Assembly: GCF_008040105.1 (NCBI RefSeq)
Contig: NZ_VRMG01000003.1
Location: forward strand, 1 to 64,000
Length of the DNA stretch: 64,000 nucleotides
Source: Lacisediminihabitans profunda
GTDB lineage: Bacteria; Actinomycetota; Actinomycetes; Actinomycetales; Microbacteriaceae
Direction: 5' to 3'
The position numbers were made by a program, and so were the translations under genes. Every line of letters starts with the position of its first letter. The first letter of the stretch is position 1. Below the pieces are notes generated by a model, which did not search any database, had not been told where the DNA came from, and worked only from the letters and a program-made list of their open reading frames with translations. Below, piece by piece: positions 1 to 64,000 of the stretch.

Positions 1-215
1 AGCCGCCGGTTCTCCTCGACCACGTCCGACGTGACGCCGGGCCTTGCGCCCGCGTCGACCTCGTAACGGCGCTGCCACACCCGCAACGTCTCGGGACTCA
101 TCCCCAGCAGCCCTGCCACATGCCGGATCGCCGTCATCTGATTCGGGTGATCCACCCGCGCCTCACCGAGCATCCTCAGAGCCCGCTCACGCATCTCAGT
201 CGTATATCTAGCCAT
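1..215 (-). CDS. IS3-family transposase OrfA, partial
   Basis: The minus strand reads from an ATG at 215 (or an in-frame ATG at 224) into the left edge. It begins MARYTTEMRERALRMLGEA and continues with a helix-turn-helix of the type GLLGMSPETLRVWQRRYEVD. This is the OrfA half of an IS3-family transposase, which binds the terminal inverted repeats. The OrfB catalytic half would lie outside the window. About 35 bases upstream of the start begin the cut remains of another OrfA, so this element probably inserted into that one. Confidence 0.8.
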   Translation of the reverse strand, partial: MARYTTEMRERALRMLGEARVDHPNQMTAIRHVAGLLGMSPETLRVWQRRYEVDAGARPGVTSDVVEENRR

Positions 216-257
216 CAGTTCCATCCTTGATCAAAAGACGGAACTAAACCCAGGCCG

Positions 258-419
258 AATCAACCAGCCGCGCAGCGTGTCCGGGTTGACCCCGACCCGC
301 TGCCCGATCCGGAGCACTACCTGGTTGAGCGACAGGTCCCCATCCTGCGCTCGGGCTTCCTGCACGAGCCGAATGGCCCTCTCCCGCAACTCCGGCGGGT
401 ACTTCCTCGGTGCTGGCAT
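258..419 (-). pseudogene. IS3-family OrfA N-terminal fragment, truncated
   Basis: From an ATG at 419 the minus strand reads MPAPRKYPPELRERAIRLV and then a helix-turn-helix ending VGVNPDTLRGW, a standard actinobacterial OrfA N-terminus of about 53 residues. Family resemblance stops near 258, where the frame runs into what looks like the end of the neighbouring IS element. The second half of OrfA and all of OrfB are missing. I infer a relic broken by the element at the left edge of the window. Confidence 0.7.
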
Positions 420-455
420 AATCATCATCCTTCGCGGAATCAGACCCTCCATCAA

Positions 456-1327
456 CCCCGGGGCGATTCACTGCTGCGCCACCAATGATCGCCGACACGA
501 GGTTCAATCCGATACCTATGGCCCACTCCATCTGTGCAGCCTAGCGAGGAGCCCTCAACAGTGAACAGGCACCCCGCCCTGGGCCCAACCCACCCACCAC
601 TGACCTGTCCGTCTATTTCCTGTGCGTACCAGCCTATTTCCCGTGCGTTCCAGCCGAGGAATCTCCGAGAGCTAAGTGAACTCGGCCCTGAAGATGCGGG
701 AATTGCGGAGTCGGGGCTGTGGTCACGTTGTCGGTGACTGTGCGTACGCCTTTACCTCTGGCTCACACACCTGCTGGCGGAGTCCCGAAATGGGGGTACA
801 ACAGAAGTCCCCCTTAATGTGGACGTAGAGTATTCTGTAAAGAGTTCCGAAGCGCTCCACCCAGGTCAGCCCGGAACTAGACGTTCGAGAGACCGAGACG
901 TAACCCCCGAATCGCGGATCGCTACTACCTCGAAATAGTCCGTATGTGGATAGGAACCCGAAACCCGTCCACACATTGGAATCGCCCAGCGACCCGTCGC
1001 CGGGCGATTCCTACGTTAACCCGGGTCAAGTCCCGGGGTGTGGTGTAACTCGTGGCCCTTCGGTTTTAGGCGCTGAGCGCCATGATCGTCTCGGTGTCCA
1101 TCTCGTTTCGGGTATCGGCGATGGTGCGAATGCGGGAGCGGGAGCGGGCGGGGGCGCGGATGTCAACGTGACCTGTAGTGGGGCCGTTAGTCGCTGACTT
1201 CGGGCCACTGAGCCAGGGCAGCACGCCTGATGATCGTCAGCGGTGCCGGCGTCGATCACGATGAGGAATCTCCCGGGGATGAAGGGGCGGGACATTTAGG
1301 ATTCAAGGAGGTCACAGATTTCGTGAC
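456..1327. other. Gene-free stretch with a 21-bp tandem repeat
   Basis: No convincing reading frame, Shine-Dalgarno-supported start or RNA gene was seen. At 613-654 a 21-bp unit beginning CTATTTCC and ending CCAGC occurs twice in tandem with two mismatches. Repeated short motifs of this kind are found at the ends of some transposons, but I could not assign it to one. Confidence 0.5.
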
Positions 1328-1975
1328 ATGTGCACCACTGATCAAAGGCGAAACGTGAAACATATTGTGCCTGCAGTTCGGCTGGCTGTCGCACTGCTGG
1401 GCATAGCGGCGATCGTGTCGACCTTCTTCGACACGGCCACTCGCGCGACGATCAACCCGTTCAACTTCTTCGGGTTTTTTACCATGCAAAGCAACATCAT
1501 GCTGGTCATCGTGCTACTGGTCGCCGCACTCGTTTCCTTCTCCGGAAAAGCTCAGTCCCGATGGTTGGAGTTGGCGCGCGGATGCGCAACAACCTACATA
1601 GTCATCACCGGAGCCGTATACAACGTGCTGCTGGCCGGACTTGAAGGGGGCGTTTCCCTGGCATGGGCTAACACCGTGCTGCACGTAATCCTGCCCGTCT
1701 ACGCCGCCTTCGATTGGATGCTCTTCAGCGACCGCAGTTCCCTCCCATGGAACAAGATTTGGGTCTCGCTCGTCTACCCAATCGTGTGGATCATCGTCGT
1801 CCTGATCCGCGGGGCAACCGACGGATGGGTGCCCTACCCGTTCCTGAACCCTGCACAAGGCTACGGCGTCGTCGCACTCTACGCGTTGGCCATCGCGGTT
1901 GCCACTGTCGTGTTCGCCGCAAGCATCTGGGCCGTCAGTCGAATGCATCTCCTCGGCATCCCCGCGCTCACCTAA
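1328..1975 (+). CDS. Pr6Pr-like integral membrane protein
   Basis: A 215-residue protein with about six hydrophobic segments: around residues 16-34, 48-70, 85-105, 113-132, 144-162 and 180-203. It carries the motif NPFNFFGFFTMQSNIML and a later FLNPAQGYG. These resemble the Pr6Pr family of actinobacterial six-helix membrane proteins, whose function is unknown. The start is uncertain: the ATG at 1328 has an AAGGAGG about 17 bases upstream, which is too far, and a GTG a few codons later is possible. It stands alone between relics. Confidence 0.6.
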   Translation: MCTTDQRRNVKHIVPAVRLAVALLGIAAIVSTFFDTATRATINPFNFFGFFTMQSNIMLVIVLLVAALVSFSGKAQSRWLELARGCATTYIVITGAVYNVLLAGLEGGVSLAWANTVLHVILPVYAAFDWMLFSDRSSLPWNKIWVSLVYPIVWIIVVLIRGATDGWVPYPFLNPAQGYGVVALYALAIAVATVVFAASIWAVSRMHLLGIPALT

Positions 1976-2457
1976 CGACACTTCCCGCCGCACACCTGCA
2001 CCGATATGCACACCGATAACGGTGACAAGAATTGAGACAGGCAGCGGGTTGGAAAGGGCACGAACCTTCTCCACAAGCGGGGGGCCAGCGCGACAGGTTC
2101 CAGCGATCGTCGTTAGTCTCGCCGTTCGCGATGGCTTCAATCCAGTCAGTGGCTTCGTCTGAAAGATATAACCCGCTTGGCCCGCTCTCGCAAACCCACC
2201 ATGCCTCTTGAGTCACTACACGTCCTGCCGCCGCGATTTGCCTCGCAACGTCCGCTGAGACGGCGCCCCTCAACCTCGGGTGAGAACCAGAGAGGAGCGT
2301 TAGACGATTCCGACCGCCCTTGACTCTGTACTGGCCAGACGTCGAGGATCCTCGCTACACCGGCGATCAAACGATCCTCATCGACCTCGGCCCTGACGGC
2401 CAACCACCTACGACGATCAGGATCCAACGGAGATCGGCTTACACTGGGGATCCGTTT
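1968..2457 (-). pseudogene. Frameshifted hypothetical protein
   Basis: Two overlapping minus-strand frames each look coding, and together they read like one protein. The first reads LDPDRRRWLAVRAEVDED and on to ARILDVWPVQ. The second continues as GRNRLTLLSGSHPRLRG, then SADVARQIAAAGRVV and EATDWIEAIANGETNDD. They join near 2335 only with a one-base shift. The tail below about 2075 becomes cysteine- and arginine-rich and is probably not native. I do not recognise the family. Confidence 0.35.
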
Positions 2458-2576
2458 GGTGGAGGACCTAGGAAATCAAACCTAGCGTGACGCCTCAACA
2501 AGCGTGTCCCCCAAGCAGCCCTCAATAATGGCGGACGAGCGTTGCGAATGTGTTGATTCGGACACGGTGCGCCGCC

Positions 2577-2996
2577 TCACAATGGTGACAGAATTAGGCG
2601 CAACCCCTCGCTCCAACTACTGACGAGGTGAGGGGTTAGATCATCGCCGCGGCGAACAATCAGTCGCGGTGAAGTCCTCCGGGAATAGGCATGGCTTCTT
2701 GCAAGTGAGCCACGTCGCGTGAACGACTCATCGAGCACCGCCCATACATCCGTGGTCGTCACTCGCAAATGGAATGGCACACGCATCCCATTGATGTAGA
2801 TCTCTGCATCCGAACCGGGAAAGTCATCGGGCATCCAGAAACCATACCGCCAGCCCTGAACGGGCAAACAGGGTACTTGGTCCCACGCATCAAAGACACG
2901 TTCGAGGTGGCTCGCTATCTCGGGCACTCGGGTAGAGCTTCTGGCGCGCATGAACGACCACGTGTATCCGACCGACCCCAACGCCGTCGCGGACAA
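2577..2996 (-). CDS. Hypothetical protein, uncertain
   Basis: An open frame of 139 codons whose middle looks protein-like (WRYGFWMPDDFPGSDAEI followed by NGMRVPFHLRVTTTDVW). There is no clear ribosome binding site, no recognised domain and no operon partner. The surrounding DNA is eroded, so it may be a relic. A short plus-strand stretch at 2949-3024 (MNDHVYPTDPNAVADKFERF, then a stop) also looks like the tail of a protein, which weakens the case. Confidence 0.25.
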   Translation of the reverse strand: MSATALGSVGYTWSFMRARSSTRVPEIASHLERVFDAWDQVPCLPVQGWRYGFWMPDDFPGSDAEIYINGMRVPFHLRVTTTDVWAVLDESFTRRGSLARSHAYSRRTSPRLIVRRGDDLTPHLVSSWSEGLRLILSPL

Positions 2997-3330
2997 GTTC
3001 GAACGGTTCGTCGCCGAGGGCTAGGTGCTCTCTAGATGGCGGGCCCGGTCTTCGCGAGCTTCGACCTCATGGCGGCCGGTTTGACGCCACGCCGCGAGCA
3101 GTCTTGAATTCAGGGATGGAGGACTGGACTTCGGAGAATGACGTCCACAACGTCAGAGGTAATTCCGCGGATGCCCGGCTGGCCGCCCTGTCGCCTGCAA
3201 CCCCCGGCTGAAGCCGGCCGCAACGTGTCGCCGGCGGCCCTGGTGAACCAGACGGTCTAGACTCGCGGCAGCGGCGGCGGGGGTACAAGATGGTCCACCC
3301 GCAGATGAGTCGTGGGAGTGGGGGCACACA
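2997..3330. other. Intergenic, nothing recognised
   Basis: Apart from the last few plus-strand codons of a possible protein tail ending at 3024, no gene, hairpin with a T-run or repeat was seen ahead of the SGNH-GAF gene. Confidence 0.4.
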
Positions 3331-4578
3331 ATGCCAGTTCACATCAGCGACTTCTTCGTCCGTCCCGTCATCCTTGGTTGGCTTCTCTCCGTTTGGCAGA
3401 AGTGGCTGGCGTTGGCTCGGCCGATCGATGAGCCGCACGTCCGGACGATCGGTGTCGACCCCGACCGCATTCTGCTCATGGGCGACGCTCTCGCAGTCGG
3501 CTACGGAGTCTCGTCGTGGGACCGCTCGCTCGGCGGACACCTCGCGCGAGAGGTGAGCGCCCACACCGACCGGGCAACGGACGTGGAAATCGTCGGCAAC
3601 GCGTCCCTCAACGCCGTCGGCTGCCTGCGAGCTCTTCGCGGCCGTGACCTTGGCCTACTGGATGCGATCATCACGACCATCGGCGTCAACGAGGCTCTCC
3701 AGCTCGTGCCCGTCTTCCTCTGGCGTCGCCGGCTGGCCCGGCTGTTCGCCTTCGTGGACCAGGAGACTCCGGTGAGCCTTCTGTTGTTCGTCGTCGCGGT
3801 GCCGCCGACTGGGCTTCTGTCCCGACTGCCCGACTTCGTGCTCGGCCCCACGTCTCGTCACGCCCGACGACTCAACGAGGTGACCAGGCGCGCCTGCGAC
3901 GGCCACGACCGGATCACCTTCATCCCGTTCGACCCGCCACTGCCGGAATCCGTCGACCGGGAACTCGCCGAGACCGACGTCTACGCGACGAGCGAGACCT
4001 ATCGGGAGTGGGCGTCCCTCATCGCGCCGCTCGTGGTGGAGGGGTTTGTTCCGGCTGCGAGTTCCATCCGATTCGTGCAACGGAACGAAACCCTCCGACA
4101 AGAGGCGCTCGACGCTCTCGGCATCCTCGACACTCCGAACGAAGGACGCTTCGACGCGATCGTGAAGCGGGCCCAAGAAGCGTTCGGCACCGACGCGGCG
4201 GCGATCACCCTGATCGACCACGACCGCCAATGGTTCAAATCCGTCATCGGGATGCCGCCGGTCGAAGTGCCACGCGCCCTCTCGTTCTGCAGCACCACGA
4301 TCGCACGCACAGACCAGTTCACGATCGAGGACACCGCGGCAGACCCGGTGTTCAAGACGCATCCGTTCGTCGTCGGGGGGCCGAAGGTGCGCTTCTACGC
4401 CGGCGTGGCCATCGAGACCAGTGACGGGCAGCGACTCGGGGCGCTCTGCATTGTCGACACCCGGCCGCGCAAGTTCTCCCGGGCGGACGCGGCATTGCTT
4501 CGCGACCTCGCCCGGCAGGTGCAGGAGGAAATGATGAACGGCCCGGCGAAAACGAAGAAGCACGCGCCCCACGCCTGA
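3331..4578 (+). CDS. SGNH-fold protein fused to a GAF domain; SGNH serine absent
   Basis: A 415-residue two-domain protein. After a hydrophobic N-terminal helix (about 8-28), residues 45-240 have the layout of an actinobacterial SGNH/GDSL hydrolase: RILLMGDALAVGYGV at block I and TIGVNEAL at block III. Block I reads GDA (51-53) where the family has GDS, so the nucleophile is missing, and the Asp/His pair of block V is not evident. Residues about 255-400 form a GAF sensor domain (DALGILDTPNEGRFD, then DRQWFKS, SFCSTTI, GALCIVDTRPR) of the type found in signalling proteins. It may bind a ligand rather than hydrolyse one. Two single-domain SGNH relatives lie at 13.8 and 24.4 kb. Confidence 0.7.
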   Translation: MPVHISDFFVRPVILGWLLSVWQKWLALARPIDEPHVRTIGVDPDRILLMGDALAVGYGVSSWDRSLGGHLAREVSAHTDRATDVEIVGNASLNAVGCLRALRGRDLGLLDAIITTIGVNEALQLVPVFLWRRRLARLFAFVDQETPVSLLLFVVAVPPTGLLSRLPDFVLGPTSRHARRLNEVTRRACDGHDRITFIPFDPPLPESVDRELAETDVYATSETYREWASLIAPLVVEGFVPAASSIRFVQRNETLRQEALDALGILDTPNEGRFDAIVKRAQEAFGTDAAAITLIDHDRQWFKSVIGMPPVEVPRALSFCSTTIARTDQFTIEDTAADPVFKTHPFVVGGPKVRFYAGVAIETSDGQRLGALCIVDTRPRKFSRADAALLRDLARQVQEEMMNGPAKTKKHAPHA

Positions 4579-4906
4579 CCTGCGCACACGAATCCTTGTC
4601 GGAGGCGGTTGCTACCGTCGGGCCTTTCATAGAAGCGACCGTTCTCACGAAGCCAATACCGCTGGCCGACCGCGGAAACCTGCTAATGAAAACCGCCGGA
4701 AACACCGTTATCGAGAAAGACCCTCCGCCGTCGATCTGGCCCAGTCTGCCGCGAGGGGTTCTCCCGTGACCAGGTCTATGTGCCGAGTCGTAAGGCTGGT
4801 TGCGAGCAGATTGGGTTGACTACCGCGACAGACCACGAAGTGCGTCCGCTGTTACCGAATCCGAGGAGTGACGCTGCGCTAACGGCCGAACCCACGGGTT
4901 GACTGA
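4579..4906. other. Intergenic, nothing recognised
   Basis: No coding frame, RNA gene or clear repeat was seen between the convergent SGNH-GAF gene and the small protein gene. Confidence 0.4.
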
Positions 4907-5158
4907 CTAGGCACCGTTATGACTGTCTTGTGGTCCGTCGCTCTCGATCGCAATGGGAAGCGATCCGCTGAACCCGAAAACAAGGTCGTTGCCGTTCGCC
5001 AGACGAACGACCCCGAGGACCATGTTCGTCGGCACTTTAGTGTTCGCGACTATCTCTCGCCCGGTCGTCAGCGCCTCATCAATACGGCTGACAATATTCT
5101 CCGCCCCGTTGCTTGCTTCGAGTTCGAATGACTGACCGGCATAGTGAAGTTTCGGCAT
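4907..5158 (-). CDS. Small conserved-looking protein, unknown function
   Basis: An 83-residue protein beginning MPKLHYAGQSFELEASNG and ending in a hydrophobic stretch LVFGFSGSLPIAI. An AAGGGAG lies about eight bases before the ATG, so the start is well supported. The short beta-rich layout (Y-x-G-x-x-F-E) is faintly like the small proteins at 16.1 and 19.7 kb, but the match is too weak to claim homology. No known domain was recognised. Confidence 0.55.
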   Translation of the reverse strand: MPKLHYAGQSFELEASNGAENIVSRIDEALTTGREIVANTKVPTNMVLGVVRLANGNDLVFGFSGSLPIAIESDGPQDSHNGA

Positions 5159-5253
5159 GATCGACTCCCTTGTTGATCGTCTGAGCCTAACCTCGCGGCG
5201 GCCTATTCGTGCCTTTTCGCGGAACCGGAACGACGCCGCAGCAAGGCGGAGCC

Positions 5254-5549
5254 TGACCCGCTTTCCCGGACACCTTGGTCCTGTCTTGGTATTCCGGAAT
5301 GGGTGGTTGGGAGAATGTGGCTACATCTGAGAGGGGAGTCGTCACATGCCCCGTCCGTATCCGGCCGAGTTCCGTGAGCGCGCGCTTGAACTCGTGCGCT
5401 CTGGTCGGACCGTGGTAGAGACTGCGGAGTTGCTTGGGATCGCGCAGTCCTGCCTATACCGATGGAAGCAGCTGGACCTTGTCGACCGGGGGCTCAAGCC
5501 TGATAGTGCGCGCGTCGAGTCTCGCACTCTTGCGGTGGCGAAAGCTCGG
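5254..5549 (+). mobile_element. IS3-family element, left end only
   Basis: The left inverted repeat starts TGACCCGCTTTCCCGG at 5254 and matches, inverted, the right end at 33749. OrfA starts at 5346 (MPRPYPAEFRERALELV). Apart from rare single-base differences the sequence is the same as the copy at 30832-31105, up to the shared AAAGCTCGG, then abruptly becomes part of an unrelated cation-transporter fragment. Only about 295 bp of the element remain, so it cannot move on its own. Confidence 0.85.
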
Positions 5550-5904
5550 TGTCGGCGTGCTTGGCTATTTGGCCTACACGGCATCGTCCGCCGCCCTGCT
5601 CGGTTTCGGCCTTGACAGCCTCCTCGAAGTTGGTGCGAGCCTTGTGGCGGTGTGGGAGCTGTCCGGCTCCGACGACGCGCGGCGGGCGATCGCATTGCTC
5701 CTCCTCGGAGGCGCTTACGTTGGCCTCGGTACCTACCTGCTCGCCGTTTCTCTTGTTGCGCTCGTCGCCGGGGATGCGGAGTTCATTCGTCGTCCCATCA
5801 GGGGAAGTGTCGAGCACTCTCGGCCGCCCGAGTCGTTCGACGGTTTCGCGAACGAGGTCGAGGCCAATGCCGATCCGGATCTGGGTGGTCGCCCAAGGGA
5901 TTAA
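5549..5904 (+). pseudogene. Cation diffusion facilitator-like fragment fused to the IS3 end
   Basis: Directly after the IS3 break the plus strand encodes membrane-protein sequence: GYLAYTASSAALLGFGLDS, LLEVGASLVAVWELSG, then ARRAIALLLLGGAYVGLG. This resembles the second and third transmembrane segments of CDF cation-efflux proteins, where the sequence GFGLDSLIE is typical. The true N-terminus is missing and the last 45 residues do not look native. The fragment covers about 80 of roughly 300 family residues. I infer that IS-mediated rearrangement removed the rest. Confidence 0.55.
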
Positions 5905-6081
5905 CCAGATGGCAACCTCGCGTCCACCGGCCTTTCGCCCCCCCCTTGAGGGGTAGGTCGTCTCGTCTGGCTACGGTGGGCGTCGGTACCGCGCGGGCGA
6001 TGGTCCGGCCCTCGATGGGGCGGCGAACGCGCCCGGCGGGGGAGTCCATGCGATGGCACCGAAACCGGAAGGTCTAATTCC

Positions 6082-7734
6082 ATGAAGTCAACCCACAAGA
6101 TCGCGCACGCAACCGCGGCGATTCTCAGCGCGACGTTACTGGCGGCTGCCGCGGTGACGCCTGCCATCGCCGACGATGGCGGCGGGAAGCACTCCAAGCA
6201 TGTCCTGCTGCTCTCGGTAGACGGGCTGCATCAGAAGGACCTCGATTGGTACGTCCGCGCGCATCCGACCTCGGCGTTGGCCGAGATTGTGGCACGGGGA
6301 ACCAGCTATACACACGCGCAGACTCCGGTGCCATCAGATTCGTTTCCCGGCCTCATCGGGCAGGTGACGGGTGGAAACCCAGGCACCACCGGTATCTACT
6401 ACGACGACACCTACAATCGTGCGGTGCTCCCCGCCGGAACCACGAATTGCTCAACAGCCAAGCCCGGGGCGGAAGTCGCGTTCACCGAGTCGGCCGATAA
6501 GAACCCGGACGCGCTCGACGCCGGTGCGGGCCTCAGCGGCCTGCCAGGCAGCATCCTGTCGATGACCGGCCAGCCGCAGAGCCTCCCGGACCCGGCCGCC
6601 CTTCCCGTCGATCCGGCCACCTGCACTCCGATATACCCGCACCAGTACCTGAAGGTGAATACCATCTTCGAGGTCGCCAAGAGCGCGGGCCTCACGACCG
6701 CCTGGTCGGACAAGCACCCGGCCTACGAGATTCTCAACGGCTCATCGGGCAAGGGCGTCGATGATCTCTTCACCCCCGAAATCAACAGCCAGGCAGCCGC
6801 GCCCTACAGCGCGGGGGACTGGACCAAGGACAACGCGGCCACCCAGCAGTACGACGGCTACAAGGTGCAGGCGGTGTTGAACGAGATCGGTGGGAAGGAT
6901 CACTCCGGATCCACCGCTCAACCTGTGCCGGCGATCTTCGGGATGAACTTCCAGTCCGTATCGACCGCCCAGAAGCTTCCGACCTCGCACGGTCTGACCG
7001 GCGGCTACCTCCCGGGCGGCGCAGTCCCCGGCCCGCTCCTGAGCAAGGCCCTCGACTTCGTGAACGCGTCGGTGGCCAAGCTGGATGCCGCGATCACCGC
7101 CGACGGCCTAGCCAAGTCGACGACGATCATTCTGTCGGCCAAGCACGGGCAGTCGCCGATGGACCCCGGCGCCCTCACGCGCGTCCCGGACGGCCCCATC
7201 ATCGACGGCCTGAACGCGGCGTGGAAGTCCACCCATCCGACGAGGCCGGATCTGGTCGCCTTCGCCACGGACGACGACATCATGCAGTTGTGGCTGTCCG
7301 ATCATTCCCAGGTCGCCGCCGAATTCGCCAAGGGCTACCTGGCCACGCACTCCGCCGCCGCGAACGACATCACCGGTGCCGCGAAGAGCACGCCTTCATC
7401 CGGGCTCGGCACGATCTACGCTGGTGCCGCCGTGGCCTCCTATTTCGGCACGACTGCCGCGGACTCGCGCTACCCGGACATCCTTGGCATCGCTAGCTCC
7501 GGAGTGGTCTACACCGGCGGAAAAGCCAAGATCGCCGAACATGGCGGGGCGAGCGCTGATGATCGCGATGTGCCTCTGATAGTCGCCGGTCTCCGCACAG
7601 AACACCGCAAGACGATCGCGTCACCCGTGGAGACCACACAGATCGCGCCGACCATCCTCAAGCTGCTCGGGCTCAACCCGAAGGCCCTCCGGGCCGTGCA
7701 GATCGAGGGAACACGGGTCCTGCCGCAGCATTGA
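6082..7734 (+). CDS. Secreted alkaline-phosphatase-superfamily hydrolase
   Basis: A 550-residue protein with a Sec signal peptide (MKSTHKIAHATAAILS and a hydrophobic core, likely cleaved after about residue 30 near TPAIADD). It has the type I phosphodiesterase/nucleotide pyrophosphatase layout: metal-binding LLLSVDGLHQKDL near 43-55, the nucleophile region TPVPSDSFPGLIGQVTGG, an internal SDKHPAYE, ILSAKHGQSP and a late IAEHGGASADDRDVPLIVAG. It should hydrolyse phosphomonoesters or phosphodiesters outside the membrane; the substrate cannot be told. A GGAAGG sits about eight bases before the ATG. It appears intact and stands alone between relics. Confidence 0.85.
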   Translation: MKSTHKIAHATAAILSATLLAAAAVTPAIADDGGGKHSKHVLLLSVDGLHQKDLDWYVRAHPTSALAEIVARGTSYTHAQTPVPSDSFPGLIGQVTGGNPGTTGIYYDDTYNRAVLPAGTTNCSTAKPGAEVAFTESADKNPDALDAGAGLSGLPGSILSMTGQPQSLPDPAALPVDPATCTPIYPHQYLKVNTIFEVAKSAGLTTAWSDKHPAYEILNGSSGKGVDDLFTPEINSQAAAPYSAGDWTKDNAATQQYDGYKVQAVLNEIGGKDHSGSTAQPVPAIFGMNFQSVSTAQKLPTSHGLTGGYLPGGAVPGPLLSKALDFVNASVAKLDAAITADGLAKSTTIILSAKHGQSPMDPGALTRVPDGPIIDGLNAAWKSTHPTRPDLVAFATDDDIMQLWLSDHSQVAAEFAKGYLATHSAAANDITGAAKSTPSSGLGTIYAGAAVASYFGTTAADSRYPDILGIASSGVVYTGGKAKIAEHGGASADDRDVPLIVAGLRTEHRKTIASPVETTQIAPTILKLLGLNPKALRAVQIEGTRVLPQH

Positions 7735-7769
7735 TCGAGCGACGAGCACCCCGCCGCCGCTCTGGTGGC

Positions 7770-8217
7770 GGGGTGGTCGGGCCGTCGTTCGCATTCGCCC
7801 GTACGCATGATCCCCGCGTTGCGGTCTGCGAACGGGCACCGATTTGGCGCGCCCAGGGTGACGCACGGCACCGATCAGGGGGTTCAGCAGCAGGGATATC
7901 AGCGACCCGCGCCAATCATCACGCGTCTCACGGCTCATCCCTACAATCACCAGCCGACCGCCGGGACGAACGGCGGCCCGAGCCGCTCGAAGTGTCTCGG
8001 CGAGGGGAAGGTGATGGAGCACGGCAATGAACGTGACCAAGTCGTACGTGCCAACTGGCACACCGTGGAATGGTGTCTGAAGCACTCGGGCGCCTGCTAC
8101 GTGGGCGTCGAGGACCTCGATGGCCCATTCTGCCACAATGGTGTCGGCAAGAGAGCACGTTTCTGGCCCTGACGGGTTGCCTGGGGAAAAGTGGAAAACC
8201 GCCCAGTCGTCGTCCAT
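7770..8217 (-). pseudogene. SAM-dependent methyltransferase remnant
   Basis: The minus strand encodes the C-terminal half of a class I methyltransferase: VGTYDLVTFIAVLHHLPL, then AARAAVRPGGRLVIVG, and RGSLISLLLNPLIGAVRHPG. The glycine-rich SAM-binding motif I, which should lie upstream, is not present in frame, and the sequence after HPGRA no longer looks native. The end of the ORF also crosses the tail of the phosphatase gene on the other strand. I call it a decayed gene without function. Confidence 0.6.
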
Positions 8218-8551
8218 CGTGCCACTCGCTCCATCCGGAAATTACCGCGCCACCTTTGGTGAGCGTGACTACCGGCGCTACGGCCAAAGGAGGGGCGAGA
8301 CGGTCGCCGAACTTACTTTCCGTATAGCGCCGCTAGTCGAATGCAAAGAACTGTGATTCCCATCAGAACCGCAACCAGTCCCGAGCAACACACGACACAT
8401 GACCGCGGACCTTCGAGTGCCCCTGCGGCTCGCGCCGGTTCTCAGGCTTGTGCCACAACTTCGCTCCACCGACCGGCAAGCGCCACTCGTCCTGCATGCC
8501 AGGCGGACAGAAGTCCTTTCATGGCTGAGGTGACGAACGGGCTCATGCAAC
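8218..8551. other. Intergenic, nothing recognised
   Basis: No coherent reading frame on either strand and no obvious RNA structure. It lies between two gene relics. Confidence 0.4.
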
Positions 8552-8704
8552 AGCCAGATTGTGCGCCAGTTCCAAGCGAGCGGGGCCGACTATCGGCCGG
8601 TGCTCATTTCCCATGAGAATCCGACCAACATGGTTCTCGGCTCGACCAGCGTCCTGCTCACCGACTATTCAGCGATCTTCTTCGTTCTTCTCTCGACCGG
8701 GCGG
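8552..8704 (+). pseudogene. TagF/CDP-glycerol glycerophosphotransferase-like fragment
   Basis: About 50 plus-strand codons read GADYRPVLISHENPTNMVLG then [17 protein letters not shown]. This resembles the conserved segment of CDP-glycerol:poly(glycerophosphate) glycerophosphotransferases, in which an LxTDYSSxFFD motif follows a PTN block. Nothing else of this enzyme (usually 350 residues or more) is present. The fragment overlaps, antisense, the last codons of the SPFH gene. Confidence 0.45.
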
Positions 8705-9546
8705 ACAACAGAAACGTCAGGTTCAGCAGCGTCCTGGGAGGCGACAAGGGTCGCATGGGAGGCCCCTGGTGTGGCAGCGGCGGCTTCGCGGGCAAGGAAT
8801 GCGCCGAGTTCGCTGATCGTGCTCATCAGCGGAGCGGGGAATACGACCGTCGTGTTCTTGTCCACGCCAAGTTCGATGAGGGTTTGTAGGTTGCGGAGTT
8901 GGAGTGCCAATGGGTGCGCCATCATGGTGTCTGAGGCATCGCCGAGTGCCGCCGCTGCAAGCGATTCGCCTTCGGCGGCGATGATTTTTGCGCGCTTTTC
9001 CCGCTCTGCTTCGGCTTGGCGTGCCATGGCGCGTTTCATGCTCTCCGGCAGCTGGATGTCTTTGAGTTCGACGAGGGTGACTTCGATACCCCAGTCGATG
9101 GTGGTGACGTCGAGGATCTTGCGGATGTCGGCGTTGATGACGTCCGTTTCGGCGAGCATCTCATCGAGGGTGTGCTTGCCGACGACCTTCCGTAGCGTTG
9201 TTTGGGCGATCTGGTCGATCGCCGAGTACACGTTCTCGATCGCGACGACCGATTTCACCGCGTCGACGACTTTGAAGTATGCGACGGCGGAAATATCGAC
9301 GCTGACGTTATCTTTTGTGATGATGCCCTGGGACTGGATCGGCATCGTGATGATCCGAAGCGTCACCTTCCTGAGCCGGTCGATGACCGGGATGATCACA
9401 GCAAGCCCGGGTTTCTTCACTCCAACCACGCGGCCGAGCCTAAACAGCACACCCATCTCATATTGGTTGACGATGTGAATAGCCAAGATTAAGGCGATGA
9501 TCGCCACCACCGCGACCAGCACAATCGCCACCGTAAGTCCCGTCAT
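8665..9546 (-). CDS. SPFH/Band 7 (stomatin-like) membrane protein
   Basis: A 293-residue protein with one N-terminal membrane helix (about 5-26) and then a Band 7 domain: [50 protein letters not shown], and the helical [16 protein letters not shown]. This is the slipin type of SPFH protein, which forms oligomeric scaffolds in membrane microdomains. The NfeD-like membrane protein that often accompanies it is not adjacent. The last 13 or so codons ([13 protein letters not shown]) are read antisense through a TagF-like fragment, so the native C-terminus was probably replaced. Confidence 0.9.
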
Positions 9547-9627
9547 GAAACAACACCAGGCAGCATCATCGGTGTCGCAGTGGTCAGTTTCGTGGGCGGT
9601 AGCCGGTTCGGTTGCAGGAGGATCTCG

Positions 9628-9891
9628 ATGGGTTGCGTCTGGAGCAACTCAAAATTCGCAGGATCGATCACGTGGCTCGGACGATCAGTGGATGTCTCAG
9701 ATGACGAAAGGATGGTGGCCATGGTCGCTTCCTCAGCGCGGGAAGGGATGCGCGCCCAGAAATCTGGGGCAACATGGCAAAGCTATGTTGCGGGGAGATC
9801 CGCAGGGAGAGACTTTGGTCCCTTCGCGGGGTGGACGGGGAACGTTGAAGCTTGGGGGCTACAGTGTCATCGAGCAATTGGCGGTGTCTGA
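9628..9891 (+). CDS. Possible small protein, weak
   Basis: An 87-codon frame starts at an ATG preceded by AGGAGG at good spacing, upstream of the better-supported small gene at 9950. The translation ([19 protein letters not shown] and onward) shows no domain and no strong coding bias. It may be a chance frame or a relic. Confidence 0.2.
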
Positions 9892-9949
9892 AGACGTCGG
9901 GCGGGACATCGACCGAGTTCGATGAGTTGTTCAACACGAAGGAGATTCA

Positions 9950-10183
9950 ATGGTGAATCACAGACATGAACCGTGCAGGGCCGAAGATCTCGAGGTGCGT
10001 CCTCTTTCCGACCACGAGTGGCGTGTAGGCGATCGGCGGCGAGACGAGCGTTCAGCCGAGAAGGTACTCGGTTACATCCAGCGATGTGGTTCCACTTTCG
10101 AAGTCCTCAATATTGAGGTGCCGCGTCATGACCTCACGTTCGACCGTTTGGAATCAGCGGTCGCGTCGTTCGCTGGCGAGTAA
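9950..10183 (+). CDS. Small conserved-looking protein, unknown function
   Basis: A 77-residue soluble protein beginning MVNHRHEPCRAEDLEVRPLS, followed by DHEWRVGDRR, and ending DLTFDRLESAVASFAGE. AAGGAGA lies six bases before the ATG, which supports translation. The acidic/basic composition and DHEWRV segment suggest a small single-domain protein. I know no function for it, and it has no clear operon partner. Confidence 0.5.
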   Translation: MVNHRHEPCRAEDLEVRPLSDHEWRVGDRRRDERSAEKVLGYIQRCGSTFEVLNIEVPRHDLTFDRLESAVASFAGE

Positions 10184-10592
10184 CCCTTGTTGGTACCTCC
10201 AGTCCATGTAGTTGGTATGTGGTCTCTCAAGACCTCAAATGGCGGCCCAGTTGGCCAAAATAGTCTGCCCACCGTTTGCCCACATGTGTGGGCAAACTTC
10301 GCAGATCATCCGTCGCTCTATTCACTCAAAACCATTTGAATTCTCGGGGATTTGCGACGTATGGCTGTGATTTCGGGCACCGATATTTGGGGTCAAATCC
10401 CATCGGTACGCCATAAAAATGCTGGTCAAGTCCTTATTTTTCTCTGGGTTGCCCACACTTTGCCGCAAATTGTCGTAAGTATTTGACCCGGTTGGCGACG
10501 GCGGCCTCTAGACGTGCGAACGCACCTACGGGGGTCGTGCACCACGGATCTCAATGCCGACCACGCGGGTTCCTCACTCAGGGCAGTGCGTG
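10184..10592. other. Intergenic region with a perfect 11-bp hairpin
   Basis: No gene seen. At 10274-10297 arms GTTTGCCCACA and TGTGGGCAAAC flank a 2-base loop, a perfect inverted repeat. There is no T-run after it, so it fits an operator or recombination site better than an intrinsic terminator. The partial motif TGCCCA also occurs just upstream (10266) and at 10449. Confidence 0.45.
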
Positions 10593-11162
10593 TCATGGCT
10601 GTCCATCCACGAGAGCAAACGCGCGCGCCTCGGGGACTCCCAGAATGAGCAGGCTCGCGATGGTTGCCGCGCGGGCGTCGAGGGTCCCGTCGGAGATGTC
10701 GCTGTCTGCGATGGAGAAGACGGCTGCATAGGCGATCTGGCTGAGGACGTCCGCGGGAAGGTGCCGTCCGAATACTTGGTCGGCCTGGCCTCGATGCACG
10801 AAGTTGGCAAGAATCTTGTCGACCGGTGCGAGTAGGGCGTGGATCTCCTCGCCGTACTCGCCGCGCCGCAACGCCAACAGCACACGGTAGCGATGTGCCA
10901 ACGGCCAGAGCCGGGAGATGAAGTCCGTCCACACGGCGTCGGCTGCTCGGTCCGGGGAGTCGACCTCCGTGAGCGCGGCCGCCAGTTCGTCTACTGCTCG
11001 TTGCGCGAGGGTCTGCACGAGGTCGGCGCGGGTGGGGAAGTGGCCGTAGACGGTGCGGCGCACCACACCGGCAGCGGAGGCGATGTCACCCATCCCGGTC
11101 TCCGGGTTCTGCCCCAGAACTTCGAGCGCGACGTCGAGGATGCGATTGCGTGTGTCGTTCAT
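10593..11162 (-). CDS. TetR-family transcriptional regulator
   Basis: About 189 residues from the ATG at 11162 (an in-frame GTG at 11192 is also possible). The N-terminal helix-turn-helix reads RNRILDVALEVLGQNPETG then IASAAGVVRRTVYGHFPTRA, typical of TetR proteins, followed by an all-helical ligand-binding domain. It is divergent from the epoxide hydrolase gene, and the shared intergenic region contains several palindromes with TTGCAC and GTGCAA half-sites. I infer that it represses itself and the hydrolase gene and responds to an unknown hydrophobic compound. Confidence 0.85.
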   Translation of the reverse strand: MNDTRNRILDVALEVLGQNPETGMGDIASAAGVVRRTVYGHFPTRADLVQTLAQRAVDELAAALTEVDSPDRAADAVWTDFISRLWPLAHRYRVLLALRRGEYGEEIHALLAPVDKILANFVHRGQADQVFGRHLPADVLSQIAYAAVFSIADSDISDGTLDARAATIASLLILGVPEARAFALVDGQP

Positions 11163-11200
11163 GGAGCGCGCTCGGGCGGATTCGATGTGCACGACTCAAT

Positions 11201-11275
11201 GATTGCACAATCATGTGCAATCAAGTAGATTGCACATCAGTGTGCAGTGCACACAGTTGTGCAACAGAGCGCTGC
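11201..11275. promoter_or_regulatory. Palindromic operators between tetR and the epoxide hydrolase gene
   Basis: GATTGCAC at 11201-11208 and GTGCAATC at 11215-11222 form a perfect 8-bp inverted repeat. Further GTGCA/TGCAC half-sites follow to about 11275, including GATTGCACATC and GTTGTGCAAC. The density of half-sites between two divergent genes is typical of a TetR operator. Confidence 0.6.
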
Positions 11276-11308
11276 ACGGTGGAACCAGAAACTCGGGAGA
11301 ACCAGACA

Positions 11309-12472
11309 TTGACCACATCGACACCCGCACCCTCTACCCTTGTCCGCCCATTCACCGTCGCAATCTCGGACTCCGAGATCGATGACCTCAAGCAGCGGTT
11401 GGCCAGAACTCGATGGCCGAGTCAGGAGACTGTTCCCGACTGGTCCCAAGGTGTCCGCTTGGAGAACGCCAAAGCGCTCATCACATACTGGGAACGAGAG
11501 TACGACTGGCGCCGATTCGAGTCTGAGCTCAATCGTTTCCCACAATTCCTGAGTGAGATCGACGGTCTGGACACTTACTTCATCCATGTCCGGTCGAAGA
11601 ATCCGAATGCGATGCCCCTCATTCTGACGCACGGATGGCCGGGCTCGATCGTCGAATTCCTGAAATTGATTGGACCACTCACTGACCCGGCGGCGTTTGG
11701 GGGACGTGTCGAAGACTCTTTTGACGTGGTCATTCCCTCTCTGCCCGGCTTCGGCTTTTCTCAAAAGCCAACAGAGGACGGCTGGGATGTGCGTCGCATC
11801 GCAATCGCGTGGGTGGAGCTCATGAGGCGTCTCGGTTACCAGAAATGGGCAGCCCAGGGCGGCGACTGGGGCGCCGTCGTCACGAGCGCTCTCGGCGCGA
11901 TGCGACCCACGGGTCTTCTCGGGATCCACTTGAACACCCAATACGCCTTTCCTGCACAGATACCCGACACGCTTTCGCCAGAAGAGCGCTACGCCGTGGA
12001 TACCCTCGCCCTCTACACCGGAGAACTCGGCGGTTCGAACCACCTTCACAGCACGAAGCCGGAGACCGTCGGAATCGCCCTGGCGGATTCTCCGGCCGGG
12101 CAGGCGGCCTGGATCTACGAGAAGTTCCAATCCAAGACGGACAACGATGGGCTCGCCGAGGACGCTCTCAGCACCGACGACATGCTTGACGCAATTTCGC
12201 TTTACTGGTTTACCAACAGTGCCGCGTCCTCCGGTCGGATCTACTGGGAAAACAGATCGGGCAGCATGGCCGGCCCCAAGTTGACGCTGCCCGTGGCCGT
12301 AACGGTATTCCCGCGTGACATTCCGCGTCTGCCACGAAACTGGATCGAAGACACCTACGCCAACCTGATTCACTACGGCGAAGCAGACAAGGGCGGACAC
12401 TTCGCGGCCCTCGAGCAGCCCGAGATCCTGGTGAGCGAAATCCGCGCCGGCCTCAGAAGCCTCCGCTCCTGA
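11309..12472 (+). CDS. Epoxide hydrolase, EHN plus alpha/beta hydrolase
   Basis: From the TTG at 11309 (GGGAG about nine bases upstream; an in-frame GTG at 11279 is an alternative) the protein has about 387 residues. An N-terminal epoxide hydrolase domain (PFTVAISDSEIDDLKQRLA to about 110) precedes the alpha/beta hydrolase core. The HGWPGS oxyanion motif, the nucleophile Asp in AAQGGDWGAVV and the catalytic His in DKGGHFAALEQP are all present. It should open epoxides to diols in the cytosol. The substrate is unknown, though the divergent TetR suggests induction by a foreign or self-made epoxide. Confidence 0.88.
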   Translation: MTTSTPAPSTLVRPFTVAISDSEIDDLKQRLARTRWPSQETVPDWSQGVRLENAKALITYWEREYDWRRFESELNRFPQFLSEIDGLDTYFIHVRSKNPNAMPLILTHGWPGSIVEFLKLIGPLTDPAAFGGRVEDSFDVVIPSLPGFGFSQKPTEDGWDVRRIAIAWVELMRRLGYQKWAAQGGDWGAVVTSALGAMRPTGLLGIHLNTQYAFPAQIPDTLSPEERYAVDTLALYTGELGGSNHLHSTKPETVGIALADSPAGQAAWIYEKFQSKTDNDGLAEDALSTDDMLDAISLYWFTNSAASSGRIYWENRSGSMAGPKLTLPVAVTVFPRDIPRLPRNWIEDTYANLIHYGEADKGGHFAALEQPEILVSEIRAGLRSLRS

Positions 12473-12555
12473 AACCAACGCAAAGCGGCTGGGAGAAAGA
12501 TGAACGACCACAGCTGTGCGGCATGCCATCGAACTCAGCCGGCATCCGGCAGCCG

Positions 12556-13464
12556 TCAGATGCCGTTCGCGGTCCCGAGAAGGGCGCGGGTCTCCGAGAC
12601 CACGCGACCCTGAAACGCCGGATCGTGTACTTGCTTCGAACCCTTCATGGAGCTGCCGTTCTCGTCGAAGTACACACCGGTGCTCGAATCAGCGCTCGTG
12701 ACGATTCGTGCGATAACTTTCGCCGCCTTCTTCGGCGTCGTGTAGTGCGGCATTACTTGCAGGAGCGGCGCGACCAGCTTGCTCACTGCGACGAGCGCCG
12801 GCGCCATAGCGCGTCCAAGGTTCGAGCCGGGATTGACTCCGGGTTCGATGGCGTTGAAGCGCAGTCGCGTATTCGCGAGCAAACGCGAGAGCGGTTGCGA
12901 GCGGCGCTTGTTTGGTGGTGGCGTGGGTATCGGCCCAGCCAACTTAGAGCTACCTGGCGAGAGCCACTCGCCTCGAGCGCTCGCTTTCGCTGAGATGTAG
13001 CGACCGCCTCGGAAGCCCGCCTGCACGGCAATCTTGCGTTCGGGATCCTCCACCGCGGACACGACAAATACCACATTTGCGCCATCCGGCAGGGACGGTA
13101 TAAGTGCCTCCGTGAGCGCGAACGGCCCGAGGTGGTTGGTAGCGAAGACGGTGTCCCAGCCCTGCGCGGATGTCGACGGGCGCGCGGGGAAGATGCCCGC
13201 GTTATTGAGCAGGCCGCCGATCGGAAGTCCGAGGGCGGCGATCTCAGCGCCCGCGTTCCGGGCACTCGTGATGTCAGAGAGGTCGGAAACGACAGACACG
13301 GCACGACCGCCCGTCGATTCGATTTCGGCGCGAACGGCATCGAGTTTGGATGCGCTGCGCCCGACCAGGACGACCGTCCCGTGCTTCGCGAGTTCAAGTG
13401 CGGTGCGGTAACCGATCCCTGAGGTCGGTCCGGTGATGATCCAGGCTTTCGTGGGAGATGTCAT
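12556..13464 (-). pseudogene. Short-chain dehydrogenase with a lost active site
   Basis: From the ATG at 13464 (GGAGGAT upstream) the protein opens with a good Rossmann motif (WIITGPTSGIGYRTALELA) and LLNNAGIF. The section that should hold the catalytic Tyr and Lys reads SSKLAGPIPTPPPNKRR, which is not SDR-like. In another frame the same DNA reads ADTHATTKQAPLATALAFA, the expected SDR sequence with Tyr already changed to His. A one-base loss near 12930 and a one-base gain near 12870 therefore shift and restore the frame over about 30 codons. The enzyme is probably inactive. It is divergent from a broken XRE gene. Confidence 0.75.
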
Positions 13465-13565
13465 GGTGCGAGCATCCTCCGGCCGCATGCTCGTAACCAT
13501 TGGCACGCTTGTCGTAGGACTGGCAGGGCTACGGAAAGTAGGCGTCCAGCGCGCAGACTCGAGCG

Positions 13566-13790
13566 ATGGAGATTTTGGAGTTCGGGAGCACGGTGCGGCG
13601 GTGGCGGGACCGAGTGTCACCGTAGGGCGCAGGGTTACCCGTGGGCAACAGGCGCAGAGCATCCGGTCTGCGCCGAGAAGATCTGGCCGCGCTCGCCGGA
13701 ATCTCGACCGATTACCTGACTCGTCTGGAGCAGAACGGTAGACGTTCCCGAAAGGGGATAAGAGCTTGTAGCGCCAGGTGTGGGATTTAG
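13566..13790 (+). pseudogene. XRE/MmyB-like regulator remnant with an in-frame stop
   Basis: The start reads MEILEFGSTVRRWRDRVSP, then TAG at 13623-13625, then continues in frame GLRREDLAALAGISTDYLTR and LEQNG before losing similarity. The intact regulator at 54461 has the same layout (LLRGWRDRVSP, GLRREELAMLSSLSVDYI, RLEQG). About 200 residues of the C-terminal ligand domain are gone. It lies divergent from the broken SDR, as the intact XRE lies divergent from the intact SDR at 53.7 kb. Confidence 0.75.
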
Positions 13791-13824
13791 GGCATTTGCG
13801 CCACGGTTGATTCGAGAATCGCGG

Positions 13825-14565
13825 TCAGGGAACAGTGTGTTCAGCCGGATCTGCGTATTGCCGTTTGCCTTCGAGGTGACTTGACATTTGCGCGGCAAGG
13901 ATTTCGCCCCAGTGACGGTAGTCGGCTGCACTGCGGAACCGATCTGGCGAGGGGTGAGGGACGGCGGTCAAGGGCACGAACAGGGCGCGGGAGAACTCCG
14001 CACAGATCTTCTCGGTCGCCGCGTTCAATTCGCGGGCATGGAGATCGGCAATGGCGCCTAACGGTGAATTGAACACCGAAATCGATCGGACCGGCTGGAT
14101 GCCCAGGAGGAAGATGTGGACAGAATCCGGGCAGTCGTCGTCGAGGAAACGCAGCAGAGCCCGCATTTGACGATCCCACCGGCCGGGATCAGCGAGGGTG
14201 GTGGCATCCTTCGCGCCGAAGGTGAGGACGATCGCGTCAGAACTTGCCAGCGGTAACGAGGCCAGTCGGGGGATGGCCGAACCGACGGCGATCGTTGAAT
14301 CGGCGACGACGGTGACGTCGATAGCATGGCCGGTTCGGAGGAACAACGCACGAGCCAGCGAGCCAGACAAAGCGAGCTTGTGGCTCAGAACGCCCAAGCC
14401 TAAAGCCGGGCCGCGACCGAAGATCAGGACGCGGTCGCAATCCATCTCTGATGATGGCACCCGGGACTCGTCCGCCGGCCGAGGAACATCGGCCAGTCTG
14501 CGCTCGACAATCAGACTCCATACCCGAATCAGCGGTACTAAAGCCCAACGAATGAAAATGTGCAC
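13825..14565 (-). CDS. SGNH-fold protein lacking the catalytic serine
   Basis: A 246-residue protein starting at a GTG (14565) with a strong GGGGAGGGGG upstream. An N-terminal hydrophobic or amphipathic helix (2-20) is followed by DCDRVLIFGRGPALGLGV, the block I position of SGNH hydrolases, where GDS is replaced by GRG (50-52). Block III reads GAKD (117-120) instead of GxND, while an Asp-x-x-His (DYRHW) remains near the C-terminus. It is a paralogue of the SGNH domains at 3.3 and 24.4 kb. I infer a membrane-anchored, probably non-hydrolytic protein. Confidence 0.6.
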   Translation of the reverse strand: MHIFIRWALVPLIRVWSLIVERRLADVPRPADESRVPSSEMDCDRVLIFGRGPALGLGVLSHKLALSGSLARALFLRTGHAIDVTVVADSTIAVGSAIPRLASLPLASSDAIVLTFGAKDATTLADPGRWDRQMRALLRFLDDDCPDSVHIFLLGIQPVRSISVFNSPLGAIADLHARELNAATEKICAEFSRALFVPLTAVPHPSPDRFRSAADYRHWGEILAAQMSSHLEGKRQYADPAEHTVP

Positions 14566-14636
14566 CGGAGCCCCCTCCCCGGATCAGTGCCGAGAACCAG
14601 AAAAAGTCCCGCCACCGCCCGCGCAGTTCAATCATG

Positions 14637-14850
14637 GCATCGCTCGAATCAGAATGCACGCAAGCCGGTCACACGCAGGTAGGTCCACCCATTCGAGCCC
14701 GTCGCCTCGGTCCGGGTTGAGGATGATCGAGAGGTCGCGCAGCACCAGGCGCACGGCAAAGCTCACCGCCATGGCGTCGACGTTGAGCTCGGGATGAGGC
14801 GTAGTCGCACGACCTTGAACAGGGCGGCCACGCCCATCTCGACGGCGAGC
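14637..14850 (-). pseudogene. Mosaic of a thiolase tail and an unknown C-terminal fragment
   Basis: The minus strand at 14805-14837 carries 33 bases identical to the end of the thiolase gene (25813-25845) and encodes its last residues, MGVAALFKVVR. Immediately downstream another frame reads TPHPELNVDAMAVSFAVRL, then LRDLSIILNPDRGDGLEWV and a stop, which looks like the tail of an unrecognised protein. No complete gene remains, so I read this as rearrangement debris. Confidence 0.4.
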
Positions 14851-16061
14851 GTCTGAACAGGAGATCGAACGGGCGATACGTGTTGTGACGAAGGTTGGTG
14901 CCCACAGCGAGTGAATCTCGACTCGGCGAAGCGAGAACCCACTTGTGCGTCATTGGGAGCGGTTGTCGCGGCGGACTCCAGGGCGTTGTGCGTTGCGATG
15001 GGACACGTTCCTTGCAGGTAGTCCTGGCGCGCAGCAAGGCACTTGATGCTGCACGTGGCGTGTTGTATCCGGTCGGATGATTGACAATTGATCATTGTCG
15101 CCGCAGGCTCTGCAGTATTGGGTGTTAGCGATGACTTCATAACAAACGAATCGATTGACGTTCCGTGGCTGCGGGTGGGGCTGGCCCTTCGTCCATACGG
15201 TTGGGCTCGCCGGTCGATCCACTGGATGTACCAGCAGGTTGTGCGGAACATGATCAGCGCGACGTAGCCCATCGACTCGCTGGATCGGTGGCTAAGTTGC
15301 CGCCGCAGCAAAGGTCGGAATGTCGTGGCATCCGATATTGACTCTTCAGTTGAGGATCAGCATGTACATCACGTTTTTTGGGGACGCAGGGCCCGTATGG
15401 GCTCCGGTCAGAACGAAGACCGATCAGGGGATCCGTGCTGCTGGCGGCCAAGGCGTCGCGTCCGCGTGGGTCGAACGCTTGGAACCATTGACGCGGGCAC
15501 CCGGGGAGCGATCGCGGACGGCAATCGCATCGGAGGCGGCCGGCACAGTGCTGTCCGGCTGAATGACAAGCGGTCTTGGTATTGCTGTGGCGCGAATGCC
15601 GGCTCGATTTTGGTCGAGCCTGCACCCTCACGTCGGCGAGGTAATGCCGGGGCAGTCCCCGGAGTGGCTCGGTGATCCGTAGTATCTACGGCGCCCGAAA
15701 CCGTGGTGCGTTTCGCGGTCGGCGACGCTCGAATTTTGAACGCTTTCGGTGCTCAAGTAGTGAAGGGTTGCGAGCAGTCTCGTGCTCGGTCTCGTCGGCT
15801 GTGGTGCAGATGTTGGGGAGGCCGTCGATGCCTCGGCGCGGAGTTGTTAGCTGGCGTCTTTAGGCGTGAGGGCGTCGGCGTGGGTGGAGGATGCGGTCAA
15901 TCGTCGAAGGCGTCTGGGAAACTCGGTCACGCTCCATGGTTTCGGAATACCGATGAGGGGACAGTCTCTATCGGGGTGTGGTTAGGCGGTGTATTCTGGC
16001 GTTGCCTCAGGGCCGTTTCGCTTGCGGCTGACAGACGTTTTCACTGACTAGGAGCGTCGCC
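14851..16061. other. Gene-free stretch with a short palindrome
   Basis: Several open frames cross this 1.2 kb, but none has a good start, a recognised domain or consistent codon use. A palindrome GACAAT-N5-ATTGTC lies at 15083-15099 and could be an operator. I see nothing else that can be supported. Confidence 0.4.
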
Positions 16062-16766
16062 ATGACGAGCCTTCATGCGTTTGCGGCGATTCGAGCCGGA
16101 AGGTCGGGCATGGTGCCGCCTGCTGACACCGGCGGAAAGACGACGCGGCGGTCAGTTTTTTCTGTCTTGCTCGGACTGTTCGACACCGCGCGTGTGCCCT
16201 TGCGGATGGTGGGACCACACGACACGATTGCCACCGTCCCAACGACCGTGACGTATCTGGGTGGTGCGACTTTCGAGGTTCGCGTGGCTGGCAGCGTGAT
16301 CGGCGTCATCCGCCGAACCGGTCGCGCGTACACTGCTTGCGCTCGGGGGCCCGCCGGGAATGTCTTCTGCCCTCAATGCCTTCTGTGGGACGAAGCGGCA
16401 CGAGAACTGGTTTATGCCGCCGGGTGCCCGGTGGGTTCCCTGATCCCACCGTTGACGTCAAAGTCGGGCCGCAGTTCTCGAGGGCTGCTGCGACATGAGC
16501 GCCGCAACGTTCGCCGTATCGTCGGTGAGGATGATCGTGCAGATCGCACGATTCAACACGTTCGCGTGGGGTTTCGGCACGGCCCCGTGGCCTTGGCTCG
16601 ACGGCGATCGAGACGCGTGCTCGGAGACCTCGATGGGGGACTGGGGCGGCAGGGTCGCGGTGGAATCGTTTCGTACTCGTCGTGGAGTTCACGTGATCGT
16701 CGTCGGTCATTTCGGAACCGCCCCATTTCGGCGGGAGTTGGAGCGAGTCGTCTACTTCCTCAGTGA
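16062..16766 (+). CDS. Unrecognised small-protein family 1, copy A
   Basis: AGGAG lies seven bases before the ATG. Residues about 45-125 match the shorter protein at 19744: PLRMVGPHDTIATVP, TFEVRVAGSVIGVIRRTGRA and WDEAARELVYAAG here against PLRVVGADGAI, TYEIELDYRVIGFIRRIGQA and WDKAATFLVRASG there. The last 100 residues (rich in Arg and Ser, from about TSKSGRSSRG) have no counterpart and may be read-through of foreign DNA after loss of the native stop. The first 40 residues have no signal peptide. No known domain was recognised. It belongs to a local cluster of duplicated small genes. Confidence 0.5.
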   Translation: MTSLHAFAAIRAGRSGMVPPADTGGKTTRRSVFSVLLGLFDTARVPLRMVGPHDTIATVPTTVTYLGGATFEVRVAGSVIGVIRRTGRAYTACARGPAGNVFCPQCLLWDEAARELVYAAGCPVGSLIPPLTSKSGRSSRGLLRHERRNVRRIVGEDDRADRTIQHVRVGFRHGPVALARRRSRRVLGDLDGGLGRQGRGGIVSYSSWSSRDRRRSFRNRPISAGVGASRLLPQ

Positions 16767-16899
16767 CGTGAGGCAGAGGGGGGCACGCGGTCCGGTGATT
16801 GGATGGCGGGTCGGCACTTGCATGCTCGCTCGGCTCGGATTGGAAAGGCCGGCGGGGTGTCGAAGTTGTCGAGTTGATCGTCGCGGCACTCCCAAAGAG

Positions 16900-17077
16900 C
16901 GGCTGTCGGCCCGCCCGGGCAGGTTCGCATCCCCGCGTCAACACCCGTCGATACGCAACTGGGAGGGCGATCTCATCATCTTGGGCAAGACTGCACTCCG
17001 CGATCATCAGCGCCGATTTGAGCAGCAAGACAACAGCGCTAATTGTCGCTGAGACTTGCGCGCCTCGGTTGGGGTAG
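16900..17077 (+). pseudogene. IS30-family transposase relic
   Basis: One frame reads SIRNWEGDLIILGK, resembling the GHWEGDLIIG motif of IS30-family transposases. After a frameshift a second frame reads RLHSAIISADLSSKTTALIV, where LVERTTRF-like sequence is expected. Only about 40 residues are recognisable. It sits between the two small-protein genes. Confidence 0.35.
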
Positions 17078-17136
17078 ACAAATCGTTCTATTTAAGTGAG
17101 TATATGTTCACTACACAAAGTCAAAGGGGGATTGAC

Positions 17137-17556
17137 ATGGTGGTCAACGTACAGCGAGGTCTGAGTAAACGCGGCGCTGGTGGTCGTGCGTCGTCGGTCG
17201 TTGAGATCGGAGTCGATCAAGGGATTTCCTCGCTTGTCGAGGCAGGCGACCTGAGGCTCGTGCAGTCGTGGATTTCGTCGCGGCCGGAGCATGGCCACGC
17301 GCTTGTATCTCGAATTCGTGCGGCCGCAGCGACGCAGGCGCGCTCCCTATTTGCGCGGGAGGGGCGGGTCGTGATCCATTGCATCGGTCGCGAATTTCTC
17401 ACCCGCATCAGCATGGCGAAGATCTTCCTGCGTCAATCCGAGGAAGTCATCGCACGGGATGGCTCGGAGCTGGTGCCCTTGCTGCACGAAGGAGGCATCG
17501 AGCTGCTCACCGTCAGTAGGCTCATGCCGATATTCGTCACGGATATTGGTGGGTGA
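17137..17556 (+). CDS. Unrecognised small-protein family 2, copy A
   Basis: From the ATG at 17137 (AAAGGGGG upstream at good spacing) the protein has 139 residues. The C-terminal half (GREFLTRISMAKIFLRQSEE, then HEGGIELLTVSRLMPIF) aligns with the protein at 19184 (TFLVTESMAQIFVNQARR, then HSGGTDLLHISSITPF). This gives shared SMAxIFxxQ and HxGGxxLLxxS motifs. No membrane segment, signal peptide or known domain. An AT-rich, promoter-like stretch precedes it (about 17085-17110). Confidence 0.55.
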   Translation: MVVNVQRGLSKRGAGGRASSVVEIGVDQGISSLVEAGDLRLVQSWISSRPEHGHALVSRIRAAAATQARSLFAREGRVVIHCIGREFLTRISMAKIFLRQSEEVIARDGSELVPLLHEGGIELLTVSRLMPIFVTDIGG

Positions 17557-17638
17557 GTGCTCGTCGGTCGTGCATCGAAGGGGCCAAGTCGGATCCGTTG
17601 TCGTAACGTGAACTGCAATAAACAAACGAGGGCAGATC

Positions 17639-18151
17639 ATGACGACGTCGATTGGCTATTGGCAGCAGTGCAGCGATCTAAAAAAAAGGATCACCGAATC
17701 GACAAACCGCCGGGGGTGGCAGGACGAGGAAATTCAGAATCGCGGGCTCCACGAGTGGCAGTCTCGCGTGCTCGCGGCCATCTTGGCTTTGGCGGGCGGC
17801 GACGTGATCGCCTACCTGACCACCTCGTTTGCCAGGGACGACCCCTGGCAAATCGTCGCCTTGACCGCTGATTCAGTAATCCAGGTGAACGTCGTGGGTG
17901 TGGCAGCCGACAGCAGGGAGGTCGTGGCCGTCACAGCATCCAGGTACTCAAGGTCTTCTTTATCCAGGATTGACCTCACCTCGGTCCCACCAGTCCTCCC
18001 AGACACGACCGTGTGGCCCACCGAGGTCGAAATCATCGCGCACTACAACGAGACCGCCATTCCCCTCCCGTTGGACGGCTACGCTACGCCTGGGAACCAT
18101 GCCCTGTTAGACGATTTGTATCCCTCGTTGCTGGCCGATCTGGAGGCATGA
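17639..18151 (+). CDS. Hypothetical protein of the small-protein cluster
   Basis: A 170-residue protein with a GAGGG seven bases before the ATG. The N-terminus is helical and charged (YWQQCSDLKKRITESTNRR, GWQDEEIQNRG). The centre looks beta-rich (DPWQIVALTADSVIQVNVVG, then SRSSLSRIDLTSV), and it ends in ALLDDLYPSLLADLEA. The layout would fit a small PH-like or binding domain, but I recognise no family. It follows family 2 copy A by 82 bases in the same direction and may be co-transcribed. Confidence 0.55.
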   Translation: MTTSIGYWQQCSDLKKRITESTNRRGWQDEEIQNRGLHEWQSRVLAAILALAGGDVIAYLTTSFARDDPWQIVALTADSVIQVNVVGVAADSREVVAVTASRYSRSSLSRIDLTSVPPVLPDTTVWPTEVEIIAHYNETAIPLPLDGYATPGNHALLDDLYPSLLADLEA

Positions 18152-18366
18152 CACGAGACGACGGCTAGCCGGTTAGCCACACCGCGCAGCAACTCCGGGC
18201 CTATCGCCGATCCTCACGCCCTCGTAGCGGGCCTCGGCAGATGGGCAAGGCTTTGAATTCCGATTCTAGGGATCACGCGTCCTAGCCAGTGCCATTGGCC
18301 CTGTTCATACATGAGATCCGAGTAATCGGCCCCTACAAGCGGAAACCCGCGGGAAAGTTACGAGAG

Positions 18367-18585
18367 ATGCAGAAGCCGCTGATGCTCATAATCGTGGGGC
18401 TTACGGCGGCGATCATTTCCCTGGTCGTCATGATCATGGGAGCCCTGAAGATGGAAAGCGCAACTCGTTCCCGCCCGTGGCTACGTGGCAGGGCCGTTCT
18501 GGCCACCGGAGCTGTGACGCTGGGGCTCTTCGTCACCGGCATCATTGTCGTAGTAGTCACTGGGACTAGCCGAGGACAGCTCTAA
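18367..18585 (+). CDS. Small two-helix membrane protein
   Basis: From the ATG at 18367 the 72-residue protein has two membrane segments (about 4-24 and 45-66) joined by a short basic loop (ESATRSRPWLRGR). The ribosome binding site is weak (GAGAG close to the start). No family recognised. It may belong with the neighbouring small genes. Confidence 0.4.
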   Translation: MQKPLMLIIVGLTAAIISLVVMIMGALKMESATRSRPWLRGRAVLATGAVTLGLFVTGIIVVVVTGTSRGQL

Positions 18586-19183
18586 TGCCGATCGGTGGAA
18601 GTGACGGTGCCCGGCGGTAATCGTGCCGCTCGTCATGATCCTGCCCGTCGGGGTTCGCGCCCGTGCCAGGCGCTTCGGCCGACGACGTTCGACAATGAAG
18701 CCATTGCGACGCGGCCGGTTTTAGACTGGCCGGCGCTGCGCAGGTCAGCGATCTCGATGCACTCGTCCTGGGACAGGAACCAGGCGCTGAGCTGCCGCAC
18801 CGTGAGGCAGTCCAATGGAGGCGTGAACCGACCAGCTCACCCTCCGATGGGTCGTATAGCCCGTGGTCCAGGCGTCTCCGACGAGCGGGACACACCACTT
18901 CGCTGGTCGCCGCCCGAATGATCCCCCCCGCTTACGCAACTCTATGAACATCCCGCTGCGCCGAGAGCGGACGACGCCCTGCCCCAACCTTCGCACGACG
19001 AGATGACAACACAACCTCCACACGGCATTGCTGCACCAACCCCCGGAAACCATCCGGTCGATACCGACCAGTTCTCGAGCGCCATCGACGCCATTGTCAA
19101 CATGTCATTGGCTAGTCTTCTCCGGTGGTGGTCATGACTGTCACGGGGAGTAATACCTTGGTGCCCTCAGATTTGGGGCGCTT
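18586..19183. other. Gene-poor stretch
   Basis: A 60-codon minus-strand frame (18633-18815, LTVRQLSAWFLSQDECIEI and onward) looks mildly protein-like, but it has no start signal and overlaps other open frames. Nothing else was recognised. Confidence 0.35.
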
Positions 19184-19765
19184 ATGCTTGCCGGGAGTCA
19201 TCCCAGACCCCGGTTGCTCCGGTGGTTGGGGTGCCGTTTCTTCCGGCGGGAGTTCCCGTGTCCGATTCTCAATTTCACCCTTCAGCGGAGTCGCGCGAAT
19301 CGGAATCGTGCGCGGGCGGTCCCACCCCGCAGTGTGGACGCCCTCGTTACTCACCGGGGCGCGATCGGCTCGGTCTCCCCGGAATCGGAGCTGGATCCGC
19401 GGGGTCCGGGCATCGGCGATGGTCAGGAGAGAACAGGACTGATACTGCTCGCCCACGGCGGGCGAACGTTCCTGGTGACAGAGTCCATGGCGCAGATCTT
19501 TGTCAATCAGGCCAGGCGCATCATTAGCCTTCGCCTATCCGGACTCGTGGTGCTTGCCCACTCGGGCGGGACCGATCTGCTCCACATCTCATCGATCACC
19601 CCCTTCACGGTCAGCGTTCACTCGGCTCCCGCGGAAGAGGGGCATCGACACTCAGATTCCCCACCGACCGATGTGCGCCGGCGAGTCGGTGACGATACCC
19701 ACACGGGGGGCAAGGCCAAGAAAGATCTTGGCCATGCCCTCTGTTGGTCGCGCCGAGTACCCTGA
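19184..19765 (+). pseudogene. Unrecognised small-protein family 2, copy B, possibly broken
   Basis: Only the segment from about residue 60 to 145 resembles family 2 copy A: GGRTFLVTESMAQIFVNQAR, LSGLVVLAHSGGTDLLHIS and SITPFTVSV. The N-terminal 50 residues (RPRLLRWLGCRFFRREF) look like a wrong frame, and the tail after SVHSAPAEEGH is also not matched. No ribosome binding site was found. I think the gene is frameshifted near its 5' end. Confidence 0.4.
19708..19739. terminator. Hairpin between family 2B and family 1B
   Basis: Arms GGGCAAGGCCAAGA and TCTTGGCCATGCCC pair with one mismatch around a 4-base AAGA loop. No T-run follows, so it could be a processing or attenuation hairpin rather than a classical terminator. 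Confidence 0.35.
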
Positions 19766-20040
19766 CCCTGGCGAGCTTGCCATTACGGGTGGTCGGGGCG
19801 GACGGGGCCATCACTTCGCTTCAAATCATCGTTGTGTTCGCCGGAAACTCGACCTACGAAATTGAACTCGACTATCGAGTGATCGGATTCATCCGCCGAA
19901 TCGGCCAAGCCTTCGACGCTCACGTCGGACCTGACATCACCTCAGATTCGGAAAGGGGCCGGTGGGAACTCTGGGACAAGGCGGCTACGTTCCTTGTTCG
20001 CGCCTCAGGGTTCGCGCCCATCGAGAGGCACACCCCATAA
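19744..20040 (+). CDS. Unrecognised small-protein family 1, copy B
   Basis: A frame of 98 codons from a TTG at 19744, with no good ribosome binding site, so the start is doubtful. Its sequence (LPLRVVGADGAITSLQ, then STYEIELDYRVIGFIRRIG, then WELWDKAATFLVRASGF) aligns along most of its length with residues 45-125 of copy A at 16062. It ends 15 residues after the WDKAA motif, suggesting that this is the native length. Function unknown. Confidence 0.5.
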   Translation: MVAPSTLTLASLPLRVVGADGAITSLQIIVVFAGNSTYEIELDYRVIGFIRRIGQAFDAHVGPDITSDSERGRWELWDKAATFLVRASGFAPIERHTP

Positions 20041-20248
20041 GTCCCTTAACGGCCAACATCCACTCCGAAACAAGCAGACGATGTGCAAACCCTAGGAGAA
20101 CGGGTGCCCAGCGGTTGAGTTGCTGGCCCAAGGCGGGTAAGGGTTTGCCTCGACTGGCGCCGCAACCTCCTGATCCGAATTAGGTCGGCTTGTGACGCCG
20201 TGGTTATCTTCCCAACCCTCGGGAGGAGACGCATTCACCTCAGCCAAA

Positions 20249-20282
20249 CAGAGGGGCTGCAGATTTGTCTGCCGCCCCTCTG
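20249..20282. terminator. Intrinsic terminator-like hairpin
   Basis: Arms CAGAGGGGCTGCAGA and TCTGCCGCCCCTCTG pair with one mismatch around a TTTG loop. It lies 13 bases beyond the stop of the minus-strand SPW gene and downstream of the plus-strand small genes, so it could serve both strands. Confidence 0.6.
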
Positions 20283-20294
20283 CAGCCGATTACT

Positions 20295-20648
20295 CTAGTG
20301 GCCCGCTGGGTGTTCGTGCATGTGTCGTGCCGGCTGCACGGCCAGCGCGCCGGCGATCACTCCGACAGCTCCGCAGATCCATGACGTCCACGCCACCCCG
20401 GTCTGGGTGGAGAACGCGCCGACCCACGGTGCGATCAGAAGCAAAGCACCGATGGCGATGTGCGCCCATTCCATGGAGACCAGACCCGGCATCGCCAAAC
20501 TCCAGAGTCCAGAACCGGCCAAGGCCACCCCCAGAATCAGCAACATCAGCAGGGAGCCTCCGGCTTGCGCGGTCCACATCACTGACAGCGCGGCGTAGGC
20601 GCCCGCAGCGACAACGGCCCAGTCTTGCCACCGTACCCATTTGTTCAT
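20295..20648 (-). CDS. SPW-repeat membrane protein
   Basis: A 117-residue protein from the ATG at 20648, with GAGGAGG at nine-base spacing. It has four membrane segments and repeats of the SPW type (WVRWQDWAVVAAGAY and SMEWAHIAIGALLLIAPWVG), as in the SPW repeat family of small bacterial membrane proteins of unknown function. It faces a terminator hairpin and has no operon partner. Confidence 0.7.
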   Translation of the reverse strand: MNKWVRWQDWAVVAAGAYAALSVMWTAQAGGSLLMLLILGVALAGSGLWSLAMPGLVSMEWAHIAIGALLLIAPWVGAFSTQTGVAWTSWICGAVGVIAGALAVQPARHMHEHPAGH

Positions 20649-21043
20649 CGATACCAACCTCCTCAGTAAGTTGGCTCCCGAATCGGGGGTCGCTCCTCAC
20701 CGTAGGAGTGAGGGATCGGCCGGTCAAGGGACTATCGTCCCGCGATACGCGCTCGTCTTCACCCCGCGGGGAGTGCATTGGGTAATTGGGTCCGTCAAGG
20801 CGCCAAGGGCGAGGGACGCGGTGCACAGCCTTACGGACCATGTTGATGTAACTCGGTCCACCGACTTGTGAATCGACGTTGTCCCTCTCAGCTCGCGTCC
20901 TCCGAGCTCGCGACGGAGCCCCGTTCCGTCGGCCGGCCATTTGGTCTGTGGCAGAGCCGCACCGGAATGTCCGGAGGCGTACCGTTGACACCATGCGGTC
21001 CGGCGTCCGAGTTGAGGCAGGGGGCGCTAGAAAGAGGGCTGCC

Positions 21044-21994
21044 GTGGCCCAGGAATCGACTCGCGATCTCGCGATCGACCGGCTCAGGGGTGCCCTCGTC
21101 ATCCTGATGGTCGGCGGCAACTATCTCGGCGGCGTGCAGATCGTGCCCGCGTACCTCAAACACGCCCCGGACATCGGCTTCACCGTCGCCGACATGGTCG
21201 CCGCCGCGTTCGTCTTCCTCATCGGCGTGAACTACGGGCCGTCCTTCGCACGGCAGCTGCGGCAGGGCGCCGTGGCCAGCTATCGGCACTTCCTAGTGCG
21301 ATACGTTGCCCTGTTCGGGATCGGCGCCATCCTCGCGGTGGGGGCGACGAACGTGGCTGGTATTGCGACCGACTGGGGCGTGCTGGAAGCGATCGGGGTG
21401 GCTGGCCTGGTATGCCTTGCGCTCATCCGGCTCCCTGCCTGGGCGCGTTTCGTCATCGGGTTTCTGATGCTGTGCGGCTATCAGTACCTGCTCGACAGCT
21501 CGATGCTCGCGGCCGTGCTCCACTCCGTGCACGGCGGCCCGGTCGGGGCGCTGTCCTGGGCCGCGCTGCTGGTACTGTCCACGGCAGTAGCGGATGTTTG
21601 GCGAAAGAGACGCGGGCCGTTCGCGATCTGCTGCGCGGCGTTGGTGGTTGCGGCGGCGATCTCCGTGTTGATCGTGCCGGTCAGTAAGAACCGGGTATCC
21701 CTCAGCTACGTGTTGGTCACCCTTGCAATCAGCACCTTGATTTTTACCGCCGTCGAGTTAGGCTCACGAGTCACGTCGAACCGCGCCGGCTTCTTCTGCT
21801 GGTGGGGAGAGAACCCGCTCGTCCTCTATCTACTCCACCTGCTCCTCCTCGCGATAGTGGTGCTCCCGGGAGTGGAATGGTGGTACGCCGGAGCCACCGT
21901 GGGGCTCGTCGCCCTGCAATTGGTCGTGATCCTCACGATCATGTCTGTGATCGCGTGGGGGATGCACCGTCGCAGGTTCAGGATCCGGCTGTAG
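21044..21994 (+). CDS. HGSNAT/YeiB-like membrane acyltransferase
   Basis: From the GTG at 21044 (AGAGGG just upstream) the protein has 316 residues and eight or more membrane helices. The start RDLAIDRLRGALVILMVGGN resembles the RxxxLDxLRG opening of heparan-alpha-glucosaminide N-acetyltransferase/DUF1624 and YeiB-like proteins. The late GFFCWWGENPLVLYLLHLLL fits their conserved NPLxxYxxH-like region. Such proteins transfer acyl groups to sugars across or at the membrane; the substrate here is unknown. The sugar transferase gene downstream could be related but is separated by about 250 bases. Confidence 0.65.
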   Translation: MAQESTRDLAIDRLRGALVILMVGGNYLGGVQIVPAYLKHAPDIGFTVADMVAAAFVFLIGVNYGPSFARQLRQGAVASYRHFLVRYVALFGIGAILAVGATNVAGIATDWGVLEAIGVAGLVCLALIRLPAWARFVIGFLMLCGYQYLLDSSMLAAVLHSVHGGPVGALSWAALLVLSTAVADVWRKRRGPFAICCAALVVAAAISVLIVPVSKNRVSLSYVLVTLAISTLIFTAVELGSRVTSNRAGFFCWWGENPLVLYLLHLLLLAIVVLPGVEWWYAGATVGLVALQLVVILTIMSVIAWGMHRRRFRIRL

Positions 21995-22240
21995 CCGGCC
22001 GCAAATGCTGGCGTGATGGCAGCGTCTGGCCGCTTGCAGTAGTCGCGGACATGGAGATACGGAGACCCGGTTTTCAGGCTGGTCGTGTGTCGAACGCGGT
22101 GCGATGTCGCGTTCGGCAGACGACCATCGTCGACTCGGGGAGCCACGGTGAGCTGCGAGCGTCCATCGTCTAGTGGTGAAGGGGGAGGCCCCGTGTATGG
22201 TTGCTGTACTCCGGTGACGCGGCTAGAGAAGCAGGGTTAG

Positions 22241-23020
22241 ATGACCACCATCTCCGTCGTGATCCCGAGCTATAACGATGCGCCCTTCTTAGGGGTCTGT
22301 CTGGCGGCTCTTGCGGTGCAGACGCGGCTGCCAGACGAGGTCATTGTTGTCGACAACGCCAGCACGGACGCCACCGCGGCTGTCGCGTCGGCCGCGGGTG
22401 CTCGGGTGATTGTCGAGTTAGCGCACGGGATCTGGCCGGCAGCGGCTGCCGGGTATGACGCGGCAAAAGGGGACGTGATCGCCCGTCTCGACGCGGACTC
22501 AGTTCCCCCTGTGGACTGGCTTCAGCATGTCGAGGCAACGCTGGCGGGGCTTCCGGAGGTTGACGTGGTGACCGGTCCTGGTGATCTCTACGGCTGCGGG
22601 GTGCTTCTTCGATTCATCGGGAGGATCGTCTACATCGGCGGCTACTTCTGGGCAGTTGGTCACCTGATCGGAAATCCGCCGATCTTCGGATCAAACTTCG
22701 CAATGCGGCGAGCTGTCTGGCAGGGAGTCCGCGAAGTGGTGCATCGGGCACGGACTGACATTCACGATGATCTCGACCTCAGCCTCCATCTCGATCCGAC
22801 GGTGACAGTGCTTTATGAGCCGACTCTCCGGGTCGGCATTTCCGCGCGACCGTTCAGTACCTGGGCGGGGATGGTCCGCCGAGTGCGCTGGGCATGGCGG
22901 ACACTCCTGTTGCATTGGCCTGAGGAGCTGCCCAGGCGCAGGCGCGCCGCGAGGCGGCAACTCGGCCGCTCCACCACCGGGCACCACGAGAGCGATCTCC
23001 CGCCGATCTCACGTTTGTGA
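22241..23020 (+). CDS. Family 2 glycosyltransferase
   Basis: A 259-residue GT2 protein. SVVIPSYNDAPFLGVCLAAL and EVIVVDNASTDAT form the nucleotide-sugar binding fold, and ARLDADSVPPVDW carries the DxD metal site. The conserved acceptor-side segment is NFAMRRAVWQGV with a following DIHDDLDLSLHL. There is one hydrophobic stretch (about 130-150) but no strong membrane domain. It likely transfers a sugar to a lipid or cell-wall acceptor at the inner face of the membrane. It stands convergent with the alpha/beta hydrolase gene. Confidence 0.85.
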   Translation: MTTISVVIPSYNDAPFLGVCLAALAVQTRLPDEVIVVDNASTDATAAVASAAGARVIVELAHGIWPAAAAGYDAAKGDVIARLDADSVPPVDWLQHVEATLAGLPEVDVVTGPGDLYGCGVLLRFIGRIVYIGGYFWAVGHLIGNPPIFGSNFAMRRAVWQGVREVVHRARTDIHDDLDLSLHLDPTVTVLYEPTLRVGISARPFSTWAGMVRRVRWAWRTLLLHWPEELPRRRRAARRQLGRSTTGHHESDLPPISRL

Positions 23021-23081
23021 GTGAAGTATGGAAGCGAACTGGATGTCGTGGTCGGCCAGGGAGCAAGGGAGAGTCCTGCAC

Positions 23082-24017
23082 TTATCGTCCAGCGCGAGAG
23101 CCGGCGAGGGTGAAGAAATCTCGCGCCAACTGGTGCGGGACGGTTTCGCCAATACTGTGCCCGCCGTCGGGGTAAACCTCCAGCGCGGCTCCAATTCGCA
23201 CAGCGAAGCTCTCGTGCAGCGGTATGGGCCACAAGTCGTTTCGACCAACCGCGACGAGCATCGGGACGGGACTGTCGGCGAGGCGGGAGTCCAGGTCGGG
23301 AACGTGCTTCATCAAGTCCATGATGTCGTCGACGCTTCGTCTGCTGGTGTAGTCGAATCGCAACCGCAGGAGAGCCAGCCGACCAGGGTCCGCTCGACCT
23401 CGGTTGGTGACGATGCCCCAGATAAGAAGTCCTGCGATCATGCGCGGTCGAATAAGGTAGCTCAACCGACCGATCCAACGCACACCGCGAAAGGCCTGGC
23501 CCGGCTGAGGCGGGGCGCCGAGGAGGGTGAGGGATGCAAAGAGGTCCGGGCGTTCGAGGAGCGCTAATTCAGCGACTATCCCAGCGAACGAATGCCCGAA
23601 CACGTGTGCCGGTGTTGGCCCGGCTTCAAGGAACGCGATGAGGTCCGCCACAAACAATTCGTAGGTGTACCGGACCCCAGCAACCGGTCCGGCCGCCGAC
23701 GATTCGTACTGGCCGGCAAGATCGAAGCTTTCCACGAAGTAACCGGCGGCAACCAGAAGCGGCATAAGGAGGGTGAAGTCTTCCTTCGATCCGGTGGCCC
23801 CCGGAACGAGAACAACCCTGGTCCCGGCGGCGTCGAGTGCCACATCGCCGAGGGCGATTGCCGCGAGCGAACCACTCGGCGCGCTGAACCGGAAGGGCTG
23901 CGTGCCTAAGGGCAACACTGTCCAGTCCATATCGGGAATGGCCCCGTCGAGAACCGCGGATTGGCTGGGCTGCGCCATCTCTCGTCGCGCATCACGTCGC
24001 CTCGCCGAAACAGACAT
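23082..24017 (-). CDS. Alpha/beta hydrolase
   Basis: A 311-residue alpha/beta hydrolase with the nucleophile elbow GHSFAG (Ser near 146), an acid in VAVGRNDLWPI and the catalytic His in DGGHSIGETV. The oxyanion region LVPGATGSKEDF lies near 72. There is no signal peptide. The start at 24017 or an in-frame ATG at 23978 is possible; neither has a strong ribosome binding site. Substrate unknown. Confidence 0.8.
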   Translation of the reverse strand: MSVSARRRDARREMAQPSQSAVLDGAIPDMDWTVLPLGTQPFRFSAPSGSLAAIALGDVALDAAGTRVVLVPGATGSKEDFTLLMPLLVAAGYFVESFDLAGQYESSAAGPVAGVRYTYELFVADLIAFLEAGPTPAHVFGHSFAGIVAELALLERPDLFASLTLLGAPPQPGQAFRGVRWIGRLSYLIRPRMIAGLLIWGIVTNRGRADPGRLALLRLRFDYTSRRSVDDIMDLMKHVPDLDSRLADSPVPMLVAVGRNDLWPIPLHESFAVRIGAALEVYPDGGHSIGETVPHQLARDFFTLAGSRAGR

Positions 24018-24394
24018 ATCGTCAGGCTACCGCGCACGAATGAAGTGCGGGGTTCCTGCACATCGTTGCCGTCTCTCAGGGTCATCCGACGAACTCCGCG
24101 GGCTTCTCGCCTCCGAAGCATCAGTCGGGCTGCCCGACCACGCCCGGGTTCGCGATGCATGCTCCCTTCAGCCTGACTCAGCCTGACTCAGCCTTGAGCA
24201 GCGAAAGAAGATCGGTGGTTACGCTGCACACGTCAAGGAGTCAACCCAATCGACGGCATCCCTGACTCGGCTTTTGGAATGCCTGTCGTCAGTTGTGATG
24301 GAGATCTTGTGACCGAGGGCGCGGACTCAGATCAGTGATCGTCATCGACAACGATGCAGCGGAGAATCGGTGGGCAAGCCCTCGACCCACAGGT
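24018..24394. other. Intergenic, short tandem repeat
   Basis: No gene seen. CAGCCTGACT is repeated head to tail around 24172-24193, with a third partial copy. Otherwise nothing is recognisable. Confidence 0.4.
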
Positions 24395-25297
24395 TCAGCT
24401 CGCGCCGAGATTCTCGCTGCCCGATTCGCGCCGATCCGAATTGGTGTCGGTTAATGCCTGCAGAGTTGTCGCGGCGAGGACGCGTGCCCACATTTCGTGC
24501 AGAGACTTCCAGGAGAAGGCATCCTGCACATACATATCTCCTACTCGCCAATCAGGGAACGGCACGAAGGACACATCAGGTGCCCGAGAAGCGAGCTCGT
24601 GCGTGACACTGTTCAAGCGATCGATCTGAAGTCTCAGCATCTTGCGACCAAGAGGCGGTACAGGCCGGAAGTCCACCATCGGTGGAATGCCGGCAAAGAC
24701 GACTCGGCGGTTCGGTTCGGTGTGGTTGCGGAGCTGCTCGAGTATCGTTTCGAGGTTGGATTTCCAGGCGTTCGTGCTTGTGGCGAGCAGCACATCTGGG
24801 ACGCCGAGCATGACCAGCACGACGTCAACCGGGGTCGCGTCGAGAGTCGACATTTTCGCGACCCGCGCGGCGGTGAGATCGTTCGCCGAGATGGTCGTCC
24901 ACGAACAGCCTCTCCCGCAGGTCTCGGCGACGAATCGTGCGGTCTTGGCGACAGTCGTCATCCCCTGGTGCAAAACTCCGTACCCGGACACCGTCACATC
25001 ACCGATGAACATCAGCCGGACGGGGTCAGGTCCTGGGATGACACGCTCCGGGTTATCGACGGGAAATTGAGCCCGCCGGACATCCAGTTTGTACAGGGCG
25101 AGGTGGAGGCGAAGCACGGGGCGTGCAAGAAGAATGAGTACAGCGGCCACTCCAGGGGAAAGCGTGGCCGGCCGATCGCCAGCCGTGAAGAAACCCCTCA
25201 CCAATTCAGCACTCCATTCGGTGCCCGCGCCGTGCCATCCGCCTGGCATGAATCTCGCCGTCATGCCAAATTGGACATGCACGTACGAACGGGACAT
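24395..25297 (-). CDS. SGNH-fold protein lacking the catalytic serine, third paralogue
   Basis: A 300-residue frame. A hydrophobic helix (about 49-68, VAAVLILLARPVLRLHLAL) precedes PVRLMFIGDVTVSGYGV, the SGNH block I in which GDS has become GDV (99-101). Block III reads LGVPDVLLA (165-168 GVPD) in place of GxND. A His in SLHEMWARVLA is in the block V place. The order helix, short linker, SGNH domain is the same as in the proteins at 3.3 and 13.8 kb. The first 45 residues are poor and the real start may be internal. Probably membrane-anchored; I infer no hydrolase activity. Confidence 0.6.
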   Translation of the reverse strand: MSRSYVHVQFGMTARFMPGGWHGAGTEWSAELVRGFFTAGDRPATLSPGVAAVLILLARPVLRLHLALYKLDVRRAQFPVDNPERVIPGPDPVRLMFIGDVTVSGYGVLHQGMTTVAKTARFVAETCGRGCSWTTISANDLTAARVAKMSTLDATPVDVVLVMLGVPDVLLATSTNAWKSNLETILEQLRNHTEPNRRVVFAGIPPMVDFRPVPPLGRKMLRLQIDRLNSVTHELASRAPDVSFVPFPDWRVGDMYVQDAFSWKSLHEMWARVLAATTLQALTDTNSDRRESGSENLGAS

Positions 25298-25809
25298 CCA
25301 CGGTTGATGCTGGCAGGATCAGGCTGAATTCGCTGCCCCCCGGTCGGGGGCAATTCGCATAGAGCAACTCCTATGGCAGGGACACGTCCGGATCCGGTCG
25401 GCGCGCTGCACTGATCGAGACCGTGGGCTGCACGCCCGGTCCCATAACAGCAGCTCTCCACCGGGCAGATCGCGGGCAGCGAAGAAACGACCCAACGCTG
25501 CTTGGGGGAAGCAGCGTTGGGCTTTTCGTGCGCCTTTGTCAACTCGGATCTCTGTGATTCACAGGGACACGATTCTCAGCACACCCTGCGTCGTCGGGGG
25601 AACGACGAGAGTTCAACATCGAGAATCGCACACTTCCGGTTTTGGACGCTTCTAAACGCTATCGCATGTCCTCCTTAACGAGGACACGATGTCGTACCCC
25701 AGTTGTGGGGGATTCGAGATCTGGGACAGCGGTCGGGCTCAGACCAGCAGCGCGAGACGCACGGCAAAGTTCTCCGACACTGCGTCGACGCTTATCTAGG
25801 CATGCGGCC
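25298..25809. other. Intergenic region, possible small RNA ending in a strong terminator
   Basis: No credible protein gene. On the plus strand a GC hairpin (CCCCCCGG/TCGGGGG, near 25335) is followed 150 bases later by a perfect intrinsic terminator at 25491-25521. A strong terminator with no upstream gene on its strand suggests a non-coding transcript of about 150-200 nt, but I could not match it to a known RNA family. Confidence 0.3.
25491..25527 (+). terminator. Strong intrinsic terminator
   Basis: Arms CCCAACGCTGCTT and AAGCAGCGTTGGG pair perfectly over 13 bp around a GGGGG loop and are followed by CTTTTC. Confidence 0.8.
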
Positions 25810-26973
25810 TCATCGCACGACCTTGAACAGGGCGGCCACGCCCATGCCGCCGCCGACCGCCGCCGTCGCGATTCCGAGGGTGCCCGCCGGGGCGTTGCCG
25901 CGCACGAGCCGGGAGAATAATCGAACGACGCTCACGGCTCCGCTTGCGCCCCACGGATGGCCGAGGGCGAGGGCGCCGCCCTGGGCACAGACCCGTGGAT
26001 CGGCGACGCCGTCCGGAGCTAGGCCGAGCAGGTGCAGAACGGCGAGTGTCTGCGCCGCGAACGCCTCGACGATCTCGAACGCGGCGACGTCGGCGAGGGT
26101 CACGCCCGCGTCGGCGAGTGCCCGAGTGATCGCCGCGACTGGGCCGATGCCCGGAAGCGCCGGGTCGCAGCCGACGGTCGCCGCCGCCACCAGGGCCAGT
26201 CCCGGCGTGGTTCCGCGGGATCCAGCCGGCACCATGGCGACGGCGGCGGCGCCGTCGCTGATCCGGCACGAGTTGCCCGCCGTGACCGTGCCATTGAGTT
26301 CTCCGTCCGCAGGGGCGAACAGCGGGGCGAAACGGCCAAGCATCGCCGGTATTCCGGCGCGCGGTCCGTCGTCGACCCGCACGTCACCGATCGCCACGAT
26401 CTCCTCGTCGAACCTGCCGAGCCGGTGGGCGTCGTAGGCGAGTTGATGGCTCCGCGCGGCGTAGTTGTCCTGCTGGTGTCGATCGATGTCGTACCTTAGG
26501 GCGAGCGCTTGGGCGGCGGGGCCCATCTCCGGATCGGGAAATCCGCTCGGCGCGAACGGCGCCCGAAAGTAGGCGATCCCGGCGAAGGTCCGCGTCGGCG
26601 CGGTCGAGGCGCTCTCGACTCCGCCGGCGAGTTGCAGGCGGTCGTCGCCGGCCCTGATCGCCTCACCCGCGGTGATGATCGCGGACAATCCGCTTCCACA
26701 TTGCCGGTCGACGGTCATCCCGGGAACGGCGACGTCGATCCCTGCAGCGAGCGCCGCGAGCCTGGCAATGTTTCCGCCGGGGCCCATGCAGTTGCCGAGC
26801 ACGACATCGCCGATGTCTGCCCGCGCCCCGGTGGCGGCGCGCGCATCGTCGACACAGGCCCGGATCACGGGAGCGGCGAGGTGCTCGGCGGTGACGTGGG
26901 CGAGTCGCGCGCCTTTGGTCGCGATCGGGGTGCGGCGTGCGGCCACGACGACCGGCACCCGGTCGCTAGTCAA
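25810..26973 (-). CDS. Thiolase-superfamily enzyme with an altered active site
   Basis: A 387-residue thiolase-fold protein starting at a TTG that overlaps the stop of the ligase gene. The acyl-accepting Cys is kept (DRQCGSGL, C92) and so is the His (GHPWGASGA, H339). The Asn of the usual NEAF motif is Val here (EIVEAFAAQ, V302), and the second catalytic Cys is Ala (TAAVGGGMG, A372). Classical degradative or biosynthetic thiolysis normally uses both. I infer a different condensing or acyl-transfer reaction on the product of the coupled ligase. The gene is third in an operon with bioY, so a role in making or salvaging a biotin precursor is plausible but unproven. Confidence 0.75.
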   Translation of the reverse strand: MTSDRVPVVVAARRTPIATKGARLAHVTAEHLAAPVIRACVDDARAATGARADIGDVVLGNCMGPGGNIARLAALAAGIDVAVPGMTVDRQCGSGLSAIITAGEAIRAGDDRLQLAGGVESASTAPTRTFAGIAYFRAPFAPSGFPDPEMGPAAQALALRYDIDRHQQDNYAARSHQLAYDAHRLGRFDEEIVAIGDVRVDDGPRAGIPAMLGRFAPLFAPADGELNGTVTAGNSCRISDGAAAVAMVPAGSRGTTPGLALVAAATVGCDPALPGIGPVAAITRALADAGVTLADVAAFEIVEAFAAQTLAVLHLLGLAPDGVADPRVCAQGGALALGHPWGASGAVSVVRLFSRLVRGNAPAGTLGIATAAVGGGMGVAALFKVVR

Positions 26974-28240
26974 GGCGGCGCACAGAGCCTGCCAGGACGG
27001 CGTCGCGGGCCGCGGCTCGGGCCGGCTTTCCCGTGGCGGTGCGAGGCAGATTCTCGGTCCAGAACCAGCGGCGGGGCAGGTGTGAGAGCGCCAACCTTGT
27101 GCGGGCTTGTTCTCTGAGCTCGCGTGCGGAGGGAATCGGGTTCCCGGCGGTTGTTTCGACGAGCGCGGCGACGAGGGAGCCGGTGCCCGCGTTGGGGACT
27201 CCGAAGACGATAGCGTCCTCCACTGCGTCGATCGCGCGCAGGGCCGCTTCGACGTCCTCGGGAATCACGGTCGCGGCCGCCGTCAGGATCGCGCCGTCCC
27301 GTCGGCCCCGCAGCCGCAGCAACCCCGCCGAGTCGGCATCCACAACGTCGCCGACCGTGGCCCAGCCCTGGCCGTCCCGCCGGAGGGCGCCGGTCGTCGC
27401 GGTCATCGAACCGGACGCACCCCCGAGATATCCCGCCGCGAAATAGGGGGAACGCACCCACAGGTCGCCCTCGTCCACGCGGACCTCGACACCAGGGAAA
27501 GGCCGGTAGCCGAGCCCATCGGCATCGACCGCCACGAAGGAGAGCTCTGCAGCTCCGTAATACGACACCACGCGGATGCCCGCCGCCTCGGCCCGTTCCC
27601 GCAGGGCACTGTCAAGGTGCGCGCCTCCGACCAGCGCGGCACGCAATCGGTGTGACGCACCGCCTTCGATGACCTCGACGGCGGCAGCTAAAGCGTTCGG
27701 AGTGCCGTGCATCACCGTGGCGCACTCCAGATCGGCTGGCGAGATCGTGTGCGCCTGCGGGAGGATGATGCCCGCGCCGAGCGACCGTGCATGGGCGACC
27801 GAGAAGAGCGAGAGGGACGAGGCGAGCGGCGCCGGAAGGTAGACGACGTCCGCATCGGTGAGTTCAAAGAGGCCCGAGACTCCCGGGAACGACGCGGACC
27901 AGGAGCTCTCGGTGCGCAAAATCACCCGCGGGGCGCCCGTGCTTCCCGAGCTGAATGTTGCCCACGCCATGCCGGGCACCGGTTCGGCGTCGTCCGCCAG
28001 CCGACGCAGTCCAGCCCACAGGCGCGCATCCCACCGGTCATCGCCGAGCAGCGGGATGCCGCCGGATTCCCGCAGCGCGAGAGCCTCTATGAGCGCCGCG
28101 ACCCGGTCCGCGTCGATAATCGGAACGACGCGGCCCGGCGTGCTGTCTCGCTCGCCCCGTGACCGGTCGATGCGCGCCTGCAATTGGGTCTCGGTCAGCG
28201 AGACCGACCCGCAGGAGACCGCGACCCGGTCGACCGTCAC
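26966..28240 (-). CDS. Short AMP-forming acyl-CoA ligase-like enzyme
   Basis: A 424-residue member of the class I adenylate-forming family, close to MenE in length and shorter than most 500-600-residue acyl-CoA synthetases. The P-loop reads TFSSGSTGAPRV, with Arg instead of the usual Lys. A YYGAAE motif, TVGDVVDADSAGLLRLRGR and the C-terminal catalytic Lys in RTATGKPAR are present. It should activate a carboxylic acid as the acyl-AMP and pass it to CoA. It starts at a GTG overlapping the bioY stop by four bases and overlaps the thiolase start, so the three products are translationally coupled. Confidence 0.8.
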   Translation of the reverse strand: MTVDRVAVSCGSVSLTETQLQARIDRSRGERDSTPGRVVPIIDADRVAALIEALALRESGGIPLLGDDRWDARLWAGLRRLADDAEPVPGMAWATFSSGSTGAPRVILRTESSWSASFPGVSGLFELTDADVVYLPAPLASSLSLFSVAHARSLGAGIILPQAHTISPADLECATVMHGTPNALAAAVEVIEGGASHRLRAALVGGAHLDSALRERAEAAGIRVVSYYGAAELSFVAVDADGLGYRPFPGVEVRVDEGDLWVRSPYFAAGYLGGASGSMTATTGALRRDGQGWATVGDVVDADSAGLLRLRGRRDGAILTAAATVIPEDVEAALRAIDAVEDAIVFGVPNAGTGSLVAALVETTAGNPIPSARELREQARTRLALSHLPRRWFWTENLPRTATGKPARAAARDAVLAGSVRRLD

Positions 28241-28866
28241 GGGGTGTTCGCGCCCTGCTGCACGGGCGAATCAGCACGCTCCGCCAGGGCTGAAGCCTCG
28301 GAACCGCGACCAAAGGCCCGCGGATAGGCCCGCCAGAGCGCCAGTGTGATGAGCGTCGTGACGACCACCTTGAGTATGTCTCCCGGGAGGAACACGGTGC
28401 TCGAGAGGGCTGTCTGGGCCAGCGAGAGCTGAGTCACGAGGGCCTGGACGGGAATGCCGAGCGCGTAGACGACGACGACACCGCCCACGACGCAGCCGAG
28501 GGCGGTCCGCCACCACGTGGGCCTTCGGGTGCCGGCACGGACGATAGCGCCGATGACGAAGGCCCCGAAAATCCAGCCGGCCAGATAGCCGGCCGACGGG
28601 CCGACGAACACGCCGATGCCCCCGCGTCCCCCCGAAAGCAGCGGAAGCCCGAGGAACACGAGCGCCTCGAACACGGCCACGGCGGCAGCTCCCCGCCACC
28701 GGCCGAGCACGGCACCGGCGAGCATCACACCGAGGGTCTGGGCGGTGATGGGAACGGCGCCGCCGAAGACCGGGATCGCCCCGGGAATGCCGAGCACGGC
28801 GATGATCGCCGCGAAGACCGCGATCCGCGTCACGTCGCGAATGTCGACTCGAATTCGACTGCCCAC
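28237..28866 (-). CDS. bioY: BioY biotin transporter substrate-binding component
   Basis: A 209-residue membrane protein from the GTG at 28866 (AGGGAG at good spacing). Six hydrophobic segments and the BioY signatures PITAQTLGVMLAGAVLG, FLGLPLLSGGRGG and FVGPSAGYLAGWIFGAF are present. BioY is the S component of ECF biotin transporters. The energising bioM/bioN genes are not adjacent, so it may share an ECF module or act alone. Two TGAAC/GTTCA palindromes lie just upstream, and the divergent gene is a BioQ-type regulator. Confidence 0.9.
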   Translation of the reverse strand: MGSRIRVDIRDVTRIAVFAAIIAVLGIPGAIPVFGGAVPITAQTLGVMLAGAVLGRWRGAAAVAVFEALVFLGLPLLSGGRGGIGVFVGPSAGYLAGWIFGAFVIGAIVRAGTRRPTWWRTALGCVVGGVVVVYALGIPVQALVTQLSLAQTALSSTVFLPGDILKVVVTTLITLALWRAYPRAFGRGSEASALAERADSPVQQGANTP

Positions 28867-28882
28867 CCTGTACTCCCTAACC

Positions 28883-28902
28883 TGAACGCTGTTCACCTGA
28901 AC
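28883..28902. promoter_or_regulatory. BioQ-type operator
   Basis: TGAAC-GCT-GTTCA at 28883-28895 overlaps GTTCA-CC-TGAAC at 28891-28902, giving two interlocked palindromes between bioY and bioQ. Actinobacterial BioQ is reported to bind TGAAC-N3-GTTAC-like sites, so the match is close. It would control both divergent units. Confidence 0.75.
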
Positions 28903-28934
28903 ACCGTACAGGACGCTGGTACGATAACGGAACA

Positions 28935-29573
28935 ATGTCACTTCCAGAAACGGTCGGCACCCGGTCCACCCGCCATTCGCGCGACGATGTCGTCGCGGCG
29001 GGCCTGAGGATCCTCGACGAGCACGGGCTGCCCGACCTCACCATGCGGCGGCTGGCAGCGACGCTCGATGTGCAGCCGAGCGCGCTCTATTGGCACTTCG
29101 CCAACAAGCAGACGTTGCTCGCATCCATCGCCGACCAGATCGTGTCCCGCGCCGCGCCGGCGGGGCGCACCGACGACGAGTGGAACGGCACGGCCCGTGC
29201 GGAGGCCGAGGCACTCCGCGACGCGCTGCTGGCCTTCCGGGATGGGGCAGAGGTCGTCTCGAGCACCCTCGCCCTCGGGCTCGGCGCTGACGAGGCCCAG
29301 AAACGGCTCTCCCGCGCAATCCATCGCGGCGGTTACGACGACAGGACGAGCGAGATCGCGGCGGCGGCCCTGCTCCACTTCATCCTCGGCCACGTATCGC
29401 ACGAACAGCAACGTATCCAGGCCGACAGCCTCGGTGTCGTCGCACTCGGGCACTCGGCGGACCCGTTGGGTGCCGTCGCCGGCGACCGCGGGCGCGAAGC
29501 CTTCGACTTCGGAATAATACTCCTACTCTCGGGGCTCGAACTCCGGGCCCACGCCCGCACGAAGCACACCTGA
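28935..29573 (+). CDS. bioQ: TetR-family regulator, probably BioQ
   Basis: A 212-residue TetR protein: [37 protein letters not shown] and [14 protein letters not shown] form the DNA-binding domain, followed by a TetR C-terminal domain. Its position, divergent from bioY with TGAAC/GTTCA operators between them, matches the BioQ repressor of actinobacterial biotin genes. The stop overlaps the start of panD (TGATG), so the two are coupled. Confidence 0.8.
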
Positions 29574-29983
29574 TGCTGCGAACGATGCTCACCGGGAAGA
29601 TCCACCGGGCGACGGTCACCCACGCCGATCTCCACTACGTGGGTTCGATCACCGTCGACCAGCTCCTGCTCGATGCCGCCGGGATCCTGCCGGGAGAGCT
29701 CGTGTCGGTCGTCGACGTCACCACCGGCGCCCGGCTGGAAACCTACACAATCGCCGGCGAGCCCGCGAGCGGCGTCATCGGGATCAACGGAGCCGCAGCA
29801 CACCTCGTGCACGTCGACGACATCGTCATCATCATCGCCTACGGCCTGTTCGCCGACGACGAGGCAGCACAGTTCCGGCCAAGAATCGTTCACGTCGACG
29901 CCGCAAACTCCATCGTCGAGATCGGCTCAGACGCCGCAACCGCCGTCGCCCCTGGCCTCGAACGAGCACCCTTCGCGCTCTGA
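29573..29983 (+). CDS. panD: Aspartate 1-decarboxylase
   Basis: A 136-residue PanD. The self-cleavage site YVGSITVD is present with Gly24-Ser25 at the canonical place; Ser25 becomes the pyruvoyl group. [20 protein letters not shown] is typical of the family. It decarboxylates aspartate to beta-alanine for pantothenate and coenzyme A. The ATG overlaps the bioQ stop, so beta-alanine supply would follow bioQ expression. No other pan genes are adjacent. Confidence 0.92.
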
Positions 29984-30139
29984 CGCGAGAGGAGATCTCT
30001 CACCTAGGAACCCTGAACCGGCGCCCACCTTGCAGTTGACTCTGACGCTCGCGGCATTGGAGCTATGGAGCGGCACTGGGAGTTGACGGATCTTCAGAGC
30101 ACCTGAGATTGCAGAGGCGCAATTTCAAGCCTCCCGTAG

Positions 30140-30574
30140 CTAGTGGGTTCGGCGCCAGTCGCGACCCTGGCGAGTAATATCCCCCCGCCGGCGAGCGATC
30201 TCGTCCTCAAAGGCTGGAATCCAGACCGTCGCCCTTTCCTTCCGCAAGCTGCGGAGCACCGGGCGGAGAAGAAACGGTATTGCGACAATCGCTCCACCAA
30301 TGCCAAGGACCGCGCCCACGACGAGTGATGTCCACAGGGGTGCACCCTCGGGAACCGGATTTTTGATCGGCGAGACAAAGAAGCCGACGAACGATACGAA
30401 GACAGCCACAAGGGCAATTTGAGTGTCGTTCGCATGGTCGTTTGCTCGCAGCCGCAGTTCTGTCAGAACTGTTAGCTGTATTTCTCGCGTTGCATTGCCG
30501 AAGCTCAGAACACGTTCCAGGGTGACTTGGGTATCGGCGTAAATGTGCGGAGCTGCTTGCGGGGAGAGTTTCAC
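30140..30574 (-). CDS. Hypothetical two-helix membrane protein
   Basis: A 144-residue protein with two membrane segments (about 55-72 and 82-106), a charged N-terminal helix (TLERVLSFGNATREIQL) and a basic C-terminus. GTG start with no clear ribosome binding site. No domain recognised. It stands alone between panD and the composite IS. Confidence 0.5.
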   Translation of the reverse strand: MKLSPQAAPHIYADTQVTLERVLSFGNATREIQLTVLTELRLRANDHANDTQIALVAVFVSFVGFFVSPIKNPVPEGAPLWTSLVVGAVLGIGGAIVAIPFLLRPVLRSLRKERATVWIPAFEDEIARRRGDITRQGRDWRRTH

Positions 30575-31595
30575 GGAGACGACGCTAGTGGCTAGGACCG
30601 ACGATGCGGGTGACTCTCATTCGAATCACTAACGAGGTCAATTGGATCCCTGGTGCCACTGCTGGCCACGAGCTGATTCAGCGTTTCCGGACATGAAGAT
30701 CTAGCCGCATTTCCTTCGGTGTATCAATAGCAGTAGTCACAGGATTGATCGAATCGAGTGTCTATACCTCAGGTAGCAACGTTGAGATCTGGCGTTGAGA
30801 CTTCGAACTCAGGTTCTTCCGCAGTAGTAGCTGGTCCTGTCTTGGTATTCCAGAATGGGTGGTTGGGAGAATGTGGCTACATCTGAGAGGGGAGTCGTCA
30901 CATGCCCCGTCCGTATCCGGCCGAGTTCCGTGAGCGCGCGCTTGAACTCGTGCGCTCTGGTCGGACCGTGGTAGAGACTGCGGAGTTGCTTGGGATCGCG
31001 CAGTCCTGCCTATACCGATGGAAGCAGCTGGACCTTGTCGACCGGGGGCTCAAGCCTGATAGTGCGCGCGTCGAGTCTCGCACTCTTGCGGTGGCGAAAG
31101 CTCGGATCCGGGATCTCGAGGAAGAGGTCAAAATCCTGCGGAAGGCGGCCGAGGCCGTGGAGCAGGTGGTGCCCCCAAAAGAACGCTTCCGTCTCGTGGA
31201 CGAGCTCCACGCTGACGGAGTGAGAGTTCGCCGGGCTTGCCAGGCGCTTGGGGTGTCGACCTCCGGTTACTGCGAGTGGCGGGGCCGTGCGCCGTCTGCT
31301 CGCTCGATCCGGCACGCATTCCTTACTGATCTGATCGGCCAAATCCATGACGCCTCTTACGGGATATACGGCCAGCTGCGTGTTCGTGCTGAGCTGCAAC
31401 GCGGCCACGGCATCATCGTCGGCCGCGGCACTGTCGCCCTTCTCATGCAGCGCGCAGCCCTGTCCGGGCTTCCGCTCCGACGCCGCGGCAAGCGTTCCCC
31501 GAACCAGGTCACAGTCACGGACCTCGTGAAGCGGCAATTCACCGCGTCGGGTCCGGACAAGCTCTGGGTCACCGACATCACAGAACACCCGAGCC

Positions 31596-33235
31596 CTTGG
31601 ATTCCAGCAGTCGTCGCAACACGCTCTCGTTATGAAGCTTCAAGTAAAGCAGTGAGACGCTCAGCGGGCGTGTCCCAGTCGAGGGATTTTCGAGGCCGGT
31701 CATTCAGCTCGGTGGCGACTTCAAGAAGACGCCCGACGCCGTGCGGGGCAAGGTCGGTGCCCTTGGGGAAGTACTGCCGGAGGAGCCCGTTGGTGTTCTC
31801 GTTGCTGCCGCGCTGCCAGGGGGATCCCGGGTCTGCGAAGTAGACGTCGAAGTCCGTCGCGACGCTGAACGCGCGGTGTTCTGCCATCTCGGCGCCCTGG
31901 TCCCAGGTCAGCGATTGCCGAAGCGATGCCGGCAGGTGCCGGACTGTGGTGATCAGCGAGTCGCGGAGAGCTTCCGCGTTTCGTTCGCGGCCGAGGTGGG
32001 CCAGCATCACGAAGCGAGTCGTCCGCTCGACCAGGGTGGCGATCGCGGAGCCGCCCAGGGCGCCGATGATGAGGTCGCCCTCCCAGTGGCCGGGAATCTG
32101 TCTGGTCTCGACCTCGGCCGGTCGTTCGCTGATTGGCCGCATTTGATCGACGAACCGTGGACGTCGTGCGTCTGGCTGCTTTCGAGGTTTCCGGGCGACG
32201 CGACCTCGCCGCAGCTGTGTTCCGAGTTCCCGTCGCAGCTCGCCACGGGCGTGGACGTAGATCGCCTGGTAGATCGTCTCCGTGCTCACCCGCATCTCCT
32301 TCGCGCCCGGGAACTCTTTGACCAGTCGATTGCTGATCTGCTGGGGCGACCACTTCCTAGAAAGCTTCCCCTGAATGTAGGCGCGGAGCCGGTCGTTGGC
32401 GACGACTTTCGGTGTCCGTGGCCGTGCTCGCCGTGTCACGGACAATCGGTGCGCAGTGTGCGGGAGGTAGCCACGCGCCGAGACGGTGTTGCGTTGCAGC
32501 TCGCGGCTGATCGTCGACGGCGCCCGTTGCATCACGACCGCGATCGCGCGGATGGACAATCCAGCGCGGTGAAGATCGTGGAGATGCTCACGCTCCACGA
32601 CGCCGAGGTATCGGGGGTGGATGATCTTCTCGACGATGTTCAGGTCGACGGTTCCGCCGATGGCACGGGATCTTCGTTCAGGCACGACCCCATTGTTTCT
32701 TTCCGGATACCTGACCACGCGCCCATCGGGATAGATCCGGCCTCGCTTGATGATCGTGATCCCCTTGTCCCAGTCCGTCGCAGACCGGGTATCCGCACCG
32801 ACCGCCGCACGGGCCTGAGCGCGGGTGAAGCCGGTGGCTCGGAGCCGGAGGAACTCGTCTCGTCGTGGATTGACCCTGCGTGCTTCGCTCGTGGAGATGC
32901 CGGCCTTTCGCGCCCACGCATATGCGGTCGGACGGTGAATACCTAGCTCGACAGCGACAGTCGAGATGATCTGACGCTCAAAGACCAGCCGCAGAAACTC
33001 GGTCTTCAACTCCGGCGGATAGATGCGCGGAACGGCCCGCTTCATCGTCAGACCCGTCTTGCGTAACCAGTTGTAGCCGGCGTTCTCATTCACCCCGACT
33101 GCTCGCGCGGCAGCCCGAACCGTGCCGCCTCGATCGAGAAGCCGGAAGAACTCGTCCTTCTGCTCGTCCGTGTACTTCTTGCCCGCCATCGCCGCCACCT
33201 TCCATCAGGTGTTGCGACGACTGCTGGAATCCAAG
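31596..33235 (-). mobile_element. Intact IS30-family element
   Basis: A 1640-bp element with perfect 27-bp terminal inverted repeats: CTTGGATTCCAGCAG at 31596 and its complement ending GGAATCCAAG at 33235. It is flanked by GCC on both sides (31593-31595 and 33236-33238), a likely 3-bp target duplication. It carries a single transposase gene on the minus strand. Confidence 0.85.
31630..33189 (-). CDS. IS30-family transposase
   Basis: From the ATG at 33189 (GGAAGG upstream) 519 residues. N-terminal helix-turn-helix units (YTDEQKDEFFRLLDRGG and EFLRLVFERQIISTVAV) precede the IS30 helix-turn-helix (LSIRAIAVVMQRAPSTISRE). The DDE domain is complete: GHWEGDLIIGALG, SLTWDQGAEMAEH and DPGSPWQRGSNENTNGLLR. 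The N-terminal 200 residues make it longer than the classical IS30 protein of about 380. Likely functional. Confidence 0.92.
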   Translation of the reverse strand: MAGKKYTDEQKDEFFRLLDRGGTVRAAARAVGVNENAGYNWLRKTGLTMKRAVPRIYPPELKTEFLRLVFERQIISTVAVELGIHRPTAYAWARKAGISTSEARRVNPRRDEFLRLRATGFTRAQARAAVGADTRSATDWDKGITIIKRGRIYPDGRVVRYPERNNGVVPERRSRAIGGTVDLNIVEKIIHPRYLGVVEREHLHDLHRAGLSIRAIAVVMQRAPSTISRELQRNTVSARGYLPHTAHRLSVTRRARPRTPKVVANDRLRAYIQGKLSRKWSPQQISNRLVKEFPGAKEMRVSTETIYQAIYVHARGELRRELGTQLRRGRVARKPRKQPDARRPRFVDQMRPISERPAEVETRQIPGHWEGDLIIGALGGSAIATLVERTTRFVMLAHLGRERNAEALRDSLITTVRHLPASLRQSLTWDQGAEMAEHRAFSVATDFDVYFADPGSPWQRGSNENTNGLLRQYFPKGTDLAPHGVGRLLEVATELNDRPRKSLDWDTPAERLTALLEAS

Positions 33236-33845
33236 GCCCGGGAGGGGAAGCTTTACTGCTGCGTCGTGATCGACGTGTTCAGTCGACGCGTTGTTGGCTG
33301 GGCGATCGATTCCGCGCAACGCGCGGATCTGGCGACGAACGCACTCGGCATGGCGATCGACTCCCGCCGGCCCTCAGCCGGGACGGTCATCCATGGCGAC
33401 CACGGCAGTCAATTCACCTCCTGGGCCTTCACCGCCCGGGCCAAGAACGCCGGGCTGCTCCCATTGCTGGGCACCGTCGGTGATCCCTATGACAACGCCG
33501 TAGTCGAGTCGTTCTGGGCCCGCATGCAAGTCGAACTCCTCAACCGGCGCCGGTGGACCACCAGAGTCGAACTCGCCAATGCGATCTTCGAGTACATCGA
33601 GGGCTTCCACAACCGGCGACGCCGGCACGGCAGTCTCGGGTGGGCAACCCCGCTAGAGTTCGAGAACCAACACCTGAAAACCATCACAACTCCATAGCCG
33701 CTGTTCCGGATTACCAGGGCAGGACCAAGGTGTCCGGGAAAGCGGGTCAGGCTCCCCAGGCCCAAAACAGGTCATTGGGTTTGGCGTGCCCGTGAACGTC
33801 GAGCGAGGGTGGACGAGGCTGCGGCCACTCACCTAACGGAGCTCG

Positions 33846-35333
33846 CTACACGGCCCGCTTCGACATCCACTCCTCGATGACTTCCGGATCTCGCGGAAGA
33901 TCCGCGGAAAGATTGATCGACGATGTCTCGGTGACGAGCAGGTCGTCCTCAATTCGGATCCCGATACCCCTCAACTCCTCGGGGACCCTCAGGTCGTTGG
34001 CCTGAAAATAGAGCCCCGGCTCGACTGTGAGTACGTTGCCCGCCGACAGTGTCCCCGTCAGGTACGAGCCCTGCGGAGCGTGGTTGCAGTCGTGCACGTC
34101 CATGCCGAGCATGTGCCCTGGGCGGGAGATGCTCCAGCGCCGGTGGTACAGGGACTCCGGGGCCATCGCCTCCTCCACCGAGCACATGAGGACGCCGAGT
34201 TCGATCAACCCTTCGGTGAGGGCCAGGCCGCACGCATCCTGGTAGTCCTGGAACAGGACTCCGGCACGCAGCGCGTCGATGCCGGCCTGCTGGGCGCGGA
34301 GCACGATCGAATACACGTCACGCTGCAGTGGGGTGAATGATCCGGAGACGGGGAGCGTCCTTGTGATGTCCGCGGAGTACAGCGACGGGAGTTCCATCCC
34401 CATGTCCATCAGCACGAGGTCGCCGTCACGGAGACGGCCGGTGTTGGCGGTCCAATGCAGCGTAGTCGCATGTCCGCCACCGCCGACGATGCTGCCATAC
34501 GCGGGGCCCTCGCCCTCGAGACGCGCGCGACGGTTGAAGGTGCCCTCTACGTAGCGCTCACCGCGATCACTGGCGCGGGCGCGATCCCATTCCCGGACGC
34601 AGTCCTCGAACCCGAGAATGGTCCCGTCTACTGCGAGTTGGAGCTGGCCGAGCTCCCAGTCGTTCTTGATCAGGCGCAGCTGGTCCAGTGTCGCCTTGAG
34701 CGCGAGGTGCGGCGCGAACTCCGCGCCACACGCCTCCCGTACCATCCCATCCACAGCGCGATCCAGCGTGGGAAGGACGCGGATGGTACGCGCACGCGCG
34801 GCCGCGCGCGCAAAGTCCTCCGGCAGGTCGACGAGCGCCCTGCACTCGATACCCAGCGCATCCTGGGTTTCGGCCAGCGAGGGCCGTGGCCCGACCCAGA
34901 GGTCACCCTGGCCGTCGTTCTGCCAGAACTCGTCGTTCGTGCGACCGGATGGCGCGTGGAGGTAGAGCACGGAGCCCGCTTCGCCACCCGTCGTGTCGAC
35001 CATCAGCACGCTCGACGCACCCGTATTGCCCGTCAGCCAGACATGGTCCGTTCCCGGGCGAAAGCGGTAGTCGTTGTCGTTCGACCGTGTTCGTGTTTCG
35101 CCGCACGGGATCACGAGAAGCTCGGCAGGGAATGCCTGGGCCAGACGAGAGCGACGCTCGGCCGTGTAGGCCGATACCGGATTGTCGGGTGCAAGCACGT
35201 GAGAGGCATCGCCCCAGCCGTCCAGCATGAAGGCGCTGTTACCCGGGAGGGTGGCCCGATTGGCGGCACGCGGCATTGCCCAGGCGGGGGCCTCGGTCGG
35301 GTGAAGCACCGGATGCGAGTCGACGGTGGTCAC
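33846..35333 (-). CDS. pepP: Xaa-Pro aminopeptidase (M24B)
   Basis: From the GTG at 35333 (AAAGGAC upstream) about 495 residues. An AMP_N domain (LLVIPCGETRTRSNDNDYRF and PGTDHVWLTGNT) leads into a creatinase/aminopeptidase fold with all metal ligands: DMGMELPSLYSADITRTLP, the His in RPGHMLGMDVHDC, and the Glu residues in VEPGLYF and IRIEDDL. It removes N-terminal residues preceding proline. It is last in the oligopeptide importer operon and overlaps the ATPase stop by four bases, so it probably digests imported proline-containing peptides in the cytosol. Confidence 0.9.
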   Translation of the reverse strand: MTTVDSHPVLHPTEAPAWAMPRAANRATLPGNSAFMLDGWGDASHVLAPDNPVSAYTAERRSRLAQAFPAELLVIPCGETRTRSNDNDYRFRPGTDHVWLTGNTGASSVLMVDTTGGEAGSVLYLHAPSGRTNDEFWQNDGQGDLWVGPRPSLAETQDALGIECRALVDLPEDFARAAARARTIRVLPTLDRAVDGMVREACGAEFAPHLALKATLDQLRLIKNDWELGQLQLAVDGTILGFEDCVREWDRARASDRGERYVEGTFNRRARLEGEGPAYGSIVGGGGHATTLHWTANTGRLRDGDLVLMDMGMELPSLYSADITRTLPVSGSFTPLQRDVYSIVLRAQQAGIDALRAGVLFQDYQDACGLALTEGLIELGVLMCSVEEAMAPESLYHRRWSISRPGHMLGMDVHDCNHAPQGSYLTGTLSAGNVLTVEPGLYFQANDLRVPEELRGIGIRIEDDLLVTETSSINLSADLPRDPEVIEEWMSKRAV

Positions 35334-36184
35334 GAGGCTGTCCTTTCGAGCGCATCCGGAATCTTCTCGGTCCAGGTCAGTCGGTCCGCCTCGAGCGGAG
35401 TGATTGGAAGACGGCCGGCGCCGTCCGGCACAGGGATGGCCGCGAGAAGCGCCCGGGTGTAGGGATGAACGGGGTTCTGCCAGATCGACTCCGTGTGGCC
35501 TGATTCGACGATTCGCCCGCAGTACATTACGAGCGTCCGGTCGGCGATGCGACGCACCACCGACAGGTCGTGCGAAATAAACAGCATGCCCGCACCGGCC
35601 TCGAGGCAGAGCGAGCGCATGAGCGCTGCGACGCTGGTCTGGGTCGAGGCGTCGAGAGCCGAGATCGGCTCGTCGGCGACGAGCATCCGAGGGCGCGCCG
35701 CGAGAGCCCTCGCGATTGCGATGCGCTGTTTCTGGCCGCCGGAAAACTCGTGCGGGTAACGACGCGCTGCCGTTGGATCGAGACCGACGCGCTCGAGCCA
35801 CTCCGCCGGATCGGAACCTGCGTCTCCCCGGAGCACCGCTGCCCGCACGCCGTCCGCAATCTGGTCACCGACCCGGCGACGCGGATTGAGTGACGAGTTG
35901 GGGTCCTGGAACACCATCTGCATCCCTGTCAGGGCGAGGGGGCGACGACGGATGCCGAGCACGGGCACCTCGTCGCTCCCGAATTTCACGCTACCGGACC
36001 CGAGTCTCTCGATGCCGACAACCGCTCGCGCGAGACTCGACTTGCCACAGCCGCTCTCGCCGACGAGCGCAACAACCTCGCCCGCTGCGATCGCGAGGGA
36101 AACACCGTCGACTGCCCTGAGCGGCGGTCGCCCGCGATACTCAACGACAACGTCGGAGGCGGTGAGCACCGGCATGGTCGTCAC
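35330..36184 (-). CDS. dppF: Oligopeptide ABC transporter ATPase, DppF type
   Basis: A 284-residue ATPase. Walker A GESGCGKSS near 42, the Q-loop VFQDPNSSLNPR, the signature FSGGQKQRIAIARAL, Walker B MLVADEPISALD and the switch His in ISHDLSVV are present. The C-terminus has the HPYTRALLAAIP segment of the oligopeptide family, but the Cys-rich iron-sulphur cluster of DppD homologues is not seen. Overlaps both neighbours by four bases. Confidence 0.88.
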   Translation of the reverse strand: MTTMPVLTASDVVVEYRGRPPLRAVDGVSLAIAAGEVVALVGESGCGKSSLARAVVGIERLGSGSVKFGSDEVPVLGIRRRPLALTGMQMVFQDPNSSLNPRRRVGDQIADGVRAAVLRGDAGSDPAEWLERVGLDPTAARRYPHEFSGGQKQRIAIARALAARPRMLVADEPISALDASTQTSVAALMRSLCLEAGAGMLFISHDLSVVRRIADRTLVMYCGRIVESGHTESIWQNPVHPYTRALLAAIPVPDGAGRLPITPLEADRLTWTEKIPDALERTAS

Positions 36185-37041
36185 TCGATCGCCTCCGTCC
36201 TGGTGGCGTTGAGCAGCTCCGCGACGAGCGCCTCCGGTGATTCCTCGAGCTTCGACCCAGGAAGCGCCGCGAGCAGTGACCGGGTGTACGCGTGCTGCGG
36301 GTCGGTGAAGAGTTGTTGTCGTGGCGCAGACTCGACTATGACTCCGGCGCGCATAACCGCCACCTCATCGGCCACGGCACTCATGACGCCAAGGTCATGG
36401 GTCACAAGGAGCACGCTCAGGCCGGCGTCATCGACGAGCTCCCGAAGCAACTGCAATATTCCCGCCTGGACGGTGACATCGAGGGCCGTCGTCGGCTCGT
36501 CCGCCAGCAGGACGTCGGGTTCGCACGCGAGGGCGACGGCGATGGCGATGCGCTGGCGCTGGCCGCCCGAGAACTGGTGAGGGAACTTCTTGAGCGCGCT
36601 CGTCGGATCGGGAACCCGAACACGCTCGAGGAGGGCGCGTGCACGATCACGCGCATCCCGTTTGCCCAGCTTCAGGTGGTGTCGCATGTGGTCGGTGAGT
36701 TGCCGGCCCACCGAGAGCTGCGGATGCAGGCTCGTCGACGGATCCTGGAACACCATGGCGATGCGTCTGCCACGGATGCCGGCGAGCACCTGACGCGGCG
36801 CACCAAGAAGTTCCGTGTCGACGTCATTGGTATCGAGAACGACCGAGCCCGATGTCGTCATCGATTCCGGGAGCAGCCCGAGGATGGCCAGCGCGGTCAC
36901 GGTCTTGCCTGAGCCCGACTCGCCCGCGAGGCCGTGAATTCGACCCCTCTCCAGGGTGAGATCTATGCCATCCACCACGGCGCGGGGCCCCCCTTGGGTT
37001 CGCACATCGATTTGCAGGTTCGTGATCCTGAGGATGCTCAT
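36181..37041 (-). CDS. dppD: Oligopeptide ABC transporter ATPase, DppD type
   Basis: A 286-residue ATPase with Walker A GESGSGKTV, Q-loop VFQDPSTSLHPQ, signature FSGGQRQRIAIAVAL, Walker B VLLADEPTTALD and THDLGVM. The C-terminal HAYTRSLLAALPG is typical of the peptide subfamily. It pairs with the ATPase downstream to drive the two permeases. Confidence 0.88.
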   Translation of the reverse strand: MSILRITNLQIDVRTQGGPRAVVDGIDLTLERGRIHGLAGESGSGKTVTALAILGLLPESMTTSGSVVLDTNDVDTELLGAPRQVLAGIRGRRIAMVFQDPSTSLHPQLSVGRQLTDHMRHHLKLGKRDARDRARALLERVRVPDPTSALKKFPHQFSGGQRQRIAIAVALACEPDVLLADEPTTALDVTVQAGILQLLRELVDDAGLSVLLVTHDLGVMSAVADEVAVMRAGVIVESAPRQQLFTDPQHAYTRSLLAALPGSKLEESPEALVAELLNATRTEAIE

Positions 37042-37943
37042 AGGGTGAGACCACCTCCCCGCAACGTGTTTGATTTCGGATCCAGCGCGTCACGCAGCGC
37101 GTCGCCGACGAAGTTGAACGCGACGACGATGGTCAGGATGGCGAGACCGGGAAACAGCCCGAGCCACCAGGAATCGAAATTCTGGATGGCGTCCGACACC
37201 ATCGAGCCCCATTCGGCAGTCGGCGGCTTTGCGCCGAGCCCGAGAAACGACAGCCCGGAGAGGAGGAGGATCGCCGTTCCGATATCGAGGCTCGCAAGGA
37301 CGAGGATCGGACCGACAATGTTCGGGGCGATGTCGCGCCAGAGGGACTTCAGGGGCGAGAAGCCGAGCAGCTGTCCGGAGACGACATAGTTCGACTGGCG
37401 CAGAGCCAGCACAAGACCCCGCGTGAGCCGCGCATACGAGGGCCACGACACGATCAGTGCCGCCAACACCGCGTTGAGCAGCGAGGCGCCGAGCGCCGCA
37501 GCGATGACCATCGCCAGGATCACAGTGGGAAACGCCATGACCAAGTCGGTGATGCGCATGATCAGCTCATCCACCCAGCGCCCGAAGAAGCCGGCGATGG
37601 CCCCAAGCACGGCGCCGATCAGCACGGACATCACGACGAGCAGGAGTGCGAGCGGAATCGTCACGCCCGCGCCGGACAGCACGCGCGAGAAGACGTCGCG
37701 ACCGAGCTCGTCGGTCCCCATAAGAGTCCCGTGGCCCGGTGCCTGCAGGATGGCAAGATTCTGCGCGAGCGGATCATGCGGCTCGATCACGGGAGCGATG
37801 ATCGCCACGATGATCCAGAGGACGGCGACCGCGGCGCCAGTGATGCCGAGCGGCGAGGACCACCGACCGAGGCGCAGCCGTGGACGACGCCAGCGGAGCC
37901 TGGTGGGCTCGAGTTCGTCCTTCGTGAGAAGCGGGCGCGTCAT
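37038..37943 (-). CDS. dppC: Oligopeptide ABC transporter permease, DppC type
   Basis: A 301-residue permease with six membrane helices. It carries the HDPLAQNLA and GTDELGRDVFSRVLSGA segments typical of DppC/OppC periplasmic loops, and the coupling-helix loop YVVSGQLLGFSPLKSLWRDI. The C-terminal FNFVGDALRDALDPK is the family hallmark. Overlaps the upstream permease by four bases (ATGA). Confidence 0.9.
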   Translation of the reverse strand: MTRPLLTKDELEPTRLRWRRPRLRLGRWSSPLGITGAAVAVLWIIVAIIAPVIEPHDPLAQNLAILQAPGHGTLMGTDELGRDVFSRVLSGAGVTIPLALLLVVMSVLIGAVLGAIAGFFGRWVDELIMRITDLVMAFPTVILAMVIAAALGASLLNAVLAALIVSWPSYARLTRGLVLALRQSNYVVSGQLLGFSPLKSLWRDIAPNIVGPILVLASLDIGTAILLLSGLSFLGLGAKPPTAEWGSMVSDAIQNFDSWWLGLFPGLAILTIVVAFNFVGDALRDALDPKSNTLRGGGLTL

Positions 37944-39025
37944 GCGAGCCTCACCCTCGGGTCAAGGATGCCGTAGAGCAGGTCAACGATCAAGTTCACG
38001 AGAAGGTACATGACTCCGATGAGGAGGCCCACGCCCATGACTCCAGGGAGGTCGAGGTGGGAGGCGGCTTGGTATGCGTAGCTGCCGATGCCCGGCCACG
38101 AGAAGATCGATTCGACGAGCACAGTGCCGCTCAGCAGGCTTCCGAAGGCGAGTCCAACGACGGTGAGCACGGGGATGCTCGCCCCTCGCAGAACGTAGGA
38201 CCACACGACCGTGCGCGTCGGCAGCCCCTTGGCGCGGGCGGCACGAACATAGTCCTGGTCGAGGATTTCCAGCACTGCGGTGCGCACGAACCGGGTGAGC
38301 AGGCCAACGGTGTAGAGGGTGAGCACGAGCACCGGAAGGAAGAGGTGCGAGAGCGCGTCGAAGAAGGTGTCGAGCTGCCCGGCGAGCAAGGCGTCGATCG
38401 TATAGAGCCCCGTGATCGTGTGCGGGGTGTTGAAATCGGAGCTGAGACGACCGGAGCCGGGCGCGATGTGAAGTTTGAAATATAAGAAGTAGTACAGCGC
38501 GAGCGCGAGCCAGAAGGTCGGGACACTGAGCCCTGCCAGCGAGACGACCCGCAGCACGTGATCGGAGACCTTGCCGCGCCGGTAGGCCGCGACCGTTCCG
38601 AGCACGACGCCAATGACGACGCTGAGCACGATCGCCCCGATAGCGATCTCGAGAGTGGCCGGAAGAGCCTGGGCAAGGTCGGCCGCGACCGCGTCGTGTG
38701 TCGTGGTCGAGATGCCGAGGTTGCCGTGCAGGAGGTTGCCGAGATAGGTGAAATATTGCACGACGAGAGGCTTGTCCAGCCCGTACTCGGCGCGGAAGTG
38801 CGCGACGATCGCCGGGTCTTCGGCCGCACGCTGGCCGAGCGATGCGGCCACCGGGTCTCCGGGCACGAGGTTGGTGAGGATGAACGTGACCAGGGTCACG
38901 CCGATCACCAGCAGGATCGAGGTGATGACCCGCCGGCCGGCATACCGAAGAAACGGGTGGGAGGCCCGGACCGTGCGTGCGGTTTCCCCCACGCGCACGG
39001 TCCGGGCCGCCGAATCACTCGTCAA
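37940..39025 (-). CDS. dppB: Oligopeptide ABC transporter permease, DppB type
   Basis: A 361-residue permease with six membrane helices: RRVITSILLVIGVTLVTFI, NLVPGDPVAASLG, LSVPTFWLALALYYFLYF and the EAA-type loop DYVRAARAKGLPTRTVVW. Starts at a TTG; the exact start is uncertain because the N-terminal 25 residues are extended (an internal GTG is possible). It lies 9 bases after the binding-protein stop. Confidence 0.88.
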   Translation of the reverse strand: MTSDSAARTVRVGETARTVRASHPFLRYAGRRVITSILLVIGVTLVTFILTNLVPGDPVAASLGQRAAEDPAIVAHFRAEYGLDKPLVVQYFTYLGNLLHGNLGISTTTHDAVAADLAQALPATLEIAIGAIVLSVVIGVVLGTVAAYRRGKVSDHVLRVVSLAGLSVPTFWLALALYYFLYFKLHIAPGSGRLSSDFNTPHTITGLYTIDALLAGQLDTFFDALSHLFLPVLVLTLYTVGLLTRFVRTAVLEILDQDYVRAARAKGLPTRTVVWSYVLRGASIPVLTVVGLAFGSLLSGTVLVESIFSWPGIGSYAYQAASHLDLPGVMGVGLLIGVMYLLVNLIVDLLYGILDPRVRLA

Positions 39026-39034
39026 GAGCAGTGC

Positions 39035-40618
39035 CTACTTGCTGCCCAGTGCGGCGATATCGATCGTCCACACGGCGTTGTAGACGACACCGCTGACCGA
39101 CGATTTCGCGGCGATGTTGTTGCCGGGCTGGAGCAGCGGGATGAACGGACCCGAGCTGTTGAGGGCCTTCTGCAGGTCCTGGAACTGGCTGGCTCGTTCG
39201 GCGTTGCTGCCACCGATGGTTGCGGCATCGGCCAGCTTGGAGATGCTGGCATCAGCAGTTGCCGACCAGCCGGCGCGGAGACCTACGACATTGCCTGGAG
39301 CGAATACGAGGTAGTCGCTCGGGTCAGGATAGTCGGGTCCCCAGTACCACAGGCCGATGGTCTCCGTGCCGTTGCGGTACGCATCGAGCTCCGTGGCGAC
39401 GGGCGCAGGAGCGAGGTCAATCGTGATGCCCGCGGTCTTCAGCTGAGACTGGATTCGCTGCGCCAGCGTCGGGAACTCGATGCCGTTCAGCGTGATGTCG
39501 CTCGGGAAGTTGAGCGTCACCGACTCCCCGGCGTAGCCGCTCTTGGCCAGATCCGACTTGGCCGCTGCGGCATCCGTCTTCAGCTCGTCCGCACTCTTCA
39601 GCGCGCCAAGGAACATGCTCGGCACGACACCGGGCGCCTGCGACGTTCCGGTTCCGGCGATGGAAACCAGGTCGGCGTAATCGATGGATTCCTTCACCGC
39701 CTTCACGAAGTACGGGTTGCTCGTGATCTTCGAGACCGCCGGGTTCTGGTTCAGCAGCAGGAAGATGACGTTGGCCGACGGGTCACTGGTGACCTTGATC
39801 GAGCTGCCCAGACCGGTTGCCTGCGTTCCGGAGAGGTCGAGCGCGACATCCGCGCTGCCCCCCTGCACGTTGATCTTCTGGGTCGGACCCTTGACGTTCT
39901 GGATCACGACCCGGGTGTAGGTGGGCTTGTCACTGCCGTCGTAGTTTTTGTTGGCGGTCAGTACAACTTGCGACGCGAGGTTCAGCGAACTGAGCACGTA
40001 TGGACCGGAACCCGCGGAGTGCGTGTTCAAGTACTTCTCGGCGCTGTCCTTGTCCGTTGTCGTGCCGCCGTGCGCCTTGACCACCTTTGAGTTCAGGATG
40101 CCGAGCGCTGGGTTCGCGAGGATGGATGGCAGCGCGGGCGTCGCCGTCTTCGTCGTGAGTACGACGGTCGTGGCGTTCTTCTTCGTGACCGTCACGCCGT
40201 CGAGCAGGAAGGACGGATTGCCCTTGACGCCAATGACCCGGCCGAGCGAGAAGACGACGTCGTCGGCGGTGATCGCCGTGCCGTCGGAGAACTTGTGGGT
40301 TCCGGTCAGCGTCAGAGTGAAGGTCTTGGAGTCAGACGACACCTTGAGCGTTGCCAGACCCGGCGCGACCTTCGAGACGTCGCCGCCCGTGAAGGACAGG
40401 AGTGTCTCGTAGAGGGCCTTGTCGACCATCTCGCCGGTGGGCTCGTACATGCGGCCCGGATCGGCGGTCTTAAGGTCGAAGGCCTTGTCGATCGTCAACG
40501 TCTTTGACGCGGAGTCGCTGCCCGTGGTCTTGCCGGACGAACATCCGGTGACGACCAGAGCGAGGGCGACGGCTGCGGAACCGACCGCGATTCTGGTCTT
40601 GGCGGAGCGGAAAACCAT
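39035..40618 (-). CDS. dppA: Oligopeptide-binding lipoprotein (SBP family 5)
   Basis: From the ATG at 40618 (AGGAGA at seven bases) about 527 residues. A signal peptide ends in the lipobox VVTGCSSG, so it is anchored outside the membrane. The body has the SBP-5 layout: VDKALYETLLSF, KFSDGTAITADDVVFSLGR and PYFVKAVKESIDYADLV. It delivers peptides to the DppBC-like permease. First gene of the six-gene operon, with an AT-rich promoter region towards the Lrp gene. Confidence 0.92.
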   Translation of the reverse strand: MVFRSAKTRIAVGSAAVALALVVTGCSSGKTTGSDSASKTLTIDKAFDLKTADPGRMYEPTGEMVDKALYETLLSFTGGDVSKVAPGLATLKVSSDSKTFTLTLTGTHKFSDGTAITADDVVFSLGRVIGVKGNPSFLLDGVTVTKKNATTVVLTTKTATPALPSILANPALGILNSKVVKAHGGTTTDKDSAEKYLNTHSAGSGPYVLSSLNLASQVVLTANKNYDGSDKPTYTRVVIQNVKGPTQKINVQGGSADVALDLSGTQATGLGSSIKVTSDPSANVIFLLLNQNPAVSKITSNPYFVKAVKESIDYADLVSIAGTGTSQAPGVVPSMFLGALKSADELKTDAAAAKSDLAKSGYAGESVTLNFPSDITLNGIEFPTLAQRIQSQLKTAGITIDLAPAPVATELDAYRNGTETIGLWYWGPDYPDPSDYLVFAPGNVVGLRAGWSATADASISKLADAATIGGSNAERASQFQDLQKALNSSGPFIPLLQPGNNIAAKSSVSGVVYNAVWTIDIAALGSK

Positions 40619-40833
40619 GATGTCTCCTGGGGGAAAGGGCCGGCACGGTCGGTACCGACCAGAACGGGATAGCTCGCGACTGGTGGATGGCCCTCCGTCG
40701 CGCCGAGCGTCCATCCGTAATACTTCTTGCCGTTGGACGGTATGGAGAAAGAGTCGCATGATCCCTATTGTTAAGTCACCGTTCATCAAAAACCGTAGAC
40801 GAAATCTATGTCCAAAACGTTCTGGAGTGCAAA
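40619..40833. promoter_or_regulatory. Divergent promoter region, oligopeptide operon and lrp
   Basis: A 215-bp spacer whose 40740-40835 part is clearly AT-richer than its surroundings (for example CCCTATTGTTAAGTC and CATCAAAAACCG). It carries the promoters of both units, and Lrp sites are likely here, but I cannot mark a specific palindrome. Confidence 0.45.
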
Positions 40834-41421
40834 GTGTTGAAAACGGCCCAAGACGGGCAGCCGCTCTCTGGACAAAAGGCGACCGGACTCGACGAGGTCA
40901 ACATGCGCATCCTGTCCGTCCTCAGGGGCGACGGCAGGATCTCTATGGCCGCGCTCGCAGACAAGGTCAACGTCTCCCGGGCGAGCGTCTACAATCGCGT
41001 CGAGCAAATGATCGCTGCAGGGATCATCACGGGATTCTCCGCCCAGGTCGCCCCCGCCCTCGTCGGCCTGCAGGTTTGCGCGCTGGTCTTCGTGACGGTC
41101 CATCCGCAGAGCTGGCACCGCTTTCGCGAGGGGATCCTGCAGATGCCCGATGTCGAGTACTGCGCGATCACAACCGGCGAGCATGACGCCATGCTGCTGA
41201 TCCGAGCGCTCGACATCGGAGGCATCCACGACTTTGTGACCGGCGTTGTCGCCGCGCGGCCCGAGGTGAAGTCGGTCGTTAGCGTCGTCGTTCTCGACGA
41301 GGTTGTGCGGAAGTCCTACGTGTTGCCGTCGGACATCCCGAACCGGACGGGCATGGCGAACCGCCTCGGCATGACGCGATTCACCACGGCCGGAAACGGG
41401 CGGGACGCCGCCGCTCGCTAG
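40834..41421 (+). CDS. Lrp/AsnC-family regulator
   Basis: From the GTG at 40834 (GGAG six bases upstream) 195 residues. The winged helix reads NMRILSVLRGDGRISMAALA and KVNVSRASVYNRVEQM. An AsnC ligand-binding domain follows (VGLQVCALVFVTVHPQSWHR, MPDVEYCAITTGEHDAMLLI). Such proteins bind amino acids and control transport or catabolism. Its divergence from the peptide importer suggests that it reports the amino acid yield of peptide import. Confidence 0.85.
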   Translation: MLKTAQDGQPLSGQKATGLDEVNMRILSVLRGDGRISMAALADKVNVSRASVYNRVEQMIAAGIITGFSAQVAPALVGLQVCALVFVTVHPQSWHRFREGILQMPDVEYCAITTGEHDAMLLIRALDIGGIHDFVTGVVAARPEVKSVVSVVVLDEVVRKSYVLPSDIPNRTGMANRLGMTRFTTAGNGRDAAAR

Positions 41422-41436
41422 ATGGTGGCCAGGAGG

Positions 41437-41793
41437 TTAAACCTCGACGCAGATGCTCACGTGATCGGTGTCGCCGATGCGGAAGTTTTCGACAAGGCGA
41501 ATGCCCTCGACTGTCACCTCGACGAGGCTTCCGCTCGTCCCCGTCACGACGAGTCCGTTGGATGTCATGACGTGGGCGAAGGAGATGGAGAGCTGGTCTC
41601 CGACCCGTGTTCCGACGAACCGGCCGAACGTCACGGTGTCTCCGTCGTAGTCGCCCCAGATGACGCCGTCGCGCTCGAAATACTGGAAACGTGAGGGGGA
41701 CGCGAGATTGACGTCGCTGTTGGTGGAGGATTCCATCACGAATCGGCGACTATCGAGGCTGGGGGCGCTCGGGGCGGGCTCGAGGGGATTCAC
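41437..41793 (-). CDS. Small conserved protein of unknown function
   Basis: A 118-residue protein from a GTG (an internal ATG at 41736 is possible). The core FQYFERDGVIWGDYDGDTVT, followed by GRFVGTRVGDQLSISF, resembles a small beta-barrel-like family often misnamed N-acetylglutamate synthase. No catalytic residues are evident. Convergent with the Lrp gene, only 15 bases apart. Confidence 0.55.
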   Translation of the reverse strand: MNPLEPAPSAPSLDSRRFVMESSTNSDVNLASPSRFQYFERDGVIWGDYDGDTVTFGRFVGTRVGDQLSISFAHVMTSNGLVVTGTSGSLVEVTVEGIRLVENFRIGDTDHVSICVEV

Positions 41794-42296
41794 GGCTTCG
41801 AGTATGGGGGTCGTCCGGGCTCTGCGGCCACCCGGCCGCCGATTGTCTCGCGCGACGGGCAGTTCCGCGGACCCGGTGGACAGAAAGGCATCTAAACGGA
41901 GGGAATGAGTCAGAGTGTCTAATCGTTATTGAGGCTGGTCAGCAGATCAATTCGGGGCTTTGCAGCGCGGTATCGACGACGAATCATTGGTAGCCGCGCG
42001 CGTGAGCGATCGCGTACCGAGAGCGTCGTGGGCTGAATGCTGCGCTCGGCCGGCTGAGCCCGATCGAATTCGAGACCATCATGACTACGCAGGGGTGTCC
42101 GCGGCCCAACCGCGAGAGTCACCAAGACACTCAGCACACAAGACCGTCAGCAGTTTCTCACGCAAGCGGCCGTGCCCACATTTCACCCACACCTGGAGAA
42201 CATCGTGGTCAGCTCGCGTCATCGAGGCCGAGCCCAGTCACCAGCGTTTTAGCGGTATCTCGACCACTTCCGTCTAGTTCCGGGGAGACGACTTTC
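41794..42296. other. Intergenic with an IS3 transposase tail
   Basis: Plus strand 42031-42095 reads GLNAALGRLSPIEFETIMTT, the usual end of an IS3-family OrfB (LGRLSPIEFE). Nothing of the rest of that transposase is seen upstream. It marks a lost element next to the tRNA-derived repeats. Confidence 0.55.
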
Positions 42297-42343
42297 GACT
42301 ACGGATCAATAGGTCGGGGGTTCAAATCCCTCCGGGCGCACCA
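42297..42343 (+). pseudogene. 3' part of tRNA-Arg (ACG), attachment-site remnant
   Basis: GACTACGGATCAAT matches the anticodon loop and 3' anticodon stem of actinobacterial tRNA-Arg(ACG). The T-arm GTCGGGGGTTCAAATCCC and the acceptor end TCCGGGCGCACCA follow. The 5' half (expected GCGCCCG and a D-arm) is absent. Sequence identity beginning at the anticodon loop and running to CCA is what a tyrosine integrase leaves at an att site, so I read this as attL/attR of a lost element. Confidence 0.7.
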
Positions 42344-42417
42344 ATCAATCGGGACGTCACATTCGTGTGGCGTCCCGATTCGTTTAACCGGACGTCTCGA
42401 TTGATTGGTGCGCCCGG
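42332..42417. repeat. Inverted repeat around the tRNA end, with an internal hairpin
   Basis: A 27-base arm (42332-42358, from CCGGGCGCACCAATC) is repeated inverted at 42391-42417 (to GATTGGTGCGCCCGG) with one mismatch. Inside the first half, CGGGACGTCACA-TTCG-TGTGGCGTCCCG (42350-42377) forms a strong hairpin that resembles the native tRNA terminator. Confidence 0.75.
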
Positions 42418-42524
42418 GAGGACGCGAAAGCTCTCGTGGGCCCCGCTGAGCAGTCAGCCGCATCGCCCGCCTCATTGAGCTGTTCACGCGAAGACCGCGA
42501 TGTGGATGCGGCTCAGTAGGGGAG

Positions 42525-42544
42525 TCAAATCCCTCCGGGCGCAC
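42525..42544 (+). repeat. Second tRNA-Arg 3'-end copy
   Basis: 20 bases identical to 42322-42341 (TCAAATCCCTCC then GGGCGCAC). The upstream CTCAGTAGGGGAG is a decayed version of the T-arm. The CCA end is changed. Confidence 0.65.
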
Positions 42545-42738
42545 ATTGGATAACGGGTCTGACCACCATTTCTTGCGAAATCTGGTCAGGCCCATTCTGG
42601 CTTCTGCCCCGCTTCAAACGACTTCGGTGACTTAGGCCATGATCCGAGCTCCACGGCCTAATCCGGCCCGGTGTTTGTCTGAGTGTTGGTTCGTCGGGCC
42701 AAGTCGACCAATTGACCTCTGAACAGTAGGTCAGGCGT

Positions 42739-42755
42739 TCAAATCCCTCCAGGCG
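42739..42755 (+). repeat. Third tRNA-Arg 3'-end copy, decayed
   Basis: TCAAATCCCTCCAGGCG with a recognisable T-arm upstream (AGTAGGTCAGGCGT). One change in the acceptor stem; CCA not kept. It ends eight bases before the stop of the serine-hydrolase gene. Confidence 0.6.
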
Positions 42756-42763
42756 TTGCACGT

Positions 42764-44032
42764 TCAGTTGGTGTCGGTCAGGAGCGCGACGCCGAGAGCG
42801 TCCGTTGACGGATTGGCGACATCGGAGAGCACAATGGCGGCGGTTCCTGCGGTCCGGTCAAGGCCGAAGTAGGTGGTGTAGCCGCCGGTTTGCCCGCCAT
42901 GCCACGTGACGTCTGTGCCCGACGTCAGGGTCGAGGTGTGCCAGAAGATTCCCACTTGCGTGTCCGTCTGCGTGGTCGCGGTGGTGGGATCAAGGGCGGA
43001 CATGCCGGGTGCCGAACCATCGAGGAGCGCAGTGGCGAGTATCGCGAGGTCCCGGGTTGTTGATACTCCGCCACCACCGGGGGCATACGCGCCAAGGAGC
43101 CAGGGCTGCACCGCCAGGCCCGACGTCGACCATCCGCCCGGCACAAGGGCGTGCGCGCCCTGGATGAACGTGTGCGTCATGCCGAGCGGACCGAAGAGCC
43201 GCGCCTGCATGAGCTCGGGGTAGGTCATCCCGGCCGCCGCAGCGGCAGCCTGCCCGGCGATTGCGGCTCCGAGGGTCGAATAAGAATAGGTTCCGCGAGT
43301 CTCAAGCGTCCCCTGTCTGGCATCCCCGTAGAGCTCACCGAGATCGCCGTCGAGGAAGTTTCGGCCGAACGGAGCGCTCCACGCGGCCCGCCGCAGCACG
43401 GTCGGCCCAAAGGCGGCGTAGCCGGAAGTATGAGTAACGAGTTCCTGCATCGTCACAGTGCCAGCAGGGACGCCCGCCAAGTGAGGAAGGTAGGTGGAAA
43501 TCGGCGTGTCCAGGCGGATCTCGCCCCGGCGTACCGAATCGGCGATGACCAACCCGGTCATCGCCTTGGTCAGCGATCCGATCTCCATGGGTGTGGCATC
43601 CGATGCGCCTATGCCCGCAAACCTGACAGGCGCGGCGTCATGCAGGGACACCGACGCGACCGCGATGTCGTGCTGCCGGGTGAGGAACCCGGACTCGCGC
43701 GCCCGATCGATCCTGGCGAGCACGAGGGAGTCGCCGGTGGGGGAAGCCAGGGCCGAGGGAGTGGCTGCCCACACCGTGAGACCTACGACGAGCGCTGCAA
43801 CGAGCAGGGTTGGCGCCAGCCGCCTGGTCGCGACGAACAGGACGATGAGGACGGCCGCCATGAGGATGCCAACCCAGCTGTCGTCCGCGTAGTGGCCGCT
43901 TCGCAGGGATTGAAACAGCATCCCCGTGGGGACCACCACCAGAACGAAAGCGGCAGCCGCCCGCCGGACCCAGCGGCGAGACCCGCGCTGGCGAGTCGGG
44001 CGGAGGGTGAATCGGCGATTCACGGTAGACAT
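42764..44032 (-). CDS. Membrane-anchored serine hydrolase, beta-lactamase class C type
   Basis: From the ATG at 44032 (AAAGGAAT seven bases upstream) 422 residues. Three N-terminal membrane helices (about 22-40, 52-68 and 74-95) precede an extracellular beta-lactamase/penicillin-binding domain. The SxxK motif is EIGSLTKAMTGLV, the Tyr motif TYSYSTLG and the third motif HGGQTGGYT. Such proteins include D-aminopeptidases, esterases and cell-wall enzymes; true beta-lactamase activity cannot be assumed. Last gene of an operon with the DUF4386 and alpha/beta hydrolase genes. Confidence 0.85.
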   Translation of the reverse strand: MSTVNRRFTLRPTRQRGSRRWVRRAAAAFVLVVVPTGMLFQSLRSGHYADDSWVGILMAAVLIVLFVATRRLAPTLLVAALVVGLTVWAATPSALASPTGDSLVLARIDRARESGFLTRQHDIAVASVSLHDAAPVRFAGIGASDATPMEIGSLTKAMTGLVIADSVRRGEIRLDTPISTYLPHLAGVPAGTVTMQELVTHTSGYAAFGPTVLRRAAWSAPFGRNFLDGDLGELYGDARQGTLETRGTYSYSTLGAAIAGQAAAAAAGMTYPELMQARLFGPLGMTHTFIQGAHALVPGGWSTSGLAVQPWLLGAYAPGGGGVSTTRDLAILATALLDGSAPGMSALDPTTATTQTDTQVGIFWHTSTLTSGTDVTWHGGQTGGYTTYFGLDRTAGTAAIVLSDVANPSTDALGVALLTDTN

Positions 44033-44069
44033 CTCGATTCCTTTCCGGCGAGAGCGTGCGGAAGATGTC

Positions 44070-44747
44070 TCACAGGGCGGCGGCGAGCTGGAGCGTTGGC
44101 CGGCGCATGGCTGTCCAGAGCAGCCATCCGATGAGTGCGACCTCTCCGATGAAGGTGAATGTCGAGATCGACGGAACATAGTCGGGCTGGAGGATTGTGC
44201 CGGCGCCGTCGACGAAGTATCCCGCGCCGGCGATGCCGACCAAGATGCCGAGCCAAAGAGGCAGGATGCGGGACCGGAAAGCCGCGTACCCCACTAGCAC
44301 GAGGTGGGCTGCGAACAGCATTAGCCCGACGTGCCAGATGACGTTGTAGGAGTCGATCGCGTCGAGGGCCCGATCCGGGTTCCGAAGCAAGTTCGGCACG
44401 CTCGCGAGTTGGGCGATGGCTACTACGAACACGGCAGCGTACGCGATGCGGAACCAGGCCGCGGTGAGGGCGACCATCCGGCTCGCTGGCTCAAGGATGC
44501 GGAGCAGTGCGGCGGCAACAACAACGTCGAGGATCGCCGCGAGGACCATGCAGAGCACGCCGATGCGGAATTGGAGTCCCGAACCGCTGATGGCAGCAGC
44601 GGTCCTCGCCGCATCACCGGCGGTGATGAGAGGAGCGAGCGCGCCGAAGTTGCCAGCGCCGGCGAGCACTGCGATGAGGAGAAGGCAGACCCCTCCGACC
44701 CAGGCGGCACTGCGGGAAATGGTTGGGATGTTCGTTTTGTTCGTCAT
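44070..44747 (-). CDS. DUF4386-like membrane protein
   Basis: From the ATG at 44747 (AAGGAGATC upstream) 225 residues with six membrane helices. The layout, with SGSGLQFRIGVLCMVLAAIL, PASRMVALTAAWFRIAYAAV and FAAHLVLVGYAAFRSR, fits the DUF4386 family of unknown function. 37 bases separate it from the serine-hydrolase gene downstream. Confidence 0.75.
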   Translation of the reverse strand: MTNKTNIPTISRSAAWVGGVCLLLIAVLAGAGNFGALAPLITAGDAARTAAAISGSGLQFRIGVLCMVLAAILDVVVAAALLRILEPASRMVALTAAWFRIAYAAVFVVAIAQLASVPNLLRNPDRALDAIDSYNVIWHVGLMLFAAHLVLVGYAAFRSRILPLWLGILVGIAGAGYFVDGAGTILQPDYVPSISTFTFIGEVALIGWLLWTAMRRPTLQLAAAL

Positions 44748-44838
44748 GGCTGATCTCCTTGTTGAGTGGGTTGGGTTGAGTGGGTTGGGCGAGGCAAGGC
44801 CGGATAGGAGCTGGGGCGTTCTCTGCTTCCGGGTGCGG

Positions 44839-45822
44839 TCAGTTGGCAACGTTTGCTGCGACGAATTTCGAGATGATCCGAGCCAATGCCGGGGACTGCG
44901 TCCAGTGAAGGTAGTGGCTGCCCTCAAGTACTTCGAGCTGGTGCGTTGCGACGCCCTTGAGTTCGGCTTCATGGTTGGGCAGCCACTCCGGCATCGCCTT
45001 GACACTCTCGCTCGACAGGATCTCCAGGACGGGAAGGTCGGCGGCGAACGGGTGGGCGTTGGCTTGTGTGGAGTTGGCGCCGATGCGGCTCCATTCGTCT
45101 GAGATCGAGACGTTGCCGTAGTTCCATTTGGTCATGGCAGCCGTGCGGCGGCGGTCGTCTGGCGTGTACGCGGTGCCGGGAGGCTGGATGAGGTCGGGCG
45201 CAATCGTCGTCACCAATCGGAACAGGCCGGTACCGGCCTGGATGCCCTCTACGGTCGACGGTGCCCCGACCTTCAGCGACGAGGTCGTGGCCACCATGGG
45301 GTCGATGCCGACGATGGCTGAGACATCCTTCGGGTAGGCGTTCGCGTAGTAGCGGGCGTAGAGGCCTCCGACAGAGTGGCCGACCAGGATCACCGGCTCG
45401 TTCACCTGCAGCTTGGTCAGCACCTGATGGAGTTCGCTGGTGATGTTCTCGATCGTGCGATTGGCAACATCCAGATCGCTGTATCCGTAGCCGAATCCCT
45501 CGACGACGATCACGTTGAATGCGTCGAGCTTGCGGATGAGCGGCGCGAAGTCGATCGCTGGTGCCGGGGTGCCGAAGCCGCTGAGAAGAACCATCGTCGG
45601 CCCTGATCCGCCGTTGCGGTACACGTTAAGGGCGCCGGCATCGACCGATACCCTCTGGCCGTACGGGGTGAGGCTCGTCTTCTCCGATGTCGTGATGGAG
45701 GCGTTCGCCAGAGCCGAAACTGCGGTTAGCAGGAGAAGAATCACCACGACAATGCCGAATACTCGGGCAATTCGCGTCAGGCGACGGGGTCGGGACTGCT
45801 GGACGGGGTTTGTTGTGGTCAT
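44839..45822 (-). CDS. Membrane-anchored alpha/beta hydrolase
   Basis: A 327-residue protein. A membrane anchor (about 20-40, IARVFGIVVVILLLLTAV) precedes an alpha/beta hydrolase: oxyanion LLSGFGTPAP, nucleophile VGHSVGGLYARYY, a DP(M) acid region and the late His in LEGSHYLHW. Probably acts outside the membrane on an unknown ester or lipid. Its start overlaps the stop of the small membrane gene upstream (ATGA). Confidence 0.85.
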   Translation of the reverse strand: MTTTNPVQQSRPRRLTRIARVFGIVVVILLLLTAVSALANASITTSEKTSLTPYGQRVSVDAGALNVYRNGGSGPTMVLLSGFGTPAPAIDFAPLIRKLDAFNVIVVEGFGYGYSDLDVANRTIENITSELHQVLTKLQVNEPVILVGHSVGGLYARYYANAYPKDVSAIVGIDPMVATTSSLKVGAPSTVEGIQAGTGLFRLVTTIAPDLIQPPGTAYTPDDRRRTAAMTKWNYGNVSISDEWSRIGANSTQANAHPFAADLPVLEILSSESVKAMPEWLPNHEAELKGVATHQLEVLEGSHYLHWTQSPALARIISKFVAANVAN

Positions 45823-46028
45823 GTCGGACTCGATTCGTGGGTTTGTGTGGGGTCAAGGGGAAGCGCTTCGGCGCTGGGCTCGCCGCGGCGTCGTGTTGCT
45901 CCGGCCGCGATTGCCTGGGCGATTCGCTCGTTGCTCCTGAAGCGACCGAAGGTGATCACAACCGCCGTGATTGCGACTGTCGTGACGAGCCACATCCAGG
46001 GAACGTGGGCCGAGCGTGCGATGCGCAT
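45819..46028 (-). CDS. Small single-helix membrane protein
   Basis: From the ATG at 46028 a 69-residue protein with one membrane helix (about 9-27, VPWMWLVTTVAITAVVITFG) and a charged tail. The 4-base overlap with the hydrolase gene supports it as a real first gene of the operon. Function unknown. Confidence 0.55.
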   Translation of the reverse strand: MRIARSAHVPWMWLVTTVAITAVVITFGRFRSNERIAQAIAAGATRRRGEPSAEALPLDPTQTHESSPT

Positions 46029-46154
46029 TTGGTCTCGATTCCTGTTTGTGGGTATGCATTCACGGTAGAGTTCGCTCGCCGACCCGCCTAGGACACGATG
46101 TTGACGATCTCGGCCACGCGTTCGACTCAATATGACTTCTGTGACGGAGGACCG

Positions 46155-47114
46155 GTGCCCGAACCACGCATCGTCATCGTCGGATTCCCGGGCGCCCAGA
46201 TCCTCGACATAGCCGGCCCGCTCGAAGTGTTTTCGACCGCCTCGAGGTTCCTGTCCATACCGCCGTACTCGACGCAGGTGGTGAGCATCGGCGGTGGGCC
46301 CGTACTGTCAACGAGCGGGTTGGAATACGCAACCACTCCGATCGATGAGGTCGTCGGCGATGTCGACACGCTCGTTGTGGCTGGCGGGCGCGACTTCGAT
46401 CAGGCGACCAACGATGCGAAGTTGGTTGACGAAATCCAGCGTGTCGCCAGGAGATCGCGACGAGTGACGTCCGTGTGCTCCGGAGCGTTCCTGCTCGCCG
46501 CTGCGGGGCTCCTCGACGGCAGGCATGCGACCACCCACTGGGCGGACTGCGCGCAGCTCGAACAGGACTACCCCGACGTATCGGTCGACCTTGACGCCAT
46601 TTATGTGCACGACGGCAACGTGTGGACATCCGCCGGGGTCACCGCTGGCATCGACCTTTCGCTGGCGTTGGTAGCTGATGATCACGGCAGCCAGGCCGCT
46701 GCTTTGGTCGCCAGGCAACTCGTCGTCTACCTGCGTCGATCCGGTGGCCAGGGCCAATTTTCCGCACTGTTGGCTGCCCAGTCCGCCAACGAGGAGCCGA
46801 TTCGCGACCTCCTCGCCTGGCTGCCCGAGCACCTGGCCGACGACCTGTCGATCCGGGTCATGGCGGCTCGCACACACCTTTCCGAGCGACAGTTCAGTCG
46901 GTTATTCAAGCTCGACGTCGGCATCACACCCGCCGAACACGTCGAAGCAGTGCGAATGGAAGCGGCATGCCGCCTACTCGAAACCACCCTTGTCACGATC
47001 GAACAGGTCGCTCGCGCGTGTGGCTTCGGCACCCCCGAGACCATGAACCGAGCATTTCGCCGACGCCTGAACACAACACCGTCGGAGCACCGCCATCATT
47101 TCGGGCCTGTGTAG
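46155..47114 (+). CDS. GlxA-type regulator, PfpI-like plus AraC domains
   Basis: From the GTG at 46155 (GGAGG five bases upstream; an ATG at 46098 also fits) about 319 residues. An N-terminal DJ-1/PfpI-like domain (IVGFPGAQILDIAGPLEVF, VCSGAFLLAAAGLLDGRHAT) is followed by an AraC helix-turn-helix pair (HLSERQFSRLFKLDVGITP, ARACGFGTPETMNRAFRR). GlxA-type proteins activate nearby genes, so the divergent hydrolase operon is the likely target. Confidence 0.85.
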   Translation: MPEPRIVIVGFPGAQILDIAGPLEVFSTASRFLSIPPYSTQVVSIGGGPVLSTSGLEYATTPIDEVVGDVDTLVVAGGRDFDQATNDAKLVDEIQRVARRSRRVTSVCSGAFLLAAAGLLDGRHATTHWADCAQLEQDYPDVSVDLDAIYVHDGNVWTSAGVTAGIDLSLALVADDHGSQAAALVARQLVVYLRRSGGQGQFSALLAAQSANEEPIRDLLAWLPEHLADDLSIRVMAARTHLSERQFSRLFKLDVGITPAEHVEAVRMEAACRLLETTLVTIEQVARACGFGTPETMNRAFRRRLNTTPSEHRHHFGPV

Positions 47115-47281
47115 GGCTTGGGATTACCTCCCCGGGGACTATGTCGACGACATCAACTCGGTAGCGTGGATTCGCCGAGGGCCCGAGTTCGGGCTTCCGC
47201 GCACAGACAGGGTCTTGACGAAGCACTTGTTTTTTGCAAGTGTTGATCCTGTTCCGCATGCCGGACTCAGAAAAGGAGACC

Positions 47282-47719
47282 ATGATGCCCCAGATGTTCG
47301 TCAACCTGCCAGTGACCGACCTGGACCGTGCAAAGGCGTTCTACACGGCGATCGGATTCACCATCAATCCGCTCTTCACGGATCACAACGCGGCCTGCGT
47401 CGTCGTCGAGGACGGCCACAGCTACTTCATGATTCTGGTTCGGGAGTTCTTCCAGACCTTCACCGACCTTCCGATCGGTGACCCGGCAGTGAACCCCTCG
47501 GTGGCGACCGCCATCTTCCTCGACACCCGCGAGGCGGTCGACCGGGCCGTCGCGGACGGCCTCGCAGCCGGGGGCGCGGAGCCGCAACCCGCCACGGACT
47601 ACGGCTTCATGTACCAGCGCCAGCTCACCGACCCCGACGGCAATTTCCTCGAGTTCGGCTGGATGGATCCGGTCGCCGCCGAGCAAGGGCCAGAGGCCTT
47701 CGCGAACCAGCAGGCCTGA
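47282..47719 (+). CDS. VOC/glyoxalase-family protein
   Basis: About 145 residues, with AAAGGAG just before two consecutive ATGs (47282, 47285). The VOC fold is clear: QMFVNLPVTDLDRAKAFYTA, then DPDGNFLEFGWMDP. The metal ligands of glyoxalase I are only partly present (Glu in LEFGWMD; the early His is absent), so it may be a binding or resistance-type VOC protein. Followed 20 bases later by an HxlR-type regulator, so the two may be co-transcribed. Confidence 0.8.
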   Translation: MMPQMFVNLPVTDLDRAKAFYTAIGFTINPLFTDHNAACVVVEDGHSYFMILVREFFQTFTDLPIGDPAVNPSVATAIFLDTREAVDRAVADGLAAGGAEPQPATDYGFMYQRQLTDPDGNFLEFGWMDPVAAEQGPEAFANQQA

Positions 47720-47739
47720 GGCCAGACGCCGGAGGACTC

Positions 47740-48381
47740 ATGGCCGCACGGGACTACGGGCAGTACGGCGGCATCACGCGCGCCCTGGAACTCGTGGGCG
47801 AGCGCTGGGCCATGCTCATCGTCCGCGACCTGCTCGTCGGGCCTCGCCGGTACGGAGAACTCGCCGCGGGGCTGCACCGGATCCCGAGCAACATCCTGGC
47901 GGCACGGCTGAAGGAGCTGCAGGCGACGGGCGTCATCCGCCGGGTGCCGCACTCACGGGTGATCGTCTACGAGCTGACGCCGTACGGCCGCGAACTCGAG
48001 CCGGTCGTGCTCGCGCTCGGGGCCTGGGGCTTCAAGACGTTGGGCGATCCGCGCCAGGAGCAGGTCATCACCCCGGACTCGATGACCATGGACCTCCGCA
48101 CGGCCTTCCGGCAGCAGGTGGCGGCGAACCTGCCGCCGACAGCCTACGCGGCGCGCCTCGGTCCGGCCGAGTTGTTCATCCGGGTGGATGGATCCGCCCT
48201 CGACGTGCGGCGCGGGGACGGCACGGCCGACCTCGCCTTCGCCGCGGGCGCGGACATCCGTCGGCTCATCTCCGGCGAGCTCACCCCGCACCTCGCGATC
48301 GCGACCGGCGTGGTCGAGGTGCTGCGCGGGCCCGGCGACCTGCTCGAACGCTTCGCGAGCACGTTCCACCTGGCCGTCTGA
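47740..48381 (+). CDS. HxlR-type regulator with a C-terminal SCP2-like domain
   Basis: A 213-residue protein. The winged helix reads ALELVGERWAMLIVRDLLVG then IPSNILAARLKELQATGVI, typical of HxlR. Residues 115-213 form a second domain (LFIRVDGSALDVRRGDG, ADIRRLISGELTPHLAIATG) like the sterol-carrier-type tail seen in longer HxlR proteins, which may bind a ligand. It likely controls itself and the VOC gene upstream. Confidence 0.8.
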   Translation: MAARDYGQYGGITRALELVGERWAMLIVRDLLVGPRRYGELAAGLHRIPSNILAARLKELQATGVIRRVPHSRVIVYELTPYGRELEPVVLALGAWGFKTLGDPRQEQVITPDSMTMDLRTAFRQQVAANLPPTAYAARLGPAELFIRVDGSALDVRRGDGTADLAFAAGADIRRLISGELTPHLAIATGVVEVLRGPGDLLERFASTFHLAV

Positions 48382-48401
48382 CCCGGGTTGCGGTGGGTCC
48401 G

Positions 48402-50096
48402 CTAGGGCAGGGGTCCGCGCCGCGAAATCACCCCGGCGAAGAGGGCGTGGAGAAGCGGGAGCGCGGAGACGACCATGAGCACCGTGCCGAACACGGCGTC
48501 CTCGGCGCGAAGCAGGATGCCGCCCACCAGCAGGGCGGCGAAGAGGATCGCCGAGATGATCTGCCGGCCCGTTCGCTCGATGCTGACCAGGCGACGCTCG
48601 AGCCGGGGTGCCTGCACCGAGACCCTGCCCTCGTCGATTTGAGTCGCGAGGCTGTCGAGCCGTTGGGGTAGCCGGGCGATGATGCCCGCGACCGACACCG
48701 CCTGCCTCGCGAACGCCTGCACGAGGTTTCCGCCCTCGGCGCGGATCAGTTGGGCCGAATACGGCTCGACGGCATTCCAGATGTTGAAGGCGGGGTCGAG
48801 CGAGCTGCACATCCCCGAGGTCAGCGACATGGCGCGGACGATGAGGAGAAAGTTCTCCGGGAGTTGAAACGGCAGCGAGCGCATCACATCGGCGAACTCG
48901 ACGGCGAAGGCGCGGAACTCCCGCGGGTCGACCTCCTGAAGCTCCGCGAAACCCATGCCGCCGAAGCGGGCGAACAGCTTCGTCATCGCTCGCTCGAGCT
49001 CGACGGTGTCGGCGGACGGCAGGAGCACGCCCACCTGTCGGATGCCGTCCACCATCCCCTTGCCGTCGCGCGACGCGGCGGCGATGAGAAGCCTTCTCAG
49101 CCCCTGGCGCAGGGTCTCGGGTACCTCGCCCATCATCCCGAAGTCGACGAAGCTGAACTTCCAGGCCCGGCCACCGACCGCGCCAGCGAGTGGAGTCACG
49201 AAGATGTTGCCGGGGTGCGGGTCGGCGTGGAAGTAGCCGTGCACGAAGAGCTGGTCGAACATGACGGCCGCGAACTCGTTCGCGACCGCGGACGGGTCGA
49301 TGCCGGCCGCGCGCAGCCCGTCGACATCGTTGATCTTGATAGCGGTCACGTCCTGCAGGGTCAGCACTCGCCGCGTCGTGCGCTCCCAGACCAGCTCGGG
49401 AACGCTCACCCGGGGGTCGTCGGCGAAACTCTGATCGAAGCGCTCCGCGCCCGCCGCCTCGTGCAGGTAGTCGATCTCCTCGAGGCTCGTGAACGCGAAC
49501 TCCTCGACGAGAGCGGGCACGTCCACGCGATCCGAGACGAGACGCACGCGGCTGAGCCAGCCGGCGACCCGCCGCAGGGCGCTGAGGTCGACGTCGACGA
49601 TCGTGCCGATGCCCGGCCGCTGAACCTTCACGACGACGTCGAGCAGGCCCGTCTCCGCTGCGTCGATTTCCGAGAGCCGGGCTCGGTGCACCTGACCGAG
49701 GGATGCCGCGGCCAGCGGCGTCGGATCGATGTACGAGAACGCACGCTCGAGGGTCACCCCCAGTTCGGCCTCGGCGAGCACTCGGATCGCCGGGAACGGC
49801 ACCGCGGGTACCTCGTCCTGCAGGCCTTCGAGCTCCTTGGTGATCTCCGGCGGCAGCACGTCGAGCCGCGACGACATGAACTGGCCGACCTTGATCATGA
49901 GCCCGCCGAGCTCGACGGCGAGCACGTGGAAGTGCTGTGCGATCCGCCGCAGGCGCGCCGATCTGCCCCGTGCCGCGACCCGCGCGAGCCCGATCCGCGG
50001 GAGGAACAACTCGAACCACCAGGTCTGCGCCAGATAGCGGGCAGCGAACCGCAGGATCCTGCGGGAGCGGGCGCGCATGTTCCCGACGTCGGTCAA
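48402..50096 (-). CDS. UbiB/ABC1-family atypical kinase
   Basis: About 564 residues from a TTG that fits an AAGGAGA six bases upstream (the ATG at 50078 would be too far). Hallmarks: the KxGQ motif (MIKVGQFMSSRLDVLPPEI), the Ala-rich loop (AAASLGQVHRARL), the lysine in VVVKVQRPG, HADPHPGNIFV and VDFGMMGE. Two C-terminal membrane helices (about 515-555) anchor it. Family members support quinone or lipid metabolism. The PadR gene upstream is 37 bases away in the same direction. Confidence 0.9.
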   Translation of the reverse strand: MTDVGNMRARSRRILRFAARYLAQTWWFELFLPRIGLARVAARGRSARLRRIAQHFHVLAVELGGLMIKVGQFMSSRLDVLPPEITKELEGLQDEVPAVPFPAIRVLAEAELGVTLERAFSYIDPTPLAAASLGQVHRARLSEIDAAETGLLDVVVKVQRPGIGTIVDVDLSALRRVAGWLSRVRLVSDRVDVPALVEEFAFTSLEEIDYLHEAAGAERFDQSFADDPRVSVPELVWERTTRRVLTLQDVTAIKINDVDGLRAAGIDPSAVANEFAAVMFDQLFVHGYFHADPHPGNIFVTPLAGAVGGRAWKFSFVDFGMMGEVPETLRQGLRRLLIAAASRDGKGMVDGIRQVGVLLPSADTVELERAMTKLFARFGGMGFAELQEVDPREFRAFAVEFADVMRSLPFQLPENFLLIVRAMSLTSGMCSSLDPAFNIWNAVEPYSAQLIRAEGGNLVQAFARQAVSVAGIIARLPQRLDSLATQIDEGRVSVQAPRLERRLVSIERTGRQIISAILFAALLVGGILLRAEDAVFGTVLMVVSALPLLHALFAGVISRRGPLP

Positions 50097-50133
50097 CTAG
50101 TCTCCTTGAGGCCGACGTGCCCTGGGCACTCGG

Positions 50134-50697
50134 TCAGTCCTGAGCGAGGATCGAGTAAAGCTTACGACGCGCCTCGTCGAGAACGGCGACGGCCTGCTTC
50201 ACCTGTTCCGGGTTGCCCGAGCGCCCGACCTGGGCGGCCGCCTGGGCCAGATCGATGCCGGCCTTAGGCAGTGCGGTCGCCCGCACGCTCTCCCGAACGC
50301 TCTCCGCCTCCCACGGCGCAGAGTTCCCCGCCGTGGCCTCCGCTGCCCGTCGCCCCTCATCCGTGACCGAGTAGGTCTTGCGGCCGTTGGACTCCTCCGC
50401 AACGATGAGGCCCTCGTCCGCGAGCAGTTGAAGGGTGGGATACACCGAGCCGGGGCTCGGCTTCCACGCGCCGCCGCTGCGTTCCTCGATCTCGTGGATG
50501 ATCTGGTAGCCGTGCATCGGCTTCTCGGCGAGAAGGGCGAGCACTGCCGAACGCACGTCGCCTCGTGCCATCCTCGCGCCGACCTTGCGATCGAACTGTC
50601 CGCGCAGCTGCTCCATTGCTTCCCACAGCGCGCCGCCCGGCCAGCCGTCGCCACCCTTGCGTCCCGGGAACCCATCGCCCATGAATGAACCGCTCAT
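50134..50697 (-). CDS. PadR-family regulator
   Basis: From the ATG at 50697 (GGAGGAG upstream) 187 residues. A glycine-rich N-terminus is followed by the PadR winged helix: AVLALLAEKPMHGYQIIHEI, PSPGSVYPTLQLLADEGLI and GRKTYSVTDEGRRAAEA, then a helical tail for dimerisation. A perfect 12-bp palindrome lies 45 bases upstream. It is placed to control itself and the UbiB-like kinase. Confidence 0.88.
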   Translation of the reverse strand: MSGSFMGDGFPGRKGGDGWPGGALWEAMEQLRGQFDRKVGARMARGDVRSAVLALLAEKPMHGYQIIHEIEERSGGAWKPSPGSVYPTLQLLADEGLIVAEESNGRKTYSVTDEGRRAAEATAGNSAPWEAESVRESVRATALPKAGIDLAQAAAQVGRSGNPEQVKQAVAVLDEARRKLYSILAQD

Positions 50698-50742
50698 GAT
50701 CTCCTCCTCGGCGTCGGAGCCACCGCGGCTCGACGACACTTA

Positions 50743-50754
50743 ACGATATATCGT
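50743..50754. promoter_or_regulatory. Palindrome upstream of padR
   Basis: ACGATATATCGT is a perfect palindrome in an otherwise GC-rich region. AT-rich palindromes of this kind (ATATCGATAT-like) are typical PadR operators. Autoregulation is inferred. Confidence 0.65.
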
Positions 50755-50952
50755 CAGGCTGGGTGATTCCAGAGCATTTTCGCTGGGAGCTCGGCGTGGT
50801 CAAGCGCGATCACACCGGTACCATCGGTCCCGCACCATCGCTCCGGTCGAGCACACCACCCTCTGGCTGGGTGGCCCGGCCTCCGGCCCGATGCGGCTGT
50901 CGAGGGCTGCCGGTCAGGAGCGGTTGCTGTTCGAAATGGCGGCAGCGGTCGC

Positions 50953-52368
50953 TTAGGCCGTCCCCTCGGCGCGGTCGCCGGCGGGAGGCGGGGCGTTCGG
51001 CCTTCGGATCGGCCCCCGCGATCGTGCATCCGCGTTCGCACGCCCTCGGTGGTAGACCGGGTTCTTCGGAATCAGCGGAATTGCAGCGGCATGCAGAGGA
51101 TCACCCCGCGGTGGCTCGAGGAAGTAGTCGTTGCCGCGTCGCCGTATCTTCCAGCCGTTGTTGTGCACGAGCAGGTGGTCGTGTCGGCAGAGAAGGATGC
51201 CGTTGCTCACGTCGGTTGGACCGAGATCCTCGAGCCACTCGTCGATGTGATGGGCCTCGCACCAGGACGGCGGCCGATCGCAGCCGCCCACCGCGCATCC
51301 GCCCCAGATCGCGGCAAGGACCGCGCGCTGGGCGTCGGAAAATGTGCGCCGACTGCGACCGAGTCGCAGCGCCGCCCCGCTATTGGCCCCACCGTCGCTG
51401 AACTCGATGGCGAGGAATCCGTCGCCGCAGGCGAGTCGCTCCACGGTCGCCACGGAGACCGCCGATGTCTGTCCCTCCAGGTGGGCGACACCGGTGCCCC
51501 GGGCGAGGTCCGTGGCGGTGACGTGCACCCGAACGGCGGGCTTGCGCGTGCCGAACACGCGGCCGTCGTCTGCGGCGACGGCGATCCGCACCATCTCGAC
51601 CAAGGCATCCAGTGCCAACTGTCCGGTGGTGCGGTCGTCGAGAGCAATGTCCTCTGCGCGTGCCGCCGCGGTCGCGTCGACGAAGCGCGGTCCGCCTCGT
51701 CGCGGCGAAGTGACGGCATCGACCGCGTCGGTCACGAGGGCCGCCGACTCAGGGTCGAGCAGCCCGACGATGCGCGTCATCCCGTCGGCCTGGCGCGTCA
51801 GGCGGAGGAATCGCTTCTCGCGCAACTCCGATTCGCGGTCGACCACGCCGGCCTCGTCGAGTTCGTCGCGCAGTTCGCGGGCCTGCCGTGCGACCTTCTC
51901 GGGCGGCAGGAAATTCGCGGATGCCAGCAACTCGTGCGCCGCATCCGCCAGGTCGTCGGCAGCGACGGTGGGTGACGGCGCCCCCAGCCCGCTTTGGATG
52001 GCCGCGGCAGCCCCGATCGAGAGGTCACCGGCCGCTACTCTGGTCGCCACCTCACCCAGCCAGGCCGCGGGGTCGCTCATCATGGTGCCGACGGAGGTGA
52101 TCGCGCGCGCTTCCTGCCCCGACGTGCCGGTGAGCTGAGACACCAGCGCGTCGGCGGTGCGCGCGCCCGCCCGCTGGGCGAGCCCGTCGTATCCCAGTTC
52201 GAGTGAGGACCGCGCCGCCACGACGCCGGCAAGGATGGCCAGCCCGGCATCCACTGCCCGCCGAGCCTGTGCCCACTTGCGCATGACCTCGATGAGCTCG
52301 AGGTCGTCGGCGCGCGATATTCCCTCGAGGGCGGGGACCTCGAGGGAGAGAGTGGCGGTGATGGGCAT
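50953..52368 (-). CDS. DUF222-HNH endonuclease
   Basis: From the ATG at 52368 about 471 residues. A DUF222 domain (SLELGYDGLAQRAGARTADA and onward to about 300) is followed by an HNH motif: CAVGGCDRPPSWCEAHHIDE, LCRHDHLLVHNNGWKI. Such genes occur in many copies in actinobacteria, often as possible mobile or intein-related relics. The nuclease residues are intact. Stands alone. Confidence 0.88.
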   Translation of the reverse strand: MPITATLSLEVPALEGISRADDLELIEVMRKWAQARRAVDAGLAILAGVVAARSSLELGYDGLAQRAGARTADALVSQLTGTSGQEARAITSVGTMMSDPAAWLGEVATRVAAGDLSIGAAAAIQSGLGAPSPTVAADDLADAAHELLASANFLPPEKVARQARELRDELDEAGVVDRESELREKRFLRLTRQADGMTRIVGLLDPESAALVTDAVDAVTSPRRGGPRFVDATAAARAEDIALDDRTTGQLALDALVEMVRIAVAADDGRVFGTRKPAVRVHVTATDLARGTGVAHLEGQTSAVSVATVERLACGDGFLAIEFSDGGANSGAALRLGRSRRTFSDAQRAVLAAIWGGCAVGGCDRPPSWCEAHHIDEWLEDLGPTDVSNGILLCRHDHLLVHNNGWKIRRRGNDYFLEPPRGDPLHAAAIPLIPKNPVYHRGRANADARSRGPIRRPNAPPPAGDRAEGTA

Positions 52369-52549
52369 GACTTCATTCTCGCAAAACTCGAACATTATAA
52401 CCATAGATTGACAGCAATCTGTGCATAACATCCGAAAGTTTGATCGATGAGGGAGACGAACGAGAGCGGGGTCTCTTCACTGGAATCGGTCCATCGACTC
52501 ACGGGAGAGCGCCCTGGTCATCTGGGGAGACGCTACGGGTACTTCCCGA

Positions 52550-52930
52550 CTAGCCGGCGATCCGCGATTCGTACTCGGAGCGCGATGCCGCGACGCCGCT
52601 GAAGTGCTCGATCGACCAGCGCTCGAGTGCCCTGAGGGGCTCGGTGAGGGTGCGGCCGGCCTCGCTGAGCGTGTACTCCACCTTCACCGGCACTTCCGCG
52701 GTGACCGTGCGGATCACGAGGCCGTCCCGCTCCATCGACCGCAAGGTCTGCGTCAGCATCTTCTGCGAAATGCCGTCCACTCGCCGCAGCAGCTCCGAGA
52801 ACCGTGCGGTGCCCTCCCCGAGCGCGCCCACGATGAGAACCGTCCATCGCCCCCCGATGAGGTCGAGGATGCGCCGGGTCGGGCAGCCCGCCTGATAGGG
52901 ATCGAGCTCGCGTGCGCTTGCGTCCAGCAA
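52550..52930 (-). CDS. HxlR-family regulator
   Basis: A 126-residue winged helix: CPTRRILDLIGGRWTVLIVG, ISQKMLTQTLRSMERDGLV and EYTLSEAGRTLTEPLRALER. TTG start with GGAG eight bases upstream. Divergent from the NAD(P)-binding gene. The spacer (52931-53033) contains TACTTACCAACAGTAACC, an imperfect inverted repeat of the kind HxlR proteins bind, so mutual control is likely. Confidence 0.85.
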   Translation of the reverse strand: MLDASARELDPYQAGCPTRRILDLIGGRWTVLIVGALGEGTARFSELLRRVDGISQKMLTQTLRSMERDGLVIRTVTAEVPVKVEYTLSEAGRTLTEPLRALERWSIEHFSGVAASRSEYESRIAG

Positions 52931-53033
52931 TGTTCCCGCTCCATCCGGTTACCCCAAAGTGCCTACTTACCAACAGTAACCAACTCTCCTAGAGTTATTC
53001 AAGACCCACGCCCAGGCTTCTGAAAGGAAAACA

Positions 53034-53675
53034 ATGACTCGAATCACCGTCCTCGGAGGAACCGGCTACACCGGCTCGAACATCGCCCGCGAGGCAGTCT
53101 CGCGCGGCCACGAGGTGACCTCGTTCAGCCGCACCGCGCCCACCGCGCCGATCGACGGTGTCCGCTATCTCATTGGGTCGATTCAGGATGAGCTGGCCGG
53201 CCTGGTGTCGGACGCCGACGTGATCATCGGCGCGCTCGCCCCGCGCGGTGGTCTCGAGACCGAACTGCGCAGTCTCTACGCCACGCTGGCGCGAGCAGCG
53301 GCCGCCGCCGGAAAGCGCGTCGGGATCGTGGGCGGATTCAGTGCCCTTCGCCTGGCGCCAGGGGCGACACGCACGGCATACACGGACGGCGTGCCTCCGC
53401 AGTTTGCGACAGAGGCCCGGGTGATGGCCGAGGTCATCGACGATCTGGTCGAGGGCGCTCCCGAGGGGCTCGACTGGTTCTACGTGAGCCCGGCCGCCGA
53501 GTACGGATCGTATGCACCGGGAGAGACGAAAGGCACCTACCGCACCGGAGGCGAAGTCGCGATCTTCGACGAGAGTGGGGCATCCGCTATCTCCGGCGCG
53601 GATTTCGCTACCGCGATCGTCGACGAGATCGAGACCCCGGCCCACTCCGGCGCGCAATTCGGAGTCGCCTACTAG
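53034..53675 (+). CDS. NAD(P)H-binding protein, epimerase-like
   Basis: A 213-residue Rossmann protein: TRITVLGGTGYTGSNIARE at the start, DADVIIGALAPRG, and VGIVGGFSALRL. It resembles the NAD(P)H-binding, NmrA-like family often controlled by an adjacent HxlR regulator in response to redox stress. Catalytic residues of an SDR (YxxxK) are not evident. Confidence 0.8.
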   Translation: MTRITVLGGTGYTGSNIAREAVSRGHEVTSFSRTAPTAPIDGVRYLIGSIQDELAGLVSDADVIIGALAPRGGLETELRSLYATLARAAAAAGKRVGIVGGFSALRLAPGATRTAYTDGVPPQFATEARVMAEVIDDLVEGAPEGLDWFYVSPAAEYGSYAPGETKGTYRTGGEVAIFDESGASAISGADFATAIVDEIETPAHSGAQFGVAY

Positions 53676-53694
53676 CCGACCGGCGCCGGCGGCG

Positions 53695-54375
53695 TCAGTA
53701 CGCGATGACTCCGTCTCGATCGCTGAAGGTGCCCGTGGGGCCGTCCGCGCCGATCGTCGCCAGGGCGACGACGGCATCCGTTCCCTCGGTCACGGTCTGG
53801 TGCCCGTTGTGGCCGTTGAGATCGGTGGCGGTGTAGCCGGGGTCGATCGTGTTCACGCGAATGCCGGGGAGCATTTTCGAGTATTGCAGCGTGAGCATTA
53901 TCACCGCGGCCTTCGACGTCATGTAGCCCAGGCCGCTGATGGTCGACTCGACGCGGTTGGGGTCGGTCACGAAACGCGGGAAACCGAGTCCGCTCGCGAC
54001 GTTCACGATTACCGGGTTGCTCGACTCCCGGAGCAGCGGCAGCGCCGCCTTGGTCATGCGCACGATCGAATAGACGTTGGTGTCGAACACCTCGGCCAGG
54101 TCATCGGCCCCGAACTCGTCGGCTCCGGCGTGCGAGCCGATGATTCCGGCATTGTTGATGAGTACGTCGACGGCGGGAAGCCCGGCAAGAGCCGCCGCCA
54201 CCGATGCCTCGTCTGTCACATCGAGCTGCACTACCTTGGCTCCGAGGGCCGCAGCGGCGGCTCCCTTGGAGGTGTCGCGCATGCCGGCATAGACGGTGTG
54301 GCCGGCTTCGATGAGTCGGCGGGCGGTCTCGAGTCCGAGGCCCTTGTTGGCCCCGGTGATCAGTGTTGTTGTCAT
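53695..54375 (-). CDS. Short-chain dehydrogenase/reductase
   Basis: From the ATG at 54375, 226 residues. Complete SDR motifs: TLITGANKGLGLETARRL, the NNAG motif in VDVLINNAGIIG, the catalytic Ser in VNVASGLG, YMTSKAAV (YxxxK) and the IDPGYTATDL loop. A normal active reductase. Divergent from the XRE gene at 54461, in the same arrangement as the decayed pair at 12.6-13.8 kb. Confidence 0.9.
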   Translation of the reverse strand: MTTTLITGANKGLGLETARRLIEAGHTVYAGMRDTSKGAAAAALGAKVVQLDVTDEASVAAALAGLPAVDVLINNAGIIGSHAGADEFGADDLAEVFDTNVYSIVRMTKAALPLLRESSNPVIVNVASGLGFPRFVTDPNRVESTISGLGYMTSKAAVIMLTLQYSKMLPGIRVNTIDPGYTATDLNGHNGHQTVTEGTDAVVALATIGADGPTGTFSDRDGVIAY

Positions 54376-54460
54376 GAATCGAGCCTGCGGCCTCGCCCGT
54401 GCCGGTGACTGGCACTCCCGGTACCACCCTGCGATCAGGCCGCGGGAGCAGGATGGGAAC

Positions 54461-55288
54461 ATGTCAGATCTTGGATCGCTGCTCCGGGGGTGGCGCGACC
54501 GGGTCTCGCCCGTCGAGGCGGGACTCCCCGCCGGAGGGGACCGTCGCTCACCGGGGCTCCGCCGCGAGGAGCTCGCCATGCTCTCGAGCCTGAGCGTGGA
54601 CTACATCGTCCGCCTCGAGCAGGGGCGTGCGAAGCATCCGTCCGCCCAGGTTCTGGGAGCGCTCGCCCGCGCACTTCGGCTCACCGACGAGGAGCGAGAC
54701 CACCTGTTCCGATTGGGGGGTGTTGCGGTGCCGACCAAGACGATGGTCCCTCGGCACGTCACGCCCGGGGTGCAGCACATCGTCGACAGGCTCGGCGAAG
54801 TGCCCGTGGCGGTCTTTTCAGCGGGATGGGACACTCTGCTCGTCAACGACCTCTGGGTCACACTGTTCGGGGAGGCGGCTAAGCCCGATCGCGGAACGAA
54901 CCTTCTGTGGCACCAGTTCATGGGCGCGCCAACGGTCGTCGAGCACACCGCCGAGCATCTCGCCCAGTTCCGTCGCGACCTGGTCGCGGACGTGCACGTG
55001 GCGTCTTCGCGCTACCCGGACGATGCCGCCCTCGCGTGCCTCATCGCCCGGCTCCGGGCATCCTCGGAGGACTTCGAGCGGCTGTGGGCTACCGCCGACT
55101 TCAGCGAGCACCGGGAATCGCGCAAGACCGTGAGTAATTCCGTCGTCGGACCCATCACCTTCGACTGCGATGTGCTCTCGGCTCCGGGCAGCGACCTCAA
55201 GATCGTCGTCTACACCGTGGTGCCGGGGTCGGCGGATGCCGCGAAGCTCGACCTGCTCCGGGTCAGCGCCGTGCGGACCTTCGCCTAG
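54461..55288 (+). CDS. XRE-family regulator with MmyB-like ligand domain
   Basis: A 275-residue protein. The N-terminal helix-turn-helix reads LLRGWRDRVSPVEAGLP, GLRREELAMLSSLSVDYIVR. Residues 100-270 form the MmyB-like ligand-binding domain (VPVAVFSAGWDTLLVNDLWV, TADFSEHRESRKTV). A GGAGCAGG lies upstream of the ATG. Such regulators commonly sit divergent to an SDR they control, as here. Confidence 0.85.
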   Translation: MSDLGSLLRGWRDRVSPVEAGLPAGGDRRSPGLRREELAMLSSLSVDYIVRLEQGRAKHPSAQVLGALARALRLTDEERDHLFRLGGVAVPTKTMVPRHVTPGVQHIVDRLGEVPVAVFSAGWDTLLVNDLWVTLFGEAAKPDRGTNLLWHQFMGAPTVVEHTAEHLAQFRRDLVADVHVASSRYPDDAALACLIARLRASSEDFERLWATADFSEHRESRKTVSNSVVGPITFDCDVLSAPGSDLKIVVYTVVPGSADAAKLDLLRVSAVRTFA

Positions 55289-55333
55289 GCGTCGCCCACG
55301 AGCCTCTGCCGGTGGGCGCAGTAGCGTGGACGC

Positions 55334-56146
55334 GTGACGGATCCGGGGCGACTGAGTGCGGCATCCGTTCTCGAGAGACTGTCCGCGCTCGCGAATCCCG
55401 ATGACGTGCCAGGGCTCAGTCGGTTCTTCAAGGCCGGCCCCGGCGAGTACGGCGAGGGTGACACCTTCATCGGGGTGCGTCGCGGCCCGCTCACCGCACT
55501 CGCGAAGGAGTTCCTCGGGATGCCGGTGGGCGAACTCGAGTCGCTGTTGCGCAGCGAGATCCACGAGGCTCGCGCCGCCGCGCTCGCGATCATGTCAGAG
55601 GAGGGACGGAGGAAACGCACCTCTCCCGAGCGTCGTCGTGAGCTGTTCGAGCTCTACCTGAGGCGCCACGACCGCATCAACAACTGGGACCTCGTGGACA
55701 GTGCGGCCCCGTACGTCGTGGGAGGTTATCTCGAGCACCGGCCGCGCGACATCCTCTACGAGCTCGCCCGGTCTCCGGTACTCTGGGAGCGACGAACCGC
55801 GATGGTGGCCACCTGGTACTTCATCCGCTCCGGCGACCTCGATGACGCCTTCGCGATGGCCGCGTTGCTGCTCGATGACGACCACGACCTCATCCACAAG
55901 GCGACCGGATGGATGCTGCGCTCCGCCGGTCAGATGGACCGCGCGCGCCTCGTCGCGTTCCTCGACACCCACGCGGCGACCATGCCGCGCACCGCCTTGC
56001 GCTACGCGATCGAGAAGTTCTCCCCGGCAGACCGCGCCCACTTCCTGGCCCTTAAGCCGGCGTCGCGTGCCGGTTCCGCTCCGCCCGCGCAGCCGCGTCT
56101 GCCGCCGCGTTTCTCCGGAGGTTCGGCCGGCCGCTACCCGAATTGA
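55334..56146 (+). CDS. AlkD-like DNA alkylation repair protein
   Basis: A 270-residue protein from the GTG at 55334. The HEAT-like repeat fold of AlkD is recognisable in GVRRGPLTALAKEFLGMPVG, INNWDLVDSAAPYVVGGYL, RRTAMVATWYFIRSGDL and KATGWMLRSAGQMD. AlkD removes alkylated bases. The last 12 residues (RFSGGSAGRYPN) and the stop codon come from the 88-bp repeat at 56109, so the natural C-terminus was replaced by insertion of the repeat. Confidence 0.8.
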   Translation: MTDPGRLSAASVLERLSALANPDDVPGLSRFFKAGPGEYGEGDTFIGVRRGPLTALAKEFLGMPVGELESLLRSEIHEARAAALAIMSEEGRRKRTSPERRRELFELYLRRHDRINNWDLVDSAAPYVVGGYLEHRPRDILYELARSPVLWERRTAMVATWYFIRSGDLDDAFAMAALLLDDDHDLIHKATGWMLRSAGQMDRARLVAFLDTHAATMPRTALRYAIEKFSPADRAHFLALKPASRAGSAPPAQPRLPPRFSGGSAGRYPN

Positions 56147-56196
56147 CGCCCACCGACCCGATTTCGGCCGGTTGAGCCGCAAACCTCCGGAGAAAC
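56109..56196. repeat. 88-bp inverted-repeat element, copy 1
   Basis: Terminal inverted repeats GTTTCTCCGGAGGTT and AACCTCCGGAGAAAC are perfect over 15 bp. The interior (TGACGCCCACCGACCCG and so on) is nearly identical to copy 2. It ends the AlkD-like gene. Confidence 0.85.
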
Positions 56197-56231
56197 GTGA
56201 GTGCTGGCGGGGCGACGGGGCGGACGGGTGC

Positions 56232-56945
56232 TCAGTACGGAGTGTCCTCATCCCGCGAGGCGGCCCCGGCGGGAGGCGCGACGGCGCGACCGCGAGCGAC
56301 GCGGAAACCGACGTCCTCGATCCGAAGGGTCGGATGGCTGCCCCGCCGCACCGACGCACGGCAGCTCCACTGCTCGTCGAACCAGCCGCCGCCACGAAGC
56401 ACCCGGTAGGTGCCATAGGTGGCCGGGTCGAGCAGGTCCCAGCACCACTCCCACACATTGCCCAGCGTGTCGTGAAGCCCCCACCCGTTCGGCAGCTTCC
56501 CGCCCACCTCGTGCGAGTGCTCCTGCGAGTTGTCGCGATACCAGGCGATTGCGTCGAGCGAGCCGTAGCGCGCGCCGATCGTCTCGGCTCGGCAGGCGTG
56601 CTCCCACTCGGCCTCGGTCGGCAGCCGGTATCCGGTCGACGAGTCGTCGAGCAGGACCTCCTCACCATCGATCCGGTAGGCCGGGGCAACGTCGGTGCGT
56701 TCTGAGAGCAAGTTGCAGTACCGGATGGCCTCCCCCCACGTCACGCTGTCCACCGGGAGTAGGCCTCCGCGGGTCTCGCCGGGCCACTCACCGACGACGG
56801 CGGCATACTCCGCCTGCGTCGTGGGAGTGACGGCGATGTCGAAAGGGGCCAGGTCGACGTCCCAGCTGCGGAGCCTCCGCCGATCCGAGAGGGTGATCCG
56901 GCCGCCGGGCACGGTCACCATTCGAGGAGGAGAATTGGCGGCCAT
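56232..56945 (-). CDS. SUMF1/formylglycine-generating-enzyme-like protein
   Basis: About 237 residues from the ATG at 56945. FGE-sulphatase fold: VTWGEAIRYCNLLSERT, YRLPTEAEWEHACRA, LHDTLGNVWEWCWD and the end SCRASVRRGSHPTLR. In true FGE two cysteines flank this last region; here only the second is kept (GGGWFDEQWSCRAS), so a copper-dependent sulphatase-maturing role is doubtful. No sulphatase gene lies nearby. It sits between the two 88-bp repeats. Confidence 0.7.
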   Translation of the reverse strand: MAANSPPRMVTVPGGRITLSDRRRLRSWDVDLAPFDIAVTPTTQAEYAAVVGEWPGETRGGLLPVDSVTWGEAIRYCNLLSERTDVAPAYRIDGEEVLLDDSSTGYRLPTEAEWEHACRAETIGARYGSLDAIAWYRDNSQEHSHEVGGKLPNGWGLHDTLGNVWEWCWDLLDPATYGTYRVLRGGGWFDEQWSCRASVRRGSHPTLRIEDVGFRVARGRAVAPPAGAASRDEDTPY

Positions 56946-57040
56946 GACGTTGACGCTACCGTCGCCCTTGCCGCGGGCGGCGAATGTGACGCCGACGGAG
57001 ACGGCAGCCTTTCGCTCGATCGCCGAGCCTTGCCACAGGC

Positions 57041-57128
57041 GTTTCTCCGGAGGTTCGGCCCGCCGCGACCCGAATTGACGCCCACCGACCCGATTTCGGC
57101 CGGTTGAGCCGCAAACCTCCGGAGAAAG
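57041..57128. repeat. 88-bp inverted-repeat element, copy 2
   Basis: Same length and order as copy 1, with a few substitutions (CCGCGACCCG for CCGCTACCCG, and the last base G instead of C). Terminal repeats GTTTCTCCGGAGGTT and AACCTCCGGAGAAA. It lies 96 bases upstream of the SUMF1-like gene start. Confidence 0.85.
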
Positions 57129-57296
57129 GTGTGGTCGAGGCCGCGGGGACCAGTTCGTGCGCCGGCCGGCCGGCGCTCGCATCGGCGAAACCTCCACGAG
57201 GGCGGGGCGAGGACATTATCCTGAGAGGCACGCAACCCGGGCGGCGCTTGCCGCCCATGGTGCCGAGGCTCGAACCCCAACCGAAGGAAACACGCC

Positions 57297-58331
57297 GTGA
57301 AGCCGACACCAGAGCGCAGGCGCCCGGTCACTCGCGGTGATGTGGCGCTCCACGCCGGTGTCAGCACGGCGGTGGTGAGCTATGTCGTGAACGCGGGACC
57401 TCGAAACGTGGCTCCGGCCACCCGGGAGCGCGTGTTGGATGCCATTCGGGATTTGGGCTATCGCCCGAACGCCGCGGCACGCGCCCTGAAGCTCGGGGTG
57501 AGCGGGATCATCGGGTTGGTCGTCTCAGACAACACGAACCCCTTCTTCGCCGATTACGCACGCGCCGTGGAGAGCGAGGCGGCGGTCATCGACCTGTCCG
57601 TGATCCTCACCAACTCCGCCCTCTCGGCCACCCTCGAACACCAGCTGGTGCAGAAGCTGATCTCGCGGCAGGTCGACGGTCTGCTCCTGGCGAGCACGGA
57701 GGACGACCCCGACCTCGCGAGTGCCAGAGAGGCGCACATCCCGGTGGTCCTCCTAGACCGCGCGGGGCCCGAGGAGGGATTCTCCAGCGTGGGCGTGAAC
57801 TTTCGGGAGGCCTCGCGCCTCGCCGTCGAGCATCTCATCCTGCATGGCCATCGCAAGATCGGGATCATCTCGGGCCTGACCGGGGGCGCGACAACGAGGG
57901 ACCGGGAGCTCGGCTGGGCAGACGCGCTGGCCGCGGCCGGTCTGCCGGAGGGACCGATGGTGCGAGCCGACTTCGGCCGCATCGGAGGCTATGAGGCGGG
58001 CAGGCAGCTCCTGTCGTTGCCGGACCGGCCGACGGCCATCTATTCCCTCTCCGACATGCAGGCGATCGGCTTGCTCCGTTCGGTGCACGAGGCCGGCGTG
58101 CGGGTGCCGGAGGACCTCGCGGTGATCTCCTTCGACGGGTCGGCGGAGTCCGAGTACAGCTGGCCACCGCTCACCGCGATGCGGCAGCCGGTCGCCGACA
58201 TGGCGAAGGCCGCGATCGAGGCGCTCGGCCACGGGGTGACGGGAATCACCAACCACCAGACCTTCCGCGCCGAGCTGGTCGTGCGACGGTCCTGTGGGTG
58301 CGATGCCCCCGCCCGCGAGCTGTCCGAGTAG
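57297..58331 (+). CDS. LacI-family regulator of the galactoside locus
   Basis: A 344-residue protein from a GTG (GAAGGAAAC upstream). The LacI helix-turn-helix reads RGDVALHAGVSTAVVSYVVN, and the hinge GYRPNAAARALK leads into a sugar-binding domain (IIGLVVSDNTNPFFADYARA, HGHRKIGIISGLTGG, LAVISFDGSAESEYSWPPLT). It precedes the sugar ABC importer and glycosidase genes and likely represses them until an imported galactoside is present. Confidence 0.9.
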   Translation: MKPTPERRRPVTRGDVALHAGVSTAVVSYVVNAGPRNVAPATRERVLDAIRDLGYRPNAAARALKLGVSGIIGLVVSDNTNPFFADYARAVESEAAVIDLSVILTNSALSATLEHQLVQKLISRQVDGLLLASTEDDPDLASAREAHIPVVLLDRAGPEEGFSSVGVNFREASRLAVEHLILHGHRKIGIISGLTGGATTRDRELGWADALAAAGLPEGPMVRADFGRIGGYEAGRQLLSLPDRPTAIYSLSDMQAIGLLRSVHEAGVRVPEDLAVISFDGSAESEYSWPPLTAMRQPVADMAKAAIEALGHGVTGITNHQTFRAELVVRRSCGCDAPARELSE

Positions 58332-58554
58332 CGATACAGCCGCCGACCGAGACGGACTTCAAGCCCACCCTGGGAGCGATCGGCGCGAAAATCTACTGGA
58401 GTATATTCAAACGCGCATTGCTCGTGTACGTTGCTAGTGAGGTCGGCATCGCTCGTCTTGTCCGCGAGCACAACAGGTGCAGATCTCATTGCATCCGGAG
58501 TGGCCGGAATCGCGGCCAGTCCTCCGCGGGATCGATTACAAAGGAGTAATTACA
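58332..58554. promoter_or_regulatory. Promoter region of the galactoside operon
   Basis: A 223-bp spacer with an AT-rich part (GAAAATCTACTGGAGTATA, near 58388) ahead of the binding-protein gene. LacI operators should be here, but I could not mark a clear palindrome. Confidence 0.4.
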
Positions 58555-59862
58555 GTGACTACTGAGAAACTCACCGCCTTTGGTGCGATAGCGAAGACCC
58601 AGGTGAACCGGCGCGTGATCCTGAGCGGGGTGGTGGGCGCCGCGGCGATCTCCGTCCTCGCGGCCTGCACCCCCGGTGGCAGTTCCGGGACCTCAACGGC
58701 CTCGAAGACTCTCACCTTCGGTTCGGGCTCCTCCGATGACGTTCCGAAGCGGGCGTACGCGGCCGTGGTCGCGGCGTTCGAGAAGTCTTCGGGCGACAAG
58801 GTCACCACCAACACGGTCGCCCACAACGACTTCCAGAACAACATCAACACCTACCTGCAGGGCAGCCCCGACGATGCGTTCACGTGGTTCGCGGGATATC
58901 GCATGCGCTACTACGCCGGCAAGGACCTCGTCGCCCCGATCGATGACGTGTGGGACAAGATCGGCAAGAACTTCAGTGCCGGCCTGACCAAGGCGTCCAC
59001 CGGAGACGACGGCAAGAAGTACTTCGTGCCCAACTACAACTACCCCTGGGGCTTCTTCTACCGTAAGAGCGTGTGGGCGGCCAAGGGCTACACCGTTCCG
59101 ACCAAGTTCGACGACCTCGTGTCCCTCGCCAAGCAGATGCAGGCGGATGGCCTCGTTCCCATCGCCTTCGCGGACAAGGACGGCTGGCCGGCCATGGGAA
59201 CGTTCGATTACATCAACATGCGCACCAACGGCTACAAGTTCCACATGGACCTCACGGCTCACAAGGAGTCCTGGGACCAGAAGAAGGTCAAGGACGTGTT
59301 CGACAACTGGAAGCAGCTGCTGCCCTACCAGTCGACGAACGCCCTCGGCCTCACCTGGCAGGAGGGCGCCCAGCTCCTCGGCGCTGGCAAGGCCGGCATG
59401 TACCTGCTCGGATCGTTCGTGACCCAGCAGTTCACCGACCCGGCCGTGCTGGCGGATGTCGACTTCTTCCCGTTCCCCGAGATCGCCACGGAGGGAATGG
59501 ATGCCGTCGAGGCGCCGATCGATGGGCTCATGCTCTCGAAGAAGGGCGGCGAGAACAAGGCCGCGCGCGACTTCCTCGCGTTCATGGGCACCCCGGCCGG
59601 CCAGGAGGCCTACTTCTCGGTGGACAAGTCGAACCTGATGACCGCGAAGGGAGCCGACACCTCCGGCTACAGCGAATTCAACAAGAAGCTCGCCGGTGTC
59701 ATCGCCAACGCCAAGTCGATCAGTCAGTTCTTCGACCGCGACGCCCTGCCCGCGATGGCGAACAACGTGATGATCCCCGCCCTCCAGGGCTTCCTGAAGG
59801 ACGGCACGATCGACACGGCGAACCTCGAGGCGCAGGCCAAGGCGCTGTACGCGGCCCAGTAA
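58555..59862 (+). CDS. Sugar-binding lipoprotein (SBP family 1)
   Basis: From the GTG at 58555 (AAAGGAGT at eight bases), 435 residues. The signal peptide ends in the lipobox SVLAACTPGG. The body follows family 1 binding proteins: AYAAVVAAFEKSSGDKV, PNYNYPWGFFYRKSVWAAKG and GAQLLGAGKAGMYLLGSF. It presents an oligosaccharide to the two permeases. The ATPase is not in the window; MsiK-type ATPases shared between systems are common in actinobacteria. Confidence 0.9.
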   Translation: MTTEKLTAFGAIAKTQVNRRVILSGVVGAAAISVLAACTPGGSSGTSTASKTLTFGSGSSDDVPKRAYAAVVAAFEKSSGDKVTTNTVAHNDFQNNINTYLQGSPDDAFTWFAGYRMRYYAGKDLVAPIDDVWDKIGKNFSAGLTKASTGDDGKKYFVPNYNYPWGFFYRKSVWAAKGYTVPTKFDDLVSLAKQMQADGLVPIAFADKDGWPAMGTFDYINMRTNGYKFHMDLTAHKESWDQKKVKDVFDNWKQLLPYQSTNALGLTWQEGAQLLGAGKAGMYLLGSFVTQQFTDPAVLADVDFFPFPEIATEGMDAVEAPIDGLMLSKKGGENKAARDFLAFMGTPAGQEAYFSVDKSNLMTAKGADTSGYSEFNKKLAGVIANAKSISQFFDRDALPAMANNVMIPALQGFLKDGTIDTANLEAQAKALYAAQ

Positions 59863-59880
59863 CAGAAGACAGAGACAATC

Positions 59881-60834
59881 ATGGCCGACACCACACTCGG
59901 CGTGACGTCGTCGGCCAGGGGCATCGCGACCCCTGGCCGGCGCCGCCGGCGTTACAGCCTGCTCTCCACGCGGGACAAGCTCGTCCTCGGGGCAATGGTC
60001 CTCGTGCCCACCCTGATCCAGCTGCTTCTCATCTGGATACCGACGGTGATCTCGGTCATGCTCTCGTTCGTCCGCTGGAACGGACTCGCGTTCTCCGACA
60101 TCCGCCCGGGCGGATTCGCCAACTACGCCTATGTCTTCCGGGACTACCCGCCGTTCTGGCCGGCGCTGCAGCACAACATCCTGTGGCTCGTGTTCCTGGC
60201 GGTGATTGCAACACCGCTCGGCCTGCTGCTGGCCATCCTGCTCGACCAGAACATCCGGGGAACCCGCATCTACCAGAGCATCTTCTTCGCCCCGGTGATG
60301 CTCTCGCTCGTGCTGATCGGGGTGATCTGGCAGCTGTTCTACTCGCAGAACAACGGCCTGCTCAACTTCCTGCTCGGCACCTCGGGCACTTCCAGGGCGG
60401 TCGACTGGTTCGGGGATCCCCACGTCAACATCTGGGCGGCCCTGATCGCCGCGACCTGGCGGCACGCCGGCTACGTGATGATCCTCTATCTGGCGGGTCT
60501 GAAGGGCGTGGACCCGTCGCTTCGGGAGGCCGCGTCCCTCGATGGGGCCAACGCGGTGCAGACCTTCTTCCGGGTGGTCTTTCCCGTGATGCGGCCGATC
60601 AACATCGTGATCGTGGTCATCACGATCATCGAATCGTTGAGGGCATTCGACATCGTCTACATCATCAACCGCGGTACCAACGGACTCGAACTCATCAGCG
60701 CCCTGGTGATCCAGAACCTGGTGGGGGAGGGACAGGTCATCGGCGTCGGCTCGGCCCTCGCCACCATCCTGCTCGTGGTCTCTCTCGTGCCGATCATCAT
60801 CTACCTCAGCCGCACCTTCAAGAAGGAGGCCTGA
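59881..60834 (+). CDS. Sugar ABC permease, MalF type
   Basis: A 317-residue permease with six membrane helices: LVLGAMVLVPTLIQLLLIW, FFAPVMLSLVLIGVIWQLF and the coupling loop REAASLDGANAVQTFFRVV. The stop overlaps nothing but lies directly against the next start (adjacent codons), so the two permeases are made together. Confidence 0.9.
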   Translation: MADTTLGVTSSARGIATPGRRRRRYSLLSTRDKLVLGAMVLVPTLIQLLLIWIPTVISVMLSFVRWNGLAFSDIRPGGFANYAYVFRDYPPFWPALQHNILWLVFLAVIATPLGLLLAILLDQNIRGTRIYQSIFFAPVMLSLVLIGVIWQLFYSQNNGLLNFLLGTSGTSRAVDWFGDPHVNIWAALIAATWRHAGYVMILYLAGLKGVDPSLREAASLDGANAVQTFFRVVFPVMRPINIVIVVITIIESLRAFDIVYIINRGTNGLELISALVIQNLVGEGQVIGVGSALATILLVVSLVPIIIYLSRTFKKEA

Positions 60835-61758
60835 ATGTCCTCGCTCAGCACCCCGACGAAACCGGCCGCCGGTGTGGCCCAGGTTCGCACGGCGAAGGTC
60901 GGCTCGATGCAGCGGCCGCGCTACGGCATCCACCTGTTCCTGATCCTGATGTCGATCCTCTGGCTGATCCCGCTGGGCTGGGCGGTCTTCACCGCTCTCC
61001 GGTCGAAGGCCGACACCGACAGGTTCGGCTACTTCAGCTTCGGCGGCGCGTTCAACTTCGACAACTTCGTGACCGCGTGGAACCAGGGCGGATTCGCGCG
61101 GCTGTTCACCAACTCGTTGATCATCGTGCTGCCAAGCGTGATCCTCACCCTGCTTTTCGCCTCGATGATGGCGTTCGCGGTGAGCCGCTTCTCCTGGAAG
61201 TTCAACATCACGCTGCTGATCATGTTCACCGCCGGCAACCTGCTGCCGCCCCAGGTGCTCGCGGCACCTCTGTTCGAGATGTTCAAGCATTTCAGCCTTC
61301 CCTACAGCATCAGCGGATCGGGGAACCTCCTCAACACCTACTTCGCGGTGATCGCCGTGGACACGGCATTCCAGGTCGGCTTCTGCACCTTCGTGCTCTC
61401 CAATTACATGAAGGCACTTCCCCAGGATCTGACCGAGGCCGCCTTCGTGGACGGCGCGGGGGTCTGGCGGCAGTACTGGAACATCATCATGCCGCTCACC
61501 CGGCCGGCGCTCGCCGCCCTGGGCACCCTCGAGGTGATCTGGATCTACAACGACTTCTTCTGGCCGCTGCTCTTCATCCAGAGCGGAAGCCTGTTGCCCG
61601 TGACCACCGGCCTCAACAACCTGCAGGGCCAATTCCTCTCCAACTACAACCTGCTCGCGGCCGGGGCGATCATCACGGTGATCCCCACCCTGGTGATCTA
61701 CCTCGCGCTTCAACGCCAGTTCGTCGCCGGACTCACCCTCGGCGCCAGCAAAGGATGA
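60835..61758 (+). CDS. Sugar ABC permease, MalG type
   Basis: A 307-residue permease with six helices: GIHLFLILMSILWLIPLGW, FTNSLIIVLPSVILTLLFAS and the EAA loop LTEAAFVDGAGVWRQYWNI. Partner of the MalF-type subunit. Its stop overlaps an upstream ATG of the next gene. Confidence 0.9.
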   Translation: MSSLSTPTKPAAGVAQVRTAKVGSMQRPRYGIHLFLILMSILWLIPLGWAVFTALRSKADTDRFGYFSFGGAFNFDNFVTAWNQGGFARLFTNSLIIVLPSVILTLLFASMMAFAVSRFSWKFNITLLIMFTAGNLLPPQVLAAPLFEMFKHFSLPYSISGSGNLLNTYFAVIAVDTAFQVGFCTFVLSNYMKALPQDLTEAAFVDGAGVWRQYWNIIMPLTRPALAALGTLEVIWIYNDFFWPLLFIQSGSLLPVTTGLNNLQGQFLSNYNLLAAGAIITVIPTLVIYLALQRQFVAGLTLGASKG

Positions 61759-61760
61759 CA

Positions 61761-63782
61761 ATGCACTCCATCTCGTCACGGCTTTCCGACAACGACGGCA
61801 CCGCGTTCGGTTTCGGTGGCGACTACAACCCCGAGCAGTGGGATCCGTCGGTGTGGCAGGAAGACGTCGCCCTGATGAAGGTGGCCGGGGTGAACCTCGT
61901 GAGCATCGGGATCTTCAGCTGGGCGCTGTTGGAGCCGTCGGAGGGCCGGTACGAGTTCGGCTGGCTCGATTCGGTTTTGGACCTCCTGCACGAGTCCGGA
62001 ATCCGGGTGGACCTGGCGAACGCGAGCGCCTCACCGCCGCCGTGGTTCTCACACAAATACCCCCAGTCGCTGCCGGTGACAGCCACGGGGGTGCGCCTCG
62101 GCTACGGGTCGCGCCAGGCGTTCTGCGCCTCCAGCCCCGAATACCGGGCGGCGGCCGCGGCGCTGACCACCGAGATCGCCAGACGGTACGCCGAGCACCC
62201 TGCCGTGATCATGTGGCACGTGCACAACGAGTACGGCTGCCACAATCAGCCCTGCTACTGCGACGTCTCCGGTGCTGCCTTCCAACGCTGGCTGGAAAAG
62301 AAGTACGTCACCGTCGACGCGCTCAACGAGGCCTGGGGCACCGCATTCTGGTCGCAGCACTACTACCACTTCGACGAGATCACCCCGCCCCGCCAGTCCG
62401 GCACCTTCATCAACCCCACCCAGGTTCTGGACTTCGCCCGGTTCTCCTCGGACGAGCTCCTCGAGTGCTACGACGCGGAGGCGCGCATCCTGCGTGAACA
62501 CTCGCCGCATCCGGTCACGACGAACTTCATGGGATTCATGATGGGACTCGACAAGCCCATCGACTACTGGAAGTGGGCCGACCACCTCGATGTGGTGTCG
62601 AACGATCACTATCTCATCGCCGAAGACCCGCGCAACTTCCAAGAGCTGGCGATGACCGCCGACTTCATCCGGAGCCTGGCCTCCGGGGCACCGTGGCTGC
62701 TCATGGAGCACTCGACCTCCGCCGTGAACTGGCAACCCCGCAACATCGCGAAGGCCCCGGGGGAGATGCTGCGCAACTCGCTGCAGCACGTGGCCCGGGG
62801 GGCGGATGCCGCCCTGTTCTTCCAATGGCGAGCCGCGAAGGCCGGTTCGGAGAAGTTCCACTCGGCGATGCTGCCGCACGCCGGCACCGACTCGAAGGTC
62901 TGGCGGGAGGTGGTCGGGCTCGGCTCGGCGCTGAAGAAGATCGCCGAGGTGGTGGGCTCGCGCGTCGTGGGAGCCGATGTCGCGATCATCCACGACACAG
63001 ACGCCCGCTGGGCGAGCGAGCTCGACGCGCATCCGAGCGTCGACACGAACGCGATGGCGGAGACGCGACTCTGGCATGACGCGTTCTACCGCCTGGGCCT
63101 CACCACCGACTTCCGGCGCTCCACCGACGACCTCGCGGGCTATCGCCTGGTGGTCGTGCCGATGCAATACCTCATGACGGATGACGGCGCACGCAACCTG
63201 CGCGCCTTCGCCGAGTCCGGCGGCACGGTCGTGGTGACCTACCTGTCCGGCATCGTGGACGAGGACGACCACATTCGTCTCGGTGGTTACCCCGGCGCCT
63301 TCGTCGACCTGATCGGGATTCGCATCGAGGAGTTCTTCCCGCTTCGGGCGGATGAGAAGGTGCCGCTCAGCCGGTACGGCCCGGGTCTCCGGTTCAGCGA
63401 GCTCGGCCGTGCCACCGGCGCGGAGGTGCTTGCGGAGTATGCAGGCGGACCGACCGCCGGTTCCCCGGCGGTCAGCCGCAACCGCCTCGGCAGCGGCTCG
63501 GCCTACTACGTGGGAACCTCGCTCACCGAGGCGGGGGTGCTGCAACTCATCTCCGACATCGTCGGCGAGGCTGGCGTCACGCCGGCCCACACCGTGACGG
63601 GAGAGGTCGAGGTCGTGCGCCGCTCGGACGGCGAACACACCTGGACCTTCGCCATCAACCACGGAGACTCCGTCGGCGTCGTGCACGTCGACGGCATCGA
63701 CCTGCTGACCGACACCATCACCGACGGGCGGCTCACCGTCGCCGCCGGGGGCGTCGCGGTGGTGCGGGAGTCCGCGCGGTGA
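61761..63782 (+). CDS. GH42 beta-galactosidase
   Basis: From the ATG at 61761 (AAAGG upstream; an ATG six bases earlier is also in frame) 673 residues. GH42 layout: FGGDYNPEQWDPSVWQED, the acid/base Glu in MWHVHNEYGCHN, the Cys-rich NQPCYCDVS and the nucleophile Glu in WLLMEHSTSAVNW. The trimerisation domain follows (VVPMQYLMTDDGARNLRAFA). No signal peptide, so it acts in the cytosol on imported beta-galactosides. Its stop overlaps the next gene. Confidence 0.93.
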   Translation: MHSISSRLSDNDGTAFGFGGDYNPEQWDPSVWQEDVALMKVAGVNLVSIGIFSWALLEPSEGRYEFGWLDSVLDLLHESGIRVDLANASASPPPWFSHKYPQSLPVTATGVRLGYGSRQAFCASSPEYRAAAAALTTEIARRYAEHPAVIMWHVHNEYGCHNQPCYCDVSGAAFQRWLEKKYVTVDALNEAWGTAFWSQHYYHFDEITPPRQSGTFINPTQVLDFARFSSDELLECYDAEARILREHSPHPVTTNFMGFMMGLDKPIDYWKWADHLDVVSNDHYLIAEDPRNFQELAMTADFIRSLASGAPWLLMEHSTSAVNWQPRNIAKAPGEMLRNSLQHVARGADAALFFQWRAAKAGSEKFHSAMLPHAGTDSKVWREVVGLGSALKKIAEVVGSRVVGADVAIIHDTDARWASELDAHPSVDTNAMAETRLWHDAFYRLGLTTDFRRSTDDLAGYRLVVVPMQYLMTDDGARNLRAFAESGGTVVVTYLSGIVDEDDHIRLGGYPGAFVDLIGIRIEEFFPLRADEKVPLSRYGPGLRFSELGRATGAEVLAEYAGGPTAGSPAVSRNRLGSGSAYYVGTSLTEAGVLQLISDIVGEAGVTPAHTVTGEVEVVRRSDGEHTWTFAINHGDSVGVVHVDGIDLLTDTITDGRLTVAAGGVAVVRESAR

Positions 63783-64000
63783 ACGACCTCGTCACTCTGC
63801 GCGGGGGAGACTCCGCGTTCATCATCGACCTGTCCCGCGCGACGCCCGAGGTGGTGCACTGGGGGTCTGACCTGGGGGAGCCTGCACGCCTCGCCGTCTC
63901 GAGTCATCCGGTGCCTCCCTCGTCGGTGGGCAGCCCATACCGGCGGGAACTGGTGCCCCAGGCCTCGAGCGGATGGCGCGGCCGGCCGGCCGTCGAGGGC
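63779..64000 (+). CDS. GH36 alpha-galactosidase, N-terminal part
   Basis: Starts at a GTG overlapping the GH42 stop (GTGA) and runs off the edge. The 74 visible residues (LVTLRGGDSAFIIDLSRATP, VVHWGSDLGEPARL) fit the N-terminal beta-sandwich of GH36 alpha-galactosidases, where LHWGxDLG is conserved. The catalytic domain is outside the window. With GH42 it suggests use of mixed alpha/beta galacto-oligosaccharides. Confidence 0.65.
   Translation, partial: MNDLVTLRGGDSAFIIDLSRATPEVVHWGSDLGEPARLAVSSHPVPPSSVGSPYRRELVPQASSGWRGRPAVEG

Follow-up and report, generated by a model that had tools for sequence, protein, structure and literature searches.

A conserved biotin transporter unit with an acyl ligase and an altered thiolase, a probable biotin-controlled acid-extending module

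Analysis of the window, the whole stretch of 64,000 nucleotides that was analysed, revealed an operon in which genes for a short acyl ligase and an altered thiolase adjoin the biotin transporter gene bioY. Loci with this ligase and thiolase next to the biotin transporter are spread over at least three phyla of bacteria, and the ligase–thiolase–bioY set is a conserved unit. Judged from the sequences, the operon probably encodes a biotin-controlled module, joined to biotin uptake, that activates a carboxylate and extends it by two carbons. That its substrate is norbiotin, with the module salvaging chain-shortened, already ringed biotin (bisnorbiotin-like acids), is a tentative proposal in which we infer both substrate and direction.

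All three genes lie on the minus strand. bioY (28237..28866; GTG start, TGA stop), the S component of a biotin ECF transporter, matched PF02632 (BioY) at 122 bits, and is joined by a short AMP-forming acyl ligase of the YhfT type (26966..28240; 424 aa, GTG start, TAG stop; PF00501 (AMP-binding) and PF13193) and a thiolase-superfamily condensing or acyl-transfer enzyme of the YhfS type (25810..26973; 387 aa, TTG start, TGA stop; PF00108/PF02803 (Thiolase_N/C)). A terminator-like hairpin, scored on both strands and assigned to neither, lies downstream of the thiolase (25490..25522). Between bioY and a divergent gene for a TetR-family regulator, BioQ (28935..29573, plus strand; PF00440 and PF02909), sit two predicted BioQ operators without an assigned strand: an exact motif match (TGAACGCTGTTCA, 28883..28895) and, 15 bases from it, a site with one mismatch (TGAACACCGTACA, 28898..28910). 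The bioY start was taken at the predicted position 28866 rather than at the ORF-list alternative, 28941, because a start at 28941 would swallow these operators. bioY and the ligase gene overlap by 4 bases and the ligase and thiolase genes by 8; among the six nearest relatives, –4/–8 overlaps recur in L043, L045 and L047 and –4/–11 overlaps in L048, and the overlaps are above chance. The coordinates and the two motif sites bear out the arrangement described in the earlier note, with overlaps at both junctions behind BioQ operators. No bioN match was found within the window, and the bioYMN transporter is incomplete in the operon; the only bioM-like matches in the window (34–35%) are located at 35498–36990, beyond bioQ. 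Elsewhere in this genome, bioM and bioN lie at a second BioQ–bioY locus (L077, contig C161).

The BioQ motif is given as TGAAC-N3-GTTCA in the available text of PMC3398298. A search of the 4.0-Mb assembly with TGAACNNNGTTCA at zero mismatch found two places, the window operon and the region preceding the second bioY gene; at up to one mismatch the count rose to 41 places, compared with 11 for the reversed control pattern. The window TetR shares 44–47% identity with the TetR whose gene neighbours bioB in three Nocardia genomes, which also contain the exact BioQ motif. BioQ sites were found in the window operon, in three Nocardia and in six relatives. None (≤1 mismatch) was located in the 250 bases preceding the first gene at the remaining 28 actinobacterial loci; in 26 of them the site was absent from the whole fetched stretch, and L060 and L069 each had one site away from those 250 bases. 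Among Firmicute loci, BirA-type dyads (≤3 mismatches) were located upstream of bioY in 35 of 42, and no matches to the BioR box motif used were found in the four alphaproteobacterial loci. The unit therefore appears to sit under two unrelated types of regulator, BioQ and BirA-type, as far as predicted sites indicate.

The thiolase was found in 35 of the 198 genomes of the actinobacterial order. The 34 actinobacterial loci other than the window contained the ligase in 33 cases and bioY in 28, and in 31 both bioM and bioN lay within 3 kb of the thiolase; the transporter genes of L070–L074 run in the opposite direction. Two Azospirillum plasmids and Shimia carry the same gene set, and 38 of 40 fetched Bacillales loci contained bioY, ligase and thiolase together, all three co-directional in 36. 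Ligase and thiolase identities covary across 86 loci (Spearman 0.82; 0/999 permutations as high), a value from which host kinship has not been removed.

Alignment of the window thiolase revealed Cys92 and His339 in place, with Val302 replacing the Asn of the NEAF motif and Ala372 replacing the second Cys, exactly the four residues that had been read earlier from the letters. The equivalents of Cys92 and His339 are kept in all 90 collected thiolases and the second Cys is missing in 87; the Asn is retained in 59, and its change is clade-specific rather than general to the family. Ordinary thiolases, used as a control, had Cys-Asn-His-Cys in 70 of 70. The 90 sequences form one clade apart from the ordinary thiolases (SH-aLRT 100; 106 rows, quick method), in a tree on which the Cys/non-Cys state at the second-Cys position needs one change; the same clade, window thiolase included, had 100/100 support in a 78-row tree. 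Three enterococcal-family thiolases keep the second Cys and have an intact Cys-Asn-His-Cys set, and the L106 thiolase has a long branch and is scored higher by 3-oxoadipyl-CoA thiolase models than by the YhfS model. The window thiolase passed TIGR01930, the general acetyl-CoA C-acyltransferase model of NCBIfam (291.6 bits; cut-off, 240.55), and scored 304.3 bits against the YhfS model NF005212, below its curated cut-off of 498; in Pfam it matched Thiolase_N/C, with ketoacyl-synt just under its cut-off. Its AF2 model (pLDDT 87.7) matched the thiolase fold with a Z of about 55 and an rmsd of 1.9 Å in a structure search, which informs on fold only.

In classical thiolases, the second Cys acts as the base that deprotonates acetyl-CoA, and thiolysis also uses it. 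Loss of this Cys and often of the Asn, with Cys92 and His339 in 90 of 90, is the pattern expected if only the acyl-enzyme half-reaction were needed. The ligase, which adjoins the transporter, might accordingly make biotinyl-CoA and so hold imported biotin, while the thiolase relative would shift the biotinyl group from CoA to Cys92 and on to another acceptor, with no carbon–carbon chemistry. We consider this improbable, since it leaves the MaoC, SDR and NMO genes of some Firmicute operons unexplained. Nor is a replacement for BirA in protein biotinylation needed: BirA is present in the window genome, and every one of the 35 genomes of the order that carry the thiolase has a match to the BirA ligase (E≤1e-10), some under the curated cut-off.

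The window ligase has the ANL residue set, comprising the P-loop SSGSTGAPR, the A5 Glu (E232), A8 Arg (R313) and A10 Lys (K405); Lys405, Arg313, Asp298 and Glu232 are present at the ATP site, and the family-specific Arg109 and Trp114 follow the P-loop. The Arg in the P-loop (Arg105), which the earlier note had singled out, deserves no weight and was rejected as a sign of altered function, since 28 of 87 family ligases have Arg at this position and the other 59 have Lys. Against the YhfT model NF005797 the ligase scored 140.3 bits, below the curated cut-off of 518. The best structural rows for its AF2 model (pLDDT 86.6) were a MatB chimera, MenE and feruloyl-CoA synthetase, with Z tied with many others; this search, too, informs on fold only. 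NCBIfam names the ligase family acyl-CoA synthetase.

Some Firmicute operons contain further genes. A MaoC dehydratase pair was found in Fictibacillus and in 18 of the 40 Bacillales loci, being absent from 22, and an SDR ketoreductase in 8 of the 40, with all three genes in 6; three enterococcal-family loci have the MaoC pair and the SDR, and two of these three also have an NMO/FabK-type protein, a kind found in two genomes. An SGDxNPIH motif is found in the second of the MaoC-like proteins in both Fictibacillus and Enterococcus. The enterococcal DHa and DHb matched zero Pfam families; DHa matched the MaoC-A profile at 7e-5 to 1e-7, and the profile used for DHb had one of the DHb proteins among its seed sequences. 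The cassette was present downstream on the same strand in 0 of 45 actinobacterial and alphaproteobacterial loci scanned, and the window operon is without a reductase, dehydratase or thioesterase gene. Together with the ligase and thiolase, the MaoC pair, ketoreductase and NMO/FabK-type protein would make up a two-carbon elongation cycle, to judge by their families; on its own, the MaoC/SDR set could also work in the reverse direction. A ligase, a hydratase, an SDR and a thiolase resemble a beta-oxidation set, with which biotin might be activated and its side chain shortened, the thiolase cleaving. Such breakdown is very improbable: classical thiolysis also uses the second Cys (textbook), an acyl-CoA dehydrogenase was not noticed in a by-eye reading of the ORF lists, and the combination of biotin regulators and an importer would suggest shortage, not excess.

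The reductive cassette, the intact Cys-Asn-His-Cys thiolases of the three enterococcal-family loci and the acyl-CoA synthetase name of the ligase family would also suit a biotin-sparing lipid route, as would the biotin-type regulation and the transporter linkage. When biotin is short, acetyl-CoA carboxylase would fail; the ligase would then activate fatty acids from outside, and the thiolase with MaoC, SDR and enoyl reductase would extend them with acetyl-CoA, without malonyl-CoA. This route is unlikely, because acetyl-CoA condensation in classical thiolases needs the second Cys (textbook), which is lost in 87 of 90, and because the window ligase is short, with the best structural rows given above.

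bioB is absent from 48 of 87 host genomes tested, including the window genome, where the best match reached 37 bits against a cut-off of 225. The bioB-less hosts comprise 31 of 35 actinobacterial, 3 of 10 named, 12 of 40 Bacillales and 2 further enterococcal-family hosts, so the trio is not confined to prototrophs with complete bio operons; all three enterococcal-family genomes with the longest operons are without bioB. Within the order, thiolase and bioB were both present in 4 genomes, thiolase only in 31, bioB only in 19 and neither in 144 (Fisher p = 1). In the order, bioB and the thiolase neither go together nor avoid each other; a link of the thiolase to bioB loss was rejected, and the unit does not track auxotrophy. 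Among Firmicute hosts, the MaoC pair occurred in 11 of 15 bioB-less versus 11 of 29 bioB-bearing hosts (p = 0.055), and in Bacillales only in 8 of 12 versus 10 of 28, neither comparison being corrected for kinship. A bioF search was uninformative: it put 0 of 198 genomes over the cut-off, yet 79 match at 1e-50; these are probably Kbl-type relatives.

These counts bear on whether the module makes a pimelate precursor, with glutarate activated and extended once by C2 to pimeloyl-CoA. The logic is that of BioZ, which condenses glutaryl-CoA with malonyl-ACP according to the accessible part of PMC7645780; the Firmicute cassette would complete such a cycle, and bioB is present in 28 of 40 Bacillales hosts. 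With 48 of 87 hosts lacking bioB, however, this was rejected as a general role, and matches to E. coli-type bioF/A/D/B were not located beside the genes in the trio loci compared; we regard the route as decidedly improbable. The earlier note had proposed a new route for activating and extending a biotin or lipoyl precursor or salvaging biotin. Activation with extension, and salvage, fit the Firmicute cassette; extension of a biotin or lipoyl precursor as a general role finds no support in these hosts, and the gene pair is not new. No tie to lipoate was noticed in these biotin-directed comparisons.

What we tentatively favour, with slightly more reserve than the norbiotin substrate itself, is an unrecognised salvage pathway in which biotin clipped by beta-oxidation is imported, activated with CoA and given back its C2 unit by a thiolase whose second Cys was lost once, with enzymes that are dedicated (in some Firmicutes) or borrowed from fatty-acid synthesis finishing the job. 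With biotin plentiful, BioQ would repress the operon through its operators. BioY may import shortened relatives as well as biotin, and the ligase, with its catalytic residues in place, would use ATP and CoA to form the acyl-CoA. The acyl group would pass to Cys92 of the thiolase-like enzyme and be condensed with a two-carbon donor. A malonyl thioester, decarboxylation of which would give the carbanion as in ketoacyl synthases, is the likelier donor, because the proton-abstracting second Cys is gone; this decarboxylative reading does not cover all members, because the enterococcal-family thiolases keep it. The 3-keto group would then be reduced, dehydrated and reduced again, presumably by the operon-encoded SDR, MaoC pair and NMO/FabK-like protein in some Firmicutes and by housekeeping fatty-acid enzymes in the window organism. 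Hydrolysis would finally yield free biotin for BirA.

YhfT and YhfS are known BirA targets, termed putative homologues with no function given in the available text of PMC6391492, PMC7235819 and PMC11089781. Among the literature matches listed, titles and abstract openings gave no function for yhfT/yhfS and no description of the cassette, although a description in Rodionov 2002 is possible. What is new is the cassette together with the loss of the second Cys. The cassette, the BioQ and BirA-type regulation and the bioB-less hosts narrow the substrate question to a few acids, and the salvage reading would provide a role for genes whose function was not found in published work. If norbiotin salvage is true, calling auxotrophy from bioB would overlook a source of biotin, and a decarboxylative synthase with a thiolase fold would be a useful enzyme.

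Among the closest known systems is the yhfT–yhfS pair of Bacillus and Staphylococcus (NF005797/PRK07638 and NF005212/PRK06690), where, as in the window, ligase and thiolase adjoin or are co-regulated with bioY. These models, to which we assume B. subtilis YhfT/YhfS belong, are the best NCBIfam matches of both window proteins, yet the scores are far below the cut-offs (thiolase 304/498 bits, ligase 140/518 bits). The Fictibacillus pair passes both cut-offs, and its thiolase falls in the same clade as that of the window; its ligase has 499 aa compared with 424. The window further differs from yhfT–yhfS operons in having BioQ instead of BirA-type sites, and its thiolase differs from YhfS in Val for Asn302 and in Ala instead of Gly at the second-Cys position. 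The actinobacterial bioYMN operon, as far as described in the available text of PMC3398298, likewise has bioY with BioQ sites, whereas the window adds ligase and thiolase and its genome has bioM–bioN at the second BioQ–bioY locus. Biosynthetic thiolases of Zoogloea ramigera and similar share the fold, nucleophile Cys and His with the window thiolase (Z. ramigera entries, 35–36% identical), but the second Cys and NEAF Asn are replaced in the latter. BioZ, the KAS III-like pimelate enzyme of alphaproteobacteria (accessible part of PMC7645780), is a condensing enzyme dedicated to biotin, with fatty-acid synthesis carrying out the later steps, as we propose for the window; the window enzyme, in contrast, belongs to thiolase families PF00108/PF02803, has a ligase partner and occurs in many hosts without bioB.

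The operon comprises bioY (28866-28237, minus strand; Pfam BioY), an AMP-ligase gene (28240-26966, minus; Pfam AMP-binding and its C-terminal domain) and a thiolase gene (26973-25810, minus; Pfam Thiolase_N/C), and the overlaps that the earlier note had described at both junctions were borne out, measuring 4 bases between bioY and ligase and 8 bases between ligase and thiolase. A terminator-like hairpin lies downstream of the thiolase gene (25490-25522), and past it are two minus-strand ORFs (23082-24017 and 24395-25297) resembling by eye alpha/beta and SGNH hydrolases. Two predicted BioQ sites, an exact motif match at 28883-28895 and one with a single mismatch at 28898-28910, occur with a spacing of 15 bases between bioY and the divergent TetR gene. 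The latter, bioQ, shares the final base of its stop codon with the start of panD (aspartate decarboxylase, TIGR00223; 29573-29983, plus strand), so a biotin regulator is here followed by a pantothenate gene. Transposase-like ORFs on both strands, IS3-type and IS30-type by eye, adjoin the biotin locus at 30902-33198.

PMC3398298 gives the predicted BioQ site as TGAAC-N3-GTTCA and reports bioQ clustered with bioB in several Nocardia genomes. Three Nocardia genomes carried a TetR gene adjoining bioB, 44-47% identical to that of the window and with an exact site, and the same genomes had an exact site ahead of the bioY-ligase-thiolase genes. Three Nocardia operons may hold two ligases, since a second AMP-ligase gene follows bioN in the same direction in each (L087:9397-10803, L091 and L132). 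Within the 4.0-Mb assembly, the zero-mismatch motif was found at two places, both upstream of a bioY; the second (L077; contig C161, ~401850-404460) is the only other exact site and is accompanied by a TetR gene and a BioY gene, whose products are 76% and 82% identical to those of the window, and then by bioM and bioN. A third, more distant BioY lies amid ABC-type ATPase genes (L078; contig C106, ~206750-207280), with no BioQ-like site within 15 kb in the motif scan of the assembly.

The thiolase was detected at E<=1e-60 in 35 of the 198 genomes of the order; the other 34 loci included the ligase in 33 cases and bioY in 28, the latter on the same strand in 23 and on the opposite strand in five (L070-L074). 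In most of these loci (31/34) bioM and bioN were no more than 3 kb from the thiolase, the commonest arrangement being bioY-ligase-thiolase-bioM-bioN. A divergent TetR gene and two exact operators were present in each of the six nearest relatives; the remaining 28 loci had no BioQ site (<=1 mismatch) in the 250 bases ahead of the first gene, and L060 and L069 were the sole loci among them with such a site elsewhere in the fetched stretch. At L064 (genome G064) a family thiolase immediately precedes bioM-bioN, with neither a match to the window ligase nor bioY within 13 kb. The gene order was bioM-bioN-bioY-ligase-thiolase in Shimia, the same with an MFS gene after the thiolase in Azospirillum, and thioesterase-ligase-thiolase on a plasmid of Rhizobium sp. 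Kim5 (L079:2970-8388), where bioY was not found within 13 kb and the neighbors are an NAD-binding gene annotated as SDR and a divergent zinc-type dehydrogenase gene. Rhizobium plasmid records matching the thiolase at E<=1e-30 numbered 253, most of them candidate members of the family. In Bacillales, where 122 of 299 genomes matched at E<=1e-88, the 40 loci picked showed the ligase in 40/40, bioY in 38/40 and all three genes co-directional in 36/40.

Comparison with solved thiolases confirmed the residues listed in the earlier note, namely Cys92 and His339 kept, Val302 in place of Asn and Ala372 in place of the second Cys. We aligned 90 thiolases, from the window, 34 same-order loci, two Azospirillum plasmids, one Rhizobium plasmid, nine named genomes, 40 Bacillales loci and three enterococcal-family loci. 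Cys92 and His339 were present in all 90; the second-Cys position was occupied by Gly (45), Ala (24), Ser (18) or Cys (3), with Cys kept only in the three enterococcal-family rows, and the Asn position by Asn (59), Val (15), Thr (14), Gln (1) or Gly (1). Ordinary thiolases from the same scan showed Cys-Asn-His-Cys in 70/70. The bioY-linked thiolases formed one clade (100/100 with 48 rows versus 30 ordinary; SH-aLRT 100 by a quick method with 90 rows versus 16 ordinary), and one change of the Cys/non-Cys state suffices on the 90-row tree. A single loss is the simplest reading, because all ordinary rows have Cys and the enterococcal-family rows adjoin them, though these sit on a long branch of unsure placement. 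The AlphaFold model is good (pLDDT 87.7), with thiolases as its nearest solved folds (Z about 55), and the window protein scores above the cut-off of the NCBIfam general acetyl-CoA C-acyltransferase model, so that sequence alone is no reason to exclude it from that family. In Claisen chemistry of the non-decarboxylative kind, the second Cys acts as the base; its absence from 87 of 90 sequences suggests that the enzyme would use a malonyl donor or have an acyl-transfer-only role.

The ligase retains its ATP site across the family, with Gly99 (87/87 rows with a letter there), Glu232 (87/87), Arg313 (88/88) and Lys405 (87/88). The P-loop Arg noted earlier is indeed present but is no special mark; it is an ordinary swap, since 59 family ligases carry Lys at position 105 and 28 carry Arg. 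The family marks follow just after the P-loop, Arg109 (83/87, otherwise Lys) and Trp114 (87/87); the residues aligned with these in E. coli MenE are both His. The nearest solved folds to its similarly good AlphaFold model (pLDDT 86.6) are a MatB chimera, MenE and feruloyl-CoA synthetase, tied at Z about 35. Ligase and thiolase identities over 86 loci were correlated (Spearman 0.82, host kinship included; 0/999 permutations as high), as expected for genes inherited together.

In Fictibacillus barbaricus, the operon runs on into two overlapping MaoC-type genes (PF13452, PF01575), and in Enterococcus sp. MSG2901 bioY-ligase-thiolase is followed by two small dehydratase-like genes, an SDR gene and an NMO gene (PF03060), a family that also includes FabK enoyl reductases. 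Among 98 genomes of the latter's family, just two others had a thiolase at >50% identity; both showed the same gene run, one without NMO. Profiles built in this analysis detected the MaoC pair in 18/40 Bacillales loci, SDR in 8/40 and all three in 6/40; in L258 and L264 a single open frame was matched by both MaoC profiles. In 45 actinobacterial and alphaproteobacterial loci the profiles did not detect these genes in the 3 kb that follow the operon in the same orientation, and tblastn gave none alongside the window operon. Activation, condensation, ketoreduction, dehydration and enoyl reduction constitute a two-carbon extension cycle. If the product of the FabK-like gene is an enoyl reductase, this speaks for the cycle running reductively.

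Analysis of the hosts revealed that bioB was absent from 48 of 87 genomes, a tally leaving out the Azospirillum and Rhizobium records, which were plasmid-only searches: 31/35 thiolase-bearing actinobacterial genomes, 3/10 named genomes, 12/40 Bacillales and the two further enterococcal-family genomes. The window genome has BirA and gave no bioB above the cut-off and no bioF-type match at 1e-50; its assembly is 98.97% complete in 171 contigs, making a gap hiding bioB conceivable, and some other host genomes are also incomplete (G040, 73%). Thiolase and bioB were independent across the order (p = 1). Where bioB occurred, its neighborhood was B-A-D with no F nearby (G062) or B-A-F-D (G005, G204), and several other genomes had bioB without A/F/D partners inside the fetched stretch. 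Any function common to all members must be BioB-independent, which speaks for a substrate already bearing the biotin rings. Regulation in Firmicutes was scanned with a motif that we take to represent the BirA-type dyad; it occurred with <=3 mismatches upstream of bioY in 35/42 loci. Same-locus control windows (49-98 per locus) equalled that score at most once in 29 of the 35 loci, probably as the same palindrome read on the other strand, and two to four times in the other six.

Beta-oxidation shortens biotin to bisnorbiotin in animals and microbes, and we tentatively propose salvage of chain-shortened biotin as the operon's role. The papers listed on such shortening deal mainly with nutrition, and bisnorbiotinol is the only shortened-biotin compound mentioned in the accessible part of PMC11089781. 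YhfT/YhfS are known BirA targets (PMC6391492, PMC7235819), a regulation that PMC11089781, a 2024 review, restates. Among the matches listed in literature searches, no title or abstract opening gave yhfT/yhfS a function or contained the cassette. The ligase-thiolase pair is thus already known, and the actinobacterial form, with bioYMN genes and BioQ sites, represents a variant of it; the new element is the extension cassette together with the lost Cys.
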